Below are positions 1 through 43,565 of a stretch of 43,565 nt of DNA, piece by piece (the first letter of the stretch is position 1; the number at the start of each line of letters is the position of its first letter). The DNA lies in NCBI RefSeq assembly GCF_002160865.1, contig NZ_NFLJ01000026.1:1-43565 (forward strand), written 5' to 3'. This stretch comes from Massiliimicrobium timonense. Lineage in GTDB: Bacteria > Bacillota_I > Bacilli_A > Erysipelotrichales > Coprobacillaceae. The notes below the pieces were generated by a model. That model made no database searches and had not been told where the DNA came from. It worked only from the letters and a program-made list of their open reading frames with translations. The position numbers were made by a program, and so were the translations under genes.

Positions 1-417
1 ATGAAGGAGATGGATGAAAACCTGCTGAAAAATGAAGACAATAAAAAGGTCATCAGTGGATTAAAGACAATATGGAGAAAAGATGAAGAAGGATTAAAGA
101 AGATGATCATTACAAAAGCTGTAGCAAGAGTATTGGCAACATTGACAGGGAGAGAAGATATACTGGAAAAAATGAAAGGAGTTGAAGGAATAGTGGAGAT
201 GTATTCATTCTGGAAAGATGCAGAAAAGTCAGGTATAGAAAAAGGAAAACAACAAGGAAAGTTAAGTGTTGTTTTGAAGCTTTTAGAAAAACTATTAGGA
301 AAATTGAAACCAGATTTAGAGATGAAGATAGTTAATAGTAAAGAAGAAACACTTGATAGTATTATTATCCATATATTTGAAATACATAACGAAGAAGATG
401 TATTAAAATGGTTATAA
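1..417 (+). CDS. C-terminal part of an Rpn/PD-(D/E)XK family transposase-like protein (probably 5' partial)
   Basis: The 138 residues look like the C-terminal helical tail of the Rpn (recombination-promoting nuclease, PD-(D/E)XK transposase-like) family. Charged helices are followed by a segment rich in EKGK-type repeats (residues about 78-87, with IEKGKQQGK) and a coiled-coil-like Leu/Lys stretch. Full family members are near 300 residues with an N-terminal nuclease core, which is not seen here. The ORF starts at base 1 of the window, so the first ATG may be internal and the gene may begin upstream. A hairpin terminator lies 40 bases downstream. The family assignment rests on overall pattern only; no catalytic residue is visible. 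Confidence 0.55.
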   Translation: MKEMDENLLKNEDNKKVISGLKTIWRKDEEGLKKMIITKAVARVLATLTGREDILEKMKGVEGIVEMYSFWKDAEKSGIEKGKQQGKLSVVLKLLEKLLGKLKPDLEMKIVNSKEETLDSIIIHIFEIHNEEDVLKWL

Positions 418-457
418 AAAGAAAAAATCATAAGAATGATATAAAGATGTAGTTAAA

Positions 458-498
458 AATGGCAATGATTATTATTTATGATATTCATTGTCATTTTT
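458..498 (+). terminator. Intrinsic terminator after the Rpn-like gene
   Basis: AATGGCAATGA pairs with TCATTGTCATT (11 bp, one G-T pair) across a 16-base loop. The 3' arm runs into a T tract. Confidence 0.6.
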
Positions 499-500
499 GA

Positions 501-908
501 TATCAAAATGCTTTACGCTTATATTGTAGTCCCTTTCCAAATGTTGATGATATGAATGGAACATTGATTCAATATTGGAATCAACTTATGAAAAAAGACT
601 TTATTTATATTTTAGAAAATCTCACCATGAAATGATATTTGGATAAAACTAATCAAACGATTTTTTAGTTATGTGGAATAAAATATGATGAATATTTATT
701 TGAGGAAATATGTGATTATAAAGAATTGAAATATCTTTTTGAATGTCATCATTATTTGAAAAGATCTATTCATTGACATGGACATCAATTTAATGATAAG
801 AGTTATCATTTTAAAATAAGAGAAGAAGGCATTTATAGATATGATGTTGGTGTGGATGCTCATAAATACAGATGAGTAAATGTTGATGAGATTATTGATT
901 TTTTAAAC
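501..908 (+). pseudogene. Decayed gene with four internal stops, all TGA or TAG
   Basis: One frame reads coherently from 501 to a TAA at 906-908. It is interrupted by TGA (633), TAG (666), TGA (774) and TGA (873). Between the stops the protein is well formed, with segments such as KYDEYLFEEI, YKELKYLFECHHYLKR and YRYDVGVDAHKYR. An in-frame ATG is at 552. No ribosome site or promoter is obvious, and I do not recognise the family. All four stops could derive from TGG (Trp) by G-to-A change, and neighbouring genes use TGA as a true stop, so I call this a pseudogene rather than a recoded gene. It fills most of the 611-base gap between the flanking genes. Confidence 0.6.
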
Positions 909-968
909 AAATAAATTTGTATTTAACCAAAACATATCCATTGTATTTATGAATAGGAAAAAAATAAG

Positions 969-997
969 TTCAAATAAATAATGGGTTGTGTTATAAT
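969..997 (+). promoter_or_regulatory. Sigma-A-like promoter of ilvA
   Basis: TTCAAA, 17-bp spacer, TATAAT. The -10 is consensus and the -35 is weak. The predicted start is near 1004, 25 bases before the gene, with AAGGGAG as ribosome site. Confidence 0.6.
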
Positions 998-1028
998 GAT
1001 GAAAATGTAAAAAGAAGGGAGATTTGAT

Positions 1029-2231
1029 ATGTTAGATTTAAAGCATTTTCAAGAAGCTAAAAAGAGAGTTGATGAAGTGATTATTCCTACTCCCTTAATA
1101 TATAGTGAAGCTTTTTCAAAAGAATGTAAGAATCAAGTTTATATTAAGCCAGAAAATTTGCAGAGAACTGGTGCTTTTAAAATTAGAGGGGCATACAATA
1201 AGATTATGAAAATGGATGATGAATCTAAGTCAAAAGGTTTAATAGCATCTTCAGCAGGAAATCATGCACAAGGTGTTGCGTATGCAGCTTCCAAGCTAGG
1301 TGTTAAAGCTGTGATTGTGATGCCTAAACATACACCACTTATTAAAGTAGAAGCAACCGAAGCACATGGCGCTGAAGTTGTTTTGGCAGGAGAAGTTTAT
1401 GATGAAGCTTATCAAAAAGCATGTGATTTACAAAAAGAGTATGGTTATACATTCGTTCATCCTTTTAATGATGAAGATGTCATTGAAGGACAAGGAACTA
1501 TAGCGTTAGAAATATTGGATGAGTTACCAGATACTGACATTATTTTAGTACCAATTGGTGGTGGTGGATTGATTTCAGGTATTGCCTGTGCAGCGAAACA
1601 GATTAAACCAACGATTAAAATTATAGGTGTTGAACCAGAAGGAGCAGCAAGTGCTTTAGCGGCTATTAATGAAGATCAGGTTGTGGCTTTAAAAGAAGCC
1701 AATACAATTGCTGATGGGACAGCTGTTAAAGAAATTGGCGATATGACTTTTGATTATATTAAAGAATATGTTGATGGTATCATTACTGTTTCAGATTATG
1801 AATTGATGGATGCGTTCTTATTGCTTGTTGAAAAGCATAAACTGGTAGCTGAAAATTCAGGTATTTTATCATTAGCTGCTTTAAAGAAATTGAATGAAAA
1901 AAATAAAAAAGTGGTATCATTAATTAGTGGTGGAAATATTGATGTTTTAACAATTTCGTCTATGATTAATAAAGGGTTAATCGCAAGAGGACGTATTTTT
2001 ACATTTACTGTTCAATTATTAGATAAACCTGGTGAATTGGAATATGTTTCTCATGTATTGTCACAGTGTAATGCAAATGTTATAGGAGTGGAACATAATC
2101 AGTTTAAAAACTTTGCTCGTTTCTCTGAAGTAGAATTGCGTGTGACTTGTGAAACGAATGGAGAAAAGCATATACAAAGAATTATAGATACTTTTGCAAA
2201 AGAGGGATATGAAATCACAAGAATTAATTGA
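1029..2231 (+). CDS. ilvA: Threonine ammonia-lyase (threonine deaminase)
   Basis: This PLP enzyme deaminates L-threonine to 2-oxobutanoate and ammonia, either for isoleucine synthesis or for threonine catabolism. The 400-residue protein has the PLP lysine in RTGAFKIRGAYNK (about residue 50), the SAGNHAQGVA substrate loop, and the glycine-rich phosphate loop PIGGGGLISG (about 176). A single C-terminal ACT domain begins near FTVQLLDKPGEL (about 325). Length and the single ACT domain fit the short IlvA/TdcB-like class. Start choice: AAGGGAG lies 7 bases upstream. No other ilv gene is nearby, so biosynthetic or degradative use cannot be decided from the window. It has its own promoter and is separate from the downstream carB unit. 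Confidence 0.93.
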   Translation: MLDLKHFQEAKKRVDEVIIPTPLIYSEAFSKECKNQVYIKPENLQRTGAFKIRGAYNKIMKMDDESKSKGLIASSAGNHAQGVAYAASKLGVKAVIVMPKHTPLIKVEATEAHGAEVVLAGEVYDEAYQKACDLQKEYGYTFVHPFNDEDVIEGQGTIALEILDELPDTDIILVPIGGGGLISGIACAAKQIKPTIKIIGVEPEGAASALAAINEDQVVALKEANTIADGTAVKEIGDMTFDYIKEYVDGIITVSDYELMDAFLLLVEKHKLVAENSGILSLAALKKLNEKNKKVVSLISGGNIDVLTISSMINKGLIARGRIFTFTVQLLDKPGELEYVSHVLSQCNANVIGVEHNQFKNFARFSEVELRVTCETNGEKHIQRIIDTFAKEGYEITRIN

Positions 2232-2268
2232 TAATATATTATTTTGTTGAATATTATTTATCATTTTC

Positions 2269-2297
2269 TTGAATGTAGAAATACAAAAATATATACT
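2269..2297 (+). promoter_or_regulatory. Sigma-A-like promoter of the orphan carB leader
   Basis: TTGAAT, 17-bp spacer, TATACT. It has the same architecture and the same -10 as the promoter in front of carAB (26603-26631). Transcription should start near 2304, giving a leader of about 158 nt. Confidence 0.75.
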
Positions 2298-2326
2298 TAT
2301 TAAAGATAAGGAAAGGAATGAGAAAA

Positions 2327-2410
2327 ATGAGAGATTTTGGTTTCAAAACAACGAATCAAATAGCTGTTTCTCCAAAGTCTTGTTTTTCTTATTTTTTATA
2401 TTTATTATAG
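2327..2410 (+). CDS. Leader peptide (27 aa) of orphan carB, U-rich at its 3' end
   Basis: The short ORF follows GGAAAGG, with a first in-frame ATG at 2318 and the better-spaced ATG at 2327. It ends in CFSYFLYLL and a TAG at 2408-2410. The last codons lie in a 21-nt tract (2383-2403) that is 17/21 T. The stop codon is followed at once by the terminator hairpin at 2411. The carAB leader has the same design, ending SFSHFLYF. AATGAGAAAAA near the start (2317-2327) can pair with TTTTTCTTATT in the U-rich tract. I infer a regulatory leader peptide. Translation is not proven, but the matching reading frame at the two loci argues for it. Confidence 0.6.
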   Translation: MRDFGFKTTNQIAVSPKSCFSYFLYLL

Positions 2411-2441
2411 GACATATCATTTGATTTGATATGTCTTTTTT
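2411..2441 (+). terminator. Attenuator hairpin upstream of orphan carB
   Basis: GACATATCA and TGATATGTC form a perfect 9-bp stem with a 7-base loop, followed by six T. It lies directly after the leader-peptide stop and 21 bases before the carB start, so it must be read through to express carB. The ACATATC/GATATGT core also occurs in the carAB attenuator. Confidence 0.8.
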
Positions 2442-2461
2442 ATGGATAAGGAGGAAAAGAT

Positions 2462-5400
2462 ATGCCAAAAAGAGAAGATGTAAACACAGTATTAGTTATT
2501 GGTTCAGGACCTATTATTATTGGTCAGGCTTGTGAATTTGATTATTCAGGAACACAGGCTTGTAAAGCATTAAGAAATTTAGGATACAAGATTGTCTTAG
2601 TCAATTCTAATCCAGCGACAATCATGACAGATCCAGAAACTGCTGATGTGACTTATATTGAACCATTGAATTTAAAAAGATTAACACAAATCATTGAAAA
2701 AGAAAGACCAGATGCCTTATTGCCTAACTTAGGTGGACAATCAGCATTAAATTTATGTGCTGAATTACATAATGCTGGTGTCTTAAATAAATACAATGTT
2801 AAAGTTTTAGGTGTTCAAGTAGATGCCATTGAACGTGGGGAAGATCGTTTAGAGTTTAAAAAAGCCATGAATGAGCTTGGTATTGATATGGCAAGAAGTG
2901 AAATTGCGAATACAGTTGATGAAGCTCTCGCAATTGCAGACAAATTAGGATACCCTGTTGTTGTAAGACCTGCTTATACAATGGGTGGTGCCGGAGGAGG
3001 ACTTGTTTATAATGTTGAAGAATTAAAAACAGTCGTTTCTCGTGGTTTACAGGCCAGTCTTGTTCATGAATGCTTGATTGAAGAATCTATTCTTGGATGG
3101 GAAGAATTAGAAGTAGAAGTTGTCAGAGATGCTAAAAACAATATGATTACTGTATGTTTCATTGAAAACATTGATCCATTAGGTGTTCATACTGGAGATT
3201 CTTTCTGTAGTGCGCCAATGTTGACAATTTCTCAAGATGTTCAAGATCGTTTAAAAGATCAGGCTTTTAGAATTGTTGAATCTATTGGTGTTATTGGGGG
3301 AACAAATGTACAGTTTGCTCACGATCCTGAAACTGATAGAATTGTTGTTATTGAAATTAACCCAAGAACATCACGTTCTAGTGCATTAGCTTCAAAAGCA
3401 ACAGGTTTCCCTATTGCCCTTGTTTCAGCTATGTTAGCTGCTGGTTTAACTTTAGATGAAATTCCATGTGGAAAATATGGAACTTTAGATAAATATGTAC
3501 CAGATGGTGACTATGTTGTTATTAAATTTGCAAGATGGGCTTTTGAAAAATTCAAAGGTGCACAGGATAAATTAGGAACACAGATGAAAGCTGTTGGAGA
3601 AGTGATGAGTATTGGTAAGAATTATAAAGAAGCTTTCCAAAAAGCCATTCGTTCTCTTGAAATTGGTCAATATGGTTTAGGATATGCTAAAAATTTCAAT
3701 GAATTAACAAAAGAACAGTTATTAGAAAAATTAACAGTTCCTACAAGTCAAAGACAATTCATCATGTATGAAGCTTTAAGAAAAGGAGCAACTGTTGAAG
3801 AATTATATGAATTAACAAGTATTAAACATTATTTTATTGAACAGATGAAAGAATTAGTTGATGAAGAAGAAATGTTAAAATCATATGCAGGGAAAGAGTT
3901 GCCAGTAGATGTTTTAAGACAAGCAAAACAAGATGGTTTCTCAGATAAATATTTAAGTCAGATTTTAAATGTTTCTGAAGATAGTATCAGAAATGAAAGA
4001 ATTGAAAATGGTATTACTCAAGCTTGGGAACCAGTTCATGTCAGTGGTACAAAAGATAGTGCCTATTACTATTCTACATATAATGCTCAAGATCATAGTG
4101 ATATTCATCATGATAAGAAAAAGATTATGATTTTAGGTGGAGGACCAAACAGAATCGGTCAAGGTATTGAATTTGATTATTGCTGTGTTCATGCTTCATT
4201 GGCTTTAAAGAAATTGGGATTTGAAACAATTATTGTCAACTGTAATCCAGAAACAGTCTCTACTGATTATGATACTTCTGATAAACTTTATTTTGAACCA
4301 TTAACATTAGAAGATGTTTTAAGTATTCATGATAAAGAAAAACCAGTGGGTGTGATTGCTCAATTTGGAGGACAAACACCATTGAACTTAGCTTCTCAGT
4401 TAAAAGCCAATGGTGTACATATCTTAGGAACAACACCTGAAACAATTGATATGGCAGAAGATAGAGATTTATTCAATGAAATGATGGAAAAATTAAATAT
4501 TCCTATGCCAGAATCAGGAATGGCTGTCAATGTTGAAGAAGCTTTAGAAATCGCTAAAAGAATTGGTTATCCATTAATGGTAAGACCTTCTTATGTCTTA
4601 GGTGGACGTGGAATGGAAGTTGTTTATGATGATGACAGCTTAAAACAATATATGGCTGCGGCTGTTGGTGTGACACCAGATCGTCCAATCTTAATTGACA
4701 GATTCTTAAATAATGCAATGGAATGTGAAGCAGATGCTATTAGTGATGGAACAAATGTTTTCGTTCCAGCTGTTATGGAACATATCGAATTAGCTGGTAT
4801 TCACTCTGGAGATTCAGCATGTATCTTACCTTCTAAACATATTCCAATGAGACATTTAGAAACAATCAAAGAATATACAAAGAAAATCGCGAAAGAAATG
4901 AATGTTCGTGGACTTATGAACATGCAATATGCGATTGCTGATGATAAAGTTTATGTTCTTGAGGCCAACCCAAGAGCTTCACGTACAGTACCTTTAGTAT
5001 CAAAAGTATGTAATGTTAATATGGTGAAGATTGCAACTGATATTGTGACAATGGAATTAACTGGTAGAGAATCACCAGTACCAAAATTAACTGAAAAGAA
5101 AATTCCACATGTTGGTGTTAAACAAGCTGTATTCCCATTCAATATGTTCCCAGAAGTTGACCCAATCTTAGGACCAGAAATGAGATCAACAGGAGAAGTG
5201 TTAGGATTAGGAAGTTCATTTGGAGCAGCTATCTATAAAGCTGAAGAAGCGACACAAACAATCTTACCAACTGAAGGAAAAATATTGATCAGTGTTAACG
5301 ATATGGACAAACCACAAGTTGTTGAACTTGCTAAAGGATACTATGATGCAGGATTTACAATTGTAGCGACTGGAAATACATATGCTTTAATTCAAGAAGC

Positions 5401-5680
5401 AGGTGTACCAGTTGAAAAAATTAAGAAATTAAATGAAGGACGTCCAAACATTACAGATGCCCTTACAAATGGTGAACTTGCTATGGTGATCAATACACCT
5501 CATGGTAAGCAAAGTGCTCATGATGATAGTTATATCAGAAAAACAGCAATTAAGATGAGAATTCCATATATGACAAACATTGCTGCAGCGAAAGCTGCAC
5601 TAGAAGGAATTATGGAAATGAAGATTCATGGTAGTCATGCAGTGAAATCCTTACAAGAATATCATAGTGAAATTCAATAA
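2462..5680 (+). CDS. carB: Carbamoyl-phosphate synthase large subunit (orphan copy)
   Basis: The large synthetase subunit makes carbamoyl phosphate from bicarbonate, two ATP and ammonia delivered by CarA. At 1072 residues it has the full family length. The two ATP-grasp halves begin with [17 protein letters not shown] (about residue 14) and [16 protein letters not shown] (about 561), and the ATP loops read PAYTMGGAGGG and PSYVLGGRGME. The C-terminal allosteric (MGS-like) domain is close to the E. coli pattern, with ATGNT, KKLNEGRP and INTPHG, and ends SLQEYHSEI. No carA is adjacent, so it presumably uses the CarA made 24 kb away. AAGGAGG sits 7-8 bases before the start. A second, more divergent carB lies at 27852-31046. 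Confidence 0.96.
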   Translation: MPKREDVNTVLVIGSGPIIIGQACEFDYSGTQACKALRNLGYKIVLVNSNPATIMTDPETADVTYIEPLNLKRLTQIIEKERPDALLPNLGGQSALNLCAELHNAGVLNKYNVKVLGVQVDAIERGEDRLEFKKAMNELGIDMARSEIANTVDEALAIADKLGYPVVVRPAYTMGGAGGGLVYNVEELKTVVSRGLQASLVHECLIEESILGWEELEVEVVRDAKNNMITVCFIENIDPLGVHTGDSFCSAPMLTISQDVQDRLKDQAFRIVESIGVIGGTNVQFAHDPETDRIVVIEINPRTSRSSALASKATGFPIALVSAMLAAGLTLDEIPCGKYGTLDKYVPDGDYVVIKFARWAFEKFKGAQDKLGTQMKAVGEVMSIGKNYKEAFQKAIRSLEIGQYGLGYAKNFNELTKEQLLEKLTVPTSQRQFIMYEALRKGATVEELYELTSIKHYFIEQMKELVDEEEMLKSYAGKELPVDVLRQAKQDGFSDKYLSQILNVSEDSIRNERIENGITQAWEPVHVSGTKDSAYYYSTYNAQDHSDIHHDKKKIMILGGGPNRIGQGIEFDYCCVHASLALKKLGFETIIVNCNPETVSTDYDTSDKLYFEPLTLEDVLSIHDKEKPVGVIAQFGGQTPLNLASQLKANGVHILGTTPETIDMAEDRDLFNEMMEKLNIPMPESGMAVNVEEALEIAKRIGYPLMVRPSYVLGGRGMEVVYDDDSLKQYMAAAVGVTPDRPILIDRFLNNAMECEADAISDGTNVFVPAVMEHIELAGIHSGDSACILPSKHIPMRHLETIKEYTKKIAKEMNVRGLMNMQYAIADDKVYVLEANPRASRTVPLVSKVCNVNMVKIATDIVTMELTGRESPVPKLTEKKIPHVGVKQAVFPFNMFPEVDPILGPEMRSTGEVLGLGSSFGAAIYKAEEATQTILPTEGKILISVNDMDKPQVVELAKGYYDAGFTIVATGNTYALIQEAGVPVEKIKKLNEGRPNITDALTNGELAMVINTPHGKQSAHDDSYIRKTAIKMRIPYMTNIAAAKAALEGIMEMKIHGSHAVKSLQEYHSEIQ

Positions 5681-5688
5681 AATCAATA

Positions 5689-5720
5689 AGAGAATGGAGT
5701 CAATCTATTCTCTTTTTTTT
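5689..5720 (+). terminator. Intrinsic terminator after orphan carB
   Basis: AGAGAAT and ATTCTCT stem with a run of eight T, 8 bases after the carB stop. Confidence 0.85.
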
Positions 5721-5750
5721 GGTTAAAAATAGTTGAATAGAAGGATATCG

Positions 5751-5779
5751 TTGTTGTGGATAATAGTTACTGGTATAAT
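5751..5779 (+). promoter_or_regulatory. Sigma-A-like promoter at the start of accessory island A
   Basis: TTGTTG, 17-bp spacer, TATAAT, 48 bases before the DUF2185 gene. Confidence 0.5.
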
Positions 5780-5826
5780 AAATATACAGGAAGTAAGAAA
5801 ATTGGAATTTGGAAGGAGCGTTGAAT

Positions 5827-6105
5827 ATGGATTTCCCTTTTTATGATGCACCTAATACAGCCACGATAATCTGTTGCCATATTATAGATGATGGCAAACC
5901 TATTTTATATGTATCTCATGATGAAGATGACGGAATGTGGCAATTTTTGTGTGGTTCAACACATGATACAGACGAAGCAAGACTGGTATCTCTAAAAGAA
6001 GCGTTCGATTTAGACAATTCTGTTGGTGTTCTTAAAGATATGCCATGTGGTTACTACGCGGAAAGAAAAACGCAAAATGATAATTGGCTTGTGAAGAAAC
6101 GATAA
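5827..6105 (+). CDS. DUF2185 (Imm33-like) protein
   Basis: This small soluble protein (92 aa) resembles the DUF2185 family, which is found among immunity-type genes of polymorphic toxin systems. Visible family features are an early hydrophobic strand (TATIICCHII), the MWQFLCGSTHD centre that matches the W-x-F-x-x-G-x-x signature, and a C-terminal GYYAERKTQNDNWL. The start at 5827 is preferred over the in-frame ATG at 5809 because GGAAGGAG lies 8 bases before it. No toxin gene is adjacent. An immunity role is inferred from family context, not shown here. Confidence 0.65.
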   Translation: MDFPFYDAPNTATIICCHIIDDGKPILYVSHDEDDGMWQFLCGSTHDTDEARLVSLKEAFDLDNSVGVLKDMPCGYYAERKTQNDNWLVKKR

Positions 6106-6149
6106 ATCCTAGTTTGATAATTTAGGAGGGAAAGCATGAAAAAAGCATT

Positions 6150-6479
6150 ATGATAATAGGAATCTCAACACTCGTGGTATATAACGCAATTCCAATTATA
6201 AATTTGATTTTTCCGGAAAGTATAACATATACATTTTTAACAGATTTATGGATAGTTAATAATTTATGGGCTCTTATTGTTCCGATTTTCTTTTGTATGA
6301 AATATGGATTTAAAATATATATTCCTTTCTTTGTAGCAGGATTATTTTTTCTTACAATGTATATGTTTTATAATGACTCAGTCATGATATACATCATTAG
6401 TTATTTTATATTATCGTTCTTTGGTAGTCTTATAGGTGGTCATATAAACAAAAGAAAGAATATAAATCCTAGTTTATAA
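6150..6479 (+). CDS. Small membrane protein, out of frame with its ribosome site
   Basis: The 109 residues are almost all membrane segments (four likely helices) and end in a basic tail, KRKNINPSL. I do not recognise the family. The strong ribosome site TAGGAGGG serves the ATG at 6136, which encodes only MKKAL before TGA. That TGA overlaps the ATG at 6150 (ATGA). One more A in the six-A run at 6139-6144 would fuse them into MKKSIMIIG and so on. The gene is therefore either frameshifted at a homopolymer (mutation, phase variation or sequence error) or translated by coupling to a five-codon upstream ORF. Confidence 0.5.
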   Translation: MIIGISTLVVYNAIPIINLIFPESITYTFLTDLWIVNNLWALIVPIFFCMKYGFKIYIPFFVAGLFFLTMYMFYNDSVMIYIISYFILSFFGSLIGGHINKRKNINPSL

Positions 6480-6502
6480 TATTGAAATTTGGAGGTATAG
6501 GC

Positions 6503-6715
6503 ATGAGAGAGTGTATAAGATGTAACATAGAAATGGTTGAAGACTTGGATGTTAAGGTTGAAGGAGGAGCATATGGAGTTAAGGTTACACAACAAGGAAT
6601 TTTCAAAGAAAACTTAGGTAAACTTAAATGTGCAGTTTGTCCAGAGTGTGGTTATACTGAAACTTATGTCCAAGACACTTCTAAAATAAAAAAATTAGTT
6701 TTGAATAATAAATAA
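6503..6715 (+). CDS. Small zinc-ribbon protein
   Basis: This 70-residue protein has two CxxC pairs: CIRC near the N-terminus (about residues 4-7) and CPEC (about 53-56), the latter preceded by another Cys in KCAVCPEC. The spacing is typical of a treble-clef or zinc-ribbon fold. The C-terminus is a basic helix (KIKKLVLNNK). GGAGG sits 7-8 bases before the ATG at 6503, so I reject the longer start at 6482. Similar one-domain zinc proteins are common as singletons in Firmicute accessory islands. The function is unknown; nucleic-acid binding is possible. Confidence 0.6.
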   Translation: MRECIRCNIEMVEDLDVKVEGGAYGVKVTQQGIFKENLGKLKCAVCPECGYTETYVQDTSKIKKLVLNNK

Positions 6716-6745
6716 AAGTAATTTAAATTAGAATTTGAAAGCGAG

Positions 6746-7246
6746 TTGATTTTAATGTTAATTCTAATGTTACTAATGGAAGGTATAGTATTATGTTTTA
6801 TACTTTTAATGTTTTGTGTTATTGGTATAGCAAATGGTCCTGAAAAATTTACTGTATTTTACGAAAAGAATGTTCAAGAAAAAGCGATAAAATTAGGATA
6901 TACTACTCAAAAAGAAATAAAGAAACAAACCATTATATCAATTATAGTTTTATACTTACCTTGTTTTATTCTAGTGCCATTAATGGTTTGCTATATAAAT
7001 GATGCAAAAGAGTTTGGAAATATTTTTATTCAAAGTTTATTTATAATGTATATAATGGGGCTATTTGATAGATTTTTTGTTGACTGGTATTGGGTAGAAC
7101 ATACAAAAGCGTGGGATATACCCAATACAGAAGAATTAAAACCTTATATTCCTACAAAAATGAAAATAGTCAAATGGCTGGGAACCATAGTTGGATTTGC
7201 AATAATTGCTTTAATTATTGCTTTAATAATGAGTAAGATGGTTTGA
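6746..7246 (+). CDS. Membrane protein, paralogue of the gene at 42130
   Basis: The 166 residues contain about four hydrophobic helices. Between helices 3 and 4 is the motif FDRFFVDWYWVEHTKAW. The protein at 42130-42612 has FDLFIVDLLWWRNTKR at the equivalent place and the same helix order, so the two are paralogues. The family is not one I can name. The probable start is TTG at 6746, just downstream of a GAAAGCGAG site; the alternative ATG at 6755 would sit further from it. The upstream bases AAATTAGAATTTG recur before the 42130 gene. Confidence 0.55.
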   Translation: MILMLILMLLMEGIVLCFILLMFCVIGIANGPEKFTVFYEKNVQEKAIKLGYTTQKEIKKQTIISIIVLYLPCFILVPLMVCYINDAKEFGNIFIQSLFIMYIMGLFDRFFVDWYWVEHTKAWDIPNTEELKPYIPTKMKIVKWLGTIVGFAIIALIIALIMSKMV

Positions 7247-7402
7247 AAATTGGAATTTGTTTACATATTTATAATTCAATATTAAGTCATTTTATTCTCG
7301 AATAGAAGAAATAATAGTTTTATAACATTTATACCAATTTGATGAAAAAGACGTTAAAGTATGAGAAAAGGAAATATACTAAATAATAGAGGTGATGTTT
7401 CA

Positions 7403-8020
7403 ATGTATATCTTAGATAAGGTTGGATTAAATATAAGCATCTTGGATTCATTATCCTACAAATCCAGTTTAACAGTTAGTATGAAGCGAACACTACGACA
7501 TTTTGACAAAAGAGATGTTTTAGAAGATATTCGAAATGCTAGACAATGGTATAATAAGCAAAGTATATTATATAAATTACCTATTGACTTACGTATAAAA
7601 AGTATGGGATCAGCTTCTATTAAATTTGATAGGCATCCTGACTCAACATTTTCTAGTGTATTTAATGATATTTTAGGATTTAGATCAATTTGTTCAAATT
7701 ATGAAGAAGTTCTTTCGCTTGAAACAGAAGATAAAATAAGAGTTGTTGATATGTCTAAGGGTAAAACTCGTGATGATGGGTATAGAGGAGTCCATGTTTA
7801 TTATCAAAAAGACAATTTTCATTACCCCATAGAGATACAGTTCAACACCTACTATGATAGACAATTTAATGACTGGATGCATGATAAATTTTATAAAAGA
7901 GGATATTCTGATCAAGTAGGTATTATCTTGCGAAAACTATACGAAGGTGGTAAAATAAAATCACTAAAAGAATTTGAGGAGGTGTTAGCAAATGTGTTAT
8001 CTCATTGCGAAGAGATTTAA
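7403..8020 (+). CDS. RelA/SpoT-type nucleotide pyrophosphokinase domain protein (possible toxSAS toxin)
   Basis: This single-domain synthetase has 205 aa. All the usual motifs are present in order: [11 protein letters not shown] (R-x-K-x3-S-x3-K, about residue 64), DILGFR (89-94), GYRGVHVYY (126-134), EIQF (144-147) and HDKFYK (160-165). No hydrolase or ACT domain is attached. Small alarmone synthetases of this size either make (p)ppGpp or act as toxSAS toxins that pyrophosphorylate tRNA or adenine nucleotides. The 29-base overlap with a small downstream gene having a very strong ribosome site suggests a two-gene toxin-antitoxin unit, but this is inference. The start at 7403 is chosen because GAGGTGATG precedes it. 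A housekeeping role is the alternative. Confidence 0.75.
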
Positions 8021-8213
8021 GAAATCAGGATGTGTAGCATTACAAACTGAAGCAGGAGAAGAAATGGCTCAATTTGCTGATGCTTTACAAGAAAAATTAG
8101 GATATGATATTCAAATAATAACTATTAGTAGACCAACTGCATATGGAGAATATGAACCATATCATTTTGTTAATAGTTATGATGAATTCAGTAAACAAGC
8201 AAGTCAATTGTAG
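7992..8213 (+). CDS. Small DUF6718-like protein overlapping the RelA/SpoT-domain gene
   Basis: The 73-residue soluble protein begins [19 protein letters not shown] and has a central [16 protein letters not shown] block. I associate this pattern with DUF6718-type proteins that recur beside small synthetase genes in gut Firmicutes, but that link is from memory. It overlaps the upstream gene by 29 bases in another frame, and its site GAGGAGGTG is stronger than that of the upstream gene. This would favour excess of the small protein, as expected for an antitoxin. A weak hairpin with T run follows at about 8258-8275. Function is unproven. Confidence 0.6.
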
Positions 8214-8374
8214 AAAATTGAACATTATTATTTTAAGGTTTTTCTTTGTAATAACAACAAGGAATGCCTTTTTTATTCTTTTTAGAAGTTATAATAATCC
8301 TTGAGAATTATCTTATATAGAAGTAGAATCTAATAAAGATACTGTTAAATCCTAATTTATGGAGGTGTTTCATT

Positions 8375-8566
8375 ATGGATAAACGTAAAAAAATAAAAGT
8401 AATTACAACAATAATTTGCCTGTTATTAAGTATATTTGCTTTATATACTTTTATTTTTATTGCAGAAGTTTCTAAAGGATGGAGAATTGTCTTAATTATA
8501 ATAGCGATATTTTGGATAATTTCAGGAATATCTAACTTATTAGAATATTTTGGAAAACAAAAATGA
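8375..8566 (+). CDS. Two-helix small membrane protein
   Basis: The 63 residues consist of a basic N-terminus (MDKRKKIK), two hydrophobic helices separated by AEVSKGWR, and a tail LLEYFGKQK. TATGGAGGTG precedes the ATG at good distance. A decayed relative survives at 39260-39334 (IAFIIIGLGWLISAIS and ENFKK), which supports this as a real gene family of the islands. No function is recognised. Confidence 0.5.
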   Translation: MDKRKKIKVITTIICLLLSIFALYTFIFIAEVSKGWRIVLIIIAIFWIISGISNLLEYFGKQK

Positions 8567-8607
8567 TAAAAAACCTAATTTAGAAAAGAAAGGGTGATTC
8601 TTTATTC

Positions 8608-9423
8608 ATGATATATTTAAGAAGTTTTCAATTGAGTGATTCACAAATATCTAATCCTCATATCTATCCTTATAATGTTTTTAGAGATAAAGATATAGAG
8701 CCTTTTGTATTTTCTCCAATAACAGTCTTTTATGGCAATAATGGTTCTGGAAAATCAACATTACTTAATATTATTGCTAATAAATTAAGTATGAGAGGTC
8801 AAGAAAATGCTACGAGTAATTTATATGGTACAAAAAATTACTACGATGCATTCTGTTTTGAATGTTCTTATTGTCTAGGTGAAGATGAACTTGGTCATAA
8901 GATTAAATGTCTGCCAGTGAATAGTCGCTATATCAAAAGCGAAGATATTTTATATGAGGTGAAGAAAATTCAACAGAAACAAGTGTTATCAGATGGAATG
9001 TTGTATGATTATGTAAAAAAGGGAATGACAAAGGAAGAAGCAAGACAATATTTGGAATCAAAAGAAGGTTCTAGACAGATGGAATATATCATGTTTGCTC
9101 AAGAAAAATATTCTAATGGTGAAACATCTATGCAGTACTTCGATGACTTTTTGCAACCGGATGCATTATATTTATTAGATGAACCAGAAGTATCTCTTTC
9201 TCCTGCTAATCAAGTCACATTAGCAAAAGAAATTAATAATATGGCAAGATGGTTTCAGTGTCAATTTATTATCGCAACACATTCACCTTTTATGTTAGGA
9301 ACTCTGGATGCGAAAATATATAATCTTGATTCAAAAGAATATGCCATTATGAAATGGAGTGATTTAGAAAATGTGAGATATTTTTACAATTTTTTTAAAG
9401 AACATGAAAAAGAATTTGAATAA
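8608..9423 (+). CDS. AAA/ABC-type ATPase, stand-alone
   Basis: This 271-residue ATPase of the SMC/ABC-like AAA group has Walker A GNNGSGKST (43-51), an ABC-like signature YSNGET (168-173), Walker B with catalytic Glu in LYLLDEPE (187-194) and a switch His in IATHSPF (222-228). There is no membrane segment, so it is cytosolic. A coiled segment (115-165) between the A and B motifs has KMTKEEARQYLES-type helices. Relatives are often annotated simply as ATP-binding protein, and some sit in defence systems. No nuclease (OLD/TOPRIM) partner is adjacent, so a defence role is not supported. The ribosome site is modest (AAAGGGTG, about 13 bases upstream). Confidence 0.8.
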   Translation: MIYLRSFQLSDSQISNPHIYPYNVFRDKDIEPFVFSPITVFYGNNGSGKSTLLNIIANKLSMRGQENATSNLYGTKNYYDAFCFECSYCLGEDELGHKIKCLPVNSRYIKSEDILYEVKKIQQKQVLSDGMLYDYVKKGMTKEEARQYLESKEGSRQMEYIMFAQEKYSNGETSMQYFDDFLQPDALYLLDEPEVSLSPANQVTLAKEINNMARWFQCQFIIATHSPFMLGTLDAKIYNLDSKEYAIMKWSDLENVRYFYNFFKEHEKEFE

Positions 9424-9488
9424 ATCTTTTTCTATACGAAATATTGATTTCTAAGTTGATAAATAGTAATTTAAGGAGAAGTGATATT

Positions 9489-9971
9489 GTGATTAGAATT
9501 GAAAAAATAAATGCGAAAAATATATGGGATATACTAAAGCTACATGTGAGTAAGGAACAAGAATCGTTTGTTGCACCTAATGATTTGAGTATCATAGAAG
9601 CATATATATCGATAACAGGAAATGGACACGCTTTTCCATTTGGTATTTTTGAAGATGAAATTCCTGTTGGTTTCTTGATGATAGGTTATGATGTAGATGA
9701 ATCTTTTGATAATCCACCACAGATAGCTTATGGTAACTATAGTATCTGGCGATTGATGATTGATGAAAAATATCAAGGCAATGGATATGGAAAAGAAGCC
9801 ATTCGTTTAGCTTTAGAGTTTATTAGGACATTTCCGTGTGGTAAGGCAGAATATTGCTATTTATCTTATGAACCTGAAAATATAAATGCAAAAAGACTTT
9901 ATTCAAAATTTGACTTTATAGAGAATGGTGAAATGGATGGCGAAGAAATAGTTGCAGTTTTAAAATTATGA
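9489..9971 (+). CDS. GNAT family N-acetyltransferase (BltD/PaiA-like)
   Basis: A single-domain acetyltransferase of 160 aa that uses acetyl-CoA. The acetyl-CoA loop is YQGNGYGKEAI (Q-x-x-G-x-G/A type). A following helix LALEFIRTF and the NAKRLYSKFDFIENGEM block are typical of the spermidine or small-amine acetyltransferases. The start is GTG at 9489, placed 10 bases after AAGGAG. The ATG at 9444 in the same frame has no ribosome site. The substrate cannot be told from sequence. Confidence 0.8.
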   Translation: MIRIEKINAKNIWDILKLHVSKEQESFVAPNDLSIIEAYISITGNGHAFPFGIFEDEIPVGFLMIGYDVDESFDNPPQIAYGNYSIWRLMIDEKYQGNGYGKEAIRLALEFIRTFPCGKAEYCYLSYEPENINAKRLYSKFDFIENGEMDGEEIVAVLKL

Positions 9972-10104
9972 TAATAAGTAAGACTTGAGAATGAGGTACA
10001 TGATTGATTTCAATTCTGGTTTTAAATGGTTTATTAGCATTTCAAATCCTAAGTTTTTCATGAAATAGTATTTCGCATTAATATTTTCATAAGATTTGTT
10101 TATT

Positions 10105-10133
10105 TTGAATGTTATTATCAACATTGGTATAAT
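10105..10133 (+). promoter_or_regulatory. Sigma-A promoter of the lipoprotein gene
   Basis: TTGAAT, 17-bp spacer, TATAAT, with the predicted start near 10140 and the gene at 10162. Confidence 0.75.
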
Positions 10134-10161
10134 GATAATAGATAAAGAAAGGATGAGTCTT

Positions 10162-10773
10162 ATGAAAAAAGTTCTATTATTTGTTGTATGTGTTTTTGTG
10201 TTGATTGGGTGTACAAGTTCAAAGAAATCAAACAATAATAATGCTGAAAATGAATCTACAACATCAGGTGTAATCAATTATATTTCTGAAACAGCTTTAA
10301 CTCAAAGTGTTGTTGGTGATACAGAAGATGATTATCCTGTCTATGAATATGAATTAAGTCAGCCTTTGAAATCTGCAAGTATTTGTGTATATGAAAAAGA
10401 AAATGAATGGGAAAAACAGATAATATCTTACGAAGATGATATATATTCTCATGGACAAATAGCTATTGTTTTAGGTGATGAAACATACGATATTTATTTG
10501 ATCCATTCAGAAACTGAAAATAATATAATCAAATATAATTTTTCTCAACATTATTTAGAATCATTAAATAGCAATAAAGTCATGTTTGCAAATACATTAG
10601 ATAATAAAAAAATCGAAGCAAATGAAGAAATTGTCCTTTTTACAGTACTTGGAAAAAAAGATAATCCAATTGATCCACCTAACCCTGAAAATTTTACTAA
10701 AGAAAATTGTGATTATGGTATTGAAGTAACTATTACTTTTCATGACACAAAACAAGCACCAAGAAGTGAATAA
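10162..10773 (+). CDS. Lipoprotein of unknown function
   Basis: The 203-residue precursor has a lysine-containing N-region, a hydrophobic core (VLLFVVCVFVL) and the lipobox LIGC, so the mature protein is anchored at Cys 16 on the outer face of the membrane. A short Ser/Asn linker precedes an acidic, beta-rich domain with no recognised family. The start at 10162 is 9 bases after GAAAGGA. The upstream ATG at 10153 is in frame but abuts the ribosome site. A terminator follows at 10842. Confidence 0.75.
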   Translation: MKKVLLFVVCVFVLIGCTSSKKSNNNNAENESTTSGVINYISETALTQSVVGDTEDDYPVYEYELSQPLKSASICVYEKENEWEKQIISYEDDIYSHGQIAIVLGDETYDIYLIHSETENNIIKYNFSQHYLESLNSNKVMFANTLDNKKIEANEEIVLFTVLGKKDNPIDPPNPENFTKENCDYGIEVTITFHDTKQAPRSE

Positions 10774-10841
10774 TAATCAATAAAAAGTATATATAATTTT
10801 TAAAGGTTATTTCAGATAACACTTTAAGAGAAAAACTTATT

Positions 10842-10868
10842 GAAGAACTTATAGGAGTTCTTCTTTGT
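10842..10868 (+). terminator. Intrinsic terminator after the lipoprotein gene
   Basis: GAAGAAC and GTTCTTC, 7-bp perfect stem, 8-base loop, then TTTGTT. Confidence 0.7.
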
Positions 10869-10983
10869 TATAATATAACTACAGATTCTGTTGTTATTAT
10901 TTCATTTTTTAGCCTTACCTAATGAAAAGATAAACATAAGCATGAAAATATAAATTTAATCTTTATATAAGTAACATGTATTA

Positions 10984-11109
10984 ATGGTTCTATCTCAATA
11001 AAGAGATAGTATTGTTTTGAAAGATATTATTGATGGCGTAGAAAAAAGGATTTAAGGAAAAGAATTATTGAAAGAGTTTAATAATGAATGTTATGGTCAT
11101 ACTTTTTAA
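10984..11109 (+). pseudogene. Short decayed coding remnant
   Basis: One frame reads with two internal TAA stops and contains protein-like segments KDIIDGVEKRI and GKELLKEFNNECYGHTF. It lies in the 465-base gap between the lipoprotein and regulator genes. A CTATCTC/GAGATAG hairpin is at 10990-11009. The rest of the gap (10869-10983) shows nothing I can support. Weak evidence. Confidence 0.3.
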
Positions 11110-11121
11110 TAGTTATTTTTA

Positions 11122-11208
11122 TCGTTGCATATGATTTGGAACGATTTTTTCTTTCGTTGCGATAAAAATGCAACGATAATATTTTTCGTTGCAAAACGAA
11201 TGGAACGA
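11122..11208 (+). promoter_or_regulatory. Three operator sites, TCGTTGC-N9-GSAACGA, 32 bp apart
   Basis: Sites lie at 11122-11144, 11154-11176 and 11186-11208. Each is TCGTTGC, 9 bases, then GGAACGA, GCAACGA or GGAACGA; the middle one is a perfect inverted repeat. Start-to-start distance is exactly 32 bp both times (about three helical turns), placing them on one face of the DNA. The third site overlaps the -35 of the promoter. Likely bound by the downstream regulator or another dimeric repressor. Confidence 0.85.
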
Positions 11209-11217
11209 TAATATAAT
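11189..11217 (+). promoter_or_regulatory. Promoter of the AlbA-domain regulator gene
   Basis: TTGCAA, 17-bp spacer, TATAAT. The -35 and most of the spacer lie inside operator site 3, so site occupancy should block RNA polymerase. Confidence 0.75.
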
Positions 11218-11238
11218 ATATTCAAGGAGGAGACCGTT

Positions 11239-12492
11239 ATGAAAGAATCTAAAAATTTAGAGTGTAAAGAAACAATACAATCCAACACATTTCTCAAGAC
11301 AGTCAGTGCTTTCGCAAACTATGGAACAGGAAGAATTGTTTTTGGAATTGATGATGATGGTCAAGTCAAAGGAATAAAAAATACAATAGATGATTGTTTA
11401 AGTATTGAAAACAAGATGAATGATAATATGAATCCTGTGCCAGTATATGATTTGAATATTAATGATGATTCAACAATTACTCTTACTGTTTATGAAAGTG
11501 ACTTCAAACCTTATTTATATAAAGGAAAAGCATATAAAAGACACGATACATCAACTATTGAAGTAGATAGACTAGAATTGAACAGACTGATATTAGAAGG
11601 AAATCATCAATCATATGAAGAACTTGTTGCTCGAAAACAGGATTTAACGTTTCAATGTTTAGAAAAAGCTTTGAAAGATAAATTGGCTATACAAAAAGTC
11701 AATGATGATATTTTGAAAACATTAGATTTATATACAAAAAATCATCAATATAATAATGCAGCAGCATTACTTGCTGATCAAAATGATTATAAAGGTGTCG
11801 ATATGATAAGGTTTGGTCAAGATATTGATGAAATTATGGATAGAGTCACTTTAGAAAATAAGTCTATCTTGTTGTTATTGGAAGAAAGCGTTGAAATGTA
11901 TAAAAAATATTATCAATATGAAAAAATTGACGGAACTTCTAGAAAGATTGTCACACGTATTCCAGAAAATGCCTTTCGTGAAGCTATAGCCAACGCTATT
12001 ATTCATCGCTTCTGGGATATTGATGCATTTATAATGGTTAGTATGTTTGATGATAGAATTGAGATAAGATCTCCAGGAGGACTCCCTTCAGGAATGAGTG
12101 AATCAGAATATCTTGATGGACAGATTTCAATGCTTAGAAATCCAATTATAGGTAATGTTTTCTATAGACTGAGATATATAGAAATGTTTGGTACAGGAAT
12201 CAAAAGAATCAATAAATCCTATAACAATTCTTTAACGAAACCACAATTCAAAGTCTATGAGAACTCTATAACAATCATATTACCAACTGTATTAGATGTT
12301 ACTAATTTAACAAGTGAAGAACAACAGATTATACAGATTTTTCATGGGAATTTAAAACTATCAAGAGCAGAAATAGAAAAACAAAGTCATTATAATAAGG
12401 CAAAGCTTATTAGAATACTGAATTCATTATCTGATAAAAATATTATTTATAAGTCGGGGAAAGGGAGAGCTGTTAAATATCATTTACGTTAG
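11239..12492 (+). CDS. AlbA_2/Schlafen-type ATP-binding transcriptional regulator
   Basis: The 417-residue protein has an N-terminal AlbA_2 (divergent AAA/Schlafen-like) domain, with ECKETIQSNTFLKTVSAFANYGTG and VFGIDDDG kept within residues 8-41. A GHKL-type ATPase module follows, with N-box EAIANAIIHR (248-257), SPGGLP (278-283) and MFGTGIKRI (316-324). A C-terminal winged helix covers about 360-417 (LSRAEIEKQSHYNKAKLIRI). This architecture is widespread in Firmicutes and often linked to transcription control or phage defence; the mechanism is poorly known. AAGGAGG gives a clear start. Three operators overlap its promoter, so autoregulation is likely. It is transcribed alone and followed by a strong hairpin. 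Confidence 0.85.
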   Translation: MKESKNLECKETIQSNTFLKTVSAFANYGTGRIVFGIDDDGQVKGIKNTIDDCLSIENKMNDNMNPVPVYDLNINDDSTITLTVYESDFKPYLYKGKAYKRHDTSTIEVDRLELNRLILEGNHQSYEELVARKQDLTFQCLEKALKDKLAIQKVNDDILKTLDLYTKNHQYNNAAALLADQNDYKGVDMIRFGQDIDEIMDRVTLENKSILLLLEESVEMYKKYYQYEKIDGTSRKIVTRIPENAFREAIANAIIHRFWDIDAFIMVSMFDDRIEIRSPGGLPSGMSESEYLDGQISMLRNPIIGNVFYRLRYIEMFGTGIKRINKSYNNSLTKPQFKVYENSITIILPTVLDVTNLTSEEQQIIQIFHGNLKLSRAEIEKQSHYNKAKLIRILNSLSDKNIIYKSGKGRAVKYHLR

Positions 12493-12536
12493 AACAATGG
12501 ATACACAGGAATTTTATAACTTTATGTTACATTTAC

Positions 12537-12566
12537 AATAAGAAAGATGTGTTTATCTTTCTTATT
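12537..12566 (+). terminator. Strong hairpin after the AlbA-domain gene
   Basis: AATAAGAAAGAT and ATCTTTCTTATT pair perfectly over 12 bp with a 6-base loop. The T-rich 3' arm serves in place of a long T run. It ends 4 bases before the next gene's ribosome site. Confidence 0.6.
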
Positions 12567-12582
12567 GATAGGAGGAATAACG

Positions 12583-12957
12583 ATGTTTGTTTTGACGTCA
12601 ACAGATATATGGTTTCTAATGGCATGTTCATTTCTTATGCTTAAAAGAGTTTTTTCACAAAGTTATCAAAAATATAGCCGTTGGCATATGTTAAAATATT
12701 CTAAAGGCTTATACATTATGCTAACTCTATTCATTCCAGCAGTTTTATTTTATTCATATTATTCATTTTCAAAATCGGAAATTAATGATTGGAAATTAAT
12801 TCTTATATATCTATTGTTTGTAGGAATAGATGTCTATGAATTCTATCATCAGCAATTCATAACGGAACGTTTTTCATGGTTATCAATCAAACAAGAAAAT
12901 GTTAAATTAAAAATCTTAGGTGTTTTACTTGTAATAAGTATTTTGGCGTTTTTATAG
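12583..12957 (+). CDS. Small membrane protein of unknown function
   Basis: The 124-residue protein has about four hydrophobic segments (near residues 5-20, 45-65, 75-90 and 108-124) separated by basic loops such as KRVFSQSYQKYSRWHMLKYSK. ATAGGAGG sits 8 bases before ATG 12583; the longer frame from 12547 starts inside the upstream hairpin and is rejected. No family is recognised. It is probably co-transcribed with the gene at 13008. Confidence 0.5.
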   Translation: MFVLTSTDIWFLMACSFLMLKRVFSQSYQKYSRWHMLKYSKGLYIMLTLFIPAVLFYSYYSFSKSEINDWKLILIYLLFVGIDVYEFYHQQFITERFSWLSIKQENVKLKILGVLLVISILAFL

Positions 12958-13007
12958 CGATACAAATTGTCTTATAAAATAGATTATTATATAAGGGGAT
13001 GATAAGA

Positions 13008-13592
13008 ATGACAAAAATAGTGAAAATGATAGGTATTTTGCTGATTATAGGTTTAGGTATCTATGTTATTGTTTATTTGATCATTCAATCACTCTTTATT
13101 GATGTCAACAAGATACATAATTTCCAAAATATAAAAGATTTTGAGAAATATTCTCATTTGTCATTTTATGACCTTTATGATTTTGATGCTTTTATCAATA
13201 CAGGTGAATATAAGCTTTTAAGTGTACATGAAAATTATTTTATTCATTTTGAAGATTATGAACCTTATGAGTATATTTTTACATTAGATTCCAAAACTAC
13301 AGAATATACTATTCATCAACAAACGAGTTATCCACAGTCTATTATTGGAAAAGAAGAAATGATTGTTGTTGATGATGCTCAAGTGATTGTGAATATGAAT
13401 ACTGATACAAATGAATGTTATTTTACAGTTTATTTGGATGATTGTTATTATCGTATAAGATATACAATGCTCAATCATATCTCACAGGATGAAATCATAT
13501 CGAAAATAAAAGATTATGTTCATTTTAATAATGAATTGCATAAAGAGAAGCTTGGTGAAGCTTCTCTTTTGAAACATTATAAAATAGTATGA
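13008..13592 (+). CDS. Membrane-anchored protein of unknown function
   Basis: The 194 residues begin with a single N-terminal hydrophobic helix (IVKMIGILLIIGLGIYVIVY), followed by an acidic, Tyr-rich domain predicted outside the cell. No family is recognised. AAGGGGATG lies 7-8 bases before ATG 13008; the in-frame ATG at 12999 is inside that site. An intrinsic-terminator-like hairpin is embedded in the last codons, so the C-terminus (KEKLGEASLL) is encoded by the hairpin itself. Confidence 0.5.
   Translation: MTKIVKMIGILLIIGLGIYVIVYLIIQSLFIDVNKIHNFQNIKDFEKYSHLSFYDLYDFDAFINTGEYKLLSVHENYFIHFEDYEPYEYIFTLDSKTTEYTIHQQTSYPQSIIGKEEMIVVDDAQVIVNMNTDTNECYFTVYLDDCYYRIRYTMLNHISQDEIISKIKDYVHFNNELHKEKLGEASLLKHYKIV
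13542..13570 (+). terminator. Terminator-like hairpin inside the 3' end of a coding region
   Basis: AAAGAGAAGCTT and AAGCTTCTCTTT pair over 12 bp with a 4-base loop, ending in TTTT. It lies 20 bases before the stop codon of the upstream gene. Confidence 0.6.
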
Positions 13593-13606
13593 CTTTAAAT
13601 AGTTAT

Positions 13607-13629
13607 TAAAAAGATGTTTTAATCATCTT
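13607..13629 (-). terminator. Terminator of purF overlapping its stop codon
   Basis: On the minus strand AAGATG pairs with CATCTT around a 7-base loop and is followed by a T run. The stem contains the purF 3' end. Confidence 0.55.
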
Positions 13630-15019
13630 GAAAATCATTATCATAAAGAGGTGTGACATATTGCTTATTAAAACATGCCATACATAAATCACAGGTATGT
13701 TCTTTTTTAAAATGAATAGATTTTTTCAGTCCTTCTTCACTGATAAAGGCTAGTGAATCTGCACCGATGTATTCGCAAAGCTCCTGAGTTGTCATCTTGT
13801 GAGAAATCAGTTCATCAAGAGTAGACGTGTCTACACCATAGAAACAAGGATATTTGATTGCAGGTGAAGCAATTCTGACATGAACTTCAATAGCTCCTGC
13901 TTCTTTAAGTAATTTAATAATACGTCTAGAAGTTGTACCTCGTACAATAGAGTCGTCAATCATGATGACTCTTTTTTGATTGACAATAGAAGAAACCGCA
14001 GAAAGTTTCATGCGTACACCTTGATCTCTTAATTCTTGCGTAGGCTGAATGAATGTTCTTCCAACATATTTGTTTTTAGTCAGTCCCATTTCATAAGGGA
14101 TGTGCGAAGCTTCTGAATATCCAATGGCAGCGGAAATAGAAGAATCAGGCACCCCAATCACGATATCAGCATCTACTGGACTTTCTAAATAAAGTTGTTT
14201 TCCAGCATTTTTACGTGTTGTATGAACATTGATACCATCAAGGATACTGTCGGGACGAGAAAAATATACATATTCCATAGCACAGATCTTATCATGTATA
14301 GGCTGTTTTGTATAAAGACGAGATAACAATTGATTGCCTTTGACTCTGACTATTTCTCCTGGCTCGACATCTCTTAAGAATTTAGCACCTACAATATCTA
14401 ATGCACATGTTTCTGATGCAAAGACATATGCTCCATTAGGGAGCTGTCCAATAGCTAGTGGTCTTAATCCATAACGATCTCTGACAGCATACAGACGATC
14501 TTCTAGAAGAATGAGAAAAGCAAAAGCTCCATCCAACTGTTCTAATGCCATACAAATACGATCAATCATATGACCTTTGGCACGTTTAATAAGATGTCCT
14601 AAGATTTCTGTATCTGATGAAGATGAGAAGATACTCCCTTGTTCTTCCAGTTTTTCTTTGAGTACATTCGCATTCACAATATTTCCATTATGACAAATTC
14701 CCATGTCACCAGCCATGGTTCTAAAAAGCAATGGCTGTACATTCATAATACCGCCACCACCAGCAGTTGAATAACGCACATGACCAATAGCGTGAATACC
14801 ATTCATCTGATTAATTTTTTCACTGTTAAAAACTTCTGTGACCAATCCTTCTCCTTTATGAATAGAAAGTTTATGATCATTTGCAACTAAAATACCAGCA
14901 CCTTCCTGTCCACGATGTTGCAGAGCATGTAAACCATAATAACAAAGTTTGGCAGCACTTGGGTGTTGAAAAACACCAAATACACCACATTCTTCATGTA
15001 ATTCTTTTAAATCATCCAT
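13619..15019 (-). CDS. purF: Amidophosphoribosyltransferase
   Basis: This enzyme catalyses the first committed step of purine synthesis: PRPP plus glutamine gives 5-phosphoribosylamine. The 466 residues begin with a ten-residue propeptide before the catalytic Cys in EECGVFGV, so self-cleavage is expected. The glutaminase domain carries LQHRGQEGAG, HVRYSTAG and CHNGNIVN. The PRPP loop is VIMIDDSIVRGTTSRR (about residue 350). C-terminal CDLCMACF plus earlier Cys residues fit the four-Cys [4Fe-4S] ligands of the oxygen-sensitive Bacillus type. It stands apart from other pur genes, divergent from glnN, and has a structured leader that may control translation. Confidence 0.96.
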   Translation of the reverse strand: MDDLKELHEECGVFGVFQHPSAAKLCYYGLHALQHRGQEGAGILVANDHKLSIHKGEGLVTEVFNSEKINQMNGIHAIGHVRYSTAGGGGIMNVQPLLFRTMAGDMGICHNGNIVNANVLKEKLEEQGSIFSSSSDTEILGHLIKRAKGHMIDRICMALEQLDGAFAFLILLEDRLYAVRDRYGLRPLAIGQLPNGAYVFASETCALDIVGAKFLRDVEPGEIVRVKGNQLLSRLYTKQPIHDKICAMEYVYFSRPDSILDGINVHTTRKNAGKQLYLESPVDADIVIGVPDSSISAAIGYSEASHIPYEMGLTKNKYVGRTFIQPTQELRDQGVRMKLSAVSSIVNQKRVIMIDDSIVRGTTSRRIIKLLKEAGAIEVHVRIASPAIKYPCFYGVDTSTLDELISHKMTTQELCEYIGADSLAFISEEGLKKSIHFKKEHTCDLCMACFNKQYVTPLYDNDFQDD

Positions 15020-15021
15020 TT

Positions 15022-15122
15022 ATATTCTCCTTATTCATAAAAGAATAGGAGATATATATTGAGATTTGTTGTATAAGATGTTACACAAAAATATGTACTT
15101 TGGGATTCAATATCTCCTATTC
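15022..15122 (-). promoter_or_regulatory. purF 5' leader with alternative pairing around the Shine-Dalgarno site (candidate RNA switch)
   Basis: On the minus-strand RNA the 5' end (15122-15110) reads GAAUAGGAGAUAU and pairs perfectly over 13 bp with AUAUCUCCUAUUC (15055-15043). The Shine-Dalgarno segment GAAUAAGGAGAAUAU (15036-15022) can pair with the same middle segment across a 6-base loop, leaving two unpaired A. The two pairings exclude each other: one exposes the ribosome site, the other hides it. About 54 bases (15109-15056) lie between the outer arms and could hold a sensor. I do not recognise a known riboswitch class in them. Confidence 0.6.
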
Positions 15123-15128
15123 GTGAAT

Positions 15129-15157
15129 ATTATAGCGAAAGAATTGTGTTTTTTCAA
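15129..15157 (-). promoter_or_regulatory. Sigma-A promoter of purF
   Basis: On the minus strand: TTGAAA, 17-bp spacer, TATAAT. Start is predicted near 15122, exactly at the 5' arm of the leader hairpin. No PurBox (CCGAAC-like) is seen. Confidence 0.85.
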
Positions 15158-15182
15158 TAGAATATAATAATAATTTATTAAA

Positions 15183-15222
15183 ATGATAAAAAATCATTGA
15201 CAAAAATGATTCGCTGTATCAT
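15183..15222 (+). promoter_or_regulatory. Alternating ATGAT/ATCAT half-sites over the glnN promoter
   Basis: ATGAT (15183), ATCAT (15193), ATGAT (15206) and ATCAT (15218) form two inverted pairs with 5- and 7-base gaps. They cover the region upstream of the -35, the -35 and the -10. This does not match the GlnR or TnrA box (TGTNA-N7-TNACA). Possible operator; AT-rich chance is not excluded. Confidence 0.35.
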
Positions 15223-15225
15223 AAT
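15197..15225 (+). promoter_or_regulatory. Sigma-A promoter of the glnN operon
   Basis: TTGACA, 17-bp spacer, CATAAT. Start is near 15232. A TAAACG-N9-CGTTTA hairpin (15236-15256) then forms the first part of the mRNA leader. Confidence 0.8.
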
Positions 15226-15274
15226 GCAAGATAAGTAAACGAGAAATAAGCGTTTATAAGAAGGAGTGATAGAT

Positions 15275-17368
15275 ATGGAGAAAAAGATAACTGATATTTT
15301 TGGAACATTAGTATTTGATGAAGATGTTATGGAAGAAAGACTAGCGAAAGATACTTTCAGAGAACTTCAAAAAACAATGAAAGAGGGGAAATCTTTAAAT
15401 ATCAAGATTGCAAATGCTGTCGCTAATGCGATGAAAGATTGGGCAGTAGAACATGGAGCTACTCATTATACACACTGGTTTCAGCCAATGACAGGGGTCA
15501 CTGCTGAAAAGCATGATGGTTTTATTGGAACAAATCAAAATGGAAAAGTCATTTTAGAGTTTTCTGGTAAGGAATTAATTAAAGGAGAACCGGATGCATC
15601 ATCTTTTCCTAATGGAGGATTACGTGCCACATTTGAAGCACGTGGTTATACAGCATGGGATCCAACATCTTATGCATTTATTAAAAATGGTGTATTGTGT
15701 ATTCCAACAGCTTTCTGTTCTTATTCTGGACATGCATTAGATAAAAAGACACCATTATTAAGAAGTATGCAGGCTATCAACAAACAGGCATTACGTATCT
15801 TAAAATTATTTGGTAACGAAAATGTTAAGAATGTCAAAACAACAGTGGGACCTGAACAGGAATATTTCTTAGTTGATAAAAAATATTATGAACAAAGAAA
15901 AGACTTGATTTATACAGGACGTACTTTATTTGGTGCACCATCTCCAAAAGGACAGGAAATGGAAGATCATTATTTTGGAACGATCAAGAGTAGAGTTCAA
16001 GAATTTATGAATGATTTAAATGAAGAATTATGGAAATTAGGTGTCTTAGTGAAAACTGAACACAATGAAGTTGCACCAGCTCAACATGAGTTAGCACCTA
16101 TTTTCTCTACTACCAATATTGCGACTGATCATAACCAATTAACAATGGAATTGATTCAAAGAATTGCGAAAAAACATGGTTTGGTAGCTTTATTACATGA
16201 AAAGCCATTTGATGGTATCAATGGAAGTGGAAAGCATAATAACTGGTCATTATCAACAGATACAGGTGTGAATTTATTAGAACCTGGAGATACACCACAT
16301 GAAAATGCTCAATTCTTATTATTCTTATGCGCTGTGATTAAAGCGGCTGATGAACATCAGGATTTGTTGAGATTATCTGTTGCGACTGCAGGTAACGATC
16401 ATCGTTTGGGAGCTAACGAAGCACCGCCAGCTATTATTTCTGTTTTCTTAGGTGATGAATTAGCTGAAATCTTAAAAGCTATTGAAGAAGATCGACCATA
16501 TGATTCTAAGGAAAAAGAAGTCATGAAGATTGGGGCTCATGTCTTACCTAAATTTCCTAAAGATACAACAGATCGTAACCGTACTTCACCATTTGCTTTT
16601 ACAGGTAATAAATTTGAATTCCGTATGCCAGGATCAAGTTCATCTATTGCAGGATGTAATATTGTTTTAAATACAGTGATTGCAGATGAATTAAAAGAAT
16701 TTGCGGATATTCTAGAAAAAGCACCAGATTTTTCTTCAGCATTACATGCATTGATTCAAGGAACAATCAAAGAACATAAACGTATTATTTTCAATGGGAA
16801 TGGTTATGATGATTCATGGGTAGAGGAAGCCAAGAAACGTGGACTATTAAACTTACGTACAACACCTGATGCTTTACCATATTTTATTAAAGATGAAAAT
16901 ATTGATTTATTTAAGAGACATAAAGTCTTTGATGAAGAAGAAGTGCATTCTCGTTATGAAATTATGATGGAAGAATATGTCAAGATTTTGCATATTGAAG
17001 CTTTAACAATGGTCAATATGGCTCAAAAAGAAATCTTACCAGCTGTTAGTCAATATTCATATGACTTAGCACAAACTTGTGCAATGAAAACAGAAGTTGC
17101 CAAGTTAGAAAATGTTTATGAAAAAGAAACTTTAAAAGATGTTTCAGCATTATTAGATAAAGCTTTCAAAGCAACAAAACATTTAGACAAAGTCTTAAAA
17201 GAAGCTGAAGCGATTGAAGACTTTGAAAAGGCAGCTTTCTATTATCGAGATGAAGTCATTCCAGCTATGAGTGCTTTACGTACACCATGTGATGAATTGG
17301 AAACATTAACTGCCGAAAATGTATGGCCATTCCCAACATATGGCAAACTGTTATTTGGTATTTTATAA
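15275..17368 (+). CDS. glnN: Glutamine synthetase type III
   Basis: It makes glutamine from glutamate, ammonia and ATP in the cytosol. The length of 697 aa and the N-terminal pattern (ITDIFGTLVF, THYTHWFQPMTG, KHDGF) are those of GSIII (GlnN), not the approximately 445-residue GSI. Key parts include GPEQEYFLVD, HNEVAPAQHELAPIF and NGSGKHNNWS, with the nucleotide and metal segment NRTSPFAFTGNKFEFRMPG. AAGGAG lies 8 bases before ATG 15275; the GTG at 15266 overlaps that site and is rejected. It heads an apparent operon glnN-asnB-gltB-gltD-amt-glnK with gaps below 30 bases. Confidence 0.95.
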   Translation: MEKKITDIFGTLVFDEDVMEERLAKDTFRELQKTMKEGKSLNIKIANAVANAMKDWAVEHGATHYTHWFQPMTGVTAEKHDGFIGTNQNGKVILEFSGKELIKGEPDASSFPNGGLRATFEARGYTAWDPTSYAFIKNGVLCIPTAFCSYSGHALDKKTPLLRSMQAINKQALRILKLFGNENVKNVKTTVGPEQEYFLVDKKYYEQRKDLIYTGRTLFGAPSPKGQEMEDHYFGTIKSRVQEFMNDLNEELWKLGVLVKTEHNEVAPAQHELAPIFSTTNIATDHNQLTMELIQRIAKKHGLVALLHEKPFDGINGSGKHNNWSLSTDTGVNLLEPGDTPHENAQFLLFLCAVIKAADEHQDLLRLSVATAGNDHRLGANEAPPAIISVFLGDELAEILKAIEEDRPYDSKEKEVMKIGAHVLPKFPKDTTDRNRTSPFAFTGNKFEFRMPGSSSSIAGCNIVLNTVIADELKEFADILEKAPDFSSALHALIQGTIKEHKRIIFNGNGYDDSWVEEAKKRGLLNLRTTPDALPYFIKDENIDLFKRHKVFDEEEVHSRYEIMMEEYVKILHIEALTMVNMAQKEILPAVSQYSYDLAQTCAMKTEVAKLENVYEKETLKDVSALLDKAFKATKHLDKVLKEAEAIEDFEKAAFYYRDEVIPAMSALRTPCDELETLTAENVWPFPTYGKLLFGIL

Positions 17369-17394
17369 AATTATATAAGAGAGGGGTTATGACA

Positions 17395-18975
17395 ATGTGT
17401 TCGATTATGGCGTATTGCGACAGCAATGTAGAAAAAGAGATTTTTTTAAAAGGTTTTGAAAGAACACATACCAGGGGACCTGATGCTATGCGTATTATTG
17501 ATACAGGTAAAGGGCTATTGGGATTTCAACGTTTATCCATCATGGGATTAAATGAGTATGGTATGCAACCATTTCAAAGAGGGAAGCATTATGTTGTCTG
17601 TAACGGTGAAATCTATGGTTTTAGACCAATGAAAGAAGAATTGATGAAGCAGGGCTTTGACTTTCAAGGGGAGAGTGATTGTGAAATCCTGCTTCCTCTT
17701 TATCAAAAAATGGGTGTAGACATGTTTAAAGAATTAGATGGAGAATTTGCATTGATTCTTTTTGATGGTGATACAAAAGAATTTATTGCTGCTAGAGATC
17801 CGATTGGGATTCGCCCATTATTTTATGGTTATGACCAAAATCAGCACATTGTCTTTGCTTCAGAAGCCAAAAATTTAGTTGGCATCTGTGATAAGATTGT
17901 ACCTTTTCCACCAGGACATTATTATCAAAATGGGGAGTTTGTTTGTTATAGAGATATGAGTCTGGTGGAAAACTATCATCATGATCATCTTGAAACAATT
18001 TATACAAAAATTCATGATTTATTAGTCAAAGGTATTGAAAAAAGACTGGATGCTGATGCTCCATTAGGTTTCCTGCTAAGTGGAGGTTTAGATTCTTCAC
18101 TTGTATGTGCTGTATCATCACGCTTATTAAAGAAGCCGATTCGTACTTTTGCGATTGGCATGGAAAGTGATGCGATTGATTTAAAATACGCTAAAGAAGT
18201 GGCTGATTTTATTGGCAGTGAACATACTGAAGTGATTATCACCAAAGATGATGTGCTTCATGCGATAGAACCCGTTATTGCAGCATTAGGAACGTATGAT
18301 ATTACAACGATTCGTGCATCGATTGGAATGTATCTTGTCTGTCAGTATATTCATCAACATACAGATATTAGAGTTTTATTAACAGGTGAGATTTCAGATG
18401 AATTATTTGGTTACAAATATACTGATTTTGCACCGAATGCTAAAGAATTTCAAAAGGAAGCTGAAAAACGTATTCGAGAAATTTATATGTATGATGTCTT
18501 ACGTGCTGATCGCTGTATCAGTGTCCATTCATTAGAGGCACGTGTGCCTTTTGGTGATTTGGCTTTTGTGGATTATGTCATGCATATTGATCCAAAATTA
18601 AAAATGAATACATATGGAAAAGGAAAGTATTTATTGCGTAAAGCATTTGATAAAGGATATTTACCTCAAGATATTTTGATGCGTGAAAAAGCTGCTTTTT
18701 CAGATGCTGTAGGACATTCATTAAGTGATGAAATCAAAGCCTATGCTAATGATTATTATAGTGATCAGGAATTTGAAGAAAAAAGAAAGCATTATGATTT
18801 TGCGACACCTTTTACAAAAGAATCATTATTATATCGTGAAATCTTTGAAAAATATTATCCACATCAGGCACATATGATTAAAGGATTCTGGATGCCTAAT
18901 CCTCATTGGGAAGGCTGTCAGGTTGATGATCCATCGGCCAGATTCTTAAAAAATTATGGGGATAGTGGAAAGTAG
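17395..18975 (+). CDS. asnB: Asparagine synthase, glutamine-hydrolysing
   Basis: Converts aspartate, glutamine and ATP to asparagine and glutamate. The start must be ATG 17395, because the next residue is the catalytic N-terminal Cys (MCSIMAY) exposed after Met removal; GAGAGGGG lies upstream. The glutaminase domain holds HTRGPDAMRI, RLSIMG and CNGEIYG, and the synthetase domain has the PP-loop LLSGGLDSSL (about residue 230) and LTGEISDELFGYKY. At 526 aa it is close to E. coli AsnB (554). It lies between glnN and gltB, 26 bases after glnN. Its stop is 13 bases before gltB, so it is co-transcribed. Confidence 0.93.
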   Translation: MCSIMAYCDSNVEKEIFLKGFERTHTRGPDAMRIIDTGKGLLGFQRLSIMGLNEYGMQPFQRGKHYVVCNGEIYGFRPMKEELMKQGFDFQGESDCEILLPLYQKMGVDMFKELDGEFALILFDGDTKEFIAARDPIGIRPLFYGYDQNQHIVFASEAKNLVGICDKIVPFPPGHYYQNGEFVCYRDMSLVENYHHDHLETIYTKIHDLLVKGIEKRLDADAPLGFLLSGGLDSSLVCAVSSRLLKKPIRTFAIGMESDAIDLKYAKEVADFIGSEHTEVIITKDDVLHAIEPVIAALGTYDITTIRASIGMYLVCQYIHQHTDIRVLLTGEISDELFGYKYTDFAPNAKEFQKEAEKRIREIYMYDVLRADRCISVHSLEARVPFGDLAFVDYVMHIDPKLKMNTYGKGKYLLRKAFDKGYLPQDILMREKAAFSDAVGHSLSDEIKAYANDYYSDQEFEEKRKHYDFATPFTKESLLYREIFEKYYPHQAHMIKGFWMPNPHWEGCQVDDPSARFLKNYGDSGK

Positions 18976-18988
18976 AGAGGATGATTGG

Positions 18989-21900
18989 ATGAAAGAATAT
19001 AATCAGGGATTACATAATGTCAAAGAACATGATGCCTGTGGTATTGGAGCTGTTGTGCATATTGATGGAAGACAGGATTACCAGGTTGTCGATCAGGCAT
19101 TAACTATTGTAGAAAAACTGGAACATCGTGCTGGAAAAGATGCCAGTGGAAAGGTAGGAGATGGTGTGGGAATCTTATTACAGATTTCACATCGTTTCTT
19201 TAGTAAAATTGCCAGACAGCTTCACATAGCTTTACCTCAACCTTATGATTATGCGGTGGGAATGTTTTTTTTACCCCAAGATACACTGACAAGACAAAAA
19301 GCTATGAAAACGTTAGAGCGTATTGTCTTGAAACATCAGGCGACATTTTTGGGATGGCGTCAAGTTCCATGTCATGAAGATATTTTAGGACAAAAAGCCA
19401 AAGATTGTATGCCTTATATCATGCAATGCTTTATTGAAAAGCCTAAAACTTGTCAACAAAGAATGGACTTTGAAAGAGTTTTATATGTGATACGACGTGA
19501 ATTTGAAAAATCTTCACCACAGACATATGTTGTTTCTTTATCTTCATCAACCATTGTTTACAAAGGTATGTTTCTTGTTCATCAGTTAAGACAGTTCTAT
19601 GATGACTTGCAGGATCATGATTATCATAGTGCCATTGCTTTAGTACATTCACGTTTCTCTACGAATACCAATCCAAGTTGGCAAAGGGCTCATCCTAATC
19701 GTATGATTGCCCATAATGGAGAAATTAATACGATTCGTGGCAATGCGAATCGTATGTTGGCTAGAGAAGAAACACTCCATTCTCCTTATTTTCAAAAAGA
19801 TATGGCCAAAATCTATCCGATTGTAGATGTTCGAGGTTCAGATTCAGCGATGTTAGATAATACTTTAGAATTCTTATATATGAATGGTATGCCATTAGCT
19901 AAAGCTATGATGCTATTGATTCCAGAACCATGGAAACATACAGCTATGTCACAAGAGAAAAAGGATTTTTATCATTATTATGCGACAATGATGGAGCCAT
20001 GGGATGGACCAGCAGCGATTTTATTTTCTGATGGTATTTTCATGGGTGCAACCTTAGATAGAAATGGGTTAAGGCCATCACGTTATTATATTTTAGATGA
20101 TCAGACATTGATTTTATCATCAGAAGTTGGTGTTTTGGATATTGATGAAAGTCATATTGTCAAAAAATCACGTCTTCAGCCAGGAAAGATGTTATTGGTT
20201 GATACACAAAAACAACAATTAATTGAAGATGATATCTGTAAAATGAGTTATGCGAAAGAACATCCTTATGGAGAATGGCTAGATTATTATTTATTACATT
20301 TAAAAGACTTACCAGCACCAGATAAGAAATCACATATTCATAGTCAAAGTGATCGTGATATCTTATATAAGATTTTTAGTTATACATATGAAGATGTCAA
20401 AGATATGATTTTACCTATGGCTAAAAATGGAATTGAACCAACTGCATCAATGGGAACTGATATTCCTCTTGCAATGTTGAGTCAAAAACATCCCACATTA
20501 TTCCATTATTTTAAACAACAGTTTGCTCAAGTGACCAATCCACCTATTGATTCTTTAAGAGAAGAAGTCGTTGTAGATACAACGGTATATTTAGGATCTA
20601 ATGGAAACTTATTACAGGATCAATCTGATAATTGTCAGGTCTTAGAAATCAATAATCCAATCTTAGATAGTCGTGATATGGATAAACTGAAACAGTTAAA
20701 TCGTAATGGTTTCCATAGTCAGGTTATTTCTTTATTGTATTATAAAGGTATTTCCTTAACAGAGGCTTTGAATCAATTATTCCTTGATTGTGATAAGGCT
20801 TATCGTCAAGGAGTCAATATCTTAATTCTTTCTGATAAAGGTGTAGATGATAACCATCTGGTTATTCCTTCATTGTTAGCTGTATCAGCTGTCGAAAGTC
20901 ATCTGGTTAAAACAAAAAAGAAAACAGCCATGTCCATTGTTTTAGAAAGTGGGGAACCACGAGATGTTCATCAGTTTGCCTGTCTGTTAGGTTTTGGAGC
21001 GACAGCTATTTATCCTTATTTAGCTCATGAATGCATTATCGAAATGATACAGCTGAATATGTTAGATAAGGAAGAAAATAAAGCCATTGAAGATTATAAT
21101 CATGCGGTTTTAAAAGGAATTGTGAAGATTGCAGCGAAAATGGGTATTTCTACATTGCAATCTTATCAGTCTGCACAAATCTTTGAAGTCGTTGGTTTAA
21201 AAGAAGATGTTATGGACAGTTATTTCCCAAACACTGTTTATCGTGTGGGTGAAAAAGGTTTAACTGATATCGAAGATGATATCCATTATTATCATGATCA
21301 TGCTTTTGATCCATTAGGATTAAAGACAGATACATCATTAAAAAGCTTAGGTTTTCATAAATTCAGACGTGGACCACAAAGTGAAGTGCATATGTACAGT
21401 CCTGAAACCATTGTTTTACTTCAAAGAGCCACACAAACAAATGATTATCAGTTATTTAAAGAATATTCTCATCAGTTAGAAAGTCAGCCATTTGCTGTAC
21501 GTCATTTATTAGAATTTGATATGACACAACGACAAGCTATACCTCTTGAAGAAGTTGAAAGTGTTGATAATATTGTCAAACGTTTTAAAACGGGAGCGAT
21601 GTCTTATGGTTCTATTTCTAAGGAAGCACATGAATGCTTAGCGATTGCGATGAATCGTTTAGGAGGAAAATCAAATTCTGGAGAAGGTGGAGAAAATCCA
21701 GAAAGATTATACACAGAAGCCAATAGTGCCATTAAACAGGTGGCGAGTGGTCGTTTTGGTGTCACAAGTGAATATCTGGTGAGTGCTAAAGAAATTCAAA
21801 TTAAAATGGCTCAAGGTGCCAAGCCAGGTGAAGGAGGACATTTACCAGGACAGAAAGTTTATCCTTGGATTGCTAAAACACGTTATTCAACACCGGGAGT

Positions 21901-23470
21901 CACTTTGATTTCACCACCACCACATCATGATATTTACTCTATTGAAGATTTAGCACAATTAATTTATGACTTAAAAAATGCGAATCGTGATGCCCGTATT
22001 TCTGTGAAACTTGTTTCAGAATCAGGCGTTGGAACGATTGCTTCAGGTGTTGCGAAAGCGGGAGCACAAGTTATTTTGATTTCAGGTTATGATGGAGGAA
22101 CAGGTGCAGCCCCACAAAGTTCCATTCATTATGCCGGATTACCTTGGGAATTAGGACTTGCAGAAGCCCATCAGAGTCTGATTGAAAATGATTTAAGAAC
22201 TCGTGTTGTTTTAGAAACAGATGGAAAATTAATGACGGGTAGAGATGTTGCTGTAGCTGCATTATTAGGGGCAGAAGAATTTGGCTTTGCAACAGCACCA
22301 TTAGTGACAATGGGTTGTGTGATGATGCGTGTCTGCAATCTTGATACTTGTCCAGCAGGTATTGCAACCCAAAATAAGGAGCTAAGAAAACGTTTTGCAG
22401 GAAAACCAGAATATGTTATGAATTTTATGAAATTTATTGCTCAAGAATTGCGTGAAATTATGGCACAGCTAGGCTTCCATAGTGTTGATGAAATGGTAGG
22501 ACATATGGAAGTATTGAAAGTGAAACCAGAATATCAGAAATTAAAATCATTCTTTGACAAAAAGAATCTTCATGTTCATTTTCAAAAAGAAGATACTTTC
22601 GATTTCCATTTGGAAGACAGTCAGGATTTGAAAGTCTTGTTGCCAAAATTTTTATCTGATCTAGATAGTCATCAACCTCATCAGGAAACAATACATATAT
22701 CTAGTTTAGATCGTAGTTTAGGAACATTGCTGGGAAGTGAAATCACCAAACGTTTTCAAAATCATCTGCAAGATGATACTTATCAAATCCATTGTCTTGG
22801 TGGGGCAGGACAATCATTTGGAGCCTTTATACCAAAAGGTTTAACAATGCGTGTTGAAGGTGATGCCAATGATTATTTTGGAAAAGGTTTATCAGGTGGA
22901 AAACTGATTATTCATCCTTCTTCAAATGCTCAGTTTGTGGCTCAAGATAATGTGATTATCGGTAATGTAGCTCTCTATGGCGCAACATCAGGAGAAGCTT
23001 ATATTGCTGGACGTGCAGGTGAACGTTTCGCTGTGCGTAATTCAGGAGCAATTGCTGTAGTTGAAGGCTGTGGGGATCATGGACTAGAATATATGACAGG
23101 TGGAAAAGTTGTTGTCTTAGGCAAAACAGGAAAGAACTTTGCGGCAGGAATGAGCGGAGGGATCGCTTATGTCTTAGATAAAAATCATGATTTATATTTA
23201 CGCTTAAATAAAGAATTAGTGACAATGCAGGAAGTGAAACAACATAAAGATATTGAAGAATTAAAAACATTACTGCAAAAACATGTGGATTATACAGGTT
23301 CACTACTGGCTAAAGATATATTAGAAAACTATGAAGCATGGCTACCTCATTTTAAAAAGATTGTGCCTGTCAATTATGCACATATGTTAGAAAATATAGA
23401 AAAATTTGAAAAACAAGGCTATGCACATGATGAAGCTACACTCAAGGCTTTTAAGGAAGTTCATCAATAG
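18989..23470 (+). CDS. gltB: Glutamate synthase large (alpha) subunit
   Basis: It transfers the glutamine amide to 2-oxoglutarate to yield two glutamates. The 1493 residues match the usual length of about 1500. A 16-residue propeptide precedes the catalytic Cys in HDACGIGAVV. The FMN domain contains GAMSYGSISKEAH, KPGEGGHLPG and SGYDGGTGAAP. The [3Fe-4S] Cys cluster is CVMMRVCNLDTCPAG, and the C-terminal GXGXG beta-helix domain starts near LGGAGQSFGAF. ATG 18989 follows AGAGAGG at 8 bases; the in-frame ATG 18956 lies inside asnB. It pairs with GltD, encoded 11 bases downstream. Confidence 0.96.
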   Translation: MKEYNQGLHNVKEHDACGIGAVVHIDGRQDYQVVDQALTIVEKLEHRAGKDASGKVGDGVGILLQISHRFFSKIARQLHIALPQPYDYAVGMFFLPQDTLTRQKAMKTLERIVLKHQATFLGWRQVPCHEDILGQKAKDCMPYIMQCFIEKPKTCQQRMDFERVLYVIRREFEKSSPQTYVVSLSSSTIVYKGMFLVHQLRQFYDDLQDHDYHSAIALVHSRFSTNTNPSWQRAHPNRMIAHNGEINTIRGNANRMLAREETLHSPYFQKDMAKIYPIVDVRGSDSAMLDNTLEFLYMNGMPLAKAMMLLIPEPWKHTAMSQEKKDFYHYYATMMEPWDGPAAILFSDGIFMGATLDRNGLRPSRYYILDDQTLILSSEVGVLDIDESHIVKKSRLQPGKMLLVDTQKQQLIEDDICKMSYAKEHPYGEWLDYYLLHLKDLPAPDKKSHIHSQSDRDILYKIFSYTYEDVKDMILPMAKNGIEPTASMGTDIPLAMLSQKHPTLFHYFKQQFAQVTNPPIDSLREEVVVDTTVYLGSNGNLLQDQSDNCQVLEINNPILDSRDMDKLKQLNRNGFHSQVISLLYYKGISLTEALNQLFLDCDKAYRQGVNILILSDKGVDDNHLVIPSLLAVSAVESHLVKTKKKTAMSIVLESGEPRDVHQFACLLGFGATAIYPYLAHECIIEMIQLNMLDKEENKAIEDYNHAVLKGIVKIAAKMGISTLQSYQSAQIFEVVGLKEDVMDSYFPNTVYRVGEKGLTDIEDDIHYYHDHAFDPLGLKTDTSLKSLGFHKFRRGPQSEVHMYSPETIVLLQRATQTNDYQLFKEYSHQLESQPFAVRHLLEFDMTQRQAIPLEEVESVDNIVKRFKTGAMSYGSISKEAHECLAIAMNRLGGKSNSGEGGENPERLYTEANSAIKQVASGRFGVTSEYLVSAKEIQIKMAQGAKPGEGGHLPGQKVYPWIAKTRYSTPGVTLISPPPHHDIYSIEDLAQLIYDLKNANRDARISVKLVSESGVGTIASGVAKAGAQVILISGYDGGTGAAPQSSIHYAGLPWELGLAEAHQSLIENDLRTRVVLETDGKLMTGRDVAVAALLGAEEFGFATAPLVTMGCVMMRVCNLDTCPAGIATQNKELRKRFAGKPEYVMNFMKFIAQELREIMAQLGFHSVDEMVGHMEVLKVKPEYQKLKSFFDKKNLHVHFQKEDTFDFHLEDSQDLKVLLPKFLSDLDSHQPHQETIHISSLDRSLGTLLGSEITKRFQNHLQDDTYQIHCLGGAGQSFGAFIPKGLTMRVEGDANDYFGKGLSGGKLIIHPSSNAQFVAQDNVIIGNVALYGATSGEAYIAGRAGERFAVRNSGAIAVVEGCGDHGLEYMTGGKVVVLGKTGKNFAAGMSGGIAYVLDKNHDLYLRLNKELVTMQEVKQHKDIEELKTLLQKHVDYTGSLLAKDILENYEAWLPHFKKIVPVNYAHMLENIEKFEKQGYAHDEATLKAFKEVHQ

Positions 23471-23481
23471 GAGGGTTATAT

Positions 23482-24936
23482 ATGGGAAAAGCAACAGGAT
23501 TTTTAGAGTTTGATAGAGAAGATAATTTCACTCAATCACCAGAAACAAGAATTGCTGGTTTTCAGGAATTTCATATTCCTCTTGTGGATGAAAAACGTCG
23601 TCAGCAGGGAGCACGTTGTATGAATTGTGGTGTCCCATTTTGTCAATCAGCCATTGAAATCAATCATATGGTCACAGGTTGTCCTTTACATAATCTGATT
23701 CCAGAATGGAACGATGAAATCTATCATCATAATGATGAACGTGCCCTTTCACGTCTGTTAAAAACCAATCCTTTTCCAGAATTTACCGGACGTGTCTGTC
23801 CTGCGTTATGTGAAAAAGCGTGTGTATGTGGTATTCATGATGATCCAGTCACAATCAAAGATAATGAATTGTTTATTATTGAAAAAGCTTATCAGAATCA
23901 ATCCATGAAAGCTGAAAAATCATCTGTATGTTCATTTAAAAAAGTTGCGATTGTAGGAAGTGGTCCAGCAGGATTGACGGTGGCTTATAAGTTGAATCAA
24001 CGTGGACACCAAGTGAGTGTTTTTGAAAAAGATGATCGTTTAGGAGGATTATTGATGTATGGTATTCCTCAAATGAAACTGGAAAAACAAATTATTGAAC
24101 GTCGTATTCAATTGATGAAAGAAGAAGGTATCCAGTTCTATACAAATGTTCATGTTGGAAAAGATTTGACAAAAGAAGATTTGTTGCAGGATTATGATGC
24201 GATTGTGTTATGTTGTGGAGCTAAAAAAGCTCGTGATTTAAATGTATCAGGTAGAGAAGCCAAAGGCATTTATTTTGCAGTAGATTTTTTGAAAAGTGTA
24301 ACACAGGATTTATTAAATCAAAGTCCTTCACGCATTGATGCAAAAGGAAAACATGTGGTTGTTGTAGGGGGTGGAGATACTGGCAATGACTGTGTAGGTA
24401 CATGCATTCGTCAAGGATGTGCATCAGTGACACAACTGGAAATGCTGCCTTGTCCACCTCGTGAAAACACACGTCCATGGCCAATGTGGCCAAATGGCTT
24501 AAAAACTGACTATGGACAAGAAGAAAGTCTGGCTGTCTTTCAACAGGATCCACGTGTTTATGAAACGACTATTAAAGAATGTATTGAAGAAGATGGTCAA
24601 CTCAAAGCTGTCAAAACGATTCAGGGGAGAATGGTTGATGGGCAATGGGTTGAAAAAGAAGATAGTGAAAAAATCATACAGGCAGATTTATTGTTGATTG
24701 CAACAGGATTTGTAGGGATTGAAGATGATATTAAAGAACAGTTTGACTTATCTGTTAATCAACGTCAAGTCGTTATGACCATGCCAAAGAGTTATGCGAC
24801 AAAAGAAGAAAAGATTTTCGTTGCGGGGGATATGCATCGAGGTCAATCTCTCATTGTCTGGGCCATTGCTGAAGGTAATGAATGTGCCAAAGAAGTGGAT
24901 CAATACTTAATGGGATATAGTTATATGAATGAATAG
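23482..24936 (+). CDS. gltD: Glutamate synthase small (beta) subunit
   Basis: Feeds electrons from NADPH through FAD and Fe-S centres to GltB. It has 484 aa. The N-terminal Cys-rich Fe-S domain includes CMNCGVPFCQ, CPLHNLIPEW and CPALCEKACVCG. The FAD site is IVGSGPAGLTVAYKL (about residue 155), and the NAD(P)H site is VVGGGDTGNDCVGTC (about 293). A second FAD contact near the end reads FVAGDMHRGQSLIVWAI. Ribosome site AGGAGGG. It sits between gltB and amt without a terminator. Confidence 0.96.
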   Translation: MGKATGFLEFDREDNFTQSPETRIAGFQEFHIPLVDEKRRQQGARCMNCGVPFCQSAIEINHMVTGCPLHNLIPEWNDEIYHHNDERALSRLLKTNPFPEFTGRVCPALCEKACVCGIHDDPVTIKDNELFIIEKAYQNQSMKAEKSSVCSFKKVAIVGSGPAGLTVAYKLNQRGHQVSVFEKDDRLGGLLMYGIPQMKLEKQIIERRIQLMKEEGIQFYTNVHVGKDLTKEDLLQDYDAIVLCCGAKKARDLNVSGREAKGIYFAVDFLKSVTQDLLNQSPSRIDAKGKHVVVVGGGDTGNDCVGTCIRQGCASVTQLEMLPCPPRENTRPWPMWPNGLKTDYGQEESLAVFQQDPRVYETTIKECIEEDGQLKAVKTIQGRMVDGQWVEKEDSEKIIQADLLLIATGFVGIEDDIKEQFDLSVNQRQVVMTMPKSYATKEEKIFVAGDMHRGQSLIVWAIAEGNECAKEVDQYLMGYSYMNE

Positions 24937-24954
24937 AGTTAGGGGGTCTATAAT

Positions 24955-26193
24955 ATGAATTCAGGGGATATTGGTTTTATGTTGATATGCAGTGCTCTGG
25001 TGTTGCTGATGACACCAGGACTTGCTTTCTTTTATGGGGGACTTGTTCGCCGTAAAAATGTTGTTAATACAATGATGACATCTGTTTTTGTCATTGGTAT
25101 TGCAGCTATTATGTGGGCATTATTTGGATACTCACTGGCTTTTGGAAATGATCATTTTGGAATTATTGGAGATTTTAGCTGGTTAGGTTTACAGGGCATT
25201 GAAGGAAGTACAACAGATTATGTTTCTACAATTCCTCATTTAGAATTTTCAATTTTTCAAATGATGTTTGCAATCATTACACCGGCTTTAATAACGGGGG
25301 CAGTTGCTGGTCGTATGAAATTTAAAGCTTTGTTTTTGTTTATTATTCTTTGGTCAGTCATTGTTTATTATCCAATGGCTCACATGGTCTGGGGACTTGG
25401 TGGCTTTCTGGCTAAAATTGGTTCGGTAGACTTTGCTGGTGGAAATGTTGTCCATATCAGTTCTGGTGTCAGTGCATTAGTTTTATGTATTGTACTAGGA
25501 AAACGCAAAGACTATTTACGCGTACAATATCATGTTCATAACATTCCATTTGTTGTCTTGGGAGCCAGTTTACTGTTGTTTGGATGGTTTGGTTTTAATG
25601 CTGGCAGTGCCTTACAGGCTAATGAATTAGCAGTTCATGCCTTTATAACAACAGGTTTATCAGCAGCAGCTGGAATGCTGTCATGGATGGGTATGGATGT
25701 ATGGATGAGTGGAAAACCAACACTGGTAGGAAGTGTAACAGGTATGGTTGTGGGTCTTGTTGCCATTACCCCGGGAGCAGGATATGTTCCTATTTGGGCA
25801 TCAATCATTATTGGGCTTGTTGGAAGTCCTATCTGTTATCTGATGATTTCTAAAGTAAAACAGAAATTAGGCTATGATGATGCTTTGGATGCTTTTGGAT
25901 GTCATGGTATTGGCGGTATCTGGGGTGGTATTGCGACAGGATTGTTTACACAAACGTCTATTAACGATGTTGCCAGATGGAATGGTTTGTTCTTTGGAGA
26001 TACACAATTATTCATAGCACAAATCATCAGTATCGTTGTTACGATTGCTGTGGCTATTATTGGAACGCTTATTTGTATAGCCATTGTCAGATGTTTCACA
26101 ACACTTCGTGTTTCTAAACAGGAAGAACAAAAAGGATTGGATATTTCTGAACATCAGGAAAATGCATATCCATCTTTTAATGGATTGGATTAG
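24955..26193 (+). CDS. amtB: Ammonium transporter
   Basis: Integral membrane ammonium channel of the Amt/Mep/Rh family. The 412 residues have about eleven hydrophobic helices. Family hallmarks are LVLLMTPGLAFFYGGLV near the N-terminus, the pore segment MAHMVWGLGGFL, NVVHISSGVSAL, and DAFGCHGIGGIWGG with the second pore His. It is immediately followed by glnK, the usual amtB-glnK pairing in which PII plugs the channel when nitrogen is plentiful. Its place downstream of gltBD links import to assimilation. Confidence 0.95.
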   Translation: MNSGDIGFMLICSALVLLMTPGLAFFYGGLVRRKNVVNTMMTSVFVIGIAAIMWALFGYSLAFGNDHFGIIGDFSWLGLQGIEGSTTDYVSTIPHLEFSIFQMMFAIITPALITGAVAGRMKFKALFLFIILWSVIVYYPMAHMVWGLGGFLAKIGSVDFAGGNVVHISSGVSALVLCIVLGKRKDYLRVQYHVHNIPFVVLGASLLLFGWFGFNAGSALQANELAVHAFITTGLSAAAGMLSWMGMDVWMSGKPTLVGSVTGMVVGLVAITPGAGYVPIWASIIIGLVGSPICYLMISKVKQKLGYDDALDAFGCHGIGGIWGGIATGLFTQTSINDVARWNGLFFGDTQLFIAQIISIVVTIAVAIIGTLICIAIVRCFTTLRVSKQEEQKGLDISEHQENAYPSFNGLD

Positions 26194-26206
26194 GAGGACA
26201 GTGAAT

Positions 26207-26554
26207 ATGATCAAAATTGAAGCGATTGTGAGAGAAGAAAAATATGAAGAAGTCAAAGAAGCACTTGCTCGTATTCATGTGAATGGTATGACAGTTTCTC
26301 AGGTAATGGGATGTGGCACACAGCATGGGTATACAGAATATGTTCGTGGACAGGAAGTCGAAGTGAACATGTTACCGAAAATTAAATTTGAGATTGTTGT
26401 CAGCAATGAAGATTGGGCGAATAAAACAATTGAAGCGATTTGTCAGGCGGCTTATACTGGAGAAGTAGGAGATGGTAAGATTTTTACTTATAAGCTTGAT
26501 AATGCTATGAAAATTCGTACACGTGAAACGGGCGAAAAAGCAATTAATGAGTAA
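26207..26554 (+). CDS. glnK: PII nitrogen regulatory protein without the T-loop Tyr-51
   Basis: A trimeric sensor of ATP/ADP and 2-oxoglutarate that binds Amt and other targets. The 115 residues carry the B-loop TGEVGDGKIF and the C-loop IRTRETGEKA, as usual for PII. In the T-loop, EYVRGQEVEVNMLPK aligns with the E. coli ELYRGAEYMVDFLPK, so the uridylylated Tyr-51 is Val and Tyr-46 is also Val. Control by uridylylation is therefore unlikely. Start at 26207, 11 bases after TAGGAGG; an in-frame ATG at 26084 lies inside amtB and is rejected. Confidence 0.92.
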   Translation: MIKIEAIVREEKYEEVKEALARIHVNGMTVSQVMGCGTQHGYTEYVRGQEVEVNMLPKIKFEIVVSNEDWANKTIEAICQAAYTGEVGDGKIFTYKLDNAMKIRTRETGEKAINE

Positions 26555-26602
26555 TGATTAATAATTTAAAATTATGATAATAAAAAATTATGAAAAAATA
26601 TC

Positions 26603-26631
26603 TTGATAATTATGTTAAATTTGACTATACT
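26603..26631 (+). promoter_or_regulatory. Sigma-A promoter of the carAB leader
   Basis: TTGATA, 17-bp spacer, TATACT. Start near 26638. It gives carAB its own transcript, separate from the nitrogen operon. Confidence 0.75.
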
Positions 26632-26662
26632 ATACAAGAATAAATAGAAAGGAATGAGAATT

Positions 26663-26731
26663 ATGGTGGGAAAACAAGTTATGGATACAACGATTGTTAG
26701 AACATCTTTTTCTCATTTTTTATATTTCTAA
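26663..26731 (+). CDS. Leader peptide (22 aa) of carAB, U-rich at its 3' end
   Basis: GAAAGG precedes two in-frame ATGs 9 bases apart (26654 and 26663), the same arrangement as in the orphan carB leader. The peptide ends TSFSHFLYF. Its last codons lie in a T-rich 21-nt tract (26707-26727) that differs at only one base from the other leader. The TAA (26729-26731) touches the attenuator stem. AATGAGAA at the start can pair with TTCTCATT in the tract. Leader-peptide function is inferred from this conservation. Confidence 0.6.
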   Translation: MVGKQVMDTTIVRTSFSHFLYF

Positions 26732-26760
26732 AAACATATCTTTTATGGATATGTTTTTTT
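26731..26760 (+). terminator. Attenuator hairpin upstream of carAB
   Basis: AAACATATC and GATATGTTT form a 9-bp stem with a 7-base loop, then a T run. It lies between the leader peptide stop and the carA ribosome site. The core ACATATC/GATATGT is identical to that at 2413-2434. Confidence 0.8.
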
Positions 26761-26779
26761 ATGATATAAGGAGGTAACA

Positions 26780-27859
26780 ATGAAAGCATATTTGATATTA
26801 GAAGATGGACATGTCTTTGAAGGTGAACATTTTGGTGGTCATAAGGAAGTCATTAGTGAGTTTGTCTTTAATACATCTATGACAGGATATCTGGAAGTCT
26901 TAACAGATCCTTCATATGCTGGACAAAGTGTTGTGATGACTTATCCATTGATTGGAAATTACGGTGTTTGTTTGGAAGATCAAGAATCAAGACAACCATA
27001 TGTAGAAGGTTTTGTTGTGAATGAACTGGCAAGATTAGGCAGTCATTTTAGAAAGAATATGGATTTAGAAGAATATTTAAAACAGCATGATATTGTAGGT
27101 ATTCAAGGTGTTGATACACGTTATATTACAAAGTTAATCAGAAATAAAGGTTGTATGAATGGTTTGATTACAACACATCACTATGATGATTTAAGTGATG
27201 TTTTAAAACGAATTCATGAGTATAAAGTTTCTGGTGTTGTGAAACAAACAACATGCTGTGAACCTTATGTTTTAGGAAAGGGTGCATATAAAGTCGCTTT
27301 ATATGATTTTGGAGCAAAGCAAAATATTGCCAGAGAACTAGTCAAAAGAAATTGTGAAGTGACAGTTTTCCCAGCTGATACACCAGCAAAGACCATTTTA
27401 GAAGGACACTTTGATGGAATTATGCTTTCAAATGGTCCTGGTGATCCTGAAGAATGTGTAGATATTATTGAAAATATGAAGATTTTAAGTCAAAGTGGTT
27501 TGCCTATTTTTGCTATCTGTTTAGGACATCAGTTAATGGCTTTAGCACATGGTTTTCAAACAGAAAAGATGGTTTACGGTCATCATGGTGCCAACCACCC
27601 TGTTAAGGATTTGAAAACAAATCGTGTTTATATTTCAACACAAAATCATAATTATGTTGTCAAAGAAGAATCATTGGATAGCCAAGTGGCAAAAATATGG
27701 TTCCAGAACGTCAATGATGGAACATTGGAAGGCATTGAATATTTACAGGAACCTATTAAAACAGTGCAGTTCCATCCAGAAGCATGTGCTGGACCATTAG
27801 ATACATCATATTTATTTGACGAATTTATCAAAATGATGGGAGGAAATCAAAATGCCTAG
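26780..27859 (+). CDS. carA: Carbamoyl-phosphate synthase small subunit
   Basis: Glutaminase subunit that supplies ammonia to CarB. The 359 residues have the N-terminal CarA domain ([18 protein letters not shown]) and a class I amidotransferase domain with catalytic Cys in [11 protein letters not shown] (about residue 246) and His/Glu in [10 protein letters not shown] (about 335). AAGGAGG gives the start. Its last 8 bases overlap carB, so the two are translationally coupled. It is the only carA in the window and may have to serve both CarB proteins. Confidence 0.96.
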
Positions 27860-30800
27860 AAATCATGATATTCAAAAAGTATTAGTGATTGGATCTGGAC
27901 CAATTATCATTGGGCAGGCAGCAGAGTTTGACTATGCTGGAACACAGGCTTGTAGAGCCTTGAAAGAAGAAGGAATAGAAGTTGTCCTTATTAATTCTAA
28001 CCCAGCCACAATCATGACAGATAAAGATATTGCTGATAAGGTTTATATAGAACCATTAACTGTACCAGTTGTGAAACATTTAATTGAAGTTGAAAAACCA
28101 GATAGCATTTTACCGACACTTGGGGGACAAAATGCTTTAAATATTGCGATGGCTTTAGCTGATGAAGGATTTTTAGACAAACATCATGTGCGTACTATTG
28201 GAACTTCAACAGATACAATCAAACTGGCTGAAGATCGCTTAGAGTTTAAAACATTAATGGAAAAGATTGGAGAACCATGTGCAGCATCAATTGTTGTAAA
28301 TCATGTAGATGAAGCCATTGAGTTTGCAAATAAAATTGGTTATCCAGTTGTTGTTAGACCAGCATATACATTAGGAGGAACAGGTGGCGGAATTGCCAAT
28401 AATGAAGAAGAACTTCATCATATCTGTTCTAATGGATTACGTTTATCACGTGTGAGTCAGTGCCTCATTGAAAAAAGTATTGCCGGATGGAAAGAAATTG
28501 AATATGAAGTGATGCGTGATGGACATGGCAACTGTATTACAGTATGTAATATGGAAAATTTAGATCCAGTTGGTGTACATACGGGAGATAGTATTGTTGT
28601 GGCACCAAGTCAAACTTTATCTGATAAAGAATATCAGATGTTAAGAAGTTCGGCTTTAAATATTATTACAGCCTTAAATATTCAAGGTGGATGTAATGTG
28701 CAGTATGCTTTAAATCCAGATAGTTTTGAATATTGTGTCATTGAAGTTAATCCACGTGTTTCGCGTTCTTCAGCTTTAGCTTCAAAAGCAACAGGTTATC
28801 CAATCGCCAAACTGGCAGCGAAAATTGCTTTAGGTTATACATTGGATGAAATTAAAAATGCAGTTACTGGAAAAACATATGCTTCTTATGAACCGACGTT
28901 AGATTATATTGTTTGTAAGATTCCAAAATGGCCATTCGATAAATTTGTTGGGGCATCTAGAAAACTAGGAACACAAATGAAAGCAACAGGAGAAGTCATG
29001 AGTATTGCTCATAATTTTGAAGGGGCTTTTATGAAAGCTTTACGTTCCTTAGAACAAAATGTTTATGATTTACATATTCCTGAAGTTGATGGTTTATCAT
29101 TAGATGAATTAAGAGTGAAATTAAAAGATGTTGATGATCATCGTATCTTTGTAGTGGCAGAAGCTTTAAGACAGGGAATGAGTGAACAGGAAATTCATGA
29201 TATAACACGTATTGATTGCTGGTTTATTGATAAAATCAAACATTTAACAGAAGTCGAACAACAATTAAAAACAGAACCACTGACTGTTGAATTATTAAAA
29301 CTTGCGAAAAGATTAGAATTCCCTGATCAAATTATTGCTAAGTATACAAATCATACAACGCAAGATATTCATCAAATGAGATTAGATCATCATATTGAAG
29401 CTGTTTATAAAACAGTAGATACATGTGCAGCTGAATTTGATGCAACAACACCTTATTATTATTCTGTATATGGAGAACATAATGAAGTTGATCCTCGTGA
29501 TGATAAAAAGAAAATCATGGTTTTAGGTTCAGGACCAATCCGTATTGGACAAGGGATAGAGTTTGATTACTGTTCTGTTCATTGTGTCTGGGCTTTAAAA
29601 GAAGCAGGATATGATACAATCATCGTCAACAACAACCCAGAAACAGTGTCTACAGACTTTGATATTGCTGATCGTTTATACTTTGAACCATTAACACCTG
29701 AAGATGTCGAAAGTATTGTACGTTTAGAAAAACCAGACGGAGCCATTGTACAATTTGGTGGACAAACAGCCATCAAGCTTACAAAAGCCTTAATGGAAAT
29801 GGGAGTTCCTATTTTAGGAACATCAGCTGATAATGTCGATGCTGCTGAAGATCGTGAAAGATTTGATGAAATCTTACAGCGTTGTGATATAGATCGTCCA
29901 AGAGGTTCAACAGTTTTTACAACAGAAGAAGCTTTAGAGGTTGCTAATCGTTTAGGATATCCAGTGCTTGTCAGACCTTCTTATGTATTAGGTGGAGCTG
30001 GAATGGAAATTGCTTTAAATGATGGTGATATCAAGAAATTCATGGAAATCATTAATCGTCAATATCAGGAACATCCTATCTTGATTGATAAATATTTATC
30101 TGGTAAAGAAGTTGAAGTCGATGCTATCTGTGATGAACATGGTGTATTGATTCCAGGTATCATGGAACACGTAGAACGTGCAGGAGTGCATAGTGGAGAT
30201 AGTATCTCAGTATATCCACCACAAAAGATTAAACAGGAAATTAAAGATGTGATTGTGGATTATACACAAAGACTAGCAAAAGCGCTACATGTCATTGGTT
30301 TAATTAATATTCAATTTATTGTTTATGAAGATCAGGTATATGTCATTGAAGTGAATCCACGTTCTTCACGTACTATTCCTTATATTTCAAAAGTGACTGA
30401 TATTCCAGTAGTAGATGTGGCTACACATGTCATTATGGGAAAAACAATCAAGGAACAAGGTTATGAATATGGATTGGCTAAGGAAAAAGAAACAGTGGCA
30501 ATTAAAATGCCAGTCTTCTCTTTTGAAAAGATTACTGGTGCTGAAATTAGCTTAGGACCAGAAATGAAATCTACAGGTGAAGTTTTAGGTGTGTCTAAAG
30601 ACTTTGATGAAGCGATATATAAAGCATTCATTGCGACAGGTATTGATTTACCTAAGAAAAAGAATATTATCTGTACTATTAAAGATAGTGCTAAAGATGA
30701 ATTCTTACCAATTGCAAAACAATATCATAAGTTTGGTTATGATATCTATGCAACAATTGGAACATTCACATATTTAATCGAACATGGTGTTCCAGCACAT

Positions 30801-31046
30801 TTGGTGAATTACATTGCAGATAAGAAAAATACAATCTTTGATTTAATGTTGACAGATACAGTTGATTTAATTATTGATATACCAACAAGAAACAATAATT
30901 TAAAAGATGGATTTATGATTCGTCGTTTTGCAGTAGAAGCTGGTATTCCTATTTATACATCATTAGATACAGCACAGGCATTAATCAATTGTCTTGAAAA
31001 AAGACATCAAGGAAATACATCACTTATTGATATTACAAAAATTTAA
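27852..31046 (+). CDS. carB: Carbamoyl-phosphate synthase large subunit (carAB copy)
   Basis: Full-length CarB (1064 aa) with both ATP-grasp halves: [17 protein letters not shown] near residue 14, [27 protein letters not shown] near 560 and [11 protein letters not shown]. It overlaps carA by 8 bases. The C-terminal allosteric domain (about 930 on) is more divergent than in the orphan copy. The EGRP block is replaced by ADKKNTIFD, and the INT segment seen in UMP-regulated enzymes is replaced by IDIPTRN. It may therefore respond to a different effector, or to none. That comparison is by eye against the E. coli enzyme. Confidence 0.95.
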
Positions 31047-31058
31047 TAAAAGAAAAGA

Positions 31059-31087
31059 AGGATGCTATAGTTATGGCATCCTGTTTA
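31059..31087 (+). terminator. Terminator after carAB
   Basis: AGGATGC and GCATCCT, 7-bp stem with a 10-base loop, followed by GTTTAATT. Confidence 0.65.
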
Positions 31088-31173
31088 ATTATCTTGATAA
31101 TATGAAATAAAAAATATACTATATAAGTAGGAAAAGTTTAAAATTGGAGTGATATGTTAAGGAGGAATTTTAA

Positions 31174-32274
31174 ATGAAATCACGTTTTTTAAAAGTCCTT
31201 ATTTCATTATTGGTCATAATTGTATGTATTATGGTGATTGAGCATCAATCTTATAATCGTACTCATCAAGAAGTGTCTTCTCAAACAGGGAAATTAGTAT
31301 TTATTTCTTATCAAAAATTAGATTTTGATGATATTTATTCTGTTAATCAAAAATATAAAAATTTTGAAATAAAGATACTAAATCCCTCTGATTTAAATTC
31401 ATATCATTTCGATAATCAAGATATCGTTGCTGTTGATAACAAGTTGATTTCCAATATGGAAGTTAAAAAGTTCATTCAAGATTATATTAAGGAACATTTT
31501 ATTCTTTTTGTTGGACCAAGTTCTATAGAAAAAATTTCTAATGAATTAGATGTATCTTTTCAAAATGACATGCCTATATACGCAATGGATGACGGAAGCA
31601 TAATATCAAAGAACCTTGTTGACATGCATGGTGAATTTTCTGTCTTGAAATATACAGAAAATAAGAGTTTAAAAGAAAATGTTCAAATAGTTCATATTCA
31701 AGGGAAGGCATTACCAATAGAAAACTATCTTATTCCATGTTTAGATTTCATAAGTGAAACAGCACCAGTACAGACAAATTATGTATATCAGCCTCGTTTG
31801 TATAAATATTATTTTCTTGATTCATCAAATCATTTAACAGGTACATATATTTATACGGGTTATGGATTATATAAAGATACCAATGAAACAGACTTATATA
31901 AAGATTATTATACTTTGAAGACAAGCGTATGTTTTTCTAATGATGGACATTATTTGACATTACAACATGATGGATTTTCTCAATATCAAGCAACAGTCTT
32001 AGATAAAGAAACATTGAATGATGGAGAATCGTTATCTCAATCTAAAGCAGAAATTTCCTTGAAAAGTATAAATGATTTATCAAGTGTATGGACTGTACGA
32101 AAGAAAATAGATTTAAATCATAATTATTTTCATATGGATGATGTATTTGAATTTGCATCGGAATATTCTGTCGAGGAAGGGAGTAACCCAGAGTTTGCAT
32201 ATAGTTTATATGCTTTAGATAAATATGCAAATCGTATAAATAGGGCAACAGTTCATATTGATACAAAGTCATAA
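31174..32274 (+). CDS. Membrane-anchored protein of unknown function
   Basis: The 366 residues start with a signal-anchor helix (FLKVLISLLVIIVCIMVIEH) and continue as an extracytoplasmic domain rich in Tyr, Asp and beta structure. I recognise no family. AAGGAGG precedes the ATG at 7 bases. An AT-rich promoter-like stretch with TTGATA and TATACT-like elements lies at about 31095-31125. A terminator follows at 32295, so this is a single-gene unit. Confidence 0.6.
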   Translation: MKSRFLKVLISLLVIIVCIMVIEHQSYNRTHQEVSSQTGKLVFISYQKLDFDDIYSVNQKYKNFEIKILNPSDLNSYHFDNQDIVAVDNKLISNMEVKKFIQDYIKEHFILFVGPSSIEKISNELDVSFQNDMPIYAMDDGSIISKNLVDMHGEFSVLKYTENKSLKENVQIVHIQGKALPIENYLIPCLDFISETAPVQTNYVYQPRLYKYYFLDSSNHLTGTYIYTGYGLYKDTNETDLYKDYYTLKTSVCFSNDGHYLTLQHDGFSQYQATVLDKETLNDGESLSQSKAEISLKSINDLSSVWTVRKKIDLNHNYFHMDDVFEFASEYSVEEGSNPEFAYSLYALDKYANRINRATVHIDTKS

Positions 32275-32294
32275 TTATAAACATTTGATTTATT

Positions 32295-32314
32295 GAGGAT
32301 TATATCCTCTTTTT
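32295..32314 (+). terminator. Terminator after the 31174 gene
   Basis: GAGGAT and ATCCTC with a 3-base loop and five T. Confidence 0.65.
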
Positions 32315-32332
32315 AATATGAGTTAGTTTATT

Positions 32333-32576
32333 TTAATGATCATTGTATAAAAAAATATATAATCCACTAACGGCTAAAAAGCATCCCATTAATTTTTTAA
32401 TAGAAAAGAAGTTGAAAAAAAGACTATCTAATATAAATCCTAAGATATTTTGCGATAAACAAGGAATAAAGTAATCTTTGTTAGAGAAAGGTATTTACTA
32501 ACAGTATTTGTAAGATATATATTGAAAATGCCGATGATACTTCCAAGTAATAAGCAAAGCATTTGTTATCATAAAA
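32333..32576 (-). pseudogene. Remnant of a DMT (YdcZ-type) transporter
   Basis: On the minus strand 32470-32333 reads as a membrane tail with QNILGFILDSLFF and MGCFLAVSGLYIFLY before TAA. In a different frame, 32575-32470 reads LLLGSIIGIFNIYLTN. Together they match the end of the small YdcZ/DMT transporters, but the frames are broken and the start is missing. It lies beside a Crp-type remnant, a combination often seen intact in Firmicutes. Confidence 0.5.
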
Positions 32577-32577
32577 A

Positions 32578-32757
32578 ATGTTAAATGAAAATATGATAGA
32601 TGTGGCTGAAATGATAGGAAGTAGTTATCGTCAATTACAAAGAGTATTAAGATATTTTATAAAACAGGAATATATGAAAAAAATAGATAAGGGAAAATAT
32701 ATGATTTTGGATTTTAAATCTTTACAAGAATTAGGGAAAGATTTATATCATATATAA
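32578..32757 (+). pseudogene. C-terminal fragment of a Crp/Fnr-type regulator
   Basis: The 59 codons contain the Crp helix-turn-helix pattern IDVAEMIGSSYRQLQRVLRYF followed by a short wing (KKIDKGKYMILD). Intact members are about 220 residues with a cyclic-nucleotide-like domain, which is absent here. No ribosome site is seen. It is treated as a remnant, probably of the regulator of the neighbouring transporter remnant. Confidence 0.55.
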
Positions 32758-32784
32758 AAAAGACTCCTATAAAGAGTCTAAAAA
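32757..32784 (-). terminator. Terminator of the minus-strand MFS gene
   Basis: On the minus strand AGACTC pairs with GAGTCT around a 7-base loop, followed by six T. Confidence 0.75.
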
Positions 32785-34020
32785 TTAAAGGTGAAGTTTT
32801 TCTGTTTTTTTGAAGAATACAAAACCAATGAAAAACATAATCGCTAATGAACCAACACCAATATTCATCATACCTGTGACTTGAGAAATAAAGGAAACGA
32901 GAGTTGTTCCCATAAAAGATGCACCTTTACCACAAATATCATACAAACCAAAATATTCACCAGAACGATTGGCAGGAATAATTTTTGCATAGTAAGAACG
33001 TGATAGTGATTGGATGGCCCCTTGAAAAATTCCTACACCAACAGCTAAAATCCAGAACTGATATTGTTGTTGGAGAGTGATTCCATATAATGCGATAAGG
33101 AAATAAGCAAAGATACATATTTTGATAAGTTTTGTATTTTCAATAGAAGAACTTAATTTCCCAAAGATTAAAGCGGCTGGAAAAGCAACAATTTGTGTTA
33201 ACAACAAAGCAAGTAATAAACCTGTTGTATCCAAACCTAAAGCTGTTCCATAAGCTGTTGCCATATCAATGATTGTATAAACACCATCTATGTAGAAAAA
33301 GAAAGCAATCAAAAAGAACAAGACTTTTGGGTTCTTTTTTAAATCTACAAAGATATTTTTTAAACGTAGAAAACTAGCTTTAACATAATGGTTTTCTTTT
33401 TCTAAATAATATGTTTGATGATATCCAAGAATTAAAGGAACTGACAATAATAACCACCATAAGGCAATCAAAAGAAAACAAAGACTCATAGCTGTTTCCA
33501 TTGTGAGATGGAATTGTTCATAAAATAACACAAGAATTAAACTGCCTACAAAAGGAATACAACTTCCAATATATCCCCACGCATATCCTTTGGCAGATAC
33601 ATTATCCATGCGTTCAGGTGCTGTAATATCAGTCAACATAGAATCATAAAAAACAAGACTCAATGAATAAGCTGATTTTGCAATAACAAATAAACATAAA
33701 AACCATAACCATGAAGATGTAAAACCAAGTAAAATACAACCTAAAGCCCCAATCAATAAGGCTATCATAAAGAGTTTCTTTTTCCATCCTTTAAAATCAG
33801 AAGCTGTTCCTAAAATAGGACCGAGAATCGCTGTAATAATTGTAGCCAGTGATGTCGCATAACCCCAGAAAGCTAAATAATTTGTTTCAGAGATATGAGC
33901 ATTGTCAGCTAAAAAATTAAAATAAATCGGCATAATTGTAGACACAAGTAATGTAAAAGCAGAGTTGCCTACATCATATAAAATCCATTTCTTTTCTAAT
34001 GATGTTGTTTTAGATGTCAT
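32785..34020 (-). CDS. MFS transporter, UMF1/Atg22-like family
   Basis: The 411-residue inner-membrane protein has about twelve hydrophobic helices. The start WILYDVGNSAFTLLVSTIMP is typical of the UMF1/Atg22-like branch of the major facilitator superfamily, and GTASDFKGWKKK forms the loop 2-3 motif. The substrate is unknown. The start at 34020 is chosen because GAAAAGGAG lies upstream and the ATG overlaps the upstream stop by 11 bases, so the two genes are coupled. The longer frame to 34098 lies inside the upstream gene. Confidence 0.82.
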   Translation of the reverse strand: MTSKTTSLEKKWILYDVGNSAFTLLVSTIMPIYFNFLADNAHISETNYLAFWGYATSLATIITAILGPILGTASDFKGWKKKLFMIALLIGALGCILLGFTSSWLWFLCLFVIAKSAYSLSLVFYDSMLTDITAPERMDNVSAKGYAWGYIGSCIPFVGSLILVLFYEQFHLTMETAMSLCFLLIALWWLLLSVPLILGYHQTYYLEKENHYVKASFLRLKNIFVDLKKNPKVLFFLIAFFFYIDGVYTIIDMATAYGTALGLDTTGLLLALLLTQIVAFPAALIFGKLSSSIENTKLIKICIFAYFLIALYGITLQQQYQFWILAVGVGIFQGAIQSLSRSYYAKIIPANRSGEYFGLYDICGKGASFMGTTLVSFISQVTGMMNIGVGSLAIMFFIGFVFFKKTEKLHL

Positions 34021-34864
34021 AATCTTGCTCCTTTTCATATGGTAAAATGAGAATATCCTGCCATCCTTCATGTGCACTATAATTGTGCAGGAAGTCACGA
34101 TGTAAAGCTTCGTTCTTTGTTAAAAAAGCATAATAGTTTTCACTGAGCATAGCACAATGAGGAATAGCTTTTTTCATGAGTTTTTCTAAACGTAAGTTAC
34201 TATCATGACAAACAGGATGATCTTTTTGATCCATTAATAATCCACGATAACCTTTATATTTTCCAGAAATAAATAGGAAAGTTTTAACCAAAGCTCTTAT
34301 CAATGGCTGATGACTTGCTAGAAAACGATTATATGTTTTCATAGACTGAAGTGTAGATAAGATTTGTTGATTTGTAAATTGTGGAAAAAATGATTGAATG
34401 ACTTTAGCATTTTCCATTGTAGGATTTAAATGTTTTGTTAAATCTGTGTAGAGTGGTTTTTGATGGTTCTTGATTAATAAGTATTTATCCATTTCACATT
34501 CAATGAGTGAATGTGAAACATGAGATACGTCTATCTTTTTTTCAATATAACTATGACATGCATCATCTAAAGCAAAATGAGCAATAAATCCTAGCATATA
34601 AGCTATTTTGGCTTCCTTATGACTTTTTTCTAAAATTACATGACGTGAACTTTCAAAGAAATCGTAAGCTTTCATTTGATGCATGGTACTTCCCCAACGG
34701 TTCATCTCGTTATGATGATAAATCTGATAATAGAAAAAAATATCCGGACCATGCAAACCTATTTCATAAAGATCAAGATGTTCTTGAATAATTTTTTGTA
34801 GATGGGGAGGATAGACTTTTTTCATTTCTTCCCCAAAACAGTAATGTGTATATATGGCTGGCAT
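34010..34864 (-). CDS. Zinc-dependent phospholipase C-like protein
   Basis: The 284 residues match the zinc-dependent phospholipase C/S1-P1 nuclease-like fold (PF00882-type). Metal-binding residues occur in THYCFG, GLHGPDIFFY, HQMKAYDFF, FIAHFALDDACH and EMDKYL. There is no signal peptide, so it may be cytosolic, as in many Firmicute members whose substrate is unknown. It shares an operon with the MFS gene (11-base overlap). AGGAGGGGG gives the start. Confidence 0.75.
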   Translation of the reverse strand: MPAIYTHYCFGEEMKKVYPPHLQKIIQEHLDLYEIGLHGPDIFFYYQIYHHNEMNRWGSTMHQMKAYDFFESSRHVILEKSHKEAKIAYMLGFIAHFALDDACHSYIEKKIDVSHVSHSLIECEMDKYLLIKNHQKPLYTDLTKHLNPTMENAKVIQSFFPQFTNQQILSTLQSMKTYNRFLASHQPLIRALVKTFLFISGKYKGYRGLLMDQKDHPVCHDSNLRLEKLMKKAIPHCAMLSENYYAFLTKNEALHRDFLHNYSAHEGWQDILILPYEKEQDYDI

Positions 34865-34942
34865 ATATTCCCCCTCCTAACGTGTATATCTTACCACAAA
34901 AATAGCAAAAGAATGTAAAAAATACATAAAATATTTGTTATG

Positions 34943-34970
34943 AAAAACATCATAGAGGACTATGATGTTT
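34943..34970 (-). terminator. Terminator of the flavodoxin gene
   Basis: AACATCATAG pairs with CTATGATGTT (10 bp, 4-base loop). On the minus strand it is followed by a T run. Confidence 0.75.
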
Positions 34971-35461
34971 TATGAAATCATATCTAGTTGTTGAATGAGT
35001 GATTGTAAATCTTGTTCATTGGGGTGTGATAAAGCTTTATCAAAATTGTCAATCATAGGTAAAAATCTGTCTGGTTGTTTTTGAGCCATTTGCTCATAAC
35101 GTTGTCTGACACTCATAGGCATTTTTCCTTGACACATAAATTGCCCAACAATTTGATTATCATCAGCAATGTTTGTTTGTACACGTTTCAAAATACTATC
35201 AAAATATTCTTGACTACCACCAAAACCAGCAGTTCCAAATAAAAAGATTTTTTGATGATGAAGTTGTTTCAAATAATCTTGAATCGATTCATCACATGTT
35301 CCTTTATCCGTCCAGAATCCAACAAAGATATAATCTGCAGTTAAAGGAGCTTGAGCAGCTTTCCCATAATAACAACATTCACCATCTAAATGATTTTGAA
35401 TAGCTTGAGCTAACATTTCTGTATTTCCCGTAGGACTTGAAAAAACAATACTATATTGCAT
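34970..35461 (-). CDS. Flavodoxin family protein (BilS-like)
   Basis: The 163-residue FMN protein starts with the phosphate-binding loop SSPTGNTEMLAQAI. Further FMN contacts are likely at GFWTDKGTCD and FGTAGFGGS. The C-terminal helix region with CQGKMPMSVRQRYEQM resembles the flavodoxin family annotated BilS, which accompanies bilirubin reductase in some gut bacteria. No bilR-like gene is adjacent, so that role is not supported here. It has its own consensus promoter. A general electron-transfer role is the safe call. Confidence 0.8.
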   Translation of the reverse strand: MQYSIVFSSPTGNTEMLAQAIQNHLDGECCYYGKAAQAPLTADYIFVGFWTDKGTCDESIQDYLKQLHHQKIFLFGTAGFGGSQEYFDSILKRVQTNIADDNQIVGQFMCQGKMPMSVRQRYEQMAQKQPDRFLPMIDNFDKALSHPNEQDLQSLIQQLDMIS

Positions 35462-35492
35462 AAGTTCATCTCCTCGTCTTTATCATAAAGAT

Positions 35493-35521
35493 ATTATAGG
35501 AATTTGTGTAAATAATGTCAA
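35493..35521 (-). promoter_or_regulatory. Consensus sigma-A promoter of the flavodoxin gene
   Basis: On the minus strand: TTGACA, 17-bp spacer, TATAAT, a perfect match at both hexamers. Confidence 0.9.
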
Positions 35522-35545
35522 ATTGAATTATTTTATAAAATATTA

Positions 35546-35574
35546 AGGACATTTTTGTAAGATTGGTTTATAAT
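35546..35574 (+). promoter_or_regulatory. Probable promoter of the carboxypeptidase-dut-capA operon
   Basis: AGGACA, 17-bp spacer, TATAAT. The -35 is weak and the -10 is consensus. Confidence 0.5.
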
Positions 35575-35628
35575 GATAGCCAAATGAGGGTATAGTGACA
35601 TTATGAGAGATATTTCATGGAGGTTGTT

Positions 35629-36522
35629 ATGAGAAAAATAATTGGATTTATCACTGTTTTTTTGATTTTGACTGGTTGTCAAGAAAAAGATCAGGAAGCA
35701 CCAGTATTATTACTTAATAAATCTAGAGTACAGATTGCTTTGAATACATCTTTTGATTATTTGCAGTATGTTGAAAAGGCTTATGATCGTCAAGATGGGG
35801 ATGTGACAGACCACATCAGTTATAACGAAATTGATACATCTAGCGTTGGAAAGAAGACTGTTCATTATAAAGTCACTGATCAGGCTGGAAATCAAAGTCA
35901 GAAAGATTTGATTGTCGATGTTGTAGAATATGTGGGAGATTTGATTAATCCTATTACTGCTCAGGCAGATATCGTAGAAAATCCAGATGATGTAACTGTT
36001 CTTGTCAACAAATTACATGAAATACCAAAAGGCTGGAAACCAGATGACTTAGAAGATGTCATTGATTGTCATCAACAGCTACGTCATGAAGCTAACGAGG
36101 CTTATACCAAATTTTATCAGGCAGCTAAAGCTAAAGGGATAGCCATTTATACGATTTCTGGTTATCGTGAACCTGAAACACAACAGCTTTACTGGGATAA
36201 TTCAGTGAAAGTTTTTGGCGAAGAACATGCGATTCAGTATAATGCCTATCCTCGTCGCAGTGAACATGAATTGGGACTTTGTGTAGATATATCTTATACA
36301 ACCGAAGGTGATCGTTTAAGTGAAAAGGTTGCTGATAGTGCATTAGGAAAGTTTATCGAAAGCGATGCCTATAAATATGGTTTTATATTACGTTATCCTC
36401 AAGATAAAGTGCGTATCACGGGTTATAGTTATGAACCGTGGCATATTCGTTATGTCGGCGTTGATTTAGCAACCAAGTTGCATAATGAAAATATAACACT
36501 AGAAGAATATTATGAAGGTTAA
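35629..36522 (+). CDS. D-alanyl-D-alanine carboxypeptidase family lipoprotein (VanY/LAS)
   Basis: A cell-surface peptidoglycan carboxypeptidase of the LAS metallopeptidase family. The 297 residues start with a lipobox (LILTGCQ, Cys about 17). An Ig-like/Big_5-type domain follows (VQIALNTSFDY to VHYKVTDQAGN), then the catalytic domain with SGYR, the zinc motif SEHELGLCVDI and the second His in EPWHIRY. The substrate should be the terminal D-Ala of the stem peptide. ATG 35629 follows GGAGG; the in-frame ATG 35617 contains that site. It is the first gene of an operon with dut and capA. Confidence 0.88.
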   Translation: MRKIIGFITVFLILTGCQEKDQEAPVLLLNKSRVQIALNTSFDYLQYVEKAYDRQDGDVTDHISYNEIDTSSVGKKTVHYKVTDQAGNQSQKDLIVDVVEYVGDLINPITAQADIVENPDDVTVLVNKLHEIPKGWKPDDLEDVIDCHQQLRHEANEAYTKFYQAAKAKGIAIYTISGYREPETQQLYWDNSVKVFGEEHAIQYNAYPRRSEHELGLCVDISYTTEGDRLSEKVADSALGKFIESDAYKYGFILRYPQDKVRITGYSYEPWHIRYVGVDLATKLHNENITLEEYYEG

Positions 36523-36533
36523 GGAGAATACAT

Positions 36534-37043
36534 ATGACAACAGCAAAATTTTATAAAGTATCTTATCAACAATTTGAGGAAGCTTATTTGGATTATGATC
36601 CAAATGCTTCTAGGGAACAGATTCAAAACATCTATGAATCTATTCAGCTACCAAAACGTGCGACAAAAGGCTCAGCTGGATATGATTTTTATACACCAGT
36701 AGATATTTGTTTGAAACCTCAAGAAACAATCAAGATTCCTACGGGAATTCGTTGTGAAATGAATGAAAGATGGGTTTTAATGATTTATCCAAGAAGTGGA
36801 CTAGGATTTAAGTATCGTTTACAATTAAATAATACAGTGGGTGTCATTGATAGTGATTATTTTTATTCTGATAATGAAGGACATATCTTTATTAAGATGA
36901 CAAATGATACAAATGAAAACAAAACAGTAGAAGTTTTAGCTGGACAGGGTGTTGCTCAAGGAATCTTTATGCAGTATGGGATTGTGGAAGATGATGATGC
37001 CAGTGAAATACGTAATGGTGGATTTGGGAGTACTACAAAATAA
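36534..37043 (+). CDS. dut: dUTP diphosphatase
   Basis: Hydrolyses dUTP to dUMP and so limits uracil in DNA and feeds dTMP synthesis. The 169 residues have the trimeric dUTPase motifs: GSAGYDFYTP (1), PRSGLG (2), NTVGVIDSDYF (3), GQGVAQGIF (4) and a C-terminal NGGFGSTTK P-loop-like arm (5). An N-terminal extension of about 40 residues is longer than in E. coli. AAGGAG precedes it. The next gene starts directly after its stop. Confidence 0.93.
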   Translation: MTTAKFYKVSYQQFEEAYLDYDPNASREQIQNIYESIQLPKRATKGSAGYDFYTPVDICLKPQETIKIPTGIRCEMNERWVLMIYPRSGLGFKYRLQLNNTVGVIDSDYFYSDNEGHIFIKMTNDTNENKTVEVLAGQGVAQGIFMQYGIVEDDDASEIRNGGFGSTTK

Positions 37044-38169
37044 ATGAAAAAGATTCTTGTTTTTGTTGTAATGGCTATGATTATATATGGCTGTCAAAAG
37101 TCTGTACCAGAAAAGAAAACGAAAACTGAAGTGAAAGAAGATATTGTTTCATTTGTTGCAGTTGGTGATAATTTAATGCATCAAAGATTGTTGGATGAAG
37201 CGAAAACAGAAAATGGATATGATTTTTCACCTTACTATACAAATATCAAACCCTATATTGAAAAGGCTGATATTGCTTTTGTGAATCAGGAAACAATCTT
37301 AGGTGGTGGAACACCTTCGGGTTATCCTTATTTTAATACACCTGATGAAATGGCAAAGAATTTACATGATGTGGGTTTTGATGTTGTGAATGGTTCTACA
37401 AATCATGCTTTAGATATGGGATATAAAGGAGTTCAACATTCTATTCAAGTTTTTCAGCAATATCAGGACATGACTTATATTGGTTTATATCAATCAAAAG
37501 ATGAACGTATTCAAGTTGTGAAAAAGAATGGATTGCGTATTGCTTTTTTAACTTATAATCAGATGTTAAATACAACAGAAGATTATCCAGATTATTGTAT
37601 TCATGATTTTAATGAAGAACAAATGAAAAAAGATGTAGAAAACGCCAGAGAAATCAGTGACATCATTATTGTTTCTTGTCATTGGGGTATAGAAAATGAT
37701 ACAGAACCTCAACCTTTTCAAAAGAAAAATGCAAAATTATTAGCTGATTTAGGTGTGGATATTGTGTTAGGAACACATACACATACTTTAGAACCGGTAG
37801 AGTGGATTGAAGGAAAAAGATGGACATCAAACACTTGTTGCTTACAGTTTAGGTAATTTTATTAGTGGTATGTTAGAAGAAGAAACACAATTAGGTGGCA
37901 TGTTATCTTGTGATTTTCGTAAAGATGGAAGTGCATGGAAGATTGAAAATGTCTGTTTGACACCTTTAATGAATCATTATGAAGCTTCTGATCCTCAAAA
38001 TGTGGAAGATACCAGAGAAAGATTTACTGTTTATAGATTAAAAGATTACACAAATGATTTAGCTAAAAAACATGCTTTGCAAGGATATAATGGTATAACA
38101 ATTTCAAAAGAACGTATGCAAGAAAAGGTAAAAGAAAGAGTAGGAAGTCATATTCAAATTGATATGTAG
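37044..38169 (+). pseudogene. CapA family (metallophosphatase-like) lipoprotein, frameshifted
   Basis: The protein starts with a lipobox (MIIYGCQ) and the CapA/PgsA fold motifs VAVGDNLMH, NQETILGG, NGSTNHALDMG, SCHWG and GTHTHTLEPVEW. The frame then breaks at a five-A run (37814-37818) and ends at 37856. The +1 frame continues with DGHQTLVAYSLGNFISG to the stop at 38169. Removing one A restores a CapA protein of about 375 residues. Relatives act in capsule or poly-gamma-glutamate handling at the cell surface. The start codon directly follows the dut stop. It may be a true mutation, a phase-variable tract or a sequence error. Confidence 0.85.
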
Positions 38170-38192
38170 GGAACAGAAATGTTCCCTTTTTT
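38169..38192 (+). terminator. Terminator after capA
   Basis: GGGAACA and TGTTCCC, 7-bp perfect stem, GAAA loop, six T. The first G is the last base of the stop codon. Confidence 0.9.
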
Positions 38193-38218
38193 GATATGGT
38201 ACTCATGTTTCAATTCCA

Positions 38219-38247
38219 TTGAATAGCTGATCTTCTGTTGATATAAT
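38219..38247 (+). promoter_or_regulatory. Sigma-A promoter of the 38269 gene
   Basis: TTGAAT, 17-bp spacer, TATAAT. Start near 38254, which rules out the ATG at 38248 as start codon. Confidence 0.75.
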
Positions 38248-38268
38248 ATGAGATATAGGAGTAAAAAT

Positions 38269-38853
38269 ATGGCTAGAAAGAAAATACCTTCAATTGATGA
38301 ATTAAGAGATTATCAAGAAAAGCAAAAGGCTTATCTTCAAGATTGTATTAAAAATCATAAAACATTTGTTATAAGTGGTCCAAAGTTTCAAGGAGAAAAT
38401 ATTTGGGTAGCTAAAAGTACTTTGCCTTTAATGGAAGCAGCCAAAGAAGTTGGAGCATCTCCAGAAGAAATATGGCAGTTATGTAGTAAACTATCAACCC
38501 TGACACATGCTCCCATAACAAAAAAAGAATATGAGAGAATGATTCCTTTTTCTAAAAAACCCCACACAGTTGATACAGTTCTTCAGTTTTTAGAAAACAA
38601 TATTCCTCAATATAATCAAAAAAGACATTGTTTAGATTTTGATATTGTTGCTTATTTTTATTGTTATGCATTGATTTCACTTTCAGATTATAGACAAGAA
38701 GATTGTCAAAAAAAATTATGGTGTGCTGTGAATGACTTTGTTGAAAAAGATCAAAGTATGGCTATGGTCTTACTAAGAAACATGAAAGTTTTAGAACCGA
38801 CACGTCCTTTTTTGACACCAATGAAAGAAAAGTTAGAAAAAGCAATAGAATGA
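38269..38853 (+). CDS. Conserved-looking soluble protein of unknown function
   Basis: The 194 residues are helical and soluble with no motif I recognise. They begin MARKKIPSIDELRDYQEKQ. A central MIPFSKKPHTVDTVLQFL segment and a helical C-terminal part follow. AGGAG is 7 bases before ATG 38269, and the promoter's predicted start site supports this over ATG 38248. It is followed 13 bases later by a small membrane protein gene and may be co-transcribed with it. Confidence 0.55.
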   Translation: MARKKIPSIDELRDYQEKQKAYLQDCIKNHKTFVISGPKFQGENIWVAKSTLPLMEAAKEVGASPEEIWQLCSKLSTLTHAPITKKEYERMIPFSKKPHTVDTVLQFLENNIPQYNQKRHCLDFDIVAYFYCYALISLSDYRQEDCQKKLWCAVNDFVEKDQSMAMVLLRNMKVLEPTRPFLTPMKEKLEKAIE

Positions 38854-38866
38854 AAAGAGGTCAATT

Positions 38867-39058
38867 ATGAAAAATAAAGATGAAATAAAAACATATATGT
38901 TAGAGGGAATGTCAATAGGAATGTGTATTGGTGTATCATTAGGAGTCAATATAGGGATGTTTATTAACAATATTCCTATATGTATATGTTTTGGAATAAG
39001 TATAGGATCAGGGCTTGGCTTACTTATAGGAGTTTTAATCAAAAAAGATAAATCTTAG
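38867..39058 (+). CDS. Small glycine-zipper membrane protein
   Basis: The 63 residues include two hydrophobic stretches with regularly spaced Gly (GMSIGMCIGVSLGVNIG and GISIGSGLGLLIG), typical of glycine-zipper helices that pack or oligomerise in membranes. AAAGAGG lies before the ATG. An antisense frame of similar length exists, but it only mirrors the Gly-Ile repeat. The function is unknown. Confidence 0.5.
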   Translation: MKNKDEIKTYMLEGMSIGMCIGVSLGVNIGMFINNIPICICFGISIGSGLGLLIGVLIKKDKS

Positions 39059-39259
39059 TTGTGATGGATTAATAAAAATGATTTAGAATTTATTTGAGAG
39101 CAGTTATCTAAGTGAAATGAGATTATATATCAAACTAGGAGTTACTGCTCAAAAAAGAAATAAACAATGTCTAAGATATTGAAGTGAAAAGCAATGAATA
39201 ACCTGCAAGTTTGTTTTATATACTTGTATCTTTGTTTTGGATAATGGATTAGGTAGAAA

Positions 39260-39334
39260 ATTGCCTTCATTATTATTGGTCTAGGTTGGCTTATATCTGC
39301 TATATCTGGATTTATAGAAAATTTTAAAAAGTAG
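39260..39334 (+). pseudogene. Remnant of a relative of the two-helix membrane protein at 8375
   Basis: The frame reads IAFIIIGLGWLISAISGF then IENFKK and TAG. It aligns with IVLIIIAIFWIISGISNL and LEYFGK of the 8375 protein. A TAG at 39254 interrupts the frame upstream. The rest of the gap (39059-39253) has no ORF and appears to be decayed coding sequence of the same gene or neighbours. Confidence 0.6.
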
Positions 39335-39366
39335 AATGTTGTTTATTTGAGGAGATAGAATAAAGC

Positions 39367-39876
39367 ATGATATTAGAAACAGAGCGTCTATATTTAAGAG
39401 AGATGAATCAAAGTGATTTTGAAGATTTAGCTGAAATTTTACAGAACCCTAGAGTGATGTATGCTTATGAGCATGATTTTTCAGATAATGATGTACAGGA
39501 ATGGCTTGATAGGCAAATAACAAGATATGAAAAATATGGTTTTGGATTATGGGCAGTTATATTAAAGAATACAGATGAAATGATAGGACAGGCTGGTTTG
39601 ACTATGCAGCCTTATAAAGATACTGAAGTGTTAGAAATTGGTTATTTATTAAAAGAAAGGTTTTGGCATTATGGATATGCAAGTGAAGCAGCCAATGGAT
39701 GTAAAAAGTATGCTTTTGAACAATTAAACAGGGATAAAGTTTATTCTATTATAAAATCAGATAATTATGCTTCTATGAAAGTCGCCAAAAGTATGGGAAT
39801 GAAAAAAGAAGATGAATTTATGACACAATATTATAATGGTAAGATGCTTCATTATCTCTATTCTGTTTACAAATAA
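39367..39876 (+). CDS. GNAT acetyltransferase (RimJ/RimL type)
   Basis: The 169-residue protein begins LETERLYLREMNQSDFEDL, the usual start of the RimJ/RimL branch. The acetyl-CoA region is EIGYLLKERFWHYGYASEAA, followed by INS/NYASMKVAKSMGMKKE. The substrate may be a protein N-terminus or a small molecule. GGAG lies about 13 bases upstream of the ATG. It is not closely related to the acetyltransferase at 9489. Confidence 0.85.
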   Translation: MILETERLYLREMNQSDFEDLAEILQNPRVMYAYEHDFSDNDVQEWLDRQITRYEKYGFGLWAVILKNTDEMIGQAGLTMQPYKDTEVLEIGYLLKERFWHYGYASEAANGCKKYAFEQLNRDKVYSIIKSDNYASMKVAKSMGMKKEDEFMTQYYNGKMLHYLYSVYK

Positions 39877-39931
39877 ATCAAAATGAAATAGGAATATTGG
39901 TTTTGTAAACAATCAAGAAAAGGTGGAATGA

Positions 39932-40759
39932 ATGATGTCAGTACAAACAAATTTTGAAAAAGACTTTGAAACAGAAGAATATGAAATGCTTATTTTAGTT
40001 CGATCATCTTGTAAAGGAGCAGCAAATATAGAAGATATGTTGAAACCATTTGTTGATTTTCTTGCGTCCATAGATTTGCGTACAGGTCAGTTCTCTCATG
40101 AGAAAGGTCGTCTTGAATGGCTTATCAAAAATGACAATAATCGTCAAGGATGGGGATATGAATTTAAACAATTGGGCATTTATCGTATTACTGTTAGAAA
40201 ATGTATACCACAAGATCAGACACCATATATGAACAATAGATATATGCTTATCAATATGCTTGAAGAAAATGCATCAAATAAAAAATTAGAAGCTTTGAAA
40301 GCATATTATGCTAAGCCAGTTTCTATAGAAAATGAATTAGGTTCTTTTGCCTTAGATAGAGAATTTTCATGGTTTGAAGGAATTGTCAATTGGAATGGAG
40401 TAGAAGCCAATGTCTATTTAGAAACCGATGAGGAGGATGGAGATACAGCCAAACAGGCAATGAAGGTATTAAAAAGAGTTGTAGATAATATTGTGGAAAA
40501 TGATGCAAGGTATCGTGAATATGCCGCAGAAGAACTTACAGAACTGGCAAATGACTGGATGGAAGCATCGGATGAAATTGATACAGAAGAAATCACAAAA
40601 GAAATATTTATGAAACGTATGGAAATGAGCGAAATAATGGTGAGCTCAAATGGAAGTTTATCTTTGTTTTACAATGATGATGATATGTTCTGGGGACATG
40701 TTATTGAAATAGATGTTGATTCAAGTGGAGAGATTATAAATGCTCATATAGCTGGGTAA
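39932..40759 (+). CDS. DUF2262-like protein
   Basis: The 275-residue soluble, acidic protein has a C-terminal half matching the DUF2262 pattern: ALDREFSWFEGIVNWNG, YLETDEEDGDTAKQAM, AAEELTELANDW and the ending FYNDDDMFWGHVIEI. The N-terminal half (to about 120) is a separate domain. DUF2262 proteins are common singletons in Firmicute accessory regions, and some sit in immunity gene arrays. The role is unknown. AAGGTGG precedes two adjacent ATGs; the first is used. Confidence 0.65.
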   Translation: MMSVQTNFEKDFETEEYEMLILVRSSCKGAANIEDMLKPFVDFLASIDLRTGQFSHEKGRLEWLIKNDNNRQGWGYEFKQLGIYRITVRKCIPQDQTPYMNNRYMLINMLEENASNKKLEALKAYYAKPVSIENELGSFALDREFSWFEGIVNWNGVEANVYLETDEEDGDTAKQAMKVLKRVVDNIVENDARYREYAAEELTELANDWMEASDEIDTEEITKEIFMKRMEMSEIMVSSNGSLSLFYNDDDMFWGHVIEIDVDSSGEIINAHIAG

Positions 40760-40792
40760 GAGTAAAAAAGAATTTAAGGAGAGGAGAATCAT

Positions 40793-41254
40793 ATGACTGG
40801 ATATATGAAAGAAATGCGAAAATTTGTTGGACATAGGACAATCATTCAATGTGCAGCCAGTATAATATGTGTAGATGATAATGGAAAAATATTACTTGGA
40901 AGAAGAAATGACAATCATATGCTTGGTTATTCCGGCGGTTCGGTTGAAATTGATGAATATGTTGAGGATTGTGCAAAAAGAGAACTATTTGAAGAAATGG
41001 GTATCATAGCCAAAGAATTGGAATTTTTCTGTGTAAACTCTGGACCTGAAGCTCATTATATTTATCCTAATGGTGACGAAGTATCTAATTTTGAAATAGT
41101 ATATCTGTGTAGAAAGTGGACGGGAAATCCAAATTCAAATGATGGAGAGATGGATGAATTACGTTTTTATGATCCAAAAGAAATTGATATCAATCAAATA
41201 TCTCCACCAATTAAAAAAGTTGTAGCAGATTATATCAATAAGTTTGGTAAATAA
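40793..41254 (+). CDS. NUDIX hydrolase
   Basis: Hydrolyses a nucleoside diphosphate linked to another group; the substrate is unknown. The Nudix box is complete and matches G-x5-E-x7-REU-x-EE-x-GU: GSVEIDE, then RELFEEMGI (box about residues 44-67 of 153). The upstream strand LLGRRNDNHMLGYSGG is typical. GGAGAGGAG precedes the start. It lies in a row of same-strand small genes with 20-30 base gaps. Confidence 0.92.
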   Translation: MTGYMKEMRKFVGHRTIIQCAASIICVDDNGKILLGRRNDNHMLGYSGGSVEIDEYVEDCAKRELFEEMGIIAKELEFFCVNSGPEAHYIYPNGDEVSNFEIVYLCRKWTGNPNSNDGEMDELRFYDPKEIDINQISPPIKKVVADYINKFGK

Positions 41255-41271
41255 TTTAAGGAGAAGAAAGA

Positions 41272-41532
41272 ATGGAAGATAAAAAGATATTAAAAAAGAT
41301 ATTACTTGATAATATTGATAAAATTCATATAACTGAAATGGGAGTTTATAGAATCAAAAGAAATCTAAAGATAGATACAGATGATGTTGTTGAGTATTGT
41401 AAAGATAAGGTGTTGGATAAAAAGTGTAACATATACAAACAAGGTAAAAATTGGTATTGTGAAGTTGGAAATATCAAAATCACTATCAATTCATATAGTT
41501 ATACAATTATTACAGCACATATTGTTAAGTAA
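41272..41532 (+). CDS. DUF3781 protein
   Basis: This 86-residue protein matches the DUF3781 pattern well: ILLDNIDKIHITEMGVYRIKRNL, DTDDVVEYCK, GKNWYCEV and the ending INSYSYTIITAH. The family is found across Firmicutes, often beside NUDIX, acetyltransferase and other accessory genes. Function unknown. AAGGAG lies 9 bases upstream. The gap to the NUDIX gene is only 17 bases. Confidence 0.8.
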   Translation: MEDKKILKKILLDNIDKIHITEMGVYRIKRNLKIDTDDVVEYCKDKVLDKKCNIYKQGKNWYCEVGNIKITINSYSYTIITAHIVK

Positions 41533-41560
41533 ATTTGAATTTATTGAGGAGAGCTAAAAA

Positions 41561-42106
41561 ATGAACTTGAAAGATTTGAAAAAAGATTGTGCCCAAAAGC
41601 AAAAGAAAGGTATTCATTTTATCATTGCATCAGTAGTAATATGGATTATGGTTTTAATCGTACAATTAACAGATTTACCTATATTAACAAAAAATCTATT
41701 GACATTTTGTTGCACTGCACCATTATTACCTATAGCTTTTTTAATTTCTAAAATATTAAAAATACAATTTCAAGATAAAAGTAATCCATTAAACTACTTA
41801 GGAATACTATTTTCTGCAAATCAAATGATATATCTTTTAATAGCAATGTGGATTTATCCTACATTGCCGGATAAAATGCTAATGGTTATTGCTATGATAT
41901 TCGGAGCACATTTATTGCCATACAGTTGGTTATATAATTCAAAAACATATATGGTATTGTCAATAATTATTCCAATATTATCTTTGATAGTTGGTTTAAA
42001 TTTTGCTAATTATACTCTTGCAATAATGATGATACTGATAGAAATAATATTTAGTGTCCTGTTATCATTTGAAAATAAGAGAATAGTAAATGATTATGTC
42101 CAATAA
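41561..42106 (+). CDS. Polytopic membrane protein, possibly DUF7010
   Basis: The 181 residues have about six hydrophobic helices. Motif-like parts are MNLKDLKKDCAQKQKKG at the N-terminus, FCCTAPLLPIAFLISKIL, NPLNYLGILFSANQMIYL and FGAHLLPYSWLYNSKTY. This resembles the family annotated as DUF7010, recalled from memory. GAGGAG is about 10 bases upstream. No function is known. Confidence 0.55.
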   Translation: MNLKDLKKDCAQKQKKGIHFIIASVVIWIMVLIVQLTDLPILTKNLLTFCCTAPLLPIAFLISKILKIQFQDKSNPLNYLGILFSANQMIYLLIAMWIYPTLPDKMLMVIAMIFGAHLLPYSWLYNSKTYMVLSIIIPILSLIVGLNFANYTLAIMMILIEIIFSVLLSFENKRIVNDYVQ

Positions 42107-42129
42107 ATTAGAATTTGGAGTGAAACAGA

Positions 42130-42612
42130 ATGATTATAATAATCGAAACCGTAATTTTATGTATCGCGTTTTTTCTAATATGTTTTTGGGGAACAGGTAC
42201 AGATAACAAAAATTTAAAAAGCTATTCATCTTATCCAGATGAAGTGCAAAATCGAATAAAGAGTATTGCAGAATATCAAGGAAAATTTAAGGAAAGCAAT
42301 AAAGTGGTTACATTTATATCCAATTTTCTGTTATTTCTGTTCGTACTATTTATATTAGGGTTGTTTATCAAAGAAAATGGCTTCACACATAATTTTCTTT
42401 GTTTATGTATTATAGGACAGGGATTGAATATCTTTGACTTATTTATTGTAGACCTTTTATGGTGGCGGAATACAAAGCGTGTTCGTTTAAGAAAAATACC
42501 AGAAAAGGAATTGTATCAAAATCCGAAAAAGCATATAGAAGCGTTTATCAGAGCCTTTATTATGTATCTGCTAATTGCTCTGATAGACGGATATATATTG
42601 ACACTTTTATAG
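42130..42612 (+). CDS. Membrane protein, paralogue of the gene at 6746
   Basis: The 160-residue protein has about four helices. FDLFIVDLLWWRNTKR (near residue 107) aligns with FDRFFVDWYWVEHTKAW of the 6746 protein, and helix positions agree. Family not named. The upstream sequence AAATTAGAATTTGGAG matches that before 6746 (AAATTAGAATTTGAAAG), so gene and upstream element appear to have been duplicated together. Confidence 0.55.
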   Translation: MIIIIETVILCIAFFLICFWGTGTDNKNLKSYSSYPDEVQNRIKSIAEYQGKFKESNKVVTFISNFLLFLFVLFILGLFIKENGFTHNFLCLCIIGQGLNIFDLFIVDLLWWRNTKRVRLRKIPEKELYQNPKKHIEAFIRAFIMYLLIALIDGYILTLL

Positions 42613-42654
42613 GAATAAATATAAGTAAATCCTAATTTGAAAGTGAGATAATCT

Positions 42655-43565
42655 ATGAATAAATTTTTAAAAATTAGTATAATTATAATTGAAGTTATTA
42701 TTTTCCTTATAGTATTGTTGATGATAATAAGTTTCGTTAATCATAAAATAAAATTAAAAAAAGAAGATAAATTTTTTAAAACAACTGGTAAAATTGTTGA
42801 AGTTAATAATCATAATATAAATGTTTATGTAAGTGGAAATTCCAATAGTGATACAACATTAGTATTTATGTCTGGAGGAGGAACTTGTTCACCTACACTT
42901 GATTTTAAAACACTATATTCATTATTTGAAAATGATTATCAAATAGCAGTAGTAGAAAAAGCAGGTTATGGTTTTAGTGATATAAGTGATATTGATAGAG
43001 ATATAGATACAATTTTATTTGAAACAAGAGAATCATTGAATAAAGCAGGTATAAAAAACAATAGATATATTTTATTTCCTCATTCTATGTCTGGAATTGA
43101 AGCATTATATTGGGCAAATAAATATCCAGATGAAATAAAAGGAATAGTGGGATTAGATCCATCAGTTCCTAAAGCATACGAGAATATGAAAATAAATAAT
43201 ATGCTCCTTTCTTTAGCTAAATTTGGAGCAGATATAGGACTTACTAGATTTATACCATCTATTGTTAATTCTTCTTCTGCAATTAAAGATGGAAATTTAA
43301 CAGATGAAGAAAAAAAGTTGTATAGAATTGTTTTTTATAGAAGAACAGCAACAACTTCAATGCTAAATGAAACAAAACAGATAAAAGAAAATGCTAAAAA
43401 AATAGAAAGTATTGATATTACTAATGTACCTATGTTATTTTTTATATCTAATGGAGATGGGACAGGATATGCAAAAGAACAATGGAGAAACTTTATTATT
43501 GATTATATAAATAGTAAGCAAAATGGAGAATATAAAATTTTGGAATGTTCTCATTATGTTCATAA
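42655..43565 (+). CDS. Alpha/beta hydrolase with N-terminal membrane anchor (3' end outside the window)
   Basis: The frame is open to the window end (303 codons). An N-terminal helix (ISIIIIEVIIFLIVLLMIIS) anchors the protein. The hydrolase fold shows the oxyanion region FMSGGGT, the nucleophile elbow PHSMSG (Ser in H-S-M-S-G), an acid candidate in FFISNGDGTG and the catalytic His likely in CSHYVH at the very end. The substrate is unknown. GAAAGTGAG precedes the ATG at 42655. The motif AAATCCTAATTTG upstream recurs elsewhere in the islands. Confidence 0.8.
   Translation, partial: MNKFLKISIIIIEVIIFLIVLLMIISFVNHKIKLKKEDKFFKTTGKIVEVNNHNINVYVSGNSNSDTTLVFMSGGGTCSPTLDFKTLYSLFENDYQIAVVEKAGYGFSDISDIDRDIDTILFETRESLNKAGIKNNRYILFPHSMSGIEALYWANKYPDEIKGIVGLDPSVPKAYENMKINNMLLSLAKFGADIGLTRFIPSIVNSSSAIKDGNLTDEEKKLYRIVFYRRTATTSMLNETKQIKENAKKIESIDITNVPMLFFISNGDGTGYAKEQWRNFIIDYINSKQNGEYKILECSHYVH

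Follow-up and report, generated by a model that had tools for sequence, protein, structure and literature searches.

The two carbamoyl-phosphate synthase loci of the window (the whole stretch of DNA analysed, 43,565 nucleotides) are probably controlled by translation-dependent transcription attenuators resembling that of E. coli pyrBI, in which a U-rich tract of the leader acts as an anti-Shine-Dalgarno sequence and possibly also as a sensor of UTP through the speed of RNA polymerase. Sequence comparison within the family has shown a conserved leader ORF, a stop codon set at an intrinsic terminator, a helix (P1) formed between the tract and the ribosome-binding site (RBS), and the same target genes; from these we infer co-transcriptional competition, blocking of the terminator by the ribosome, and UTP as the signal. 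Leaders 1 and 2 lie 24 kb apart with their parts in the same order (sigma-70-like promoter, SD-preceded ORF, U-rich tract, stop codon, terminator, gene), as follows in window positions.

2269-2297, + strand: promoter of leader 1, TTGAAT-17-TATACT, read from the sequence (-35 at 2269-2274, 17 nt, -10 at 2292-2297)
2305-2340, + strand: 5' arm of helix P1 of leader 1, spanning 5' UTR, SD, start codon and first codons
2312-2317, + strand: Shine-Dalgarno sequence (SD) of leader ORF 1, AAAGGA, inside helix P1
2327-2410, + strand: leader ORF 1, 27 codons, MRDFGFKTTNQIAVSPKSCFSYFLYLL (coding 2327-2407; TAG at 2408-2410, at the terminator base)
2372-2406, + strand: 3' arm of helix P1 of leader 1, the U-rich tract (core 2383-2403)
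2411-2441, + strand: intrinsic terminator of leader 1, GACATATCA-loop-TGATATGTC and U6
2462-5680, + strand: stand-alone carB, 1072 aa, the putative controlled gene (NCBIfam NF003671 and TIGR01369 over cut-off)
26603-26631, + strand: promoter of leader 2, TTGATA-17-TATACT (-35 at 26603-26608, 17 nt, -10 at 26626-26631)
26642-26660, + strand: 5' arm of helix P1 of leader 2, including the SD and pairing with 26710-26727
26649-26653, + strand: SD of leader ORF 2, AAGGA
26663-26731, + strand: leader ORF 2, 22 codons, MVGKQVMDTTIVRTSFSHFLYF (coding 26663-26728; TAA at 26729-26731, at the terminator base)
26707-26727, + strand: U-rich tract and P1 3' arm of leader 2, TTTTTCTCATTTTTTATATTT, 16/21 U
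26734-26761, + strand: intrinsic terminator of leader 2, ACATATC-loop-GATATGT and U7 (core 26734-26740 / 26748-26754)
26780-31046, + strand: carA (26780-27859) and carB (27852-31046), the putative controlled operon (NCBIfam NF009475, TIGR01368 and NF003671 over cut-off)

Transcription of leader 1 is expected from the sequence to start at about 2304. Both leaders carry two ATG codons spaced 9 nt apart (2318 and 2327; 26654 and 26663). The tract of leader 1, TTTTTCTTATTTTTTATATTT (2383-2403), has U at 17 of its 21 positions, and TTTTTCTCATTTTTTATATTT differs from it at one base. The leader 1 terminator has a 9-bp stem (2411-2419 / 2427-2435) followed by six U (2436-2441). In the MFE fold of leader 1, helix P1 consists of 2305-2310/2401-2406 and 2313-2340/2372-2397 (26+6 pairs, start codon included), and the predicted fold of leader 2 has a P1 of 17 pairs with the SD included. 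The first-pass annotation had listed the promoter, 27-codon ORF, 17/21 U tract, stop codon, 9-bp stem and six U of leader 1, all of which are present where it placed them, and had observed correctly that the carAB leader repeats this layout, with a one-base tract difference, ATGs 9 nt apart and the hairpin core ACATATC/GATATGT; its description of parts was accurate wherever checked. It had spoken of two carB loci, and a leader does stand at both, but the gene behind copy 1 is a stand-alone carB, and copy 2 is followed by carA-carB. The two carB paralogues of the window (2462-5680 and 27852-31046) are 46% identical; the stand-alone carB, with no adjacent carA here, shows 84-99% identity in most genera having one. 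A palindrome, ATAATAAAAAATTAT, lies at 26577-26591, just 5' of the carA -35 box, and recurs in many carA promoters of the family, and a match to it, ATGATAAAAAATCAT (15183-15197), lies upstream of a glutamine synthetase gene. These palindromes are possibly the operator of a nitrogen regulator; the motif count in the window alone is not above chance.

The distribution of the leader was followed in 43 genomes of the family from 20 genera, including the window's own genome (G000; 2.78 Mb, assembly 99.6% complete). A covariance model built from 22 leaders, a search of relatives proposed at the outset, recovered 67 copies at E<=0.0021 in 42/43 genomes and 19/20 genera, the 22 leaders having served as training set. 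All 67 matches lie directly upstream of carA or a stand-alone carB, with noise below them, and the coupling of a leader ORF to a terminator that had been suggested for the two loci was recovered at both and family-wide. Across the whole 2.78-Mb genome just the two leaders match the tract motif with fewer than three mismatches, and the reversed terminator pattern, used as a control, gave 0 matches across the 43 genomes. As in pyrBI-type attenuators, an intrinsic terminator separates the leader from the structural gene. The leader element was absent from the pyrB upstream regions of the family, and the pyrBCKD operon of the window's genome, located elsewhere, stands without it, so that the element does not mark a general pyrimidine regulon. 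In several genera the leader just upstream of pyrB is of another attenuator-like kind, its repeats being mutually exclusive (L141, L142, L144, L145, L147, L148 and L151), for example GGTATAT ... AATATACC ... GGTATATTTTTTT. The terminator stem ACATATCA/TGATATGT is nearly invariant across genera and in both gene contexts, beyond what a terminator needs, with exceptions that retain pairing in G024 and G029. The carA leader of G001 has no stop codon before carA; an assembly error is likely there, because frame breaks interrupt the second carB of this genome.

The U-rich tract is complementary to the SD-spacer-start region of its own leader ORF, forming the helix P1 that the earlier reading missed. 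RNAalifold, applied to four separate alignments, returned P1 and the terminator each time (z -5 to -21), and P1 in the 22-sequence alignment comprises 19 pairs, 6 of them with two-sided changes. Clear compensations were found in G024 (UUGUGA/UCACAA), G026 (GAAAGGG/CCCUUUC) and G037 (AGGCU/AGCCU). When each leader's own RBS-tract pair was compared with pairs swapped between genera in 23 genus x gene clusters, the own pairs were the better ones, with a mean rank of 0.195 (p=2.6e-5), against 0.527 (p=0.69) for a mid-ORF control; because the clusters share ancestry, such p-values make the evidence look somewhat stronger than it is. Own tracts also paired better than their shuffles (p=1.3e-5). These comparisons make P1 a well-supported conserved, covarying helix.

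In the sister family, 20 carA upstream regions were read by eye and then 40 more. Most carA genes there lie within operons and have no leader; a scan of these ~60 regions for a terminator close to carA left five. Four of these (G101, G174, G070 and G095) have an SD-preceded ORF with its stop codon at the stem and unrelated terminator sequences, and no such ORF was found in the fifth, G097. Compared with shuffles, P1 is not significant in any of the four taken singly (p 0.11-0.22). The carA leader of G095 (L281) combines the stop-at-terminator geometry with a tract of 29% U and three Arg codons; judged by its sequence, it genuinely departs from a purely UTP-based model and may have switched signal. 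A class-wide search with the covariance model gave matches in three non-family genomes, before carA just in G070. The carA genes of Lachnospiraceae (protein ~60% identical) have other leaders, among which L206, L207, L211 and L222 share the element ATTTG(A/G)G ... CTTTTTTTTTGAG.

Under the mechanism proposed for the family leaders, a tract made while no ribosome has loaded would pair with the SD and start region as P1 and close the RBS; the leader would remain untranslated, the adjoining terminator would fold, and transcription would stop. A slow polymerase would allow a ribosome to load before P1 closes. Low UTP would slow the polymerase in the tract that forms the 3' arm of P1, since U is concentrated there, and so give the ribosome time. 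The ribosome would then trail the polymerase as far as the stop codon, where it would cover the 5' arm of the terminator, and carB or carAB would be transcribed. In B. subtilis the ribosomes fall behind the polymerase, and if the same is true of these Bacillota, coupling of the pyrBI type would be weakened. PMC4824070 describes the suppression by trailing ribosomes of terminators close behind a stop codon, and the escape from it of amino-acid attenuators, in which the stop lies >20 bp from the terminator; the stop-terminator distance of about zero found here fits what a ribosome-blocking design needs. The logic of pyrBI attenuation is described in PMC3641672.

The first-pass annotation had taken the U-richness of the tract as evidence of UTP sensing. 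The tract is indeed U-rich (65% U at -30 to -15 from the stem, 58% at -15 to 0), but base pairing to the SD and start region largely accounts for this, the U content being 65% where the tract is paired, 44% where it is unpaired and 32% in mid-ORF. U-richness is therefore weaker evidence of UTP sensing than it first seemed. The G's of the SD lie opposite U in 19/22 leaders of the model alignment, and their facing U rather than C suggests a preference for U that would not be expected from selection for stronger pairing alone. UTP would still be the signal we favour, and what counts against a UTP attenuator, as read from the sequences, is that U-richness is largely a matter of pairing, that G095 departs from it, and that pyrBCKD lacks the element. 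The principal alternative retains the attenuator and changes the signal: P1 would be the switch, responding to a small RNA, to a trans-acting protein or to the overall capacity for initiation, and the tract would serve only as an anti-SD. We consider this rather unlikely, although a serious contender: P1 is the best-supported conserved feature, the unpaired tract positions are only modestly enriched in U (44% vs 32%), and G095 retains the architecture without a U-rich tract. Set against it are the compensated variation of the helix sequence, of a kind that a specific protein site would limit, the U rather than C opposite the SD G's in those 19/22 leaders, and the role of carbamoyl phosphate as a pyrimidine precursor in genomes that are PyrR-less.

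With the start codon picked by SD spacing alone, blind to the stop, 67/67 leader ORFs reach the terminator, six upstream regions without a terminator match or an SD-spaced ATG having been left out. By chance, a shuffled ORF body would be open in a median of 17% of trials per leader; the two alternative frames are open in 8/61 and 7/61 leaders. Most leaders have their stop codon no more than a few bases from the base of the stem, while a minority of ORFs extend into the terminator or past it, as in pyrL. The conserved RNA motif CTYATTTTT falls in frame 0, 1 or 2 according to genus, and neither a conserved leader peptide nor a conserved codon or regulatory codon run was found among the family leaders. 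Reading of this motif in three frames argues for selection on a frame that delivers the ribosome to the terminator and not on the peptide, and the leader reading frame is, on this comparative evidence, under selection. The contrast of frame with RNA conservation raised by the earlier annotation is answered in this way: the frame is selected and the RNA motif kept, the peptide not.

These observations bear on two further alternatives. Codon-specific leader-peptide attenuation by an amino acid, for example arginine or phenylalanine, could draw on the abundance of Phe, Tyr, Leu and Ser codons at the C-termini and on the supply of arginine synthesis by carAB, but is improbable given that an Arg codon, in any number, is present in just 15/61 leaders, that all three frames are used to read the U-tract, that the stop codon abuts the terminator instead of lying >20 bp away as PMC4824070 gives for amino-acid attenuators, and that the consensus folds contain P1 and the terminator with no conserved antiterminator helix. 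A TnaC-like arrest of the nascent peptide at the stop codon, holding the ribosome over the terminator, is less probable again: it would account for the fixed position of the stop near the terminator base, but peptides and even frames are not conserved, and arrest by the end product would turn synthesis on, which is the wrong direction. Both Arg- or Phe-codon attenuation and an arrest peptide were rejected on the frame and codon analysis.

Attenuation of the PyrR, riboswitch or T-box type is typical of Bacillota. PyrR scored over cut-off in only 1/43 family genomes, not that of the window, whose best match reached 43 bits against a cut-off of 138 bits and is hpt, beside tilS; an Rfam scan of the leaders gave no PyrR site or other relevant element even at E<=5. 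With 42/43 genomes lacking a PyrR over cut-off, control of this type is hardly conceivable, and in the window's genome PyrR control is ruled out by the missing protein, so far as an assembly 99.6% complete can tell, as the earlier claims of control without PyrR and of no PyrR loop, T-box or riboswitch had anticipated. Since no PyrR over cut-off occurs in this genome, some other pyrimidine control is to be expected. A constitutive partial terminator behind a spurious ORF, which an AT-rich genome with common U-runs might suggest, has next to no likelihood and is refuted by conservation, with 67/67 ORFs open against ~17% expected per leader, control frames open in 7-8/61, and the element found just before two gene types.

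The attenuator favoured here resembles E. coli pyrBI in having an SD-preceded leader ORF that reaches the terminator, a U-rich tract immediately ahead of an intrinsic terminator, and pyrimidine genes downstream. In E. coli pyrBI, leader translation suppresses termination (PMC3641672, PMC5021804). Differences were also observed, as pyrL (44 codons) runs through the terminator, whereas a terminator inside the leader ORF is not the arrangement here, the stop lying mostly at the stem base; pyrL carries an internal GCGUCU/AGACGC hairpin, its peptide shares no evident sequence with the leaders described here, and the target genes are pyrBI in E. coli and carA/carB here. The UTP response is established for E. 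coli pyrBI only. Attenuators of the trp/his/phe type, for which the hisL and trpL pause hairpins are established (PMC9291695), likewise form a leader helix when untranslated, leaving the terminator free; unlike them, the leaders here have no regulatory codon run and no competing antiterminator in consensus folds, the SD is itself part of the helix, and the stop codon directly adjoins the terminator. The PyrR-dependent attenuators of Bacillota also control pyrimidine genes through an intrinsic leader terminator, but the leaders here occur without PyrR over cut-off in 42/43 genomes and without an Rfam PyrR site. In E. coli carAB, the same genes are controlled and UTP acts on the P1 promoter; regulation there relies on reiterative initiation and on DNA-binding factors, with no leader-ORF attenuator (PMC6245113).

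Pairing between SD and tract was also seen in predicted folds of pyrBI-type leaders of Proteobacteria and Fusobacteriota, which were taken from chromosomes and large replicons of a plasmid collection. In E. coli K-12 pyrL (L338 3400-3534) the SD CGGGAGGA pairs with UCUUCCCG in the U-rich tract, and such pairing occurs in Klebsiella, Proteus, Photobacterium and Ilyobacter (Fusobacteriota) (L339, L340, L341, L344). Against shuffled tracts, six pyrBI-type leaders including Aeromonas gave a combined p=0.0025, although most fall short of significance when taken singly and the enteric leaders are not independent of one another. No mention of SD-U tract pairing in pyrBI leaders was found in the open-access literature available in part, a scope outside which the original pyrBI papers lie.

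The extra helix P1 may be general. We tentatively suggest, as a possibility that could well prove wrong, that RBS-tract pairing forms a general second half, hitherto unnoted, of leader-ORF attenuation in pyrimidine genes, with the tract acting as both UTP speed sensor and anti-SD in Bacillota carA/carB, enterobacterial pyrBI and Fusobacteriota pyrB alike. If so, slow transcription would keep the leader translatable and fast transcription would close it, and the U-rich tract would have a testable reason, the closing of the leader's own RBS; were this true for E. coli pyrBI, the textbook mechanism would gain a missing step. For the family, a pyrBI-like attenuator, usually taught as enterobacterial, would be placed in PyrR-less Gram-positive gut bacteria, where it would control the enzyme through which carbon and nitrogen become committed to pyrimidines and arginine.

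Follow-up and report, generated by a model that had tools for sequence, protein, structure and literature searches.

A leader confined to one genus upstream of purF in Massilimicrobiota: a possible cis-regulatory RNA

The purF locus

The window analysed here is the whole 43,565-nucleotide stretch of contig NZ_NFLJ01000026.1 from the gut bacterium Massiliimicrobium timonense (assembly GCF_002160865.1). Its minus strand carries purF, the product of which catalyses the committed step of purine synthesis; the gene was identified by the model TIGR01134 at 517 bits (cut-off 350). The features of the control region are collected in Table 1. As the TTGAAA-17-TATAAT promoter ends at 15129, the purF mRNA should begin at about 15122, and would then open with GAAUAGGAGAUAUUGAAUCC. 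A start downstream of 15110, which the preliminary description had raised as an objection to its own proposal, is therefore not what the promoter predicts; the start is placed before the decoy arm. The TATAAT box and the 6 nt gap that separates it from GAATAGG are the same in all five congeners.

Table 1. Features of the purF control region, in window coordinates.
Feature	Position	Strand	Remarks
purF promoter, TTGAAA-17-TATAAT	15129..15157	-	sigma-70-type; 11 of 12 consensus matches
Predicted transcription start, G of GAAUAGG	15122	-	seventh base past the -10 box; inferred
P1 5' arm, SD-like 'decoy' GAAUAGGAGAUAU (GAATAGGAGATAT)	15110..15122	-	invariant in 5/5
UUGAAUCC block	15103..15109	-	UUGA enters P1b, then unpaired AUCC; invariant
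Inner hairpin P2, UUGUGUAA-CAUC-UUAUACAA	15069..15088	-	weakly supported
Invariant 12-mer ACAUCUUAUACA	15081-15070	-	within P2
P1b 3' strand, UCAA	15059..15062	-	G002 keeps the pairs as U-G and G-U
P1 3' arm, potential anti-SD AUAUCUCCUAUUC (ATATCTCCTATTC)	15043..15055	-	last 11 nt (AUCUCCUAUUC) invariant in 5/5
purF Shine-Dalgarno (SD) AAGGAG	15027..15032	-	inside GAAUAAGGAGAAUAU (GAATAAGGAGAATAT, 15036-15022)
purF, amidophosphoribosyltransferase, 466 aa	13619..15019	-	TIGR01134

The preliminary description had noted three segments in the leader: an SD-like decoy, a segment complementary to it and the SD itself. These are confirmed as real, and all three are present on the minus strand; the span that it assigned to the leader (15022-15157) does contain the leader but takes in the promoter as well. 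The first 13 nt of the leader match the reverse complement of 15055-15043 exactly, and the core of the latter segment, UCUCCU, is itself the complement of AGGAGA in the purF SD. No terminator-like site, of the kind on which an intrinsic-terminator attenuator depends, was found between 15122 and 15019 on the minus strand.

The purF promoter diverges from that of a glnN-like glutamine synthetase gene. Between the two promoters, a block at 15166-15204 is conserved among the congeners and, for the most part, in two further genomes of the family (G032 and G017), and a palindrome within it, AATGAT-AAAAA-ATCATT at 15182-15198, overlaps the glnN -35 box. The block is a candidate operator for both genes, through which glutamine synthetase and purF would be coupled. 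In the window species the glutamine synthetase leader (15233-15274, plus strand) has a small hairpin at its 5' end; at the same position in G017 and G027 (upstream regions L049 and L050) there is a long G+C-rich hairpin of the GGCAAAGGGG...CCCCUUUGCC type followed by a U-rich stretch, looking like an attenuator.

Conservation among five congeners

Comparison of the five Massilimicrobiota genomes examined (the window species, G000, and G001-G004) indicates that three blocks of the leader are invariant: CGAATAGGAGATATTGAATCC (21 nt), ACATCTTATACA (12 nt) and ATCTCCTATTC (11 nt). Over the same five genomes only 47 of the 165 four-fold sites of purF (28%) are invariant, which for the 21 nt block alone gives a rough probability of about 3e-12 if sites are treated as independent. 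Conservation is also high in the promoter and in a TTTGTCAATGATTTTTTATCATT block, and constraint thus extends over the control region as a whole. The decoy arm, the absence of which from close relatives would have spoken against the earlier proposal, is thus retained unchanged in all five, as is the UCUCCU:AGGAGA complementarity.

Because both arms of P1 are invariant, no pair shows a two-sided (compensatory) change among the five sequences, and the helix is therefore backed by complementarity rather than by covariation. Pairing is preserved in 98% of the cells of helix 1 and in 20 of 20 for P1b, two of these as wobbles in G002 despite changes on the 3' side; P1b is also retained while the 3' strand between it and P1 differs in length. 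The figure for the inner hairpin is 90%, four of its eight pairs being broken by single changes, each in one sequence. When run unaided, RNAalifold recovers all three helices (P1, P1b and the inner hairpin); its covariation term, at +0.72, is slightly unfavourable. The inner hairpin is not the one first proposed: GUACAU/GUGUAAC is not conserved, and the consensus at 15088-15069 is a hairpin with a CAUC loop.

Folding of the leader

When the leader is folded only as far as the 3' arm, the minimum-energy structure is P1 in all five species (-16.8 to -20.3 kcal/mol; z from -2.6 to -5.7). The number of shuffled sequences as stable as P1, out of 500, was 0 for G000, G001 and G004, 3 for G002 and 9 for G003. 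A stable hairpin is thus present at the predicted 5' end of the transcript, as in stem-loop stabilisers. In 2000 dinucleotide shuffles of the 103 nt G000 leader a 13 bp helix never arose from the 5' end, and arose anywhere in only two.

As a further control we surveyed 448 genes of G001 with a promoter-like site and an SD, drawn from 2.53 of its 2.93 Mb; gene and promoter calls were crude, so that the comparison holds to an order of magnitude. A 6 nt anti-SD occurs in 22 of these leaders, and in one of the 22, that of purF, an upstream segment is able to pair with it. By length of the 5' helix purF ranks second, one other leader having 14 bp. A chance hairpin without function might draw on the AT-rich sequence and on that longer helix elsewhere in G001, but is highly improbable, being unlikely already from the shuffles and from conservation in five of five species while 72% of four-fold sites changed.

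The G001 survey also brought up two unrelated arrangements. Three paralogous genes, with proteins that begin MKDLKVDDVIRDFF, share the leader CCCTCCTGAAATATATTGAAAGGAGG, in which the SD pairs with an anti-SD at the transcript start (L145:1275-1306, L134 at about 5301-5335 and L107 at about 19698-19730). An inverted repeat GTGAAATATCC...GGATATTTCAC occurs just 3' of a -10-like box in eight copies within a 2.4 Mb block; at the three sites inspected (L130 at about 13180-13388, and L189 and L180 upstream of ORFs at 1540 and 11778) the ORFs are unrelated but their leaders, about 200 nt long, are nearly identical.

The preliminary description had proposed a two-way switch in which the complementary segment pairs either with the decoy, exposing the SD, or with the SD, hiding it. 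Both pairings are possible in all five species, but they are energetically competitive in two only. In forced-pair folds the SD:anti-SD ensemble beats P1 by 2.6 kcal/mol in G000 and 0.9 kcal/mol in G004, whereas P1 is ahead by 5.8, 5.6 and 4.6 kcal/mol in G001, G002 and G003, respectively. Since the hidden state is favoured only in G000 and G004, an equilibrium two-state switch is not conserved in the genus. The decoy is paired within P1 in the best fold of three species; in G000 and G004 the SD-hidden fold leaves part of it free. The related observation that the decoy equals the SD segment minus two A residues stands for these same two species, but the other three share little beyond AGGAGA. 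With P1 formed, the SD is mostly free in G000, G001 and G004; small local hairpins cover part of it instead in G003 and G001, and no common SD-hiding device emerges from folding across the five. A pseudoknot between the loop sequence UCUUAUA and UAUAAGG of the SD, assessed by eye, would have seven pairs in G002, six in G000 and G004, five in G003 and four in G001. Taken as a whole, the switch interpretation is partly supported.

Distribution

The leader is present in each of the five genomes as a single copy upstream of purF. A covariance model built from the five matched only the genus in scans of the order (315 genomes), the class (395) and the phylum (392), sets which overlap and of which the last two were scanned with stricter filters; viral contigs and plasmids gave no match. 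BLASTN with the leader against 43 genomes of the family likewise found convincing matches in the five congeners only, the remainder being short and AT-rich. The covariance model revealed no second copy in any of the five genomes. In G001 and G003 it also matched in minus orientation, which is the one hairpin read in reverse. One additional match in G001 (E 5e-5) covers the inner 39 nt only, without either arm, and was treated as chance; the ORF downstream of it, of 148 aa, resembles a MarR-type regulator by eye.

purF itself was matched at E 1e-50 in 38 of the 43 family genomes. Upstream DNA from 30 of the 38 comprises the five with the leader, one (G017, CHKCI006) with a different short hairpin near its own predicted +1, and 24 that, judged by eye, have neither. 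A divergent glnN-like neighbour was found in the fetched flanks of eight of the 30, namely the five congeners together with G032, G027 and G017; five further loci are duplicates. As the leader is found in the five only while this neighbour also occurs in the other three, it was therefore gained at the level of the genus, on a divergent promoter that is older. The layout of the CHKCI006 hairpin is alike, in that it too stands at the 5' end, its 3' arm CUCUUU could pair with AAGGAG with one G-U and the SD-hidden fold is favoured by 1.7 kcal/mol. Any claim for it as a diverged homologue would concern a single genome without alignable sequence to the genus leader. With the leader missing from close genera that have the same neighbour, the locus may offer a view of a regulatory RNA soon after its origin.

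Interpretation

In our view, held tentatively and with something short of even confidence, the leader is a genus-restricted orphan cis-regulatory RNA that by default forms P1 with the SD free, and its loop blocks are read by something. Building on the computed segments, promoter, conservation and competing folds, we propose that it tunes purF expression in cis after initiation. The first 80 nt or so would fold co-transcriptionally into the long-range P1 (12-13 bp, extended by the 4-7 bp of P1b) ahead of synthesis of the SD; because P1 already has the lowest energy once the 3' arm has been made, it should form before the SD appears. P1 would occupy the anti-SD and leave the SD free, so that the default would be ON. 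If P1 were unformed or opened, UCUCCU would be freed to pair with AGGAGA of the SD, a pairing predicted to be strong in the window species and G004 and weak in the other three. The invariant AUCC and ACAUCUUAUACA may be where a ligand or factor reads the leader, to hold P1 or to open it. Ligand-gated switching is plausible, both the existence and the nature of the ligand being matters that we infer. Given the anatomy of the leader, control would run in the direction in which the ligand holds P1 and the gene is on, which would suit a substrate, for instance PRPP or glutamine; were the ligand a purine end product, it would need to destabilise P1. The inner invariant blocks AAUCC and ACAUCUUAUACA appear compatible with an aptamer and equally with a protein site.

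A narrower version of this proposal, which we regard as doubtful, is that the leader represents a new, recently evolved riboswitch class of one genus: an aptamer of about 45 nt (UUGAAUCC ... ACAUCUUAUACA) for purF, closed by a helix in which the 5' arm is a copy of the SD, with a ligand, most likely PRPP or glutamine, that keeps the SD free.

The best placed of the rivals, unlikely as we judge it, is a constitutive stabiliser at the 5' terminus: a hairpin at +1, perhaps with an SD-like arm comparable to a STAB-SD, would shield the purF mRNA from 5' decay without ligand or switch. The hairpin does begin at the predicted +1 in all five species, P1 is favoured in three of them and leaves the SD mostly free in the three noted above, G017 has another short hairpin near the +1 of its purF, and there are precedents in B. 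subtilis aprE and B. thuringiensis cry3A (works cited in PMC3997798). Such a device would need neither an invariant 12-mer, nor invariant arms, nor an anti-SD in the 3' arm, and its loop would be free to vary. A STAB-SD, moreover, would have to be single-stranded, whereas the decoy has a perfect complement, and purF of G032 and G027, with the same gene neighbour, does without the leader. We favour a regulatory leader over a plain stabiliser because the loop holds an invariant block and the 3' arm an anti-SD.

Sequence-specific binding of a protein, either an RNA-binding regulator at the loop or a DNA repressor over the initially transcribed region, is rather improbable. The invariance of the two arms and of the 12-mer ACATCTTATACA goes beyond what pairing needs, which hints at possible sequence-specific binding, and CGAATAGGAGATATTGAATCC lies directly 3' of the -10 box. 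A DNA site is harder to reconcile with arms whose distance differs by up to 9 bp between species (hairpins of 76-85 nt), out of helical phase, with the lack of a second copy in the five genomes by covariance model, and with G-U wobbles in P1b that fit RNA rather than DNA. GATATTGAATCC with at most one mismatch is found elsewhere in every genome of the genus. A DNA-looping reading was also considered and is disfavoured by the same variation in hairpin length. The wobble-kept pairs, the variable spacing of the arms and the single copy per genome lead us to prefer a regulatory leader to a protein site, by a margin that is small, as the invariant arms fit either.

A leader peptide, in which the decoy would be the true SD of a short upstream ORF starting from UUG and its translation or stalling would control purF, is very improbable: UUGAAUCC after AGGAG is invariant and the sole third-codon change (CCC/CCU) is synonymous, but the SD-to-UUG gap is only 3 nt, and the ORF is not conserved in frame among the five congeners, having 6 (G004), 9 (G000), 9 (G002), 18 (G003) and 24 (G001) codons with nothing shared past LNP.

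Comparison with known systems

At gathering score, Rfam 15 gave no match in the window, the purine, PRPP/ykkC, ZTP and glutamine families included, in agreement with the earlier impression that the leader resembles no riboswitch core for these ligands; at E values up to 5 the only hit was a chance snoRNA match far below its cut-off. The Fibro-purF RNA motif, from Fibrobacter, is also named for a purF leader. purF is not mentioned in the main text of PMC11109978 or of PMC6429828, and the accessible parts of the riboswitch literature on purF, purines and Massilimicrobiota yielded no description of the leader reported here.

The purine riboswitch (RF00167) shares with the purF leader a connection to purine metabolism, but its model does not match the leader. 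It does match elsewhere in four of the five genomes of the genus. In the window species the match (G000:C31:31250-31350; L160, L211) lies ahead of genes resembling a polyamine-type ABC transporter, after which comes an adenine deaminase-like gene; the group suggests a unit for purine transport and salvage.

The PRPP riboswitch (ykkC subtype 2b), alone or in tandem with guanine aptamers, turns purine genes on, according to the accessible text of PMC5912903. It resembles the purF leader in controlling purine biosynthesis genes, as the latter might; it differs in regulating through a terminator (same portion of PMC5912903), which the purF leader does not have.

The aprE and cry3A stem-loop/STAB-SD stabilisers of Bacillus (works cited in PMC3997798) are like the purF leader in having a hairpin and an SD-like sequence at the 5' end. 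The purF leader departs from them in its anti-SD 3' arm and its invariant loop block. If it were merely a stabilising hairpin, it would serve as a modest example of a 5' UTR device.

The purS motif of Corynebacterium, a weak riboswitch candidate with six representatives in the part of PMC11109978 available to us, is similarly restricted to a genus, linked to a purine gene, possibly equipped with an anti-SD loop and an orphan. It belongs to another gene and another phylum, the comparison being one of published description only. As we interpret it, the purF leader of Massilimicrobiota may be a compact addition to the few orphan leaders of the purine pathway.
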